Position numbers and translations under genes: made by a program. Source: Oscillospiraceae bacterium (lineage in GTDB: Bacteria > Bacillota > Clostridia > Oscillospirales > Oscillospiraceae). Taken from it: DNA of 34,466 bases. Positions 1 to 34,466 of this stretch are shown one piece after another; positions within the stretch are counted from its first letter, which is position 1, and the number at the start of each line of letters is the position of its first letter. The stretch lies in NCBI GenBank assembly GCA_017405865.1, contig JAFQZN010000012.1, positions 1 through 34,466 on the forward strand, given 5' to 3'. A model generated the notes under the pieces. That model was given only the letters and a program-made list of their open reading frames with translations. It did not search any database and was not told the origin of the DNA.

Positions 1-140
1 AGGGCATCGACAGCCGTCTTGCGCCGCAGGAATACGCAACGCGCGCACAGATTGCAACGATGATCTTCCGCTTCCTCGACCCCGCCGCCGCCAAGGCCGC
101 GCAGGAGCTCCTGGATAAGGACCCCAACCCCTTCGACTGA
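1..140 (+). CDS. C-terminal end of an S-layer homology (SLH) domain protein (partial)
   Basis: Only the last 45 codons are present; the reading frame enters at base 3 and stops with TGA at 138-140. The visible protein contains ATRAQIATMIFRFLD, the typical end of an SLH domain, in which a conserved T-R-A/E-Q motif precedes a helix carrying hydrophobic residues and R-F. SLH domains bind pyruvylated secondary cell-wall polymers and hold surface proteins on the peptidoglycan, so this is probably the anchoring end of an exported protein. The short tail after the domain (about 20 residues, alanine-rich, ending DPNPFD) is unremarkable. The gene ends in front of a strong palindromic terminator. Nothing can be said about the missing N-terminal region. 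The SLH protein at 4156-6408 is a separate gene on the other strand. Confidence 0.75.
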   Translation, partial: GIDSRLAPQEYATRAQIATMIFRFLDPAAAKAAQELLDKDPNPFD

Positions 141-150
141 TCAATAGCAT

Positions 151-199
151 AATAGAATCGGAGTGCTGCAGCTGCAGCACTCCGATTCTATTTGTTTTT
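151..199. terminator. Bidirectional intrinsic terminator between convergent genes
   Basis: Bases 151-192 form a perfect 42-nt palindrome centred at 171/172 (core GTGCTGCAGCTGCAGCAC), followed on the plus strand by TTTGTTTTT. It sits between the plus-strand SLH gene and the minus-strand guanine deaminase gene, so it can end transcription from both sides. Confidence 0.85.
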
Positions 200-1470
200 C
201 AGAATAAACGATCGCCTGCGACGTACTTCGCGCACAGATGGCGGTCATCCGCGAGATAGAGAGCGCGCTCCAGTCTCTGATGCAGCTCCAGATCCTGCGG
301 GTGCGGAATGGTCGAATCGTCGATCACGATGGCATCAAATTCGTAGCCCGGCTCGAAAAGGCCGACCCTGCCGAAAAAGCTGCCGCCGCCGACCGTAGCG
401 ATATAAAACGCCTGACTGACGGTCAGCGGGTAGATCTCCTGATCGACCAGCCGCCAGCGCAGCTTGGAGGCGCGGATCGCCGCCGAAATGGAGCGGAAGA
501 GATTCTCCGACTCCCCTGCCGCAATGTCGGACGCCAGCGCGACATTCACGCCCTCGCGGAACAGCTTGCCGATCGGCGCCGCGCCGGAGGAAAGGTTGGC
601 GTTGGACAGCGGAGAATGCGCGGCGAACACGCCATTTTTCTTCATCAGCGCGATCTCCGCCTCGCCGCTGTGGACGCAGTGCGCCATGATGCAGGGATGG
701 TCGCCGCCAAACAGGCCGTAGCGGTCGTAGGCGTCGCCGTAGAATTTGGAATCGCGGCACAGGCTCTGCACGAACTCGATCTCGGAGAAATTCTCGGAAA
801 GGTGGCTCTGCACCGGAAGGTCGTACTTTTCCACCAGTCTGCGCAGACCCAGCATCAGCTCGTCTGTGCAGGATGGGATAAAGCGCGGCGTGAGGATCGG
901 GCGGGTGCGTTTGAACCTCGACTTCGTATCGGTTATCCAGCGCTCGGTCGCCTCCAAAGACGCCTGCGCGCTCGTTTCGCAGAGATAGTCCGGACCGTTG
1001 CGGTCCATATTGACCTTGCCGACATAGGAGATCAGCCCGCTGTTTTCCAGCTTCTCCATCAAAAGCTCCGTTGCCGGAACGTGGAGGGTCGCAAATACGG
1101 CCGCGCGCGTCGTCGCGCTGCGGCGCAGGCTATCTGCAAACTGCGTATAGGCGCGGTCGGCGTAGGCAAGGTCCTGATATTTTGCCTCCTCGGGGAAGGC
1201 GTAGGTTTTGAGCCAATCCATCAGCTCCATATCCATGCCCAGTCCGCGGAAGGCAAACTGCGGCGCGTGAAGGTGCAGATCGGTCAGGCCGGGGACGATC
1301 AGCTTGTCGCTGAAGTCCGTCACCGGAAGGGCGGCATATCGCTCCGGCAGCGTGGGAAAGACGCCCGCACAGACGCCGTTTTCGCAAACCAGATACGCGT
1401 TCGGCATGCAGCGAATCGTTTCAATATCCCCGCTCCAGCAGAAATTTCCTTTGATCGCAAAGCTCTTCAT
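199..1470 (-). CDS. guaD: Guanine deaminase (amidohydrolase superfamily)
   Basis: Probable cytosolic enzyme that hydrolyses guanine to xanthine and ammonia in purine salvage and catabolism. The 423-aa protein has the metal-dependent amidohydrolase layout: PGLTDLHLHAPQ at about 60-71 carries the HxH metal pair (H66, H68); PILTPRFIPSCTDELM at 191-206 is characteristic of guanine deaminases; QSHLSEN holds H223; MAHCVHSGE holds H264; and ASDIAAG holds the late aspartate D315. Length fits the family. In the last motif the usual GTDVAGG is replaced by ASDIAAG, so a related 8-oxoguanine or other aminopurine deaminase cannot be excluded. The ATG is preceded by AGGAGTG. A promoter lies within the 3' end of cca, so the gene can be transcribed separately from the cca operon upstream of it. 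It ends at the shared terminator near 170. Confidence 0.9.
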   Translation of the reverse strand: MKSFAIKGNFCWSGDIETIRCMPNAYLVCENGVCAGVFPTLPERYAALPVTDFSDKLIVPGLTDLHLHAPQFAFRGLGMDMELMDWLKTYAFPEEAKYQDLAYADRAYTQFADSLRRSATTRAAVFATLHVPATELLMEKLENSGLISYVGKVNMDRNGPDYLCETSAQASLEATERWITDTKSRFKRTRPILTPRFIPSCTDELMLGLRRLVEKYDLPVQSHLSENFSEIEFVQSLCRDSKFYGDAYDRYGLFGGDHPCIMAHCVHSGEAEIALMKKNGVFAAHSPLSNANLSSGAAPIGKLFREGVNVALASDIAAGESENLFRSISAAIRASKLRWRLVDQEIYPLTVSQAFYIATVGGGSFFGRVGLFEPGYEFDAIVIDDSTIPHPQDLELHQRLERALYLADDRHLCAKYVAGDRLF

Positions 1471-1502
1471 CGTATCACTCCTACGAGTCGTTCCAAGAGT
1501 GT

Positions 1503-1531
1503 ATTTTACAAGGAATATTCAGATTTGTCAA
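1503..1531 (-). promoter_or_regulatory. Sigma-A type promoter for the guanine deaminase gene
   Basis: Reading the minus strand, TTGACA (1526-1531) is followed after 17 bases by TAAAAT (1503-1508). It overlaps the last codons and stop of cca, giving guaD its own promoter. Confidence 0.7.
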
Positions 1532-2864
1532 TCATTTCGCGCGCAGCATGTTCAAGCGCACCGCGCTCGTTTTTCACGCTGCCGTCCAGTACGGCGTCCA
1601 GAAGCGCGCGCAGGATCGCGCCGATCTGCGGCCCCTGCGGGACGCCGAGGCGGATCAGATCATTGCCGTTCAGCTCCATCTGCGGAAGAGAAACGCACTG
1701 CGCCGACACGCTTTCCAAAAGTTGTTCCGCCATTGCGGTCTTTTCCGCAGCGCCTTCCGCAGTCCCGGTGGCGATCCCGTCGGCGCGGCGCACCTGCAGG
1801 AGCAGTCGCACATTCTCCTCGCCAAACTGCGACAGGAGCTTTCGCATACGCTTCGGCGTGTCCTCCATCAGATAAAAGCCGTGCTCGCGCACCAGAAGCG
1901 TCACCAGCTCTGTCGTGCGGCGGTCGTAGCGCAGGCGGCGCAGGATCGTTTCCGTCATGGCAGCGCCGATCACCGCATGACCGTAAAAATGCCCCACAAG
2001 CTGCTTGTCCATCGTAAAGGCGGCGGGTTTTCCGACGTCGTGCAGGAGCATGGCAAGACGCAGGACTTCCGTTGGCGGCGCAGCCTCGACCGCGCGGAGC
2101 GTATGCTCCCACACGTCGTACTTATGATGATAGTTCCACTGGCGAAAGCCGATGCAGGCGGAAAGCTCCGGAATCAGCACACACAGCACGTCGGAAAACC
2201 GCTCTGCCACACTGCGCACAGCCTCCCCGCAGAAAAGGCCGCTCAATTCCTTGCGCAGGCGCTCCGGTGCGACGGCCTGTAGCCTGCCGCAGAGAGCATG
2301 GATTGCCTCTTCCGTCTCCGGCGCGACGGCAAAGCCGAAGCGCGCGGCAAAACGCAAAGCGCGGAGCATGCGCAGGGCATCCTCCGTAAAACGCTGCGCG
2401 GGGTCGCCGACGCAGCGGATCAATCCCCACCGGAGATCCTCCAGCCCGCCGAAGCGGTCGATCACACGGCCGTCCGCGTAGGCAGCCATCGCGTTGACCG
2501 TGAAATCCCGCCGCGCCAGATCGCCCCCCAGAGAGCGCAAAAACGACACGCCGTCCGGGTGGCGGCTGTCCGTGTAGCCGTGCTCTGCGCGGAAGGTCGT
2601 GATTTCATAGGGCGTTCCCTCGAAGATCACCGTGACCGTGCCGTAGCGCGCGCCGGTCAGCACCGTACGGCAGTCGGAAAATACCTCTGCCGTCCGCTCC
2701 GGCTCGGCGTCCGTGCAAATATCCCAGTCCGCAGGCGTCTGGCCGCGCAGGCTGTCTCGGACGCAGCCGCCGACGGCGTAGCCAGTATAGCCCGCTGCGT
2801 TCAGCCGCCGTAAGACCGCCTGCACCTGCCCGGGAATCTCAATGCGGCTCACACCTGCTCCCAT
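1506..2864 (-). CDS. cca: CCA tRNA nucleotidyltransferase with HD domain
   Basis: Adds or repairs the 3' CCA of tRNAs using CTP and ATP in the cytosol. The N-terminal half is a class II nucleotidyltransferase head: YAVGGCVRDSL (about 30-40), the catalytic DWD pair in PADWDICTDA (46 and 48), RRDFTVNAMA (about 118-127), then EDALRMLRALRFAARFGF of the neck. The C-terminal half has an HD phosphohydrolase motif in LLHDVGKP (about 274-281), the arrangement of HD-containing CCA enzymes and their close paralogues. I prefer ATG at 2864, which has GGAGG ten bases upstream. A GTG at 2852, overlapping the upstream stop as GTGA, is the main alternative; a longer reading from TTG at 2885 is unlikely. The gene overlaps the ArsC/Spx-like gene upstream, so the two are translationally linked. 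Whether it adds the whole CCA or only part cannot be told from sequence. Confidence 0.92.
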   Translation of the reverse strand: MGAGVSRIEIPGQVQAVLRRLNAAGYTGYAVGGCVRDSLRGQTPADWDICTDAEPERTAEVFSDCRTVLTGARYGTVTVIFEGTPYEITTFRAEHGYTDSRHPDGVSFLRSLGGDLARRDFTVNAMAAYADGRVIDRFGGLEDLRWGLIRCVGDPAQRFTEDALRMLRALRFAARFGFAVAPETEEAIHALCGRLQAVAPERLRKELSGLFCGEAVRSVAERFSDVLCVLIPELSACIGFRQWNYHHKYDVWEHTLRAVEAAPPTEVLRLAMLLHDVGKPAAFTMDKQLVGHFYGHAVIGAAMTETILRRLRYDRRTTELVTLLVREHGFYLMEDTPKRMRKLLSQFGEENVRLLLQVRRADGIATGTAEGAAEKTAMAEQLLESVSAQCVSLPQMELNGNDLIRLGVPQGPQIGAILRALLDAVLDGSVKNERGALEHAAREMIDKSEYSL

Positions 2865-3196
2865 TGCTTCCAAACCTCCGGGCAATAGCCCACCGTCGCC
2901 TGTCTGCCGTTGCGTACGACGGGCGTTTTCATCAGTTCCGGATGGTCGAAGAGCTTGTCCTCTTTCGCAACCCGGTCGTCCATATAGCGCATCAGGTCGA
3001 TCTCCGGCGACTTTTTCTCCCAGTCGATCAGCCGGTCCACGCCGCCGACCGCCCGCAGGACGCTCTCAAACTCCCCGTTCGACATGCCGTAGCGGTTGAG
3101 GTCGATATTCTGCACCTTGATCCTGCGCTCCTTGAAATACCGCTCCGCCTTCTTCGTGTCGAAGCACTTGCTTCTGCCGAAAATCTGAATATTCAT
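2849..3196 (-). CDS. ArsC/Spx-like thioredoxin-fold protein
   Basis: A 115-aa protein beginning MNIQIFGRSKCFDTKKAER, the N-terminal beta strand and cysteine loop of the ArsC/Spx/YffB family. A single cysteine (C11) occupies the position of the ArsC catalytic cysteine. The middle includes WEKKSPEIDLMRYMDD, and near the end LMKTPVVRNGRQATVGY is the LMxxPxV...GY signature of this fold. True arsenate reductases need R residues and partner cysteines not evident here, and Spx has CxxC, absent here, so the substrate is unknown; a glutathione- or thiol-linked reductase role is a family-based guess. The ATG overlaps the truA stop as ATGA and has GGAGGT upstream, so it is translationally coupled to truA and then to cca. 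Confidence 0.8.
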   Translation of the reverse strand: MNIQIFGRSKCFDTKKAERYFKERRIKVQNIDLNRYGMSNGEFESVLRAVGGVDRLIDWEKKSPEIDLMRYMDDRVAKEDKLFDHPELMKTPVVRNGRQATVGYCPEVWKQWEQV

Positions 3197-3936
3197 TCGT
3201 AGCGTACCTCCATCAGGCAAAGTCCCTTCGCGGGGGCGGTTTCCCCTGCGAGAGCGCGATCCTTCTTCGCAAAGATCTCCGTGATCGTGTCGATCTCCCG
3301 TCTGCCGCAGCCGATCTCCAGCAGCGTCCCGACGAGGATCCGCGCCATGTGGTACAGAAAGCCGTCGGCAGTCAGTGTGAAGCGCAGCTCATCTCCGTCG
3401 CGTTCGATCGCGAGCGTATCAAGCGTGCGGACGGAGGACTTTTTGAAATGCTTGTTTGCGCAAAAGCCGAGGAAGTCATGCTTTCCTTCCAACAGCGCAG
3501 CTGCCAAACGCATCGCATCAAGGTCCAGCGGCTGCGGGATCTGCGTGCGGAACCTGCGCTCGAAGACGTCCGGCTCCGCGCTGTTCCAGACGCGATACTG
3601 ATACGTTTTCCGCGCTGCGGAAAGCCGCGCGTGAAAGCGATCGGGCGCGTAGGCAAGGTCGATCACGCCGATGTCCTCCGGCAGAAGATGCCGCAGCTGC
3701 GGCACGATCGCCCCGACCGGTCTTTCCGGCGCGCGGAAGGACGCGACCTGTCCCCTTGCGTGAACGCCCGCGTCCGTTCTGCCGCTGCCGCTGATCTCGA
3801 TCGGCATGCCGAATACCTCGGACAGCGCTTCTTCAATTTTTCCCTGCACCGTCAGCGCGCCGTTCGGCAGCCGCTGCCAGCCGCGATACCGTGTGCCGTC
3901 GTAGCACAGCGTCAGGCGATACGTTTTTCCTCCCAA
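3193..3936 (-). CDS. truA: tRNA pseudouridine(38-40) synthase
   Basis: Converts uridines 38-40 in the anticodon arm of tRNAs to pseudouridine. The protein starts KTYRLTLCYDGTRYRGWQR, a typical TruA N-terminus, and has the catalytic aspartate (D55) in GSGRTDAGVHARGQVASF. Later motifs include RFHARLSAARKTYQYRVWN, FLGFCANK, and FLYHMARILVGTLLEIG. The open frame reads much further upstream, but those residues do not belong to the family and overlap the small gene before it. The best start is TTG at 3936 with GGAGG ten bases upstream, giving 247 aa, the normal length. It overlaps the end of the 44-aa gene by 25 bases and is followed by the ArsC/Spx-like gene with an ATGA overlap. A rare start codon plus overlap suggests modest, coupled translation. 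Confidence 0.93.
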   Translation of the reverse strand: MGGKTYRLTLCYDGTRYRGWQRLPNGALTVQGKIEEALSEVFGMPIEISGSGRTDAGVHARGQVASFRAPERPVGAIVPQLRHLLPEDIGVIDLAYAPDRFHARLSAARKTYQYRVWNSAEPDVFERRFRTQIPQPLDLDAMRLAAALLEGKHDFLGFCANKHFKKSSVRTLDTLAIERDGDELRFTLTADGFLYHMARILVGTLLEIGCGRREIDTITEIFAKKDRALAGETAPAKGLCLMEVRYE

Positions 3937-4046
3937 TCGTCCAGCTCCTCCATTGCCTCTGCTCTTGTGTCTGCGGAGAACAGAAAGCTCCCGTCCGCAG
4001 AAAAAACCTCGTAGTGTCCCTTGTTCCAAATGATAGTGCAGTACAT
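3912..4046 (-). CDS. Small unknown protein (44 aa) leading the truA operon
   Basis: I do not recognise a family. The product starts MYCTIIWNKGHYEVFSADGS and ends with an acidic-basic segment (EAMEELDDWEEKRIA). The beginning suggests two short beta strands and the end an amphipathic helix. The ATG at 4046 has GGAAGG eight bases upstream; a longer reading from 4163 would run through the neighbouring terminator and is unlikely. The stop lies inside truA, so this peptide is probably translated ahead of TruA and may simply couple its synthesis. Confidence 0.6.
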   Translation of the reverse strand: MYCTIIWNKGHYEVFSADGSFLFSADTRAEAMEELDDWEEKRIA

Positions 4047-4110
4047 CGTGATCCTTCCTTTCGTCACTTTCTGTACTGATTCTATCATTTTTGCAGTCCC
4101 ATTTACGGGT

Positions 4111-4150
4111 CTGAACAAAACGCCTTGACGTTTTTTTCGCCAAGGCGCTT
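4111..4150 (-). terminator. Intrinsic terminator after the SLH/lysozyme gene
   Basis: The arms CGCCTTG (4121-4127) and CAAGGCG (4141-4147) form a hairpin. On the minus strand it is followed by TTTTGTT, directly after the stop at 4156. Confidence 0.7.
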
Positions 4151-4155
4151 TGATT

Positions 4156-6408
4156 TTATTCATATATTTTCCGGAAAACCGTGATCATCTTCGCGCACTG
4201 CGCACGGGTGGCGTTGCCGTTGGGCAGGAGCCTTCCGTTGTCGCCGCTGACGATCAGCGTCCACGTCGCCCACTGCATCGCCTCTACCGCGTAGTCTGCG
4301 ACCGTGCCGCCGTCCTCAAACGTATCCAGCACTGCCCTGCCCACCGTGTCATAGCCCTTCAGGTTTGCATAGCGGAAGAGCATGGCGGTCAGCTGCTGCC
4401 GTGTGATATTCTCCTTCAGTCCGAAGATCGTCTCGCTCATGCCGTTGACGATGCCGTTTTCATACGCCCAGTCGACTGCAGCCGTATACCACTCGCCGCG
4501 CGCAACGTCCGTAAACGGCGCTGTTCCGTTCGCGGCAGGCGCGCCTTCCATACGATGCAGAACGGTGACCAGCATGGCGCGGGTCATCGGCGCGTCCGGC
4601 GCAAATTCCGTCTCGCTGACGCCGCCGAACAGCCCCGCTTCGACCGCCTCCATGACAGGCTCGTAATACCATTGATCCGGGGGTACGTCCGTGAAGCGCT
4701 CGGTCGGTTCGGTCGGTGTGACCGTCGGTTCGGTCGGTTCCGTCGGTGCAACGGTCGGTTCGGTCGGTGCAACCGTCGGTTCGGTCGGTGCAACCGTCGG
4801 TTCGGTCGGCGCGACCGTCGGCTCGGTCGGCGCAACGGTCGGTTCGGTCGGCGCGACCGTCGGCTCGGTCGGCGCAACCGTCGGCTCGGTCGGCGCAACG
4901 GTCGGTTCGGTCGGTTCCTCCGTCGGTTCCGTGGGCGCGGCCGTCGGCTCCGTGGGAGGCGGATCGCCCGCCGCCCAATGGGCGTACAGGGTCATCGTCC
5001 CGGAGGACGGCGATTTGGATGCCGCCGTAAAAGGCGTACCGCCGCTCGCGCTCGTGTACCAGTCGGTCAGATGGTAGCCCGAACGGGTCGCGCCCGGCAA
5101 CGCGCCGACCGCCGTATTCGGGTGGTAGTACTGCACCTTATCGTTGGGCGTACCGCCGTTGCCGTTGAAGATCAGGCAGCTGTACGCCTCGCTGAAGCGG
5201 GTGTAATCGCCGTTCAGATAGAGGTTCGCCTCATCCATGCGGCGGCGGCAAAGGCCGGTCAGCACGCTGCCGCCGGCGCTGCACCAGCTGCCGAAGCTGT
5301 TGACCAGTTGCATTTCCGTGCAGCCGCCGTAGAGGATATAGCGGTAGGTTTCATATTTACTGCTGATCCACTGCTGCCCGAGGTTATAGGCAAAGCTGAT
5401 GAGCGCGTCGTACTGCACCTGTGTGTGCTGCACCGTTCCCTTGGCAAGCTCCTTGTCCACCATCGTCTCAAAGTCCTTGAGCATATAGCGCAGCAGATAG
5501 TCCGCTTCCGCCTCCGTGATGGGAACGGAGATCTTGATCGGGCTGTTGTTCGGGTCGTAGCGCGAGCCGTAGCCGACGCTGTACTGGCCGTAATCCCAGA
5601 TCGGCGCAGGAACGAAGCCCTCCTGATTCTTAATGAACTGGATGCCCGCCTCGCTGATCTTCAGGGGCGCCAGCGGCGGCCAGTTGTTGGGGTCGGTGTT
5701 GATCGGGGTCGGATCGTCCGCGTTCGCCTCGTTGGGGTTATTCACCGCAGTGGACGACCAGTGCGCGTAGACCGTGTGGTTCTGCGTAACGGAATCGGAA
5801 TTGCAAAGGTGCGTACCGCCGTTCGCATCGGTGTACCAGCCGGCAAAATACCGCCCGCTGTAGCTGGCCGTGGGGAGGCTGCCGTATGTACCGTTCAGCG
5901 TGTAGCACAGAACGGTGTTGTCGGAGATCTTGCCGCCGTTGCCGTTGTAGACCACGTAGCGGAAGCTCACCTTGTCCGTCACTCCGTCGTAGCTGCCGTA
6001 AAGGAAGAGCTTGATCTCGCGCAGGCGGCGGTTGAGCCGTGCCTGAGAGAAGTTGTTGCCCTCCTTGACCCAGGAGCAGAACGCGTTGGCGATCTGCAGC
6101 TCGGTATAGCTGCCGCTGCCGATCACCGTCTCCACCTTGTAACCGCAGCTCAAGATCGAAGTGTCGTAGCTGACGACGAAGTCCACCAGCGCGTCAAACT
6201 GCTGCTGATTGAGGGTCACGCCGTAGCGCGCGATAAAGCTATTGACCGCACTCTCCGCGCCGGCGAGGTATTGGTCGCCTCCGGAGACCTCCCGGATAAA
6301 GGCCTTGCCTGCCTCGCTCGTCGTAAAGGTCGGCGCGGCAAAGGCCGGTACTATCAGCTCCGCCGAAAGGCAAAGAATCAGCAGAAGACTGATCAGGATT
6401 CGTTTCAT
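4156..6408 (-). CDS. Secreted SLH protein with two lysozyme-like domains, InlB-type repeats and a PT-rich linker
   Basis: A 750-aa surface protein. Order: signal peptide ending ...VPAFA (about 1-24); a GH24-like lysozyme domain lacking its catalytic front part (about 30-145); an InlB/Listeria-Bacteroides-type repeat with VVYNGNGG and AGWYTDANGG (about 155-225); a second, complete GH24-like domain with IKNQEGFVPAPIWDYG and YSVGYGS (about 252-405), where E of QEGF is the expected catalytic acid; a second InlB-type repeat (IFNGNGGTPND...TDWYTSASGGTPF); a threonine-proline-glutamate linker of repeated seven-residue units; and three SLH domains starting FTDVPPDQWYYEP, FTDVARGEWYTAA and about DTFEDGGTVADYA. 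The likely role is cell-wall-anchored peptidoglycan cleavage or remodelling. The first lysozyme domain probably binds rather than cuts. AGGAGTG precedes the ATG, and a strong promoter lies upstream. Confidence 0.88.
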   Translation of the reverse strand: MKRILISLLLILCLSAELIVPAFAAPTFTTSEAGKAFIREVSGGDQYLAGAESAVNSFIARYGVTLNQQQFDALVDFVVSYDTSILSCGYKVETVIGSGSYTELQIANAFCSWVKEGNNFSQARLNRRLREIKLFLYGSYDGVTDKVSFRYVVYNGNGGKISDNTVLCYTLNGTYGSLPTASYSGRYFAGWYTDANGGTHLCNSDSVTQNHTVYAHWSSTAVNNPNEANADDPTPINTDPNNWPPLAPLKISEAGIQFIKNQEGFVPAPIWDYGQYSVGYGSRYDPNNSPIKISVPITEAEADYLLRYMLKDFETMVDKELAKGTVQHTQVQYDALISFAYNLGQQWISSKYETYRYILYGGCTEMQLVNSFGSWCSAGGSVLTGLCRRRMDEANLYLNGDYTRFSEAYSCLIFNGNGGTPNDKVQYYHPNTAVGALPGATRSGYHLTDWYTSASGGTPFTAASKSPSSGTMTLYAHWAAGDPPPTEPTAAPTEPTEEPTEPTVAPTEPTVAPTEPTVAPTEPTVAPTEPTVAPTEPTVAPTEPTVAPTEPTVAPTEPTEPTVTPTEPTERFTDVPPDQWYYEPVMEAVEAGLFGGVSETEFAPDAPMTRAMLVTVLHRMEGAPAANGTAPFTDVARGEWYTAAVDWAYENGIVNGMSETIFGLKENITRQQLTAMLFRYANLKGYDTVGRAVLDTFEDGGTVADYAVEAMQWATWTLIVSGDNGRLLPNGNATRAQCAKMITVFRKIYE
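4741..4915 (-). repeat. 21-bp coding minisatellite in the SLH protein
   Basis: Eight near-identical 21-bp units encode PTVAPTE repeats in the linker between the wall-active part and the SLH anchor. Units differ mainly by synonymous changes such as GCAACC/GCGACC and GGTTCG/GGCTCG. Degenerate units (PTEEPTE, PTVTPTE) flank the block. Copy number is likely to vary between strains. Confidence 0.85.
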
Positions 6409-6440
6409 GATTTCACTCCTGTCGGAATTATGTCAATCAC

Positions 6441-6469
6441 ATTGTAGCAAACAGAAGCGAATCCGTCAA
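6441..6469 (-). promoter_or_regulatory. Promoter of the SLH/lysozyme gene
   Basis: On the minus strand TTGACG (6464-6469), 17 bases, then TACAAT (6441-6446), 33 bases before the start codon. This is close to consensus for the housekeeping sigma factor. Confidence 0.7.
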
Positions 6470-6668
6470 GCCTTCCATGTCGCGTAACGCTTCATAATCG
6501 CAAAATAATTACAAAAAAGTTACAAAATCAAGGCGATTTTCGACAAATCCGGGCGAAGCTCCACCGCTGAAAGAATTTCAAAATTTTTCACTTTTTCTTT
6601 TTCAGTCCGCTTTATCGGTCTGAACTGCTGCTATACTTCGGGTATCAAAACCAAAGGAGAGATACCAC

Positions 6669-6842
6669 ATGCGTAACATGATCGACTTGATTCCTTATCT
6701 GCCCGAAGCGGCCGAGCAGAAAGTGTGCAGCCGCCGGGAGCAGCGCATTGAGACCTTTGCCGCCGCGCTGGAGAGCATCGTCACCCTCGGCATCGGCGTT
6801 GGCTTCTTCGTCGCGCTGGCGGCCTTCCTGTCCGTTATTTAA
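6669..6842 (+). CDS. Small single-pass membrane protein (57 aa), unknown
   Basis: This short gene starts with ATG after AAAGGAG at good spacing. The protein begins MRNMIDLIPYLPEAAEQKV, continues with a charged helix (CSRREQRIETFAAALESI), and ends in a hydrophobic segment of about 20 residues (TLGIGVGFFVALAAFLSVI), so it is probably a tail-anchored membrane peptide. A possible minus-10 (TATACT at 6632-6637) lies upstream without a clear minus-35. Its stop overlaps the end of coaX by 8 bases in a convergent arrangement. I do not recognise a family; the clear ribosome binding site and membrane segment argue that it is real. Confidence 0.6.
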   Translation: MRNMIDLIPYLPEAAEQKVCSRREQRIETFAAALESIVTLGIGVGFFVALAAFLSVI

Positions 6843-7602
6843 CGTTCCGCTGGTAAATCAGCCACATACCCTTGAGCATCAGGGCGCGGTCATAAATCAG
6901 CTTCCGGCGGCAAAGCGGGATAATATATTTGGACAGTCCGCCGGTGGCAATGGCCTTGACCTCGCCGCCCATTTCCGCCTCCATACGGTCGAGCAGACCG
7001 TCGATCATTGCCGCCGCGCCGAACATGATGCCGCTGCGCATGCTGTCGCGCGTGTTCTTGCCGATGGCGCGCTCCGGCTCGTCGAGGCTGATGCCCGGCA
7101 GCTGCGCCGTCCGGTCGGTCAGCGCCTGCATGGAGATCTTGACGCCCGGGCAGATGCAGCCGCCGATGAAGGCGCCGCTCTCGTCAACCGCAGTCACGGT
7201 CGTCGCCGTTCCCATATCGACCAGCAGGAGGGGCGCGCCGTACTCCGCGATCGCGGCGACGGAGGCAACAATCAGATCGCTGCCAACCTCCTGCGGGTTG
7301 TCCATGCGGATGTTCATGCCCGTCTTGATCCCGGGGCCGACCACGAGGCAGTCACCGCCGGTCAGCTTATAGATCGCTGTCTTAATGGAGTTGAGTACCG
7401 GCGGCACGACCGAGGAAACGATGCTGCCGCTGATGCTCTGCGGGGAGACTTCGTACAAAGAGAGCAGACTTTTCAGCTCCACGCAGTACTGATCCGAGGT
7501 TTTCAGACGGTCGGTCGCCATGCGCGCCTCAAAGAGGATGGTTCCGTCCTCGATGCAGCCGAGGACGATATTGGTATTGCCGATATCCACAGCCAGAATC
7601 AT
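6835..7602 (-). CDS. coaX: Type III pantothenate kinase
   Basis: Phosphorylates pantothenate with ATP, the first step of coenzyme A synthesis. The 255-aa protein has the CoaX signatures in order: MILAVDIGNTN at the N-terminus (phosphate-binding D6, G8, N9), SSVVPPV at about 62-68, GPGIKTGMNIRMDNPQEVGSD in the middle with the substrate-site region, LVDMGTATTVTAV with the second acidic motif, and FIGGCICPGV. The family needs a monovalent cation and is not inhibited by CoA. The ATG at 7602 overlaps the upstream stop as ATGA; a longer reading from 7626 would extend into the phosphodiesterase gene and is not needed. It is co-transcribed with that gene. Confidence 0.94.
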   Translation of the reverse strand: MILAVDIGNTNIVLGCIEDGTILFEARMATDRLKTSDQYCVELKSLLSLYEVSPQSISGSIVSSVVPPVLNSIKTAIYKLTGGDCLVVGPGIKTGMNIRMDNPQEVGSDLIVASVAAIAEYGAPLLLVDMGTATTVTAVDESGAFIGGCICPGVKISMQALTDRTAQLPGISLDEPERAIGKNTRDSMRSGIMFGAAAMIDGLLDRMEAEMGGEVKAIATGGLSKYIIPLCRRKLIYDRALMLKGMWLIYQRNVK

Positions 7603-8069
7603 AATGCTTCCTCCATCACGCGGCACCGTACGGTGCCGTTATTGATTTCAATGATGCCGTAGGTCGGAAGGAATCTGCCGCAGGCGCCCGGATTGAGCAG
7701 CCACAGTCCCTCCGACTCTTCGCAGTAAGGCACGTGCGTATGGCCGAACAGTGCGACCTGCGCGCCCTGCTGCAGAGCGGCGTAGCAAAGGGTCAGAAGA
7801 CCCGTCTTTACGCCGTAGCGGTGTCCGTGGGTCGCGAGGATTTTCACGCCCTCCCACGTAAGCAGCACCTCGTCCTGCACGTCGGTGTCGTACCGGTCGC
7901 AGTTGCCGCGCACCCGGCACAACGGAAGCCGGGGGTATTCCCGCTCGATCACCAGCGCGTCGGCGGCGTGGTCGCCGAGGTGGATTACGGCGTCCGGTTT
8001 TTCCTGCCGCACTGCGGCGAGCAGGTATTCCTCCTCCCGGTGGGAGTCAGATAGCACAAGAATTTTCAT
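7599..8069 (-). CDS. YfcE/MJ0936-type metallophosphodiesterase
   Basis: A 156-aa calcineurin-like phosphoesterase. It shows the full set of dimetal ligands: LSDSH (D8, H10), HLGDHAAD (second aspartate), RGNCD (asparagine), ATHGHRYG (histidine) and FGHTH (final histidines), all in family order and spacing. Members hydrolyse simple phosphodiesters in vitro, and the physiological substrate is usually unknown. The small size matches the single-domain YfcE group. The start ATG has AAAGGGTG upstream, and a promoter with TATAAT lies 35 bases before it. It overlaps coaX by four bases, so the two are co-expressed. Confidence 0.9.
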   Translation of the reverse strand: MKILVLSDSHREEEYLLAAVRQEKPDAVIHLGDHAADALVIEREYPRLPLCRVRGNCDRYDTDVQDEVLLTWEGVKILATHGHRYGVKTGLLTLCYAALQQGAQVALFGHTHVPYCEESEGLWLLNPGACGRFLPTYGIIEINNGTVRCRVMEEAL

Positions 8070-8103
8070 CGTGTCACCCTTTCGCGGTCAGAGACATATA
8101 TAT

Positions 8104-8132
8104 ATTATAGCAGATTACGAAAAGGGAGGCAA
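8104..8132 (-). promoter_or_regulatory. Promoter of the phosphodiesterase-coaX operon
   Basis: On the minus strand TTGCCT (8127-8132), 17 bases, TATAAT (8104-8109). The minus-35 overlaps the ribosome binding site of the divergent gene at 8138, so the two transcription units are packed back to back. Confidence 0.65.
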
Positions 8133-8137
8133 TCTCC

Positions 8138-8362
8138 GTGCAAAATAATTCTCAATTTTCCGCGCAGCAGCTCAAGGAGCTCATCACCTCGCCGGAGGGG
8201 CAGCGACTGCTTGCTCTCCTGCAGCAGGGCGGCGGAGAGAACGCCCGGCGCGCCGCAGAGGAATATCAAAAAGGAAACGTCGCAGAAGCGCAGGCGCTGC
8301 TGCAGAACGTGATGCAGTCGCAGGAGGCAAGCGACCTTCTGCACAAATTCGGCGGAAAGTAG
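8138..8362 (+). CDS. Unknown small helical protein (74 aa), first gene of a three-gene operon
   Basis: Starts with GTG after AAAGGGAGGC. The sequence begins MQNNSQFSAQQLKELITSPEGQ after initiator conversion, followed by ALLQQGGG, ARRAAEEYQKG and AQALLQNVMQSQEAS, all polar and helix-forming, with no membrane segment and no cysteine. It resembles a small soluble partner protein of sporeforming clostridia, but I cannot name a family. Eight bases separate its stop from the next gene, so they form one operon. A link to sporulation would be a guess from the type of genome only. Confidence 0.7.
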   Translation: MQNNSQFSAQQLKELITSPEGQRLLALLQQGGGENARRAAEEYQKGNVAEAQALLQNVMQSQEASDLLHKFGGK

Positions 8363-8370
8363 GTGCAGCG

Positions 8371-8757
8371 GTGGAAGGTCTGGAGGAACAGCTGCAAAAG
8401 ATCATGAACGACCCGGACAGCATGGCGCAGATTCTATCCCTCGCGCAGTCCTTCGGTCTGCAGCCGCCGGAGGCAGCGGCCTCCGCACCTTCCGCGCCGT
8501 CCGCCTCCCCTGCGCCGTCCGCGCCTTCCGTGCTTCCGTCGCCGGACGACGGCTTCGTGAAGGCGATCTTCGGCATGATGCAGCAGGCGCAGCAGTCCGA
8601 CGGCAGGCAGGAGGCGCTGCTGGCCGCGCTCAAGCCCTATCTCCGTCCCGAGCGGCGCAGCGGCATCGACCGCGCCATGCAGATCGCAAAAATCTCGCAT
8701 CTGGCAGGCTTTGCCCTGCGCAACTACGGATCGCTCCCGGGGAAAGGAGGCGGCTGA
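8371..8757 (+). CDS. Unknown protein (128 aa) with Ala/Ser/Pro linker, second gene of the operon
   Basis: Probably starts at GTG 8371. The N-terminal helix MEGLEEQLQKIMNDPDSMAQ leads to ILSLAQSFGLQPPE, then a low-complexity stretch of about 30 residues rich in A, S and P (SAPSAPSASPAPSAPS), then DDGFVKAIFGMMQQAQQS and LLAALKPYLRPERRSGIDRAM. The two ends resemble the first gene's helical style, suggesting interacting small proteins. The next gene begins immediately after the stop (TGA then ATG), so the two are tightly coupled. No known family recognised and no catalytic motif is visible. Confidence 0.72.
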   Translation: MEGLEEQLQKIMNDPDSMAQILSLAQSFGLQPPEAAASAPSAPSASPAPSAPSVLPSPDDGFVKAIFGMMQQAQQSDGRQEALLAALKPYLRPERRSGIDRAMQIAKISHLAGFALRNYGSLPGKGGG

Positions 8758-9105
8758 ATGTATCACCGCTATATGCCGACCGGAAACGGACAGTATCGCA
8801 GGCAGGACATCCCCGATCGCAAGCCCGTTCCCTCTCCGCCTCCCGTCGTGTCAGCTTCGTCTCCTCCGCCCCCGCCTGCTCCGCCCGCGCCGGTGCCGAC
8901 GCCCCCGCCGATGCCTGCGCCTCCCCCGCCGATCGCCCCGGGAAGCGCGGCGCCGCTGCCGATCCCGTTTTTGGAAAAGCTGTTTCCCGGCATGGACAGC
9001 GGCGATCTGCTGCTGTTGCTCATCATGCTGCTCCTGCTCTCCGAGGGAACGGAGGACGCCGTCTCCGCCGTCATGACGCTGGCGATCTTCCTGATCCTGC
9101 AATAG
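8758..9105 (+). CDS. Polyproline protein with C-terminal membrane segments (115 aa), third gene of the operon
   Basis: Begins MYHRYMPTGNGQYRRQD, then about 50 residues that are roughly half proline (PPPPPAPPAP, PPPMPAPPPP), then PFLEKLFPGMDSGD and two hydrophobic stretches, LLLLLIMLLLLSEG and AVSAVMTLAIFLILQ. It is probably an integral membrane protein with an extended proline-rich arm that recruits the two helical proteins encoded before it. Consecutive prolines of this kind normally need EF-P for translation. It ends 18 bases before a bidirectional terminator. Family unknown. Confidence 0.75.
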   Translation: MYHRYMPTGNGQYRRQDIPDRKPVPSPPPVVSASSPPPPPAPPAPVPTPPPMPAPPPPIAPGSAAPLPIPFLEKLFPGMDSGDLLLLLIMLLLLSEGTEDAVSAVMTLAIFLILQ

Positions 9106-9123
9106 CAAGCGCAAACAAAGGGA

Positions 9124-9170
9124 AAAGCAGAGAGTTCGCAAGCGCACACTCTCTGCTTTATCTTTTCTTA
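9124..9170. terminator. Bidirectional terminator between the three-gene operon and the XRE gene
   Basis: Arms AAAGCAGAGAGT (9124-9135) and ACTCTCTGCTTT (9148-9159) are perfect complements, followed on the plus strand by ATCTTTTCTT. The stop of the minus-strand XRE gene lies inside the right arm. Confidence 0.8.
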
Positions 9171-9361
9171 TCCGAAATGCCGAGCAGATAATCCGTGGTG
9201 ACACGATACAGCTTGGCGAGCTTGATCAACACCTGCGTCGGAATATCGTTCTCTCCTGTTTCGTATTTGGAATAACCCGTTTGCGACATGCCCAGATACT
9301 TGGCGATTTGGGTCTGTGTCATATCGGCGTCCTCGCGAAGGTCACGCAGCCGTGGATACAT
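9158..9361 (-). CDS. XRE-family helix-turn-helix repressor
   Basis: A 67-aa single-domain DNA-binding protein starting MYPRLRDLREDADMTQTQIA. The HTH is clear: MTQTQIAKYLGMSQTGYSKYETG, followed by the helix-4/5 region ending VTTDYLLGISDKKR. It belongs to the SinR/Xre-like class of phage and host repressors that bind short palindromes as dimers. ATG at 9361 has GAGGTG seven bases upstream; GTG at 9370 is an alternative. Two copies of an AACCTG...CAGGTT palindrome lie upstream in the divergent control region, the likely operators. It probably controls itself and the 51-aa gene. Confidence 0.9.
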   Translation of the reverse strand: MYPRLRDLREDADMTQTQIAKYLGMSQTGYSKYETGENDIPTQVLIKLAKLYRVTTDYLLGISDKKR

Positions 9362-9389
9362 TCTCCTCACCTCGCATCAAGTATGGCAT

Positions 9390-9434
9390 AACCTGTTTCA
9401 GATTGTTGCTTTTTAACCTGATTCAGGTTATAAT
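9390..9434 (+). promoter_or_regulatory. Twin XRE operators and divergent promoter
   Basis: AACCTGATTCAGGTT at 9415-9429 is a perfect 7-1-7 palindrome, and AACCTGTTTCAGATT at 9390-9404 is a close copy, with centres 25 bp apart. The first lies in the spacer of a plus-strand promoter, TTGCTT (9406-9411), 17 bases, TATAAT (9429-9434), so binding would block the 51-aa gene. The second is 29 bases before the XRE start codon and would allow self-repression. Confidence 0.75.
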
Positions 9435-9458
9435 ATATGCAAAAAGGGGGGGATTGAA

Positions 9459-9614
9459 ATGTATCGCAAAATGTATTATTTGCTATTTAACGCAATTACA
9501 ACGGCAATCGAGGAGATCGGAAATCGCAACTACGGAAATGCGGAAAACATTTTGATAGAGGCACAGCGGGAGGCAAAAGAGCATTATCTGTCCTGCAGAG
9601 CCGACGCTCAATAG
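9459..9614 (+). CDS. Small helical protein (51 aa) under XRE control
   Basis: Begins MYRKMYYLLFNAITTAIEEI, continues GNRNYGNAENILIEAQREAK and ends EHYLSCRADAQ: two amphipathic helices. Short proteins of this pattern are often encoded next to Xre genes in clostridial genomes and prophage remnants, but I know of no assigned function. The ribosome binding site region is GGGGGGG eight bases before the ATG, unusual in being a pure G run. Transcribed from the operator-containing promoter and closed by its own terminator, so it is a monocistronic target of the divergent XRE repressor. Confidence 0.7.
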   Translation: MYRKMYYLLFNAITTAIEEIGNRNYGNAENILIEAQREAKEHYLSCRADAQ

Positions 9615-9618
9615 CAAA

Positions 9619-9655
9619 AAGAGGAGCACGCGTAACCGCCGCTCCTCTTGGTTTA
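9619..9655 (+). terminator. Terminator of the 51-aa gene
   Basis: AAGAGGAGC (9619-9627) pairs with GCTCCTCTT (9641-9649), followed by GGTTT. The T tract is weak. Confidence 0.6.
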
Positions 9656-9724
9656 TCCATCTGCAGCTATGCCCCTTGCGGGTGGACTCTGTCCGTAGCC
9701 GGCATGGCTCGTACATCGTATTAC

Positions 9725-9789
9725 GGGAAAGTGTCCCTCATCGGGACGCACAGATTGCCACGGTTTGCTCCGCAAACCTCGCAATGACA
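9725..9789 (+). repeat. Dispersed palindromic repeat, copy A
   Basis: Contains two hairpins: GTCCC/GGGAC (9733-9747) and GGTTTGC/GCAAACC (about 9762-9778), flanked by GATTGCC and GCAATGACA. The 9751-9789 part occurs inverted at 14720-14760 with one internal change, and the first part resembles 22885-22920. The 304 bases between 9615 and 9918 contain this, two terminators and no gene that I can support. Confidence 0.75.
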
Positions 9790-9830
9790 GGAACGGAAGA
9801 TCGCTCATAATTGAGCATTGGCGGGTAAGC

Positions 9831-9860
9831 AAAAAAGCAAGTGAACAACTGCTCACTTGC
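9831..9860 (-). terminator. Intrinsic terminator of the rpsB-tsf operon
   Basis: GCAAGTGA (9837-9844) pairs with TCACTTGC (9853-9860); on the minus strand it is followed by TTTTTTGC, downstream of the tsf stop. Confidence 0.8.
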
Positions 9861-9918
9861 CTTTTCTTTGTATTTATTTGCCAATGTTGATTTGCTTGGC
9901 AAGATCGGCAGCGCTGTC

Positions 9919-10839
9919 TTACTTGCCCATGTTCATCTGCTTGGCAACCTCGGCAGCGAAGTCTTCCTGCTTCTTCTCGATGCCCTCGCCCTTCTCGTAG
10001 CGAACCGCGTCGACGAACTTCACGGAGCCGCCAAGCGCCTTGGCGGCAGAATTCATATACTGCTCGACCGAGACGGAGCCGTCCTTGACGAACGCCTGCT
10101 GGAGCAGGCAGTTCTCTTCGTAGAACTTGTTGAGCTTGCCGGCAGCGATCTTTTCCTTGACCTGCAGGGGCTTGCTCGCCATCTTTTCGTCGTTGTCCAT
10201 CTGGGCAACGAGGATCTTCTTCTCTTCCTCGAGAATGTCCTCGGTGACGTCGCTCTTGTCCCAGAAGCGCGGAGACAGCGCCGCGATCTGCATGGCGATG
10301 TCCTTGCCGATCTGGGTGGCGTCGATGCCGCCCTCGACGATCAGGTTGACCAGGACGGAGCGCACGCCGCCGCCGTGAACGTAAGCGACGCTGGTGTTCT
10401 CCGGGAAGCGGACGAAGCGGCGGATCTGCAGGTTCTCGCCGATGGCCATGACCTTCTCGGGCATGATCTCGGCAAGCGTCAGGTCTCTGCCGGGGTACTT
10501 GCAGTTCATCAGGGCGTCAACGTCCTTCGGATCGTTCTTCGCGACCATCTCGGCGATGTCCTTGACGAGGGCGACGAACGGCGCGCTCTTGGCGCAGAAG
10601 TCAGTCTCGCAGTTGACCTCGACCATCACGCCGACGCCGTCGATGACAGCGGCGTAAGCCATGCCCTCGGCAGCAATGCGGCCGGCCTTCTTGGCAGCCT
10701 TGGCAAGGCCCTTCTCACGGAGCCATTCAACCGCCTTGTCCATATCGCCGTCGGTCTCGGTGAGGGCCTTCTTGCAATCCATCATGCCAACGTTGGTCAT
10801 TTCACGCAGGGCCTTCACATCAGCAGCAGTAAATGCCAT
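9919..10839 (-). CDS. tsf: Translation elongation factor Ts
   Basis: Guanine-nucleotide exchange factor for EF-Tu. The 306-aa protein starts MAFTAADVKALREMTNVGMM, the conserved N-terminal UBA-like domain, with DCKKALTETDGDMDKAVEWL. The core starts with VEVNCETDFCAKSAPF, the motif that contacts the EF-Tu magnesium site (TDF, usually TDFVA). The C-terminal module includes EEILEEEKKI-like sequence (VTEDILEEEKKILVAQ) and LLQQAFVKD. AGGAGG lies at good distance before the ATG. It follows rpsB across 71 bases that hold a hairpin, the classic operon order. Confidence 0.97.
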   Translation of the reverse strand: MAFTAADVKALREMTNVGMMDCKKALTETDGDMDKAVEWLREKGLAKAAKKAGRIAAEGMAYAAVIDGVGVMVEVNCETDFCAKSAPFVALVKDIAEMVAKNDPKDVDALMNCKYPGRDLTLAEIMPEKVMAIGENLQIRRFVRFPENTSVAYVHGGGVRSVLVNLIVEGGIDATQIGKDIAMQIAALSPRFWDKSDVTEDILEEEKKILVAQMDNDEKMASKPLQVKEKIAAGKLNKFYEENCLLQQAFVKDGSVSVEQYMNSAAKALGGSVKFVDAVRYEKGEGIEKKQEDFAAEVAKQMNMGK

Positions 10840-10871
10840 AGTAATTATCCTCCTAATAAATTATCTTTGGA

Positions 10872-10898
10872 AAATGCCCGTCGTTCCGGCGGGCATTT
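10872..10898 (-). terminator. Intercistronic hairpin between rpsB and tsf
   Basis: AAATGCCCG (10872-10880) pairs with CGGGCATTT (10890-10898). On the minus strand only a short T run follows, so it may act as an attenuator or as a 3' stabiliser that sets the S2 to EF-Ts ratio. Confidence 0.5.
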
Positions 10899-10910
10899 AT
10901 GTTTTTGGGA

Positions 10911-11657
10911 TTATTCCTCGACCGGAGCTTCCTCAACAGCCTCTGCGGCTTCTGCGGGAGCCTCTGCGAGGGACTCGCCCTGACGGCCTTCCTGCACGGC
11001 GTTGGCCATGGTGGCGACGATCAGGCGGATGGCGCGGATTGCGTCGTCGTTGCCGGGGATGACGTAGTCGATCTCGTCCGGGTCGCAGTTGGTGTCAACG
11101 ATGGCGACGATGGGAATGTGCAGCTTGCGTGCTTCGGCGATCGCGTTGCGTTCCTTGCGCGGGTCGACGATGAACAGAGCGCCGGGGAGCTTCTTCATGG
11201 ACTTCACGCCGCCGAGGTACTTCTCGAGCTTTTCGATCTCGCCCTCGAGCTTGATGACTTCCTTCTTGGGCAGCATCGCGAAGGTGCCGTCCTCCTGCAT
11301 CTTGCGCAGCTGTGCCAGACGGTCGATACGGGTGCGCATGGTCTTGAAGTTGGTCATCATGCCGCCGAGCCAGCGGGCATTGACGTAGTACTGATCGACG
11401 CGCTCCGCCTCTTCCTTGATGGCGTCCTGCGCCTGCTTCTTGGTGCCGACGAAGAGCACGTTCTCGCCGTTGGCGGCAAGCTCGCGAACGAAGCTGTAGG
11501 CTTCTTCGATCTTCTTCACGGTCTTCTGCAGGTCAATGATGTAGATGCCGTTGCGCTCCGTGTAGATGTACGGAGCCATTTTGGGGTTCCATCTTCTGGT
11601 CTGATGGCCGAAGTGGACGCCTGCCTCGAGCAGGGCTTTCATGGATACGACTGCCAT
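10911..11657 (-). CDS. rpsB: 30S ribosomal protein S2
   Basis: Structural protein of the small ribosomal subunit. The 248-aa product begins [27 protein letters not shown], the S2 signature, followed by [58 protein letters not shown] and [25 protein letters not shown], all diagnostic. The C-terminal tail is rich in alanine and glutamate ([17 protein letters not shown]), as in many clostridia. AAAGGAG precedes the ATG. A strong promoter with a 125-base structured leader lies upstream, and tsf follows. Confidence 0.98.
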
Positions 11658-11776
11658 TTGGTTTTTCTCCTTTTCGTTTGACCGCCACCCCGCTCATCTC
11701 CCCCGTCCACCGCTTTGCGGCACTGGGACGGAGAATCCCGGGATGTGTGGTTTGTTGTGTCACGCAGTTTGCGTGC
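11658..11776 (-). promoter_or_regulatory. Structured 5' leader of rpsB, candidate autoregulatory element
   Basis: The transcript from the promoter at 11783-11811 would have a leader of about 120 bases. It folds into a stem with outer arms TCTCC and GGAGA, middle arms GTCC and GGAC, and inner arms CCGC and GCGG around AAA, leaving a G-rich bulge on the 3' side. Bulged stems of this sort bind S2 in other bacteria; assignment here is inference. Confidence 0.4.
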
Positions 11777-11782
11777 CGTATT

Positions 11783-11811
11783 ATTATATCCTGCAGGCAG
11801 TCGCTTTGCAA
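11783..11811 (-). promoter_or_regulatory. Promoter of the rpsB-tsf operon
   Basis: On the minus strand TTGCAA (11806-11811), 17 bases, TATAAT (11783-11788). Confidence 0.75.
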
Positions 11812-11843
11812 GCATTTTTTTGCAAAATTTCAAGTTTTTTTCA

Positions 11844-12122
11844 TCAAAATACTTCCCTTTTGGCGCGCGGAAGGCGGCATTTGTCCAAATCGCCGTCCAC
11901 CAGAATAATATCGTCGCCGATTCTTCGGATGTCGCACCACGGAATGACGTATTCCTCGTGCCGTCCGAGCAGGCCGAAGCATTTTCCCGGGCCGGGGACG
12001 ATGATGGAGAGGATCCTTCCGGTTTTGCAGTCCACCTCCACGTCGCAGACGTAGCCGAGGCGGCATCCGTCGCAGATGTTGACGACCTCCTTGCATTTCA
12101 GTCCGGTAAAACGGCTGTTCAT
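11844..12122 (-). CDS. YlmC/YmxH-family PRC-barrel protein
   Basis: A 92-aa protein with the PRC-barrel-like sequence of the YlmC/YmxH sporulation-associated family: FTGLKCKEVVNICDGCRLGY at the start, then VCDVEVDCKTGRILSIIVPG, YVIPWCDIRRIGDDIILVD. The family occurs widely in endospore formers, and its exact role is unresolved. Compared with typical members, this one has several cysteines (C14, C20, C23, C29 and more) that could bind a metal. ATG at 12122 is favoured, with GAGGTG six bases upstream. Its promoter was not identified with confidence. The presence of the gene supports a spore-former background. Confidence 0.85.
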   Translation of the reverse strand: MNSRFTGLKCKEVVNICDGCRLGYVCDVEVDCKTGRILSIIVPGPGKCFGLLGRHEEYVIPWCDIRRIGDDIILVDGDLDKCRLPRAKREVF

Positions 12123-12159
12123 ACGCTCCACCTCACAATAATACTGTCAGAGTATATGA

Positions 12160-12188
12160 TTGAAATTACCGCCGTATTCTGCTATAAT
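12160..12188 (+). promoter_or_regulatory. Promoter of the TraX-like gene
   Basis: TTGAAA (12160-12165), 17 bases, TATAAT (12183-12188), followed by AAAGGAGGT and ATG at 12211. Confidence 0.75.
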
Positions 12189-12210
12189 AAGCAAAAAGGA
12201 GGTCGTGTCC

Positions 12211-12969
12211 ATGTCTGCGCTTGCCCTGCGAATCATCGCGTGCGTCTGCATGCTGCTGGATCATATCGGCTACTTTTTCGGCGGTCGTTATCCGTTCCTC
12301 ACGCCCCTGCGCTGGATCGGCCGCATCGCCTTCCCCCTGTACGTTTTTCTGATCGTCAACGGCTTCCGGCACACCTCCAACCGTCCGCGCTACGCGCTGC
12401 GTCTGGCGATTTTTGCCGTGATCTCGCAGGTGCCGTTCGCCCTGATGTCCCATCCCGGGAAGATGCTCGGCACACTCAACGTCTTCGTTACGCTGCTGCT
12501 TGCTCTGCTGACCGTCTGGGCGACGGACGCGATGCGCAAGCACCGCTATACCAAATACGTCTGCTTTCTTCCGACGCTGGCGGTCTTTTGCCTCTACTAC
12601 TTCGGGCTGATCCACTCCGACTACGGCGCAAAGGGCATTCTGCTTGCCATGACGTTCTATCTCTTCGACGGCAAGCGCGTTCTCACGGCGCTGGGCATGC
12701 TCGTTTCGATCTATCACCCGTATCTGATCTCGCTCGGCTTCGCGCTTCTGCATCTCCTGCAGGGCAGGCAGGCCGCGATCCAGCCGCTGTCCGAATGGGA
12801 ACTGACGCAGCTGTTCAGTCTGCTGTCGCTCGTGTTTATTTTCCTCTACAACGGCAAAAAGGGCAGGCTGCCTGCCTCCCGGGTGGGCGCAAAGGCCGTG
12901 CAGCTTGGCTTTTACGCCTTTTACCCTGCGCATATGCTTTTGCTTTACGCCCTGAAGCAGCTGCTGTGA
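12211..12969 (+). CDS. TraX-family membrane protein
   Basis: A 252-aa integral membrane protein with about eight hydrophobic segments. The start, MSALALRIIACVCMLLDHIGYFF, and RWIGRIAFPLYVFLIVNGF are the signature of the TraX/acyltransferase-related family: an LDHIG box followed by IGRIAFPL. In the F plasmid, TraX acetylates pilin; chromosomal members in Firmicutes are uncharacterised and are presumed to acylate a surface component. Later helices include LNVFVTLLLALLTVWATDA and KGILLAMTFYLFDGKR. AAAGGAGG precedes the ATG. The next gene has its own promoter two bases after this stop, so the units are independent. Confidence 0.85.
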   Translation: MSALALRIIACVCMLLDHIGYFFGGRYPFLTPLRWIGRIAFPLYVFLIVNGFRHTSNRPRYALRLAIFAVISQVPFALMSHPGKMLGTLNVFVTLLLALLTVWATDAMRKHRYTKYVCFLPTLAVFCLYYFGLIHSDYGAKGILLAMTFYLFDGKRVLTALGMLVSIYHPYLISLGFALLHLLQGRQAAIQPLSEWELTQLFSLLSLVFIFLYNGKKGRLPASRVGAKAVQLGFYAFYPAHMLLLYALKQLL

Positions 12970-12970
12970 C

Positions 12971-12999
12971 TTGACGAACCACCCGGCGTCGTGTAAAAT
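12971..12999 (+). promoter_or_regulatory. Promoter of the queT operon
   Basis: TTGACG (12971-12976), 17 bases, TAAAAT (12994-12999). The leader before the start at 13038 is under 35 bases, too short for a preQ1 riboswitch, and none is visible. Confidence 0.7.
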
Positions 13000-13037
13000 A
13001 GAGCCGTTCACCATATCATCCGTCGAGGAGAGCCACC

Positions 13038-13541
13038 ATGAAGAAAACCGCGCTTTACGTCACGCAGGCCGCCGCCGTCGCGGCGCTGTATTTCCTGATC
13101 AATCTGCTGCAGAACGCCCTGCTGCCCGGCACCGCGTCCATGGCGATCCAGTTTCGGGTCGCAGAGGCGCTGTGCGTCCTCGCCCTGTTCACCACCGCCG
13201 CGATCCCGGGCCTTGGCATCGGCTGCCTGCTGTTCAATCTGACCATGGCAGGCTCCCTGCCGCTGGACTTTATCGTCGGCACGGCAGCAACCGTGCTTGC
13301 CACCGTGCTGATGTATCTGCTGCGGAACGTGAAAATCAGAAATTACCCGTGGCTTTCGATGCTGATGCCCGTCGTCTGCAACGCCGTGATCGTCGGCTGG
13401 GAGCTGACGTACTATTTCAACACGCCGATCCTGCTCAACATGCTCTACGTCGCCGTCGGCGAGGCCGCCGTGCTCTTCGTTCTGGGAAGCGCGCTGTACT
13501 TCGTTCTGGAGCGGTATAAGACGCAGCTTTTCGCGAAATGA
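13038..13541 (+). CDS. queT: QueT-family transporter (queuosine-precursor ECF substrate-binding component)
   Basis: A 167-aa hydrophobic protein with five to six membrane segments. FRVAEALCVLALFTTAAIPGLGIGCLLFN is the hallmark of the QueT family (RxxEAL...PGLxxGCLxxN), S components of energy-coupling-factor transporters linked to uptake of queuosine precursors such as preQ1. It needs an ECF energising module encoded elsewhere. The ATG has GGAGAG upstream. The gene overlaps the next by four bases (ATGA), so two membrane transport proteins and a lipoprotein form one operon. Substrate assignment rests on family alone; no queuosine biosynthesis gene is in the window. Confidence 0.82.
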   Translation: MKKTALYVTQAAAVAALYFLINLLQNALLPGTASMAIQFRVAEALCVLALFTTAAIPGLGIGCLLFNLTMAGSLPLDFIVGTAATVLATVLMYLLRNVKIRNYPWLSMLMPVVCNAVIVGWELTYYFNTPILLNMLYVAVGEAAVLFVLGSALYFVLERYKTQLFAK

Positions 13542-14044
13542 AGAACGGACTCGTCCGCAGGCTGGCGCTGTGCGCGCTCTTGACGGCGATTGCACTGACG
13601 ATCTTTGTCGTGGAGGCACAGTTCCCCCTGCCTGTCCCCGTGCCGGGGCTGAAGCTCGGACTTTCCAATATCGTCACGCTGTTCGCCCTTGCGGTGCTTG
13701 GCTGGAAAGAGGCCCTTGCGATATTGCTTGTGCGGGTCTTTCTCGGCAACCTCATCACAGGCCAGATGATGTCCCTTTTCTATTCGCTTGCGGGCGGGCT
13801 GTTCAGCTTCGTCTGCACGGCGCTCGTTCTGCGGGCGCTGAAGCAGAATCAGCTTTGGGTCGCCGGCGTGATCGGCGGCGTCACCCATAACATCGGGCAA
13901 ATGGCGATTGCCGTCTGCGTGACGGCTTCGCCCGCTCTGCTCGCCTATCTTCCCGTTCTCATGCTGTGCGGCATTGGGACCGGCGTCTTGACCGGCCTGT
14001 GCGCGCAGTTATTAATCCAGAAATTCAGGAGGTTTTTCCCATGA
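13538..14044 (+). CDS. Gx transporter family protein (formerly heptaprenyl diphosphate synthase component I)
   Basis: A 168-aa membrane protein: LVRRLALCALLTAIALTIFVVEAQFPLP, then PGLKLGLSNIVTLFALAVLGWKEAL, LVRVFLGNLITGQMMSLFYSLAGG and GGVTHNIGQMAIAVCV. The PGxKLGLxNIVTL box and GGVxHNxGQ are typical of this family, which was once named for heptaprenyl synthase but behaves like an ECF-type S component; the substrate is unknown. In many Firmicutes it sits beside a lipoprotein or FMN-binding gene, and here a lipoprotein follows with an ATGA overlap. It overlaps queT in the same way, so translation of all three is coupled. Confidence 0.85.
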   Translation: MKNGLVRRLALCALLTAIALTIFVVEAQFPLPVPVPGLKLGLSNIVTLFALAVLGWKEALAILLVRVFLGNLITGQMMSLFYSLAGGLFSFVCTALVLRALKQNQLWVAGVIGGVTHNIGQMAIAVCVTASPALLAYLPVLMLCGIGTGVLTGLCAQLLIQKFRRFFP

Positions 14045-14619
14045 AAAAATTGTTTGCTCTGCTGCTCTGCTGCGCCATGCTCGCCTGCCTGTTCACGGCC
14101 TGCATTGACGACGTTTCCGATCTCGACGCCGCGAAGGACGGCGCTTCCGTCGCCACGCCCTCGGACGCTGCGACCGAGGCCTCTTCTGCATCCGACGCGA
14201 CAGACGCATCGGAGGAACACGAGCATGAACACGTCAACTACAAAGGTCTTGACGACGGAGCCATCACGCTCGAGGACGTGATTGCCGCCGAGAGCCGTGA
14301 GCCGGATTTCAGCTTTGAGGTCGGCGAGGAGACGTACTACGCTTATAACGACGTCACGCTGGGCGATCTGACCTTTATGCAGGTGCAGGTCTCCTTCCGC
14401 GAGGCGGGCGCGCGCATCTCCTGCAAGTGCAGGTATGCAGACGATCCGGCGGACGTGATGGATCAGATCCGCGAGGCCATGACCGCGCAGTTCGGCGAAC
14501 CGGCCGCGTCCGGAGACAGTTACACCTGGCTTGATGGCCACACGCCCAACCGCGCCAGACTTTCCGTTCTGAACGAGGATACCGTGGAGCTGGTGTTCGA
14601 GCTGAACAAGGGCGAGTAA
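14041..14619 (+). CDS. Lipoprotein, function unknown
   Basis: A 192-aa exported lipoprotein. The signal peptide MKKLFALLLCCAMLACLFTAC ends at the likely lipidated cysteine C21 (CLFTAC, a slightly atypical lipobox; C16 is an alternative). It is followed by a low-complexity acidic/serine-rich linker with a histidine cluster, EEHEHEHVN, which could bind metal. The C-terminal region (DDGAITLEDVIAAESREPDF onward) has alternating strands and helices, including EETYYAYNDVTLGDLTFMQV. I recognise no enzyme family. AGGAGG lies eight bases before the ATG inside the end of the transporter gene. Being third in an operon with two transporters suggests it helps substrate capture. Confidence 0.8.
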   Translation: MKKLFALLLCCAMLACLFTACIDDVSDLDAAKDGASVATPSDAATEASSASDATDASEEHEHEHVNYKGLDDGAITLEDVIAAESREPDFSFEVGEETYYAYNDVTLGDLTFMQVQVSFREAGARISCKCRYADDPADVMDQIREAMTAQFGEPAASGDSYTWLDGHTPNRARLSVLNEDTVELVFELNKGE

Positions 14620-14629
14620 ACAACACGCA

Positions 14630-14663
14630 AAGAAGCCGCAGGCGCAAGCGCCTGCGGCTTCTT
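14630..14663 (+). terminator. Terminator of the queT operon
   Basis: Perfect 16-bp inverted arms, left 14630-14645 starting AAGAAGCCGCAGG and right 14648-14663. An almost identical hairpin occurs at 14919-14950. No T tract directly follows, but a run of A and T begins at 14670. Confidence 0.7.
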
Positions 14664-14667
14664 CAGA

Positions 14668-14880
14668 CTGTCAAAAAAGTCCGTAATCGTCGAAATAGAG
14701 TATCGTATTCCACCGCATCTGTCATTGCGAGGTTTGCGAAGCAAACCGTGGCAATCTGTCCCTATAGGTTTAGGAAGAGGTAGTATTTATTGAATATTTC
14801 GGCTTACTGCGCAACTTGCACTCTACCGTATCTATATACGCCTACGAGTGCAAGTTGCTTGTCTTCCGAACTTTTTGACA
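14668..14880. mobile_element. MITE-like element bounded by CTGTCAAAAA inverted ends (candidate)
   Basis: CTGTCAAAAAAGT at the left (about 14668-14680) is matched by ACTTTTTGACAG in inverted orientation at the right (about 14869-14880). Between them are copy B of the dispersed repeat and a long hairpin with 13-bp arms GCAACTTGCACTC (14811-14823) and GAGTGCAAGTTGC (14846-14858), with a nested CGTAT/ATACG pair in the loop. No gene is present in 14620-14960. Terminal inverted ends without a transposase fit a miniature element, but no target duplication was confirmed. Confidence 0.45.
14720..14762 (-). repeat. Dispersed palindromic repeat, copy B (inverted)
   Basis: TGTCATTGCGAGG...GTGGCAATCTGTCC is the reverse complement of 9751-9789 apart from a change in the hairpin loop. 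Confidence 0.75.
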
Positions 14881-14886
14881 GCCCGT

Positions 14887-14950
14887 CGGCGTGTCGAAAA
14901 AGGTTTTTCGACACGCCGAGAAGCCGCAGGCGCAAGCGCCTGCGGCTTCT
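14887..14950. repeat. Two adjacent perfect hairpins beyond the lipid kinase gene
   Basis: First hairpin 14887-14918: CGGCGTGTCGAAAAA and its complement around GG. Second hairpin 14919-14950: same sequence as the queT-operon terminator (AGAAGCCGCAGGCGC and complement). The second lies ten bases beyond the minus-strand kinase stop and may be its terminator. Confidence 0.7.
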
Positions 14951-14960
14951 AATTATAGAT

Positions 14961-15872
14961 TTATACGTGGTATGTCAGTCCCTTCGGATAGAAGAAGCGC
15001 ACCGCCTGCGGCACGATCTCAAAGGTGATGTCCTTGCCCATCAGCAGCTCGCCGTCGAGGTTGATCTCGCTCTCCCTGTCGCAGCGGACGATGACCTTTT
15101 TGCCGTGGAAGAAGCGGATGAGCTCCGGCATTTCCTCGTACTTGCCCGCCTTGTACTTGCCGATGATCTTCGCCACGGCGAGGCGGGAAACGCCCTTGAC
15201 CAGCAGGATGTCCAGCAGCCCGTCGTCCGGTTCCGCCTTCGGGGTCGGGTTGAAGCCGCCGCCGTACCAGCGGCCGTTGGATACACAGATCAGCGTCTGC
15301 CTGTCGTTGAAGAGCTCGCCGTCGATCTCGACCTCATAGTGCTGCTGAATGCCCTTGACGATGTTCACACCGGCGGAGAGGGCGTAAGCGCCGGAGCCGG
15401 AAAGCAGCGGCAGCCGCTTGTACTTGCCGACGGAGGTGCCAATCCTCGCGTCTAAACCGACCGAGCAGATATTGAGGGAATAATGATCCTCCTGACAGCG
15501 AATCAGGTCAAAGGAGGCAACGTCGCAGTCGAGGAGGCGGTCGAGATTCTTGAATGCCGCCGGATCGGAGAAAATCTTGATAAAATCGTTGCCGGAGCCG
15601 CCGGGGAAATGCGTGATCGCAGCATTTGGGCAGCCGACAACGCCGTTGACGACCTCGTTGAGGGTGCCGTCGCCGCCGCAGGCGTAGATGCGGACGGGAT
15701 CACCCGTTGACGCCGCCGCCTGCGCAATCTTGGTGCAGTCGCCGGGCGCGCGGGAGACAAGGATTTCATAGGCAAGGCAGTGCCTGTCGCACGCCTCGCG
15801 GATCATTTGCGTGAATTCGCCGGTCTTGTCGTATTTTCCCGCCGCCGGGTTGATGATGAATAGATGCTTCAT
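14961..15872 (-). CDS. Diacylglycerol kinase-family lipid kinase (YegS/DgkB type)
   Basis: A 303-aa soluble lipid kinase. MKHLFIINPAAGKYDK is the typical start; YACGGDGTLNEVVNGV contains the GGDGT nucleotide-binding loop; FPGGSGNDFIKIF is the second glycine-rich motif; and the C-terminal lobe has NGRWYGGGFNPTPKAEPDDGLLDILLV. Members phosphorylate diacylglycerol or related lipids, in Firmicutes returning diacylglycerol from lipoteichoic-acid synthesis to phospholipid. The start at 15872 has GGGGAG upstream; a longer reading would run back into the methyltransferase. It follows that gene by 16 bases and is probably co-transcribed with it. Confidence 0.92.
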   Translation of the reverse strand: MKHLFIINPAAGKYDKTGEFTQMIREACDRHCLAYEILVSRAPGDCTKIAQAAASTGDPVRIYACGGDGTLNEVVNGVVGCPNAAITHFPGGSGNDFIKIFSDPAAFKNLDRLLDCDVASFDLIRCQEDHYSLNICSVGLDARIGTSVGKYKRLPLLSGSGAYALSAGVNIVKGIQQHYEVEIDGELFNDRQTLICVSNGRWYGGGFNPTPKAEPDDGLLDILLVKGVSRLAVAKIIGKYKAGKYEEMPELIRFFHGKKVIVRCDRESEINLDGELLMGKDITFEIVPQAVRFFYPKGLTYHV

Positions 15873-15888
15873 GTTCTGTCTCCCCTCT

Positions 15889-17001
15889 TCAGTAATACAT
15901 ATAGACGTTGCACTGCAGTCTGCCGTTGTACAGCTTTCTCTTTTTGGTCGCCTGTCTGCCGAAGAAATGCTCAAACTCCGGCTCGGAGGAAATGATGTAT
16001 TTCTTCCAGCCGTCCGCGAAGCGCAGGTGTCTGCCGAAGGCGCGCATGAGCTGCTGCGCGGAGCGCTGCTCCAGCATGCGCTCGCCGTAGGGCGGGTTGC
16101 AGACGATCACGCCGCTGTCGCACGGGAGGCTCATTTTCGTCGCGTCCGCCTCTCGGAAGTCGATGAATTTCGACACGCCCGCCTTCTTCGCGTTGGCGAT
16201 GGCGATCGACAGGCTCGCCGGATCAATGTCCGTGCCGAGAATGCGGTACTCGCCCCGGTACTCCAGATCTTTCGCTTCCGTTCTGACCCGCTCCCACACG
16301 TCCTGCGGTACGCAGCTCCAGTTCTGCGCGCCGAAGGTGCGCATCAAGCCCGGCGCGCGGTTGAGCGCGGCAAGCGCGGCCTCAATGACGATCGTGCCGG
16401 AGCCGCAGAAGGGGTCCCAGAAGAAGTCCCTGCCACGATAGCGTGAGAGGTTGACCAGCGCAGCCGCCATTGTCTCATGCAGGGGTGCCTCGTTGCCGAC
16501 AGCGCGGTAGCCGCGCTTGTGGAGGCTCACGCCGGAGGTATCCAGAAAGACCTCGCACACGTCCTTCATGATGGAGAAGCGGAGCTGATAGGTTGCGCCT
16601 GTTTCGGGCAGCCACGTCACGCCGTACTTTGCGCCCAGGCGGTCGACCGCCGCTTTTTTTGCGATCGACTGGCAGTCGGGGACGCTGTGCAGCTGTGAAT
16701 CCAGACTGTAGCCCTTGACGGGAAAGGCGCCGTCCTTTGGGATGAAGCGCTCCAGCTCGATTGCCTTCACGCCCTGATAGAGCTCCTCAAAGCTCTTCGC
16801 GGGAAAGTGGGCAAGCAGGATCATCACGCGCTCGCCCATCCGCAGGCGGACGTTTGCCCGCGCCATAGCCTCAAAATCGCCCTCAAAAAAGACGCGGCGA
16901 TCCTCCACGCGGACGTTTTCCATATTCATGCGGCGCAGCTCGTCGCCCACCAGACCCTCCAGTCCGAACAGGCACGGCGCCGCCATCGTCAGTCGTTCCA
17001 T
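15889..17001 (-). CDS. THUMP-domain class I SAM-dependent RNA methyltransferase (RlmL/YpsC type)
   Basis: A 370-aa protein. N-terminal FGLEGLVGDELRRM and the following region form the ferredoxin-like and THUMP RNA-binding part; QLRFSIMKDVCEVFLDTSG and LHKRGYR lead to the methyltransferase with DPFCGSGTIVIEAAL (SAM motif I), LGTDIDPASLSIAIANAKKAG, and the catalytic VCNPPYGERM, the NPPY motif of N2-guanine methyltransferases. The B. subtilis YpsC and E. coli RlmL N-terminal half act on 23S rRNA G2445, so that is the likely target. ATG at 17001 with GAGGTG upstream is favoured; a longer reading to 17139 would cross the promoter. Confidence 0.92.
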   Translation of the reverse strand: MERLTMAAPCLFGLEGLVGDELRRMNMENVRVEDRRVFFEGDFEAMARANVRLRMGERVMILLAHFPAKSFEELYQGVKAIELERFIPKDGAFPVKGYSLDSQLHSVPDCQSIAKKAAVDRLGAKYGVTWLPETGATYQLRFSIMKDVCEVFLDTSGVSLHKRGYRAVGNEAPLHETMAAALVNLSRYRGRDFFWDPFCGSGTIVIEAALAALNRAPGLMRTFGAQNWSCVPQDVWERVRTEAKDLEYRGEYRILGTDIDPASLSIAIANAKKAGVSKFIDFREADATKMSLPCDSGVIVCNPPYGERMLEQRSAQQLMRAFGRHLRFADGWKKYIISSEPEFEHFFGRQATKKRKLYNGRLQCNVYMYY

Positions 17002-17028
17002 AGGCACCTCGTTCCTCATTCTAAAACT

Positions 17029-17057
17029 ATTATATATAATGTTCTCTGTCATTGCAA
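17029..17057 (-). promoter_or_regulatory. Promoter of the methyltransferase-lipid kinase operon
   Basis: On the minus strand TTGCAA (17052-17057), 17 bases, TATAAT (17029-17034). Confidence 0.7.
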
Positions 17058-17112
17058 TGAAAAATATCCCGTTTCGACAAAAATCGCCTTCCCCGATGAA
17101 CGAATCCACGTA

Positions 17113-17248
17113 GGGCGGCATGCCCACATGCCGCCGCAAAATGTGGGGAACATCCGAAACGAAAGGCGCACTGCGCAGGCAGCTTCACTTTGCGCAAACA
17201 GCTTCACTGTCCGAAAAGACAACTTCACTCGCCGCAGACGAATTTCAC
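17113..17248 (-). repeat. Palindrome followed by a GTGAAG-spaced repeat array
   Basis: GGCGGCATG (17114-17122) pairs with CATGCCGCC (17127-17135). Then, read on the minus strand, GTGAAA or GTGAAG recurs at 17243-17248, 17223-17228, 17202-17207 and 17183-17188, spaced 19-21 bases, with a small palindrome between each pair (for example TTTGCGCAAA and CTGCGCAG). I believe similar GTGAAG arrays occur in Faecalibacterium-like genomes; their function is unknown. Confidence 0.65.
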
Positions 17249-17249
17249 A

Positions 17250-17281
17250 AAAAAACGCGCTCCGATCGGAGCGCGTTTTTT
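17250..17281. terminator. Intrinsic terminator of yebC
   Basis: Perfect 32-nt palindrome centred at 17265/17266 with core GCGCTCCGATCGGAGCGC, flanked by A6 and T6; works on the minus strand just after the yebC stop at 17289. Confidence 0.85.
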
Positions 17282-17288
17282 CCAACTA

Positions 17289-18026
17289 TCAGTCTCTGTC
17301 CCAGTTGTGCCAGACGTTCTGCACGTCGTCGTCATCGTCGAAGATGTCCAGCATCTTCTCCATATTGGCGATATCTTCCTCGTTTTCGAGCTTCTTGTAC
17401 TCGCCGGGAACCATCTCGATCTGGGCGGAGACGAAGGAATAGCCCTTCTTGCCCATCGCATCGGCGACGGCATTGAAGTCGTCCGGGTCGGTGTAGATCG
17501 TGAAGCAGTCGCCCTCGGCCTCGAAGTCGTCCGCGCCGCAGTCCATCGCATCCATCATGACGTTGTCTTCTTCATAGTCTTCGTCCTCGTTGTCGATGAC
17601 GAGAACGCCCTTTTTGCTGAAGTTCCAGCTCACGCAGCCCGCTGCGCCCATCTTGCCGCCGTACTTGTCGAAGTGGTGGCGGACGTTGCCCGCAGTACGG
17701 TTGCGGCTGTCGGTCATCGTCTCGACGATCACGGCGATACCGCTCGGGCCGTAGCCCTCGTAGGTGATGGATTCGTAGGCGTCGCCGCTGCCGGCGGAAG
17801 CCGCCTTCTCCAAAACGCGCTTGATGTTGTCGTTCGGCATGTTGGCAGCCTTGGCCTTGGTGATGACCGTCGCAAGACGGGAGTTATAGTTCGGATCGGT
17901 CGAGCCGCCGCCCTCCTTGACCGCTACGTACATTTCCTTTGCGATCTTCGTGAACGTCGCCGCACGCTTTGCGTCCTGTGCGCCCTTGGTTTTCTGAATA
18001 TTATGCCATTTGGAATGACCCGACAT
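17289..18026 (-). CDS. yebC: YebC/PmpR-family regulatory protein
   Basis: A 245-aa member of the YebC/TACO1 family. It starts MSGHSKWHNIQKTKGAQDAKR, the invariant signature, and continues ANMPNDNIKRVLEKA, YEGYGPSGIAVIVETMTDSRNRT and GGKMGAAGCVSWNFSKKGV. YebC proteins were long annotated as transcription factors; more recent work links the family to translation of proline-rich stretches on the ribosome. That is of note because the same window encodes proteins with long proline runs (8758-9105). The tail is acidic with DDDDD. AAGGGAAG precedes the ATG, and promoter and terminator make it a single-gene unit. Confidence 0.95.
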   Translation of the reverse strand: MSGHSKWHNIQKTKGAQDAKRAATFTKIAKEMYVAVKEGGGSTDPNYNSRLATVITKAKAANMPNDNIKRVLEKAASAGSGDAYESITYEGYGPSGIAVIVETMTDSRNRTAGNVRHHFDKYGGKMGAAGCVSWNFSKKGVLVIDNEDEDYEEDNVMMDAMDCGADDFEAEGDCFTIYTDPDDFNAVADAMGKKGYSFVSAQIEMVPGEYKKLENEEDIANMEKMLDIFDDDDDVQNVWHNWDRD

Positions 18027-18062
18027 GGTAGTTCTTCCCTTCTGTTTTGAATTGCAGTCTAT

Positions 18063-18091
18063 ATTTTAGCACAGCGTGTGCCGAAAAACAA
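18063..18091 (-). promoter_or_regulatory. Promoter of yebC
   Basis: On the minus strand TTGTTT (18086-18091), 17 bases, TAAAAT (18063-18068). Confidence 0.6.
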
Positions 18092-18096
18092 CCGTT

Positions 18097-18876
18097 TTAT
18101 GCGAATTTTATGCAGTCAGCATGGACGCTCGACAAAACGACCCCGATCTGCGGGAACGCGGCGCGGAGCTTTGCGGCGAGATACGCGCAGACGGGGTTTT
18201 CCGTCTCGAAGTGTCCCGCGTCGATCAGATTCAGCCCCAGTTCCTTCGCGTCTGCAAACTGGTGATACTTGACGTCCGCCGTCACGAAGGTGTCGCAGCC
18301 GAGCAGCTGCCTTACCGCCGTCAGGCAGTCGCCGCACGACCCGCCGCCCACTGCGACGCGGTGCACCGGGCTTCCGCCGTCGGCATAGCGCAGCCCCTCG
18401 CAGGCAAGCCGCTGCTTGACAAAGGGCAGAAAGTCCGCCAGCGTCTGCTCGTCCGTCTCGCCATAGCGAATCAGATGCGGTGTGTCGTCGTAATTCGGCA
18501 TGATCCGCACGTCCTCAAGACCCAGCCGCTCCGCCAGAGTATCGTTGACCCCGCCCGGCGCGCAGTCCAGATTCGTGTGCATAGAGATGACGGCAAGTCC
18601 GTTTTCCAGATAAGCAAGGAGGCGCTTGCCCGTGACCGTCGCGTCCGAGACTGTGTTCGTCCCGCCGTAGATCAGTGGATGGTGCGTCACGACCAGCTCG
18701 CAGCCGAGCCTCTTCGCCTCCTCGGCGACCGCCATGGACGCGTCCAGCGCGACGAGGAGTCTCGTCACTTTGCCGTCGCCGTGGCCGCACATCAGGCCGA
18801 CGTTGTCCCCGTCCAGCTTGTAGCGTTCCGGCGCAAGGGAAAACAAATATTGCAGGATCTCATTCACGGCAGGCAT
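18097..18876 (-). CDS. Nif3-like dinuclear metal-centre hexameric protein
   Basis: A 259-aa protein of the Nif3/YqfO/YbgI family. The metal-binding histidines are visible in VVTHHPLIYGG (about 62-72) and MHTNLDCAPGGVND, and the second part has VAVGGGSCGDCL, FVTADVKYHQFADAKELG and the closing DAGHFETENP, a conserved histidine-glutamate pair. It is the short form, without the central PII/CutA-like insertion seen in YqfO. GTP cyclohydrolase I activity has been proposed for some members, but the function is unsettled. It overlaps trmK by 17 bases, the usual neighbour in Firmicutes, so the two are translated from one transcript. Confidence 0.93.
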   Translation of the reverse strand: MPAVNEILQYLFSLAPERYKLDGDNVGLMCGHGDGKVTRLLVALDASMAVAEEAKRLGCELVVTHHPLIYGGTNTVSDATVTGKRLLAYLENGLAVISMHTNLDCAPGGVNDTLAERLGLEDVRIMPNYDDTPHLIRYGETDEQTLADFLPFVKQRLACEGLRYADGGSPVHRVAVGGGSCGDCLTAVRQLLGCDTFVTADVKYHQFADAKELGLNLIDAGHFETENPVCAYLAAKLRAAFPQIGVVLSSVHADCIKFA

Positions 18877-19591
18877 CGTCCTGCCCCCTTTCGTAGGTTT
18901 TCAGATCGCGGAGAAGCGCGGAGATCTCCTCGTAAGCCGCGCCGTAGTAGGCGAGCTTCCGCCTATCCTCCTCGGTCACGCCCTTTGCGATCCCCGCGAC
19001 CGTATTCATTAAGCTCCGCTCGATGCGCGACAGATACGGCGCAAGGAGCGGATCATTTGACCGCAGCAGCGCGTCGGACGCGTACTGCCTGCCCGGCGAG
19101 AGCGGCGTTCCGCCGCCGAAGCGCACCGTCATCACGGCATAGAGGAAGCCGCCGTCGCGCACGAGGCGTTCCTTCAAAATCGAAAAGCCGTGCTCGCCCA
19201 GATAGCGGCGCAGATCGTTGCCGGACGACTGCGGCTGCAGGATCAGCGTACAGCTCTCCCGCACCCAAGGCGTGGCTTCCAAGATCTGCGCGATCAGATC
19301 GCCGCCCATCCCGGCGCATACGACGGTATCCACCGTCCCCGGCTCCACCGCCGCAAGTCCGTCGGCGCGGGAAAAGCGCATTTTGTCCGCCACGCCGTAA
19401 AGCAAGGCGTTTTGCATTGCTTTTTTGAGCGGCTTTTCGCGTAGGTCGCTCGCATGGACGAATGACGCCTGCCCGCTTTGCAGAAGATAAATGCCGAGAT
19501 AGCCGTGGTCGCAGCCGACATCCGCCACCCGCGCTCCCGGCGCGACCTCTGCGGCGCAGCAGAGCAGCCTTTTTGAAATCGGTAACTTCAT
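18860..19591 (-). CDS. trmK: tRNA (adenine(22)-N1)-methyltransferase
   Basis: Methylates N1 of A22 in tRNAs carrying A at that position. The 243-aa protein has the TrmK/YqfN layout: ISKRLLCCAAEVAPGARVADVGCDHGYLGIYL with SAM motif I, HASDLREKPLKKAMQNA, TVVCAGMGGDLIAQILE and LILQPQSSGNDLRRYL, then a C-terminal coiled-coil-like region. The VGCDHG and AGMGG motifs distinguish it. The ATG is only eight bases after the terminator hairpin of the DUF1858 gene and lacks a clear ribosome binding site other than AGGGAGGC buried in that hairpin's arms, so expression probably depends on read-through or hairpin opening. It overlaps the Nif3-like gene. Confidence 0.92.
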   Translation of the reverse strand: MKLPISKRLLCCAAEVAPGARVADVGCDHGYLGIYLLQSGQASFVHASDLREKPLKKAMQNALLYGVADKMRFSRADGLAAVEPGTVDTVVCAGMGGDLIAQILEATPWVRESCTLILQPQSSGNDLRRYLGEHGFSILKERLVRDGGFLYAVMTVRFGGGTPLSPGRQYASDALLRSNDPLLAPYLSRIERSLMNTVAGIAKGVTEEDRRKLAYYGAAYEEISALLRDLKTYERGQDDACRE

Positions 19592-19598
19592 CGTTCAT

Positions 19599-19625
19599 AA
19601 AAAGGGAGGCGAAAGCCTCCCTTTT
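19599..19625 (-). terminator. Terminator of the DUF1858 gene, abutting the trmK start
   Basis: AAAAGGGAGGC (19600-19610) pairs with GCCTCCCTTTT (19615-19625) around GAAA; on the minus strand it ends in TTTTTA, and the trmK ATG begins eight bases later. Confidence 0.85.
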
Positions 19626-19627
19626 CC

Positions 19628-19846
19628 TCACTTGTTCGCTTCGTTCGCTTCGATGAAGCGGTTGACCTGCGCAAGGAATGCATCGGCGTCCACGCCGTGA
19701 ACCATGCAGGCTTCCTCAACGGTCTCGCCGCGAGAAGACGGGCAGCCCAGGCAGTGCATGCCGATCGCCATGAACAAGGGGGCGGTCTCCGGCGCGATGT
19801 CCAGCACGTCGCCGATGATGGTGGTCTTTTCGATTTTCGTTGCCAT
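19628..19846 (-). CDS. DUF1858 small redox-type protein
   Basis: A 72-aa protein starting MATKIEKTTIIGDVLDIAPE, with GMHCLGCPSSRGETVEEACM. The CxxC pair in HCLGCP and the spacing to EEACMVHG match the DUF1858 domain, annotated as a hybrid-cluster-protein-associated redox disulfide domain; it may bind a metal or undergo thiol-disulfide exchange. No hybrid cluster protein is nearby. GGAGGT lies at good spacing before the ATG, and there is a consensus-like promoter upstream, so it is a single-gene unit unless read-through reaches trmK. Confidence 0.87.
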   Translation of the reverse strand: MATKIEKTTIIGDVLDIAPETAPLFMAIGMHCLGCPSSRGETVEEACMVHGVDADAFLAQVNRFIEANEANK

Positions 19847-19876
19847 TTGTGTTACCTCCTGTGGCATTTTGGTCAT

Positions 19877-19905
19877 ATTATACCCGACCGATTCACAAAA
19901 ATCAA
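19877..19905 (-). promoter_or_regulatory. Promoter of the DUF1858 gene
   Basis: On the minus strand TTGATT (19900-19905), 17 bases, TATAAT (19877-19882). Confidence 0.7.
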
Positions 19906-19927
19906 CCGTTATCGCGCAAAAGCGCCC

Positions 19928-19955
19928 TTGATTTTCTCGCAGCGGGTGCTATGAT
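19928..19955 (+). promoter_or_regulatory. Promoter of the D-aminoacylase gene
   Basis: TTGATT (19928-19933), 16 bases, TATGAT (19950-19955), 20 bases before the start codon. Confidence 0.55.
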
Positions 19956-19974
19956 TAGAGCGAGGTGTATTCTT

Positions 19975-21564
19975 ATGTATAATACTCTGATTCGCGGCGG
20001 TACGCTCATCGACGGCACGGGCGGCGCGCCCTATTGCGCCGACATTGCCCTGCAGGACGGCAAGATCGCCGCGATCGGTCACGATTTGGGCGCAGCCGCG
20101 CAGGTGATCGACGCAAAGGGCTTCTGCGTCACGCCCGGCTTCATCGACATCCACCGCCACGGCGACGCGGCGGTCTTCCGTCCCGGCTTCGGAGTTGCGG
20201 AGCTGCGGCAGGGGCTGACGACGATCCTCAACGGCGCGTGCGGCGTCTCTCTCGTCCCCTTCGGCAATCGGCACAAAGACGAGCTGCTGCACTATCTGGA
20301 GCCAATCACCGGCAGGCTCGACCCCACCATCCCCACCGAATCTCTCGGCGCGTATCTCGCCGCGCTGCGACAGGTGGCATTGCCGCTGAACGTCGGCATG
20401 ATGCTCGGCGCGGGCACTGTGCGGGCAGACCTTTTTGGCTACGCAGAGGAAGAGCCCGCGGACCTGTCGCCGATCCACCGTGCGCTCGAGCGCGGGATCG
20501 CAGACGGCGCCTACGGCATATCGCTCGGGCTCGGCTACGCGCCGGAGTGCTTCTATACGACGGACGGTCTGATCCGCGCCCTGCAGCCGCTAAAGGATGG
20601 CGATATTCCGATCACCGTCCACATGCGCCACGAGGGCGACGGCGTCTGTGACAGCGTGGCGGAGATGATCGCCGTCGCCAAGGCGCTGCGCTGCCCCATG
20701 CACATCAGCCATCTGAAAGCCATGGGCAAGCGGAATTGGCATACGAAGATCCCGCGCGCGCTGGAGCTGATGGCGCAGGCGCGGGAGGACGGTGTGGATA
20801 TTACCTGTGACGTCTATCTCTACGACGCCGGCTCGACGCAGCTATTGCACCTGCTGCCGCCGGACTTCTTAAAGGGCGGCGTGGACGCGATCTGTGCACG
20901 CCTGCGCGACAAGAATCAGCGCGATTTGCTGCGCGAAGCGATCGCGCACCGGCATGATTTTGATAACATCGCACAGATGGTCGGCTGGGAGAATATCATG
21001 CTCTCCGCGCTCAACCTGCCGGAGTATCAGCATCTGATCGGCAAGACTCTGGCGCAGGCGGCGGAGCTGCTGCAGCTCGATCCGGTGGACTGCTTATGTC
21101 AGCTCCTTGCGGACGAGCGCTGCGCCGTGACGATGATCGACCGCATGGCGTGTGAGGACGACATCTGCACGATCCTGAACGACCCACATTCGAGCGTCAT
21201 TTCCGACTCCACCTATCCCACCTCCGGCAAGCCGCACCCGCGCGTGTACGGCTCGTATGTACGCATTTTCGAGCGCTTCGTCCTTGAAAAGAAGACGCTC
21301 GACCTGCCAACGGCGGTGCGGAAGATCACCGCCCTGCCCGCCGAAGCCATGCGCATTCAGAACAAAGGGCTCCTGCGCGTCGGCATGGACGCGGACATCA
21401 ACATCTTCAAGCCGGAGCTCCTGCACGAGCGCGCGACCTACCTCGACCCAACGCAGGAGAGCGAGGGCATGGACACCGTCTTCGTCGGCGGCGTTCCCGC
21501 TATCCTCCACGGCGCGTGGACGGACGCAGGCACGGGAGCGGTGATAAAACATCAGGCTGGTTGA
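19975..21564 (+). CDS. N-acyl-D-amino-acid deacylase (D-aminoacylase family)
   Basis: A 529-aa amidohydrolase that probably removes acyl groups from N-acyl-D-amino acids, a way to use modified D-amino acids from cell walls or diet. It begins TLIRGGTLIDGTGGAPYCADIAL, has VTPGFIDIHRHGD with the metal HxH pair (H60, H62), ILNGACGVS with the cysteine used as metal ligand in this family (C89), ISLGLGYAPE, MRHEGDG, ISHLKAMGK and VISDSTYP with the late aspartate. The C-terminal part GMDADINIF and the VGGVPAI tail form the usual small beta domain. GAGGTG lies seven bases before the ATG. D-hydantoinase or dihydroorotase assignments fit less well. Confidence 0.87.
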   Translation: MYNTLIRGGTLIDGTGGAPYCADIALQDGKIAAIGHDLGAAAQVIDAKGFCVTPGFIDIHRHGDAAVFRPGFGVAELRQGLTTILNGACGVSLVPFGNRHKDELLHYLEPITGRLDPTIPTESLGAYLAALRQVALPLNVGMMLGAGTVRADLFGYAEEEPADLSPIHRALERGIADGAYGISLGLGYAPECFYTTDGLIRALQPLKDGDIPITVHMRHEGDGVCDSVAEMIAVAKALRCPMHISHLKAMGKRNWHTKIPRALELMAQAREDGVDITCDVYLYDAGSTQLLHLLPPDFLKGGVDAICARLRDKNQRDLLREAIAHRHDFDNIAQMVGWENIMLSALNLPEYQHLIGKTLAQAAELLQLDPVDCLCQLLADERCAVTMIDRMACEDDICTILNDPHSSVISDSTYPTSGKPHPRVYGSYVRIFERFVLEKKTLDLPTAVRKITALPAEAMRIQNKGLLRVGMDADINIFKPELLHERATYLDPTQESEGMDTVFVGGVPAILHGAWTDAGTGAVIKHQAG

Positions 21565-21606
21565 CTTTTCCCTGCGCATTCTTGTCATTCTTGCGTTGTA
21601 TGAAAC

Positions 21607-21843
21607 GCCTTCCCCTTGAGGTAGCGAAGCGTCGCCGCGGTAGTGAATGACATGCCGGTGGCATGTCAGAGCCGCGGCGTGACCGAGCCGCAGCGAGACA
21701 GGTGCCGAGCGACAACGAGGCGGATGAGGTGGAACTATCGTTAAGCACAGCACCTGAACGAGTCGAACTGCGACCGCCACCTCATCCGTCATCCGGCTTG
21801 CGTGAGACGCCGGATGCCACCTTCCCCTCGGAGGGGAAGGCTC
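21607..21843. repeat. Highly structured 237-bp intergenic repeat element
   Basis: Ends are inverted: GCCTTCCCCTTGAGG (21607-21621) and CCTCGGAGGGGAAGGC (about 21827-21842). Nested inside are GCCGCGG (21634-21640) with CCGCGGC (21672-21678), TGACATGCC (21648-21656) with GGCATGTCA (21660-21668), and CGGATGAGGTGG (21721-21732) with CCACCTCATCCG (21777-21788). No gene is supported between 21565 and 21985. It resembles dispersed Ruminococcaceae elements with a CCTCATCCGTC core (from memory). Confidence 0.6.
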
Positions 21844-21856
21844 AAAACGTGATGTA

Positions 21857-21896
21857 AACGGCAAGACCTCCGAACGCTCGGAGGTCTTGCCGTTTT
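21857..21896 (+). terminator. Strong terminator hairpin
   Basis: Arms of 17 bp, left 21857-21873 (starting AACGGCAAGACCTCC) and right 21878-21894, followed by TTTTAA. It is about 290 bases after the deacylase stop. Confidence 0.75.
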
Positions 21897-21916
21897 AATG
21901 CTGTCAGCGTTTCAGC

Positions 21917-21981
21917 TTTTCAGCGCGTTGCGCTGAAAAGGCTGTGCGCAGCACAGCAAAATTCAATTATAATTGAATTTT
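21917..21981. repeat. Three consecutive hairpins before the lipoprotein stop
   Basis: TTTTCAGCGC/GCGCTGAAAA (21917-21939), GCTGTGC/GCACAGC (21941-21957) and a perfect AT-rich palindrome AAAATTCAATTATAATTGAA plus TTTT (21958-21981), lying immediately beyond the minus-strand lipoprotein gene. One or more should terminate it. Confidence 0.6.
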
Positions 21982-21985
21982 AGTT

Positions 21986-22786
21986 TCAGTCCGGCACCCA
22001 GGTGTATTCAAACCAGGATTTGCCCGCGCTGGACTTGAATTCCAACCGGAAGGAGGAAAGGCCCCGTTCGTTCGATTTCGTGACCGTGGGCGCAGTGATC
22101 GTGATCGTATCCGACATTCCGTTGCTCCACGGCGCATCCAATGCGTGCCCCCAGGTCGGTCCCGGCGACGAGCCAGCGTAGACGGCGTAAGCCATATTGG
22201 CATAGTCGTGGCCGCCGGCATCCAGCGTGATCCGCGGACTGTCGCAGTAGAAGTAGCAATAGTGAGAATGCACCTGCGCGTCGGAGTGTTCGACCCTCGC
22301 CTCGATCGTGACGGAAAACGGCGTTTCGGGGAAGATCGTCTCCGGCATCGTGCTGCACGTGCAGACGAAGCTTTCCGTCCACGGATCATCGTCTTCGAGC
22401 ATATAGTCTGCCTCCATCGGCGTATAGCTGTGCGACGCGCAGTGCCGGTAGAGTGAGGCGTCATAGGTGGTAACGTACTGACCGTCGCCGTCGGTTTTGC
22501 CCGCGTCCGCGTCGCAGCCGCTGCCCGTCAGCACCCACTTGCCCGGGATCACGCCGTCGCCGTCATTCCCTGCTTCGGTCGGCACTTCGGACGGCTTCGC
22601 AGAAGGATCCTTTTCCGTCTGCGCAGCCGCCAGCGACGCCTCCCGGGATTCTCTCCTCGCGATGGATTCCTGTCTGGCCTCCTTCCAGGCTTCTTCGGAC
22701 GTGGACGCTGGGCAGGCGGTCAGCAGTCCGAGCGTCATCACGCAGACGAGCAGGAACGCAAGGATTTTGCATACACGCGTCTTCAT
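21986..22786 (-). CDS. Lipoprotein, function unknown
   Basis: A 266-aa exported lipoprotein. The signal peptide ends LGLLTACPAS, with a good lipobox and C25. It is followed by a charged helical stretch (EEAWKEARQESIARRESREA) and a linker, then a C-terminal domain of about 180 residues rich in beta strands: GKWVLTGSGCDADAG, METIFPETPF-like core (STMPETIFPETPFSVTIEA), HSHYCYFYCDSPRI, SDTITITAPTV and SSFRLEFKSSAGK. The style is an immunoglobulin- or lectin-like surface domain. I cannot name a family. GGAGGG lies before the ATG, and a promoter with TATACT lies upstream. It is a single-gene unit. Confidence 0.82.
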   Translation of the reverse strand: MKTRVCKILAFLLVCVMTLGLLTACPASTSEEAWKEARQESIARRESREASLAAAQTEKDPSAKPSEVPTEAGNDGDGVIPGKWVLTGSGCDADAGKTDGDGQYVTTYDASLYRHCASHSYTPMEADYMLEDDDPWTESFVCTCSTMPETIFPETPFSVTIEARVEHSDAQVHSHYCYFYCDSPRITLDAGGHDYANMAYAVYAGSSPGPTWGHALDAPWSNGMSDTITITAPTVTKSNERGLSSFRLEFKSSAGKSWFEYTWVPD

Positions 22787-22831
22787 AAAAAGTCCCTCCT
22801 GAAAACATCATCTGTTATTATCTGTAAATAC

Positions 22832-22860
22832 AGTATAGCAGAGGGCACACAGAATTGCAA
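22832..22860 (-). promoter_or_regulatory. Promoter of the lipoprotein gene at 21986-22786
   Basis: On the minus strand TTGCAA (22855-22860), 17 bases, TATACT (22832-22837). Confidence 0.65.
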
Positions 22861-22884
22861 TCCTTCTTCTGCCCTCTGAAATGC

Positions 22885-22950
22885 GGAAAAGTGTCCCGTA
22901 TCGAGACGCACGGATTGCCGCGGCTAACAAAGTCAGCCGCGGCAATCCGC
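22885..22950 (+). repeat. Dispersed palindromic repeat, divergent copy C
   Basis: GGAAAAGTGTCCC...GAGACGCACGGATTGCCGCGG matches the first half of copy A at 9725-9763. It ends in a hairpin with arms GGATTGCCGCGGCT (22912-22925) and AGCCGCGGCAATCC. Confidence 0.6.
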
Positions 22951-23008
22951 CAGTTGCAGGTATGATATCTTTATCGAAAGAGACTGTATTCGCCATTTCG
23001 GGAACAAA

Positions 23009-23041
23009 GAAAACAGGGAGCAGGTTTTGTCCTGCTCCCTG
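23009..23041 (-). terminator. Terminator of the lipoprotein gene at 23061-23723
   Basis: CAGGGAGCAGG (23014-23024) pairs with CCTGCTCCCTG (23031-23041); on the minus strand TTTTCTTTG follows. Confidence 0.8.
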
Positions 23042-23060
23042 ACATAATTCATCCCAATTC

Positions 23061-23723
23061 TTATTTTGAAGGAATTGCATCCAATTTGTATAGATAATCG
23101 TAATCGCTCATATCCATAACCCAGACGCTCGGATCCATTTCTTCAATAAATCCAATGTATACTTCGCATGATTCAATAGCATCGGCAACGGCATTGGGAA
23201 CTTCTGCATAGAAGTAGTAATCAACCGTCTGCTGTGCGACAATATTCATAATTGATTCTGCCTCGGCTGAATTATAGCACTTGAATCTAATGTTGTACTC
23301 GTTGCCATTAATAATCATCACACCGTCTGCAGGATTGTTCCCCGGATAAATCTCATGTTTTGCTTTATTTGTGAAGGAGCCTTTTAAGCAGACGAGCTTC
23401 ATTCCCGACGGACAGTCGATGCTCGACTTTTGCGTGATGGTGATGCCAGAGGAATTATCGGTATATTCAAAGTTATATCCCTCTGAAATCTCAAATGCGT
23501 CCAAAGTCATTTCAACAAAGTTCAGCGAAATCGAACTGCCAATTGTAACTTCTTCGGCGGTTGCGGTTGCTTCGGTTGGTGCTTTGGTTGGTGCTTCAGT
23601 AGACGGTGCAGCTGCAACAGGCGCATCAGTAGATTGCGGCTTGCTCGTTGTTGTGTCTCCGCCGCAGGCCGCAAGCGACAGCAGCATAACAAGCGCCAAC
23701 AGGATCGCGATTGTTCTTTTCAT
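23061..23723 (-). CDS. XRE-controlled lipoprotein with DUF4352-like domain
   Basis: A 220-aa lipoprotein. Signal peptide MKRTIAILLALVMLLSLAAC with C20 in a clear LAAC lipobox, then a threonine/alanine/proline linker (APTKAPTEATATAEE), then a beta-rich domain starting TIGSSISLNFVEMTLDAFEI and including MKLVCLKGSFTNKAKHEIYP and IINGNEYNIRFKCY, the pattern of DUF4352/telokin-like extracellular domains. Substrate unknown. GGAGGT precedes ATG at 23723; the upstream ATG at 23738 lies before the ribosome binding site and is not used. Its TTGACA/TACAAT promoter contains an operator of the divergent XRE gene in the spacer, so it is probably repressed by it. Confidence 0.82.
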   Translation of the reverse strand: MKRTIAILLALVMLLSLAACGGDTTTSKPQSTDAPVAAAPSTEAPTKAPTEATATAEEVTIGSSISLNFVEMTLDAFEISEGYNFEYTDNSSGITITQKSSIDCPSGMKLVCLKGSFTNKAKHEIYPGNNPADGVMIINGNEYNIRFKCYNSAEAESIMNIVAQQTVDYYFYAEVPNAVADAIESCEVYIGFIEEMDPSVWVMDMSDYDYLYKLDAIPSK

Positions 23724-23805
23724 TTCTTCTACCTCCAATTGATTAGTGTGTGGTTCAAACGGAACTACCCTCCGAAAAATGCACAGCCCCGTAACCTACG
23801 ATTCA

Positions 23806-23850
23806 ATTGTACTCAGTATTTGAGTAATTGTCAATACTCAAATGCTGAGT
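23806..23850 (-). promoter_or_regulatory. Lipoprotein promoter overlapped by twin XRE operators
   Basis: On the minus strand TTGACA (23829-23834), 17 bases, TACAAT (23806-23811). Palindromes ACTCAGTATTTGAGT (23811-23825) and ACTCAAATGCTGAGT (23836-23850) have centres 25 bp apart; the first fills the promoter spacer and the second lies just upstream of the XRE gene. This predicts joint control of both genes by the XRE protein. Confidence 0.78.
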
Positions 23851-23886
23851 GTGCTATCTTTGCACTATACGGGGAGGTGGCGGCAG

Positions 23887-24120
23887 ATGGACTATCGGGA
23901 GAGAATGCGGAGCTTGCGGGAAGACCGGGATTTATCACAGGCGCAGATCGGGAAGCTCCTGAACAAGTCGCAGCAGGGCTACAGCCACATTGAGTCCGGT
24001 CGTGCGGAATTGAAGATCGAAGACCTGATCAAGCTCTGCGACTTTTACAACGTTTCTGCCGATTATCTGATCGGCAGAACGGAGCAACCGGGCGCGCGAA
24101 AGGATAGAAAACGCCCTTGA
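23887..24120 (+). CDS. XRE-family helix-turn-helix regulator
   Basis: A 77-aa single-domain repressor: MDYRERMRSLREDRDLSQAQIGKLLNKSQQGYSHIESGRAELKIEDLIKLCDFYNVSADYLIGRT, with the HTH at about 17-37. ATG at 23887 is preceded by GGGGAGGTGG; the longer reading from 23842 starts inside the operator region and is unlikely. It diverges from a lipoprotein gene across two identical-style ACTCA-N5-TGAGT palindromes that are probably its operators. It is the same architecture as the gene at 9158-9361 but has a different recognition helix and operator sequence, consistent with two insulated circuits. Confidence 0.9.
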   Translation: MDYRERMRSLREDRDLSQAQIGKLLNKSQQGYSHIESGRAELKIEDLIKLCDFYNVSADYLIGRTEQPGARKDRKRP

Positions 24121-24148
24121 AGACTGCACTCTTCAAGGGCCTTATTTA
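24113..24148 (+). terminator. Terminator of the second XRE gene
   Basis: GCCCTTGAAGA (24113-24123) pairs with TCTTCAAGGGC (24130-24140), followed by CTTATTTAT; the left arm overlaps the stop codon. The 24149-24310 stretch after it holds nothing that I can identify. Confidence 0.75.
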
Positions 24149-24310
24149 TAATGATACCAGCCTGCATAATTCTTTGGCAATTAACCCTCGCGTCCTCTCG
24201 GAGGTCTGTTCCGGTGTTCCTTCTCGCGCCTGCCGCGAATTCACATCTTTTCTGCTTTCAGGACTTGTCCTTAATTGTCAGTCCTTCGTAATCACGCACC
24301 GCAAAAACAG

Positions 24311-24360
24311 TTGTCCGAAAAAAAGCAAAAAAAATGTTGTCCGAAAAAAAGCAAAAAAAG
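24311..24360 (+). repeat. Tandem A-tract repeat upstream of tRNA-Val promoter
   Basis: Two copies of TTGTCCGAAAAAAAGC followed by A7-8, period 26 bases (24311 and 24337). Phased A tracts directly upstream of a promoter can act as an UP element for RNA polymerase. Confidence 0.65.
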
Positions 24361-24363
24361 CAC

Positions 24364-24392
24364 TTGACAAACAGCCTGTCATTCGCTATAAT
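24364..24392 (+). promoter_or_regulatory. Consensus promoter of tRNA-Val
   Basis: TTGACA (24364-24369), 17 bases, TATAAT (24387-24392), a perfect match to the housekeeping consensus, 12 bases before the tRNA. Confidence 0.9.
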
Positions 24393-24404
24393 AACCCCTG
24401 CTAC

Positions 24405-24481
24405 GGACGATTAGCTCAGCTGGCTAGAGCATCCGCTTGACGTGCGGAAGGTCATAGGTTCGAGTCCTATATCGTCCACCA
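24405..24481 (+). tRNA. tRNA-Val (anticodon GAC)
   Basis: Cloverleaf is complete: acceptor GGACGAT with ATCGTCC, D arm GCTC/GAGC, anticodon arm TCCGC-TTGACGT-GCGGA giving anticodon GAC, T arm ATAGG-TTCGAGT-CCTAT, discriminator A and an encoded CCA. 77 bases including CCA. It marks the left edge of the accessory region; no duplicated copy of its 3' end was found in the window. Confidence 0.96.
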
Positions 24482-24585
24482 TATTGGAGAAATCCGAACT
24501 TGAAGCCGGTTGGCAGAGGGTTCGGATTTCTTGTTTTTATCGACCAGATTGCAGCCTTGAACCGAAACTATAGAATAATGAATCC

Positions 24586-24630
24586 AAAGCCCAACAAGAG
24601 AGCAGCAAAGCTCCCCTGTTGGGCTTTTTG
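24586..24630. terminator. Bidirectional terminator between tRNA-Val and mrr
   Basis: AAAGCCCAACA (24586-24596) pairs with TGTTGGGCTTT (24617-24627), with TTTTTG on the plus strand. It can end both the tRNA transcript and the minus-strand mrr transcript. Confidence 0.75.
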
Positions 24631-24638
24631 TTGGCTGG

Positions 24639-25550
24639 TTATACTTCCTCTGCGAAAAAATCACTGTCGATCTTTTTGACCTCGTAAACTTCCTCTACGG
24701 AAACGCCTACGTTGTGCTTAATCATCAATCTAGTTAATGCCAGACCATCAACCAGAACTACCTTTGCTCCAAGAAGATTGGCGGCATACTGCAATGCGCC
24801 GGAGGAGAATTTCGCAGTCGTGATGAATAAGCCTTTTTGCGCCTGCTGCCCTTGAAGAGCGCCGACGAATCTTTGGATTTCCTGTCGCCCAACGGTCTGC
24901 CCCGCAGCCCATTGCTTTGCCTGAATGTAGATATGGCTGAATCCAAGTTGATCTTCTTTTATGATACCGTCAATGCCTCCGTCGTTGGACTGCTGCGTTA
25001 CCATTCCGGCTTCCTCAATTCCGCTTCCATATCCCATTTTCAGAAGCAGCTTTACCACAAGCCGCTCAAATTCGACCGGCGTCAGCTTCATCACTTCGTC
25101 CATCAGCTGGCTGGCTAAAGCGGCGTTGACCTTCTGATATGCAGAAGCCAATACTTCCATCGGAGATTCTTCTTTTTCTACGGATGGCTCATCGGCAATA
25201 CCTTCGGTGGTTACGCTGTGAAATGCTTTGAATTCGTCTGATTTTTCAAGGTATTCCAGATCAATCCTTTCTCCTGAGGCAAGAGCTTTTCTGCCGACAT
25301 CTGTGATTTTGTATTTTCCACGGTGCGGTGTTTCAATTAGCCCAGCTTTGTCAAGATAGGTCCGCGCCCATGCGACACGGTTGTCAAATGTCCGCTGTGT
25401 GCCGCTTGGGAGCATCTCTGCTAAATCCGCATCCGACAAGCCCATAGACTTCGAGATGATCCCCCGAACCTCTTTTGCCGTGTGGAGTTCTCCGTCATTT
25501 ACGGCGCTTAAAAACAATTCAAAGAATTCAAAAAACTTCGGCACCGCCAT
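24639..25550 (-). CDS. mrr: Mrr-family restriction endonuclease (type IV)
   Basis: A 303-aa enzyme expected to cut methylated foreign DNA. The N-terminal third is a winged-helix region (TFDNRVAWARTYLDKAGLIETPHRGKYKITDVGRKAL at about 54-90). The C-terminal third is the Mrr catalytic domain: MKLTPVEFERLVVKLLLKMGYG, NDGGIDGIIKEDQLGFSHIYIQAKQW, which supplies the D/E-x(n)-QxK nuclease signature (D of GGIDG and K of QAKQW), and FVGALQGQQAQKGLFITTAKF. Length equals E. coli Mrr. The ATG has AAGGAG upstream, and the promoter resembles consensus. No methylase is adjacent, as expected for a modification-dependent nuclease. Position next to a tRNA suggests acquired defence. Confidence 0.93.
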   Translation of the reverse strand: MAVPKFFEFFELFLSAVNDGELHTAKEVRGIISKSMGLSDADLAEMLPSGTQRTFDNRVAWARTYLDKAGLIETPHRGKYKITDVGRKALASGERIDLEYLEKSDEFKAFHSVTTEGIADEPSVEKEESPMEVLASAYQKVNAALASQLMDEVMKLTPVEFERLVVKLLLKMGYGSGIEEAGMVTQQSNDGGIDGIIKEDQLGFSHIYIQAKQWAAGQTVGRQEIQRFVGALQGQQAQKGLFITTAKFSSGALQYAANLLGAKVVLVDGLALTRLMIKHNVGVSVEEVYEVKKIDSDFFAEEV

Positions 25551-25598
25551 GGTTTTTCACTCCTTGGAACAAGATGATGTATGTCCTTGCTGCGAATA

Positions 25599-25627
25599 AT
25601 CATATCACAGAATCCGGAGCATCTCAA
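25599..25627 (-). promoter_or_regulatory. Promoter of mrr
   Basis: On the minus strand TTGAGA (25622-25627), 17 bases, TATGAT (25599-25604). Confidence 0.6.
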
Positions 25628-25644
25628 CAATTCATTTCGCACAT

Positions 25645-25773
25645 TCGACAAGCTCGCCTCCTTCGGCTATAATGGTACCAGAAGGAGGCGATTGCTAAGT
25701 GTTGGACATCTGTCAGTTCATAATGTCAAATTACTTCAATCTATATTTCGTCCTTCTGCCGCTGCCCTCCTGA
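25645..25773 (+). pseudogene. Orphan promoter, ribosome binding site and truncated start of a gene
   Basis: TCGACA (25645-25650), 17 bases, TATAAT (25668-25673), then AAGGAGG (25683-25689) and a frame from GTG 25699 that gives only 24 codons (MLDICQFIMSNYFNLY...) before stopping at 25773 inside the end of the convergent AlbA_2 gene. The arms TCGCCTCCTTC and GAAGGAGGCGA around the minus-10 form a hairpin that would occlude the ribosome binding site. It looks like the surviving 5' end of a lost gene. Confidence 0.4.
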
Positions 25774-27023
25774 ATAATGCGTCCTTCCTGCAGCATTCTT
25801 TTCAAGATTCTGCTGGATGTCGCCTGACTGACGCCAAGAAGCACGTCCACTTCGGAGCGGGTAATGTAATCATGGCTTTGCAGATAGGTTAAGATTGTCT
25901 GCTCCGAGCCGGATGCAGTGCCTCTCGCGGCAGCCACATTTCTGTTCGGCAGAGTGATTTTAAATGCGTTGTTTGTAACTTCGATGGTCGGCTGACAGCC
26001 GCAGTCTTTGTAGGCCTTCATAATTTTTTGCATGCCCGTGCCGTATGCCTCGATCAAATCCAGGCGATAGAAAACAGCAGCAAGTTTTGGATTGCGGCAG
26101 ACGGACAGGCCAAGCATAATATCTTCGACGGTAACGCCGTCTATCAGTCCGCCGACGGAAACAAACTCGATCCGATCAGCGTACACGCTGACCAAAGTGC
26201 TGGCACTATAGGAATAGTCCCGATGAACGATAGAATTGAGCATTGCTTCGCGCAGTGCTTCCTCCGGGTAATCCCGTATATCCTTGCGGTAAAGTCCTTC
26301 AAAGACCGCCTTCGTTTGATTTCGTAGCTCCAGATAGGCGTAAAGCTCCTCCATCTGCCGGAACAGAGAACCGCTGAACTCCCGCCGATCCTGAAACACT
26401 GTTTTATCCAAGCCGGAGAATGTCGCCGCCTTGATCTCGCCGGGGCATTGATCAGAGAGAAGATATCCCAAATTGGAATACACCCCGTCCGGTGAAATCA
26501 ATCCAAGCGTCTGCCGCTGCACTGGGCCGAAATCAACGTCTCGCTTTTGGAATTCCGCTTCTGCGGCAGCGAAAGTCAGTTCCTGCTCCAAAGAACGCAT
26601 ATCTTCAAAACGGTCGCCGTCCGTTTCCTTGATCATCCGACGAATTGCCGTATCCGTAGACGGATCGGTCGATGCTCCGTTGCGAACATATACGCCGCTG
26701 GGTTTCAATCCCTTTGCCGCAAGATAGTAGGGACGGTCTGCTCCCTTTTGGACCGTGACCGCTATTATTTCTTTTCCGTCCAGCATTCGGATCTCATAAC
26801 GGGCAAACATCGTAACGTCCGGCTTGATGGAGTCTCTGACCATGTTGTTGATACGCAGCAATGCCTCATCCGGTTCGGAAATACCGATAGCAGTACCATC
26901 GTCCGCGACGCCGATCCATAATTCTCCGCCGCGGGTGTTGGCAAACGCAACAACCTCCTTGCACAGATCGCTTACGATTTCAGATTTGAATTCCAGCGTT
27001 TCGCTTTCCATCCTGATTGACAT
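25731..27023 (-). CDS. AlbA_2/Schlafen-type ATP-binding regulator with C-terminal winged helix
   Basis: A 430-aa protein of the 'putative DNA-binding domain (AlbA_2) plus HATPase_c_4' group. The first part, LEFKSEIVSDLCKEVVAFANTRGGELWIGVADDG, is the AlbA_2/Slfn signature with E and the GG-x-L-x-I-G-V-x-D motif. The middle, EALREAMLNSIVHRDYS, DRIEFVSVGGLIDGV, RNPKLAAVFYRLDLIEAYGTGMQKI, is the ATPase-like domain with the conserved N of MLNSIVHRDY. The end, SRSEVDVLLGVSQATSSRILKRMLQEG, is a winged helix. Such proteins are common on mobile elements and are thought to be regulators or defence components; the biochemical role is not settled. A near-perfect promoter filled with AATGATTA repeats suggests self-control. 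Confidence 0.88.
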   Translation of the reverse strand: MSIRMESETLEFKSEIVSDLCKEVVAFANTRGGELWIGVADDGTAIGISEPDEALLRINNMVRDSIKPDVTMFARYEIRMLDGKEIIAVTVQKGADRPYYLAAKGLKPSGVYVRNGASTDPSTDTAIRRMIKETDGDRFEDMRSLEQELTFAAAEAEFQKRDVDFGPVQRQTLGLISPDGVYSNLGYLLSDQCPGEIKAATFSGLDKTVFQDRREFSGSLFRQMEELYAYLELRNQTKAVFEGLYRKDIRDYPEEALREAMLNSIVHRDYSYSASTLVSVYADRIEFVSVGGLIDGVTVEDIMLGLSVCRNPKLAAVFYRLDLIEAYGTGMQKIMKAYKDCGCQPTIEVTNNAFKITLPNRNVAAARGTASGSEQTILTYLQSHDYITRSEVDVLLGVSQATSSRILKRMLQEGRIIQEGSGRRTKYRLK

Positions 27024-27040
27024 AGGAATCCCCTCACTTT

Positions 27041-27078
27041 CTAATCATCATTATAATCATTCTAATCATTCTTGTCAA
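27041..27078 (-). promoter_or_regulatory. Promoter of the AlbA_2 gene with AATGATTA repeat operator
   Basis: On the minus strand TTGACA (27073-27078), 17 bases, TATAAT (27050-27055). Three AATGATTA/ATGATTA direct repeats occupy the spacer, the minus-10 and the next ten bases, an arrangement typical of a repressor binding site. The 27079-27229 stretch upstream has nothing else identified. Confidence 0.65.
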
Positions 27079-27229
27079 CAATTATTCTGATGAATAGAAA
27101 AAGTCCGTTAAATAGGAATACAGAAATTTTCGGCAGATTTTTGTGATTTACAAAAATCTGCCGAAAAAACTTGGCGGTATCTTTTAGGTTTCTTCGTATG
27201 CCACTACTAACAGGAAAAACAAAAGCTGG

Positions 27230-29053
27230 TTACGCCGCTTGATCCAACGGCAGCGTCAGAGAATCACTATTAATGGGGAAGGTAAAGTAGGTATCGGGAT
27301 ACGGCTCATGATCCAGAGTAAAGTGCCACCATTCCTCCTCAAGAGGACGGAAGCCATGCTTCATCATTACCTCGCGCAACAGCATGCGCATGGCGTACTG
27401 TTCTTCCGTAATATCCGTATAATCCGGGTGGCTGAGCTCCCCAAAGAAGTCAAAGGTCCCGCCCATGTCCACCTCGCGCTCCGTGTTCATATCGAAAAGC
27501 GTCAGGTCGACTGTGCTGCCGCGGCTGTGACCGGAGTGCTCGGCGATATAGCCCTGCGGGAAGAGCACGTCCTTGTCGAGATCCGGATAGAAGTATTCCT
27601 TCATACGGGTATCCTCCGTATCCAAGGCCCAGTTCATGAAATGCGTCACGGCCATCTGCGGGCGATAGGCGTCAAAGATCTTTAGCCGGTAGCCCTTACT
27701 CATCAGCTCGTCGCTGACCTCTTTGAGCGCAGCGGCCGCCTCTGTCGTCAGCATAGCCAGCGGCTCTTCATATCCGTCGATCCGGTCGCCGACGAAGTTG
27801 TATGTGGAGTAATAGCGGATCTCCAGAATGGCGTCAGGCACGGCTTCGCTCAGGAGGACGAAGTCCGAAGAATCATCCGAAAGCGTCACATCGGACGTCG
27901 GCGGCTGCGGGTCATCCGATGACGCTGCCTGATACCAGGAGGCGTCAGACCAATCGCGCTCCTGATACTGCAGGTCGGCTCGGGTAATCCCGTCCGCGTA
28001 GATTTGAGCAAAGTCATTTTTCATGGAGATCGGAATATATCCCTTCGCCTCGTAATCAGCAGACTTTGTCGCCCAGTCCTGGGCGCCCCATTCTCTGACG
28101 TCGTCATCGGCAACGATCATATATGCCTGCGCACGATGCGGATTTCTGCTGTCGATGGTATAGTTCATCATGCTGGTATCGCTTCCGCTGTTTCCGAAGG
28201 CCAGCACGGGACGCTGCCCGATCTCCCGCTCGATCCATATCGATTTGTTGGCGTTGAGGTTTTTCTGGATAAAGCCGCCGGTGAGAACCAGCTCGTCGCC
28301 GTTCTCATATTTGAAATTCATGTTGGATGCTTCAGTCTCGTGTCCGGGCTGCTTCACTTCAAAAGCGGTTCCGATCACATGGTTCGGCGTCACGTAATCC
28401 CGGATGGGAGAGCTCGCCACAATGGCACGGGTCGTGGTACGTTCGGTGCCGCTGATCACGTAGATCGTGAAGCCGTTATCGTACAGATACTTGACCAGCT
28501 CCACCATCGGGAGATAGAAATTATCAATGTACCGCATGTTGTTGAAGCTCTCGGTCTTCTTTTTGCCGAACTCGATCGCGTATTGATAGAGCTCCTCCAC
28601 CGTCATCCCGGCATAGGCTCTGGCGAAGTTTCTGGCAAGGTTCTCGTCTGCAACATACCCCGGCTTTATGGACGCCGCGATCTGCTTCAATTCATCCGAT
28701 ACGCTTTCCGGATGGTCGACCAGACAGTACTCGATAAACATCATCGTGTCGTAATAGGTATAATACGTTTCACAGGTCAGCGTACCGTCCATATCGAACA
28801 CGGCAATGCGGTCTTCCACAGGAATATAGTCGCTGCCGCTTTCCTCTGTGACAGTTTGCACGTAGGAAATCAACGCATCTCTGGCCGCAGAATCGGTCGA
28901 CCAGGAGGCCAGAGCCTCCTCGCCGCTGACCGGCCGCTTCGTCTCGGGCCGATCACGAGAGACCAAATAAACGCACCAAATTGCGAGCGCCAGGCAAAGG
29001 ATCATTGCCGCCACAGCAACAACGCGCCAGACATGAACCGTTTTCTTTTCCAT
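27230..29053 (-). CDS. Membrane-anchored fusion of HAD phosphatase and VanX-type D-Ala-D-Ala dipeptidase
   Basis: A 607-aa protein with one N-terminal membrane segment (VVAVAAMILCLALAIWCVYL, 11-30), so the rest is probably outside the cell. Domain 1 (about 75-370) is a haloacid-dehalogenase-type phosphatase: IAVFDMDGTLT (nucleophile D87, D89), VISGTE (S201), K263/K270 area and AFGNSGSD (D292). Domain 2 (about 395-590) is an M15D/VanX peptidase: RLKIFDAYRPQMAV, SGHSRGSTVDLTLFD (H509, D516) and EEEWWHFTL (E574, H577), the full zinc and catalytic set. Domain 2 should cleave D-Ala-D-Ala; domain 1 may remove phosphate from a wall or lipid precursor. This order is not one that I know as standard. 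No vanH, vanA or vanRS genes are nearby. GGAGGAG precedes the ATG. Confidence 0.88.
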   Translation of the reverse strand: MEKKTVHVWRVVAVAAMILCLALAIWCVYLVSRDRPETKRPVSGEEALASWSTDSAARDALISYVQTVTEESGSDYIPVEDRIAVFDMDGTLTCETYYTYYDTMMFIEYCLVDHPESVSDELKQIAASIKPGYVADENLARNFARAYAGMTVEELYQYAIEFGKKKTESFNNMRYIDNFYLPMVELVKYLYDNGFTIYVISGTERTTTRAIVASSPIRDYVTPNHVIGTAFEVKQPGHETEASNMNFKYENGDELVLTGGFIQKNLNANKSIWIEREIGQRPVLAFGNSGSDTSMMNYTIDSRNPHRAQAYMIVADDDVREWGAQDWATKSADYEAKGYIPISMKNDFAQIYADGITRADLQYQERDWSDASWYQAASSDDPQPPTSDVTLSDDSSDFVLLSEAVPDAILEIRYYSTYNFVGDRIDGYEEPLAMLTTEAAAALKEVSDELMSKGYRLKIFDAYRPQMAVTHFMNWALDTEDTRMKEYFYPDLDKDVLFPQGYIAEHSGHSRGSTVDLTLFDMNTEREVDMGGTFDFFGELSHPDYTDITEEQYAMRMLLREVMMKHGFRPLEEEWWHFTLDHEPYPDTYFTFPINSDSLTLPLDQAA

Positions 29054-29206
29054 TCGTTTTTCTCCTCCTCGGTTTGGCTTTTTTCACGGTGCGGCATCTC
29101 TCGCTTTTCGCTTAAGACGGATCGGGTCCTTTACGATTTCCTTTACCATAGAACGGCAATCCCTTGATCGGTTTGCACCTTGAAAAAGTCTCTTGTTCTG
29201 CACACC

Positions 29207-29212
29207 ATTATA
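29207..29212 (-). promoter_or_regulatory. Possible minus-10 for the HAD-VanX gene
   Basis: TATAAT read on the minus strand at 29207-29212, about 150 bases before the start codon; the matching minus-35 (TGGACT at 17 bases) is weak. Confidence 0.35.
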
Positions 29213-29274
29213 CCAAAAATGCAACGAAAAGTCCATCGGAACATTAGAAATCAGTTGCACATATAGATTTCATC

Positions 29275-29448
29275 CTATGCGCATTCAATTGCTTTAGTTT
29301 TTGCGGTCGGTGTGTAGTCCTCGCTCAAGCTATCGCACATCAAATCATCAAGCTTATTAAGAAGATCATTGATTTTGACGGTTTCCAGGTCGACATCCGG
29401 CAAATTATCCGATATTAATTCCTTTGTCGCTTCTGACATTTTCAGCAT
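29275..29448 (-). CDS. Small acidic protein (57 aa), unknown
   Basis: Begins MLKMSEATKELISDNLPDVD and continues LETVKINDLLNKLDDLMCDS before ending with AKTKAIECA: helical, acidic, soluble. AAAGGAGG lies seven bases before the ATG, which is strong support for translation. It lies between the HAD-VanX gene and the attachment-site-like sequence. No terminator separates it from the HAD-VanX gene, so the two may share a transcript. Small acidic proteins beside integration sites are often leftovers of phage or conjugative elements; no function is visible. Confidence 0.6.
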   Translation of the reverse strand: MLKMSEATKELISDNLPDVDLETVKINDLLNKLDDLMCDSLSEDYTPTAKTKAIECA

Positions 29449-29501
29449 TCTTATTCCTCCTTTAGTGGGTTGGTTTGAATTAGAATCCCGGTGTCAGGAT
29501 T

Positions 29502-29545
29502 GCTGCCAAAAAGAGCCACCCGGAAGGGTGGCTCTTTTTGGCAGC
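29502..29545. terminator. Perfect 20-bp-stem bidirectional terminator
   Basis: Arms 29502-29521 and 29526-29545 are exact complements around GGAA, with core AAAAAGAGCCACCC and GGGTGGCTCTTTTT. Works on both strands. In the tRNA reading of 29539-29561 it is the tRNA's own terminator. Confidence 0.85.
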
Positions 29546-29561
29546 GGGTGAAGGATTCGAA
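29539..29561 (-). other. tRNA 3'-end-like fragment, candidate attachment site
   Basis: On the minus strand the sequence runs TTCGAATCC, TTCACCCGCT, then GCCA: a T-loop, the 3' half of a T stem, seven acceptor-stem bases, discriminator G and CCA. The bases before the T-loop do not form the 5' half of the T stem, as expected where an integrated element replaced the rest of a tRNA gene. The terminator directly follows CCA. Confidence 0.5.
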
Positions 29562-29563
29562 GT

Positions 29564-29797
29564 GCCCGAAGTGCTGTTATCCCGTGTTATAGCGTGCCTT
29601 TTTGCCTGTATTTTTTCCCTTTTCGACCGTTCGACCTGTTACCTTCTACCCCCTGATGTTACCCAGTACCACCCCGTTTAAGGGAAAAATAAGGGCAACT
29701 TTCTCTCACAGAATTCACGTCAAATATTCAAATAACAGCCGCACAGCGGATACTATTTCAGATATTTCTTAGATTTAAATGCTGATATTAATTATCT
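29564..29797. other. Gene-free stretch beside the attachment-like site
   Basis: No gene is supported. It contains the inverted pair TTTTTCCCTT (29612-29621) and AAGGGAAAAA (29680-29689), and a direct repeat of CGACC at 29624-29635. Such arrangements near an element end may be recombinase arm sites, but this is speculation. Confidence 0.3.
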
Positions 29798-30277
29798 TTA
29801 CGGTTTATCAATCTCCGCCGCAAACTGTTCGAGTTTTGCGGCGTTTTCCCTGCTGTTTTTGTGTTTCCTGTCCAGCAGCGACACGGTATGCTTCAGATTC
29901 GGCAGCAGCTTCGTGATCGCGGCCAGGCCCTTTTTCGTTTCCCCGCCGCCGCTCAGGAAGAACAGGGACGTAACCTTTGCCGCCGCGGCTTCATCCTGCA
30001 GGAAGGCGTTGATCGCGGGAACGCCCTTGCTGTTCCAGATCGGCGAACCGAGAATGATCTCGTCATACCCGCTGAGATCCTTTCCAAGCGGCTTCAGTTT
30101 GGGAATATGGTGCATCATGACCTGCCCGCCGCCCACAAGGATCTGCGCCGCGAAACGCTTCGGCATGGGCTTCTCGGTCTCCAGCTTCAACAAGTCCGCC
30201 CCCAGCTTTCCGGCGAGCTGCTTTGCGGCATCCTCGGTGTTGCCCGATAAGGAATAATAAGCGACTAATCTGTTCAT
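29798..30277 (-). CDS. Flavodoxin-family protein
   Basis: A 159-aa FMN-binding electron carrier. MNRLVAYYSLSGNTEDAAKQLA contains the phosphate-binding loop (SLSGNT), YDEIILGSPIWNSKGVPAINAFL the second FMN loop with the G-S-P-I-W motif, and LFFLSGGGETKKG the third. It belongs to the short flavodoxin-like group (PF12682-type) common in gut anaerobes rather than to classical long-chain flavodoxins. GGAGGAT precedes the ATG. Its promoter diverges from the truncated gene on the other strand. GC content matches the core genome. Confidence 0.9.
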   Translation of the reverse strand: MNRLVAYYSLSGNTEDAAKQLAGKLGADLLKLETEKPMPKRFAAQILVGGGQVMMHHIPKLKPLGKDLSGYDEIILGSPIWNSKGVPAINAFLQDEAAAAKVTSLFFLSGGGETKKGLAAITKLLPNLKHTVSLLDRKHKNSRENAAKLEQFAAEIDKP

Positions 30278-30316
30278 CGGTATCCTCCAATCGATCTGCG
30301 TACAATCTGATAATTT

Positions 30317-30345
30317 ATTATAACAAATCTTACGAAAGGAAACAA
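30317..30345 (-). promoter_or_regulatory. Promoter of the flavodoxin gene
   Basis: On the minus strand TTGTTT (30340-30345), 17 bases, TATAAT (30317-30322). Confidence 0.6.
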
Positions 30346-30351
30346 GCCTAT

Positions 30352-30831
30352 ATGAAATGTCTTTTCAAATATCCCTGGGTCAAGCTGCCCCGGAACCGGA
30401 TCCCGGCAGGCAAAGGACTTATGGGCTCCTGGATGCGGCTGGCGGCGCGAGCGGCCTTTCGCAAGGGCGAGGGGCGCTACTGCAGATACAACAATCCCGT
30501 CGAACCCGGAATGTGGGTCGGCGGGATTGTCGGTCTCAAGGCCATTCTGGGCCTCAGGCGGCGGGACGCGGCCCTGAACGTGCTGCGGAAGCTGGAGGCT
30601 CTGGGTTTCCTTTCCTGGTCGCTGGACCCCTCCACCAAAAAGCTGAGCTACACCCTGTCAGACTGGCTCGCCCGCTTTTCCGGAGCCGAATGCCCGGACG
30701 GGGCCGTGTGCACCACCGAGGGCTACGGCTTCGTGTGTGTTTCACGGGAAATCACGCAGAGGCTTAATAGCGAGATGTCGATGTTTCTATTACTTCTAAT
30801 GTACGTAATGAAGCAGCATCTTATAAAATAA
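30352..30831 (+). CDS. Truncated mobile-element-type protein with foreign C-terminus
   Basis: The frame gives 159 aa. Residues 1-138 are GC-rich coding sequence: MKCLFKYPWVKLPRNRIPAG, then GMWVGGIVGLKAILGLRRRDAA and NVLRKLEALGFLSWSLD, which looks like a winged helix, and CTTEGYGFVCVSREITQRL. I associate this style with proteins carried by conjugative elements of Ruminococcaceae but cannot name it. From about base 30766 the composition becomes AT-rich and the last 21 residues (NSEMSMFLLLLMYVM...) look unrelated. The gene is therefore cut at the left edge of the AT-rich segment. AAAGGAAAC precedes the ATG. Confidence 0.6.
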   Translation: MKCLFKYPWVKLPRNRIPAGKGLMGSWMRLAARAAFRKGEGRYCRYNNPVEPGMWVGGIVGLKAILGLRRRDAALNVLRKLEALGFLSWSLDPSTKKLSYTLSDWLARFSGAECPDGAVCTTEGYGFVCVSREITQRLNSEMSMFLLLLMYVMKQHLIK

Positions 30832-30839
30832 ATGCGTTA

Positions 30840-30868
30840 TTGACATTTATTTGGGACTATGGCATAGT
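30840..30868 (+). promoter_or_regulatory. Likely promoter of the nitrilase operon
   Basis: TTGACA (30840-30845), 17 bases, CATAGT (30863-30868). The minus-35 is perfect and the minus-10 is poor, as expected for a promoter that needs an activator or is kept low. Confidence 0.5.
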
Positions 30869-30910
30869 AATAACGGCGATTGAGTATATATAGAAAGAGA
30901 GAGAGTAAAT

Positions 30911-32302
30911 GTGAAAACTGAGGCATTCATGGATAAAGTTCAATTATCAAGGAACATATATTCATTTATCGTTGAACTGTATTGTTATTTGAGCAGAGAA
31001 AAGGAGCAGCTTTGGAAAAAAGAATACGAATTATTTTGCAACAAACAAACGGATGTATTAAAGAAGGTTCGTGCGATAACTGATACTATCCCATATGCGA
31101 CAAGAAATGATTTTTTTCCATGGAAAAAAGAGTGGGTGTCCGTTTTTCATAATAATATAGCTTATTCTGCATCAATTATTTTTCAAACACTAAAAAATTT
31201 CGACGATCTTATTCCCGATCTCTTCAAGCAATCAAAAAAAGTTGTTATTAGTCACGGACCACTTAACGATTATCGTGAGCAAGAAGGTTTTCTTTATGTT
31301 GCATCTCCAGCATCTTATCTTACAGCAATGTTCGAAAAAAACCATATCAGGAAAGGACGACAAACGGTTTCTGCCAAAAACACAGCGCTTTCCACTAGCT
31401 TTTCCCATTATTTTGTTGTTGAAAGGTCATTAGCAAATAAATATATCCCTATAGTGAATTGCTATAATAAAAGCATTTTTACTGACGGAAGGATAAAAAT
31501 ATGCTGCTGTCCTTTTAGTAGAGAAACATGGATTAATACTAAGGCGGGATCTAGTGGGGAATACTTTAGAGTTGAGTACGATAATGCAAATGAGGTTACA
31601 CATAATAATAGGATCATTGATTTGATAAGATACCTTGACGAACAGGGAGCAAACATTGTGACATTCCCAGAATTAGTCCTAAATAATCGTTCTCTCTGGG
31701 AAATAAAGTCATTCCTTTTACACGCAGAATTACATAATCTTAAGCTAATCTTTACTGGTAGCAACTGGAACAATGATGAGTTAAACAATATATCATACAT
31801 AATAAGCAGAGATGGGACAGTACTATTGAAGCATCAGAAGAAAGTTGGTTATAAATATTATTCTCACGAGTCAAATCAATACATCATAGAGGACCTAGAT
31901 CCAGATGCATTTTTGTCATTCCTCGATATTCCTGGATTAGGTAGAACAGTGTACAATATTTGTGCCGACTACAATGATGATCTAATTCAATTGTTATGCT
32001 CTTCATTGATGGAAACGGACATGTATTTTATTGCCGCATTTACACCAGATACATATTTAATGCTGGAAAGAGCAAAATCAAATGCAGTACTTAAAGGGGA
32101 AACTACAATATTAACAAATGCATGTGCTGCGGCAAAAGACGATCAAGCAATAAGTTTTGTCGTAAAGCCGTTGGTGGAAAGTAGACATTTATTATCAGAT
32201 CAAGTTGTTTTTATGAGAAAAAAGGACTGCACTTCCTGCGGTAGTAACAACAAAAATTGTGAAATTTTACAAATAAGTCTTGAAATGGAGAGCAATATTT
32301 GA
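30911..32302 (+). CDS. Nitrilase-superfamily (CN-hydrolase) protein with long N-terminal extension
   Basis: A 463-aa protein in AT-rich DNA. Residues about 195-435 form a carbon-nitrogen hydrolase domain with the catalytic triad in order: glutamate E254 in IVTFPELVLN, lysine K307 in GTVLLKHQKK, and cysteine C351 in NICADYNDD. Spacing fits the superfamily. Residues 1-190 are an unrecognised, mostly helical extension containing ELYCYLSREKEQLWKKE. The tail carries a cysteine cluster, CTSCGSNNKNC, possibly metal-binding. Ordinary nitrilases or amidases have no such extension. Nitrilase domains are known in one defence setting, the DRT type 1 (UG1) reverse-transcriptase-nitrilase fusions, but no reverse transcriptase motif is present here. 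The start is GTG at 30911 behind GAGAGAGAG; ATG at 30929 is an alternative. First gene of a three-gene operon. Confidence 0.85.
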   Translation: MKTEAFMDKVQLSRNIYSFIVELYCYLSREKEQLWKKEYELFCNKQTDVLKKVRAITDTIPYATRNDFFPWKKEWVSVFHNNIAYSASIIFQTLKNFDDLIPDLFKQSKKVVISHGPLNDYREQEGFLYVASPASYLTAMFEKNHIRKGRQTVSAKNTALSTSFSHYFVVERSLANKYIPIVNCYNKSIFTDGRIKICCCPFSRETWINTKAGSSGEYFRVEYDNANEVTHNNRIIDLIRYLDEQGANIVTFPELVLNNRSLWEIKSFLLHAELHNLKLIFTGSNWNNDELNNISYIISRDGTVLLKHQKKVGYKYYSHESNQYIIEDLDPDAFLSFLDIPGLGRTVYNICADYNDDLIQLLCSSLMETDMYFIAAFTPDTYLMLERAKSNAVLKGETTILTNACAAAKDDQAISFVVKPLVESRHLLSDQVVFMRKKDCTSCGSNNKNCEILQISLEMESNI

Positions 32303-32354
32303 TACAATATGAATGAACTACACGCGAACTACATCTTCACCAGGAGGGAGTTTC

Positions 32355-33230
32355 ATGGTTGACAAATTATTAAATATCAGCAGTAGCATTTTTTCCGATG
32401 ATGATAGTGAAGCGATAGAAGAATTTAGCAATATTCTTTTTGAAACTATAAAGGACGCGATTTCTCAAGGTAGTTTAAACACAATATTTAAAGAACTCAA
32501 AAAAATCACAGATTTATATGAACGTGTTAGTAATTTACTCGATATTCAAGAAATTAAAAATAAAAAGTGTTTCTATTTTGGCTACATCATTGCGCTATCT
32601 ACAATAGGAGAAAACCTTGCTAATGCAGGCTTGGAAAAAAGCCAGGTAACAGAGATATTATCAAATTATTCTCTTTTGCTGCCTATTTTAAATATCATAG
32701 CAAAAAAAGATACTATTTCTGGGGTTGATTTAAAGAAAGCCACAGGACTTAAGAGTAATAATCTGTCTAACTTTATGCGCAGGATAAAGCAATTTGAGTT
32801 AATCAGTATACACAAAGTCGGAACGACAAATTATTATTCGTTAACAAAGAAAGGCAGGCAATTCATTGAATATAGTAGTCGAACAGATAATTCATCGATA
32901 ACGCAAAATCAAGCAATAAAACAATTGCTGTATCAAGTACTTGATGAATTATCAAATCAACTGTTACTAGGTAGACCAAGTGCAATTCCTGTACTGCAAA
33001 CAATTAATAGTGATAAAAACATCCAGATAAATGTTGATAGTTTATTAAAATATAAGATAGAGTCAACTTTTAGTAGCCGTGATTACTATTTGCGTAAAAA
33101 GTTTCAAACTTTCGCTGGCGCAACAAAAGGAGAGGAGTCTTTGACAGATTATTCTGACTGGGATGATCAATATTTAAGCATAAAAGAACACGAGCTTGTG
33201 GTTTTTTCAGAAATATCTTATTTTGACTAA
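32355..33230 (+). CDS. Winged-helix protein of the nitrilase operon
   Basis: A 291-aa protein, no known family recognised. The N-terminal third (SSSIFSDDDSEAIEEF, then FKELKKITDLYERVSNLLDI) is helical. Residues about 108-174 form a winged helix-turn-helix: LPILNIIAKKDTISGVDLKK, KSNNLSNFMRRIKQFELIS, then the wing IHKVGTTNYYSLTKKG, a MarR/ArsR-like pattern. The C-terminal region (SRDYYLRKKFQTFAGATKGE) is of mixed type. A DNA- or RNA-sensing or regulatory role for the operon is plausible. ATG at 32355 is chosen because AGGAGGGAG lies just upstream; 52 bases separate it from the nitrilase stop. Codon usage is AT-rich like its neighbours. Confidence 0.82.
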   Translation: MVDKLLNISSSIFSDDDSEAIEEFSNILFETIKDAISQGSLNTIFKELKKITDLYERVSNLLDIQEIKNKKCFYFGYIIALSTIGENLANAGLEKSQVTEILSNYSLLLPILNIIAKKDTISGVDLKKATGLKSNNLSNFMRRIKQFELISIHKVGTTNYYSLTKKGRQFIEYSSRTDNSSITQNQAIKQLLYQVLDELSNQLLLGRPSAIPVLQTINSDKNIQINVDSLLKYKIESTFSSRDYYLRKKFQTFAGATKGEESLTDYSDWDDQYLSIKEHELVVFSEISYFD

Positions 33231-33243
33231 AGGAGAGGATATC

Positions 33244-33873
33244 ATGCTTTTTGAATTATTTATTAATCAAATAACTCAAACTTCTTCTGAACAAGACGTA
33301 GATTCTCTTATTCGTTCCAATAAAAGGATCTTTCATCAGGATATTACCACACTCTGCGAACAGGTACGTTCAGGAGAAAACATTGAGCACATCTTATCCA
33401 AACTACATGAGAGCATAATAAATCAATATTTGTTTGATAATATTGAAAAAGAGTTACGGTCTGAAGCGGCATCCTATCTCGAATCAGAATACATTCGTCT
33501 AATGACTAACTCGGAATATGAGTCTTTTTTATCTTTCTCACTGAATAATTTAATAATAAACAAAGCGCCAGAAGCAGCAGTAATGGAACAGCTTCAGATT
33601 AATAAACAACAGTTTGGATACCTGCTTAAATTTTTAAATACTGCTTTTGATATGGCTGTTATCAGAAGATTTACAAAAGAGAACTTTACCTCGTCTATGT
33701 TTGGTATGTTCCGACTTGATGAAGATAAAACTAATTATACTTGGAATCTGTTTGAAGAGAATAAAAGCACACTTACAACAATAGCAATTTTAAATTCAAT
33801 TGTTTCAATACGAAGGATTAATACAAACATGGAGATTATTAAAGACTGTCTTTGGAGCCTCATAGATGAATAG
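33244..33873 (+). CDS. Unknown helical protein of the nitrilase operon
   Basis: A 209-aa protein starting MLFELFINQITQTSSEQDVD. It is predicted mostly alpha-helical by eye, with acidic stretches (NIEKELRSEAASYLESEY) and a segment PEAAVMEQLQINKQQFGYLL that could be a helix-turn-helix (the partner of QLQINKQQFGYLLKFLN). The end, TLTTIAILNSIVSIRRINTN, is hydrophobic-amphipathic but not a clear membrane span. No catalytic motif or family recognised. AGGAGAGG lies before the ATG, 13 bases after the stop of the previous gene, so translation is closely linked. It ends ahead of a strong terminator. Confidence 0.8.
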   Translation: MLFELFINQITQTSSEQDVDSLIRSNKRIFHQDITTLCEQVRSGENIEHILSKLHESIINQYLFDNIEKELRSEAASYLESEYIRLMTNSEYESFLSFSLNNLIINKAPEAAVMEQLQINKQQFGYLLKFLNTAFDMAVIRRFTKENFTSSMFGMFRLDEDKTNYTWNLFEENKSTLTTIAILNSIVSIRRINTNMEIIKDCLWSLIDE

Positions 33874-33957
33874 ATGGTTTTCTACTAGTAGTATTACTTT
33901 ACCAGTAGCCAGGTTTTGCAAACTATTCCAAACAAACTGTTATAGAATATACCTTCA

Positions 33958-34047
33958 GTTATCACTTGAAAAGTGATAACAAATTATCGAAAAATAAACA
34001 AGAGTTTGTCATTGTTATGTGAAATTGACAAACTCTTGTTTGTTTTT
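33958..34047 (+). terminator. Double hairpin and strong terminator ending the nitrilase operon
   Basis: First hairpin GTTATCACTT (33958-33967) with AAGTGATAAC (33971-33980). Second hairpin has perfect 16-bp arms 33996-34011 and 34026-34041, followed by GTTTTTG. The 33874-33957 stretch before it holds no gene. Confidence 0.85.
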
Positions 34048-34075
34048 GAAATTACTTTAAGAAAGAAGTTACACA

Positions 34076-34138
34076 GGTAGTGTCAAGGGTAGTGTCAAGT
34101 GGTAGTGGGTAGTGTGGTAGTGTCAAGGTAGTGTCAAG
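34076..34138 (+). repeat. GGTAGTG(TCAAG) short tandem array
   Basis: Six GGTAGTG copies, four extended to GGTAGTGTCAAG (34076, 34088, 34116, 34127), packed into 63 bases with spacing of 7-13. Spacing is too irregular and short for CRISPR. Confidence 0.8.
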
Positions 34139-34246
34139 TATTATGCGCAAATTAGTTTGCAGAAACTGATAGCAACGAAGCAATCCTGATATAATCGGGA
34201 GGGCGGGAGCCCTCATGTCATCCACACAGTGGGTCGGGAGATCGGG

Positions 34247-34281
34247 GTCAAGGACGGCGAAGCCGCATGCTTGTCCTTGAC
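34247..34281. terminator. Hairpin downstream of the IS256-family transposase
   Basis: GTCAAGGAC (34247-34255) pairs with GTCCTTGAC (34273-34281), about 25 bases beyond the transposase stop. No T run, so it is more likely a structural or protective hairpin. Confidence 0.45.
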
Positions 34282-34304
34282 GCCGTTCTTCCGGACTGCT
34301 ATGA

Positions 34305-34466
34305 TCAGCCAACCATAAGCGGCTGTTCCAGCGCATCCAAATGCTTCATATTCATATATTTCTTGTTGCCCCACTGCGTGCCGGCAACGTGCCGAAGCCT
34401 GGCGCAAACCAGCATCAACGCAGAATTTCCGTCCGGGAAGCAGCCGACCACTCTCGTTCTGCGCCG
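34305..34466 (-). CDS. IS256-family transposase, C-terminal end (partial)
   Basis: The frame enters from the right edge and ends TGA at 34305-34307. The 53 visible residues include RRRTRVVGCFPDGNSALMLV and CARLRHVAGTQWGNKKYMNM, followed by KHLDALEQPLMVG. RRTRVVGxFPDxxSALxL and the tail W-G-x-K-x-Y-M-x-M-x-x-L are hallmark C-terminal sequences of IS256/mutator-family transposases. It is GC-rich, unlike the operon it borders, so the insertion sequence belongs to the host lineage or another donor than the operon. Confidence 0.88.
   Translation of the reverse strand, partial: RRRTRVVGCFPDGNSALMLVCARLRHVAGTQWGNKKYMNMKHLDALEQPLMVG

Follow-up and report, generated by a model that had tools for sequence, protein, structure and literature searches.

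Among the closest described systems are those in which a nitrilase is linked to a reverse transcriptase (RT), namely DRT1 and the class 3 UG/Abi RT-nitrilases (UG1, UG5). According to a 2026 study of DRT1 (PMC13275509), nitrilases were without precedent in anti-phage defence, the immunity provided by DRT1 (abortive infection) is lost on mutation of the nitrilase cysteine, and the substrate of this enzyme is left open by the authors. Here we describe a cassette of three genes, encoding a nitrilase-type protein, a winged-helix (wHTH) protein and a small third protein, in the window, i.e. the whole stretch of 34,466 nucleotides that was analysed. Its recurrence as a set, the differing neighbourhoods, AT-richness and mixed host families indicate a genuine and apparently undescribed mobile three-gene unit. 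A preliminary description of this DNA, made from its letters, did not recognise the set as any named system, and we also found no such gene set in the titles and abstract beginnings listed for the literature on nitrilases and phage defence, or in Pfam, PADLOC, NCBIfam and PHROGs.

Organisation of the cassette and its borders

The three co-directional genes occupy positions 30911-33873. Their surroundings contain the following features:

24639-25550: Mrr gene, 5.4 kb from the cassette (PADLOC mREase_IV, E 4e-71)
30355..30831, + strand: truncated mobile-element gene, a 158-aa frame at the left edge of the cassette
30840..30868, + strand: promoter-like TTGACA-17-CATAGT with extended TG, a candidate from the consensus scan
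30911..32302, + strand: gene 1, nitrilase-superfamily protein, 463 aa, GTG start
32355..33230, + strand: gene 2, winged-helix protein, 291 aa, ATG after AGGAGG
33244..33873, + strand: gene 3, small protein, 209 aa, ATG after AGGAGAGG
33990..34047, + strand: hairpin terminator, arms 33990-34011/34026-34047 (22 nt each, complementarity 95%, 3' arm rich in T)
34305..34466, - strand: final part of a transposase gene of IS256/Mutator type, interrupted by the contig end

Most of the layout proposed in the preliminary description was reproduced. The open reading frames give exactly its three genes with gaps of 52 (genes 1 and 2) and 13 (genes 2 and 3) bases, and the abrupt change in composition, placed at about 30766, is seen as a fall of the G+C profile at about 30.8 kb, the cassette having 33% (0.33) and the rest of the window 0.568. 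The start assigned at 30840 coincides with the promoter-like site, while coding begins at 30911. As for one promoter and one terminator shared by all genes, the terminator is present as a hairpin, which the consensus scan with its loop limit of 8 missed; a single promoter can only be presumed, because promoter-like sites (18 found, 15.8 expected in shuffles) are no commoner than by chance. Mobile-type sequences had been noticed on both sides, and both assignments hold. On the left, the 158-aa frame shares 54% identity over its residues 1-144 with a 9.8-kb record that carries the name 'Bacteriophage sp.' and no annotation; the plasmid search gave no match for this gene and the genome search no second copy. 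On the right, a frame of 397 codons on a Subdoligranulum plasmid is matched in its 3' part by the terminal stretch (75.9% identity); we take this frame to be an IS256/Mutator transposase, the family name being assigned from the translated relative. The mrr gene, expected about 5 kb away, is likewise in place, and Rfam had no match at gathering score over 29000-34466.

The three proteins

Judging from its sequence, gene 1 encodes a strongly diverged member of the nitrilase superfamily in which the catalytic tetrad (E254, K310, E327 and C351) is intact; E327 is presumably the second Glu, as its position after the Lys suggests. The tetrad is kept in 19/19 aligned proteins, 12 of the type found in the window (A-type) and 7 of a sister lineage. 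The alignment (A5) was made without L064, which is cut by the contig end, and L068; the nitrilase of L068 is split over two frames, and only its C-terminal piece was used, as it stands. Mutual identity of A-type nitrilases is only about 15-40%. Near the C-terminus gene 1 carries the cysteines C440/C443/C450, and the N-terminal part of the nitrilases, taken alone, beats the best shuffle in 14/15 rows (narrowly in L076), the exception being L063. No model in Pfam, PADLOC, NCBIfam or PHROGs credibly names the protein; DUF2777 (E 0.02) remained under its cut-off and was rejected. The Pfam CN_hydrolase model leaves gene 1 of the window unmatched and at E<=0.05 finds 4/19 proteins of the family, the best of them at 0.011, and the family's own profile has its best PDB matches in NAD synthetase (7.5e-6) and NIT2 (1.3e-5). 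An AlphaFold2 model of gene 1 built from a 4-row alignment reached a pLDDT of 36, too low to show the alpha-beta-beta-alpha fold typical of the superfamily.

Gene 2 contains a wHTH domain at about residues 109-170, flanked by N- and C-terminal parts and similar to ArsR/MarR-type regulators. Both the nitrilase and the winged helix of the preliminary description stand; the four libraries offer for it only a generic winged helix. Taken alone, the N-terminal part of the wHTH proteins beats the best shuffle in 9/13 cases; it does not in the window (9.1 vs 11.9 bits), L076, L069 and L075. Kinship of gene 2 is therefore based on the whole protein, which in the window scores 58.9 bits vs 5.7 for shuffles. 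In the 11 A-type genomes searched, all 12 long wHTH matches lie inside cassettes, the remaining matches being generic winged helix only.

The third slot is occupied at 13/13 A-type loci. Elsewhere it holds two sequence types between which no homology was seen (hhalign probability 0.7%), and gene 3 of the window, a protein poor in helix breakers (2% P+G), fits neither of them: its scores of 6.2 and 2.4 bits are below the best of 200 shuffles (10.6 and 5.9), for which reason the alpha-like columns produced by MAFFT were not used and its assignment to the alpha type was set aside. None of the models in Pfam, PADLOC, NCBIfam and PHROGs names gene 3 credibly; the match to Pfam DUF705 (23.1 bits, cut-off 20.4) was taken as chance, since 77 residues of only 1/12 third proteins match. 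As no detectable homologue was found, membership of gene 3 in the set is judged from its position and size.

Recurrence, mobility and neighbourhood of the cassette

Relatives of gene 1 of A-type were collected at 13 loci in 12 genomes, the window included. In the nitrilase searches, genomes other than G000/G435 (6/8, 35/36 and 11/11) were dropped as ordinary nitrilases or NAD synthetases, being judged collectively by frame length and matched range and not one by one; L048 (Melioribacter) was rejected by eye as NAD synthetase, and L091 was left out of further analysis. A homologue of gene 2 follows the nitrilase on the same strand at 13/13 A-type loci vs 0/8 sister loci, and the order nitrilase, wHTH, further gene on one strand, with gaps of -82 to 257 bases, is found at every A-type locus, that is, again in 11 genomes besides that of the window. 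Neighbours differ between these loci, and the recurrence answers the proposal of the preliminary description that co-occurrence in the same order be looked for across unrelated genomes. With L050 (a 3.3-kb contig) excluded from G+C and neighbour counts, 12/12 A-type loci are AT-richer than their flanks vs 3/8 sister loci.

Occurrence of the cassette is patchy (4/300 sampled genomes of the host family, 8/348 of a second family), and all 5 same-genus genomes listed lack it. In the nitrilase tree host families are intermixed, so that the starred branches require at least two changes of host family, and one genome has two copies of the cassette on distant branches. A-type proteins diverge fast: their end branches measure 0.7-3.1 vs 0.2-0.64 in the sister lineage. 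Five nitrilase queries gave no match in plasmids and three gave none in phage records, and no candidate from six pattern scans of IMG/VR was confirmed. The left flank has only partial matches in five same-genus genomes, and the pieces examined lack both the truncated gene and the nitrilase; in one of them, L079, the gene left of the scar is present without either within the 1.5 kb covered. These flanks fit a gain of the cassette in the genome of the window, though none of them is a clean empty site.

The sister lineage comprises 8 loci (G247, four further genomes and three Treponema). Its nitrilases are homologous to the A-type ones in the nitrilase part, the N-terminal part and the C-terminal cysteines, but within the stretches covered they have no homologue of gene 2 or of the third genes and they diverge slowly, the Treponema proteins being 40-59% identical to the rest. 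Often they stand beside NUDIX or signalling genes: what we take to be a NUDIX gene adjoins the nitrilase at 4/8 loci and lies 3.5 kb off at a fifth, and several loci have genes presumably encoding a SpoIIE-type phosphatase, STAS or RsbW-like proteins.

Proximity to known defence genes, suspected earlier from mrr, was recognised at 3/12 A-type loci and not at the other nine, several of which lie between housekeeping genes. In the window the defence neighbour is Mrr (PADLOC), the G435 locus has a retron II-A pair nearby (PADLOC, placed by eye) and presumably also FRG and AbiH, and the G1072 locus a stretch resembling DUF4297/ATPase (by eye). The count of three may be low, because PADLOC matches to MTase_II, PDC-S01 and mad3 (3 proteins) among the A-type neighbours were not attached to a locus. 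Of 112 A-type neighbours called, 107 were scanned together with two hand-added G435 genes (the retron RT and one more), and of the sister neighbours 86/86. At 1e-12 this gave 84 PADLOC families among 109 A-type neighbours vs 12 among 86 sister ones, the former figure being inflated by RT models on one retron and leaning on a hand-chosen gene, since the automatic call had left out the G435 retron RT. Each RT model shown matches one protein of the 109, taken as this RT.

Possible functions and relation to known nitrilase systems

The pattern described makes it plausible, though a little short of probable, that the cassette is a mobile immunity unit whose effector is an amidase under the control of its two partner proteins. 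Gene 1 would then be a nitrilase-superfamily amidohydrolase, active once released or assembled, and might cleave an amide or other carbon-nitrogen bond of an essential metabolite, so that the infected cell stops (abortive infection). Genes 2 and 3 would keep the enzyme silent and act as sensors of infection, for which gene 2 would most likely use its DNA-binding winged helix. Enzymatic activity and toxicity of gene 1, the identity of its inhibitor, the trigger and defence itself are what we infer here from the conserved set, its patchiness, mixed hosts and AT-richness, the tetrad, the defence neighbours and the precedent of DRT1; nine of 12 loci without a recognised defence neighbour, the lack of matches in the plasmids and phage records searched, the operons of partly signalling type in the sister lineage, the missing homologue of gene 3 and the shuffle-level score of the N-terminal part of gene 2 argue against it.

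Another candidate function is that of an accessory amidase in metabolism or stress response, equipped with a regulator of its own and scavenging or repairing, for example, an amide metabolite. We regard this as rather unlikely for the cassette: the conserved sister lineage with its 40-59% identity, its NUDIX and signalling-type neighbours and the PDB profile matches to NAD synthetase and NIT2 speak in its favour, but A-type loci have no recognised common metabolic neighbour and are patchy, AT-rich and spread over mixed hosts on long end branches. The housekeeping amidase with a fixed metabolic neighbour, named in the preliminary description as an outcome that would contradict it, describes part of the sister lineage and not the lineage of the window. 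Unlikely, too, and somewhat more so, is a toxin-antitoxin or addiction module serving its own maintenance, in which a nitrilase toxin would be checked by genes 2 and 3 and the winged helix would autoregulate the operon. Such a module would have the same anatomy and patchy occurrence, a wHTH akin to ArsR/MarR-type regulators and a terminator-closed operon beside mobile remains; it would, however, consist of three genes, not two, and we know of no nitrilase toxin-antitoxin pair. Derivation from class 3 DRT, with genes 2 and 3 in the place of the reverse transcriptase, appears highly improbable. PADLOC RTasNitrilase does match 11/19 proteins of the family at E<=0.05, with a sister protein in first place (2e-7, 28.4 bits) and 23.5 bits for the best A-type one, above ten ordinary nitrilases or NAD synthetases (<=12.4 bits), but the gene 1 protein of the window has no PADLOC match, and the profile of 13 A-type nitrilases, which detects ordinary nitrilases with up to 58.7 bits, misses both RT-linked proteins fetched, the fused L089 and the RT-adjacent L090. 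The kinship with DRT1 nitrilases hinted at previously finds no support in this profile.

If the cassette serves defence, its compactness would make substrate and toxicity directly testable in a laboratory strain; if not, what remains is a three-gene module, apparently not described before, which moves between host families and swaps its third gene.

Among known proteins, the ordinary nitrilases (NIT2, the glutaminase domain of NadE) share with the A-type the catalytic tetrad and profile similarity, while the A-type adds about 190 N-terminal residues and the C-terminal Cys cluster. The CARF-nitrilase model CARF_m7 of PADLOC (PDLC01989) is of similar length (457 positions) with a C-terminal nitrilase part and matches 9/19 family members (best 2.4e-11), but the strong matches shown are sister proteins, the single A-type one having E 0.033, and an ordinary nitrilase also scores 18.6 bits. 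In the three members shown the match stays within model positions 225-414, and the positions before this range may represent the CARF part. With DRT1 and the class 3 RT-nitrilases the cassette has in common a nitrilase domain, conserved catalytic residues and an accessory locus; it differs in having a separate wHTH protein and a small third gene, and at 13/13 loci its three-gene unit contains no reverse transcriptase. We suggest, tentatively and with some doubt, a new class of immunity in which a free-standing, polymerase-unlinked nitrilase kills, the winged-helix protein is the sensor and an exchangeable small partner faces the phage, the last role being proposed because at least three dissimilar types of third gene occur while the enzyme and winged helix stay. 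Effector and sensor would in that case be separate, the nitrilase working with no reverse transcriptase.

Anatomy of the cassette and catalytic residues of its nitrilase

The three consecutive genes announced in the preliminary description are real and are separated by gaps of 52 and 13 bases, as it had stated:

30911-32302, + strand, open reading frame of gene 1 (nitrilase superfamily)
32355-33230, + strand, open reading frame of gene 2 (winged helix, wHTH)
33244-33873, + strand, open reading frame of gene 3 (small protein)

The change in base composition noticed before is evident as 33.0% G+C in the cassette against 56.8% in the rest of the window, and the strong terminator is represented by a 22-nt hairpin with a T-rich arm, which closes the cassette. 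Both predicted edges were also found: on the left, a frame resembling a 9.8-kb 'Bacteriophage sp.' record stops near the composition change, and on the right a transposase end, which we take to be of IS256 type, lies at the contig terminus. The suggested shared promoter amounts to a consensus match at 30840. A cluster of GTAGTGTCAAG-like repeats (34077-34140) has the terminator on one side and the IS256-type end on the other.

No credible naming model was obtained for the gene 1 protein from Pfam, PADLOC (a library of defence models), NCBIfam or PHROGs, and no PDB chain was matched by phmmer. Iterated searches gathered 20 relatives, which split into two lineages: A-type, the window's kind, and a sister lineage. 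Nineteen proteins were aligned, namely that of the window, 11 others of A-type and 7 of the sister lineage; a member cut by the contig end and a split gene were omitted. E254, K310, E327 and C351 are invariant, as are two C-terminal cysteines, a third being present in 18 of the 19; the first four residues are the nitrilase tetrad, which bears out the original nitrilase call. The family profile matches structures of NAD synthetase (7.5e-6) and NIT2 (1.3e-5); built without the window protein, it gives this protein 141 bits (best of 100 shuffles, 8.2). The N-terminal part of about 190 residues is a trait of the family: in 14 of 15 rows it scores above the best shuffle (window 13.0 vs 8.0). Since the AlphaFold2 model of gene 1 is unusable (pLDDT 36), the fold assignment relies on sequence comparison.

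Linkage of the three genes and the sister lineage

A-type genes occupy 13 loci in 12 genomes (window, G275, G1221, G1072, G435, G1534, G1652 with two loci, G1376, G1647, G1578, G1507, G1409). At all of them a wHTH gene and then a third gene lie downstream of the nitrilase gene in the same orientation. The proposed check for co-occurrence in the same order gave a clear answer, as a six-frame profile search placed the wHTH partner at 13/13 A-type and 0/8 sister loci. In the 11 A-type genomes searched (G1221 left out) all 12 long matches of the wHTH profile fell inside cassettes, the other matches being short and covering the generic winged helix alone.

Third genes mostly have 202-232 codons and belong to the beta type at nine loci and to the alpha type at three; the window's third protein has no detectable similarity to either. 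That of G1409 (L075 10288-11388) is longer than the others, 366 aa, and by length and place it is the one of 12 third proteins that matches DUF1828, in its C-terminal extension. Weak points of the set are G1221, where the contig end cuts the third gene to 122 residues, and G1534, where the nitrilase is spread across two frames.

The eight sister loci (G247, G1646, G1565, G1553, G1526 and three from Treponema) lie together on one side of a 100/100 branch in the protein tree. Identities are 37-73% within the lineage and 40-59% when the Treponema members are compared with the rest. No homologues of gene 2 or of the third gene were found at them within the stretches examined. A presumed NUDIX gene directly adjoins the nitrilase at four of the eight and lies 3.5 kb off at a fifth; several loci with NUDIX also carry what we take to be SpoIIE-type phosphatase, STAS or RsbW-like genes. 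Such a presumed signalling-type operon with a sister nitrilase occurs both in Treponema and in kin of the window's host.

Sister nitrilases with presumed NUDIX/signalling-type genes (stretch, coordinates)
L005, 2538-4901
L045, 6078-11386
L047, 8761-13069
L064, 1-2014
L066, 7681-9858

Distribution, mobility and neighbours

Of the genomes sampled from the host family, 4 of 300 carried A-type at a threshold of 1e-9, as did 8 of 348 from a second family; none was found among five listed same-genus genomes. Outside these families none was seen among sets of 295, 398, 391 and 117 genomes, the first three being searched with weaker queries that possibly missed divergent members. Host families are mixed on the protein tree, where three changes are needed and at least two are forced by well-supported branches, finer joins being unsure owing to long branches. 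Because shuffled host labels do as well as the real ones in 185 of 500 cases, the families are not visibly clustered. The two copies of G1652 sit on distant branches. Each of the 12 A cassettes for which G+C was measured is richer in AT than the remainder of its fetched stretch (sign test p 0.0005), and so are sister genes at 3 of 8 loci. Neighbours differ among the A-type loci read, presumably being htpG and a pseudouridine synthase in G275, murI in G1534, smc/ftsY/ilvA in G1409, nucleotide-sugar genes in G1578 and glycosyltransferases in G1507.

The mrr gene expected about 5 kb away encodes an Mrr 5.4 kb from the cassette (PADLOC mREase_IV, 4e-71). The gene adjoining it (25734-27044), by appearance presumably for an AlbA/Schlafen-type ATP-binding protein, is weakly touched by the gene-2 profile (22 bits), and the two (24639-27023) possibly make up a second small defence unit. 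A defence island by the G435 cassette (L076 6200-14000) includes a retron II-A pair placed there by eye (RT_II-A 1.9e-107, NDT_II-A 1.7e-81), genes that we take to be FRG-domain and AbiH-like, and others. G1072 has a stretch resembling DUF4297/ATPase by eye, and no recognisable defence gene was found at the other 9 of 12 loci. However, PADLOC matches to MTase_II, PDC-S01 and mad3 (mad3 in three proteins) among A neighbours were attributable to no locus. At 1e-12 the 109 A neighbours gave matches to 84 PADLOC families and the 86 sister neighbours to 12; of the 25 families listed for A neighbours, most are reverse transcriptase (RT) models matching one protein, added by hand. Sister neighbours also include AbiE genes (L046, by eye), PDC-S27 and mad3. 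The defence-island argument for the A-type cassette is suggestive only.

Possible function and relation to known nitrilase defence

The three-gene module, earlier assigned to no named system, is genuine, mobile and apparently undescribed. The sister lineage resembles a housekeeping or signalling amidase, and this contrast brings out how fast A-type diverges and how patchily it occurs. A metabolic role of the module we regard as less likely than defence. The most telling oddity is the variable third gene: since this partner differs beyond recognition while the enzyme and winged helix stay, it suits a part under changing selection, for instance one facing phage products. A toxin-antitoxin reading also seems less likely, and phage defence is the best single reading, held tentatively. 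The anatomy, catalytic residues, linkage, mixed hosts and divergence are observed, and for phage defence we infer everything from the enzymatic activity of gene 1 onward: gene 1 would be a regulated amidase effector held off by genes 2 and 3, infection would switch it on, and loss of an amide metabolite would stop the cell.

According to PMC13275509, mutation of the nitrilase Cys abolishes immunity by DRT1, a defence-associated RT system, and the substrate of this nitrilase is unknown; nitrilases carried by or neighbouring UG5 RTs are described in PMC8934634 and PMC9122126. With the PADLOC RT-associated nitrilase model a sister protein reached 28.4 bits and an A-type protein 23.5, whereas ten ordinary nitrilases or NAD synthetases did not exceed 12.4. 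The model also retrieved a 636-aa protein, apparently of two nitrilase halves (L091 6151-8061), with no RT recognised beside it in the fetched stretch. Ordinary nitrilases score up to 58.7 bits with the A-type profile, which finds neither the fused RT-nitrilase L089 nor the RT-adjacent nitrilase L090; the partners of these two were taken as RTs from the PADLOC model, frame length and YVDD motif. With both missed by that profile and no match of the PADLOC model to the window protein, shared ancestry with DRT nitrilases is not established, and the initial hint at DRT1, read as kinship, is unsupported. It is possible that A-type and DRT nitrilases work alike.
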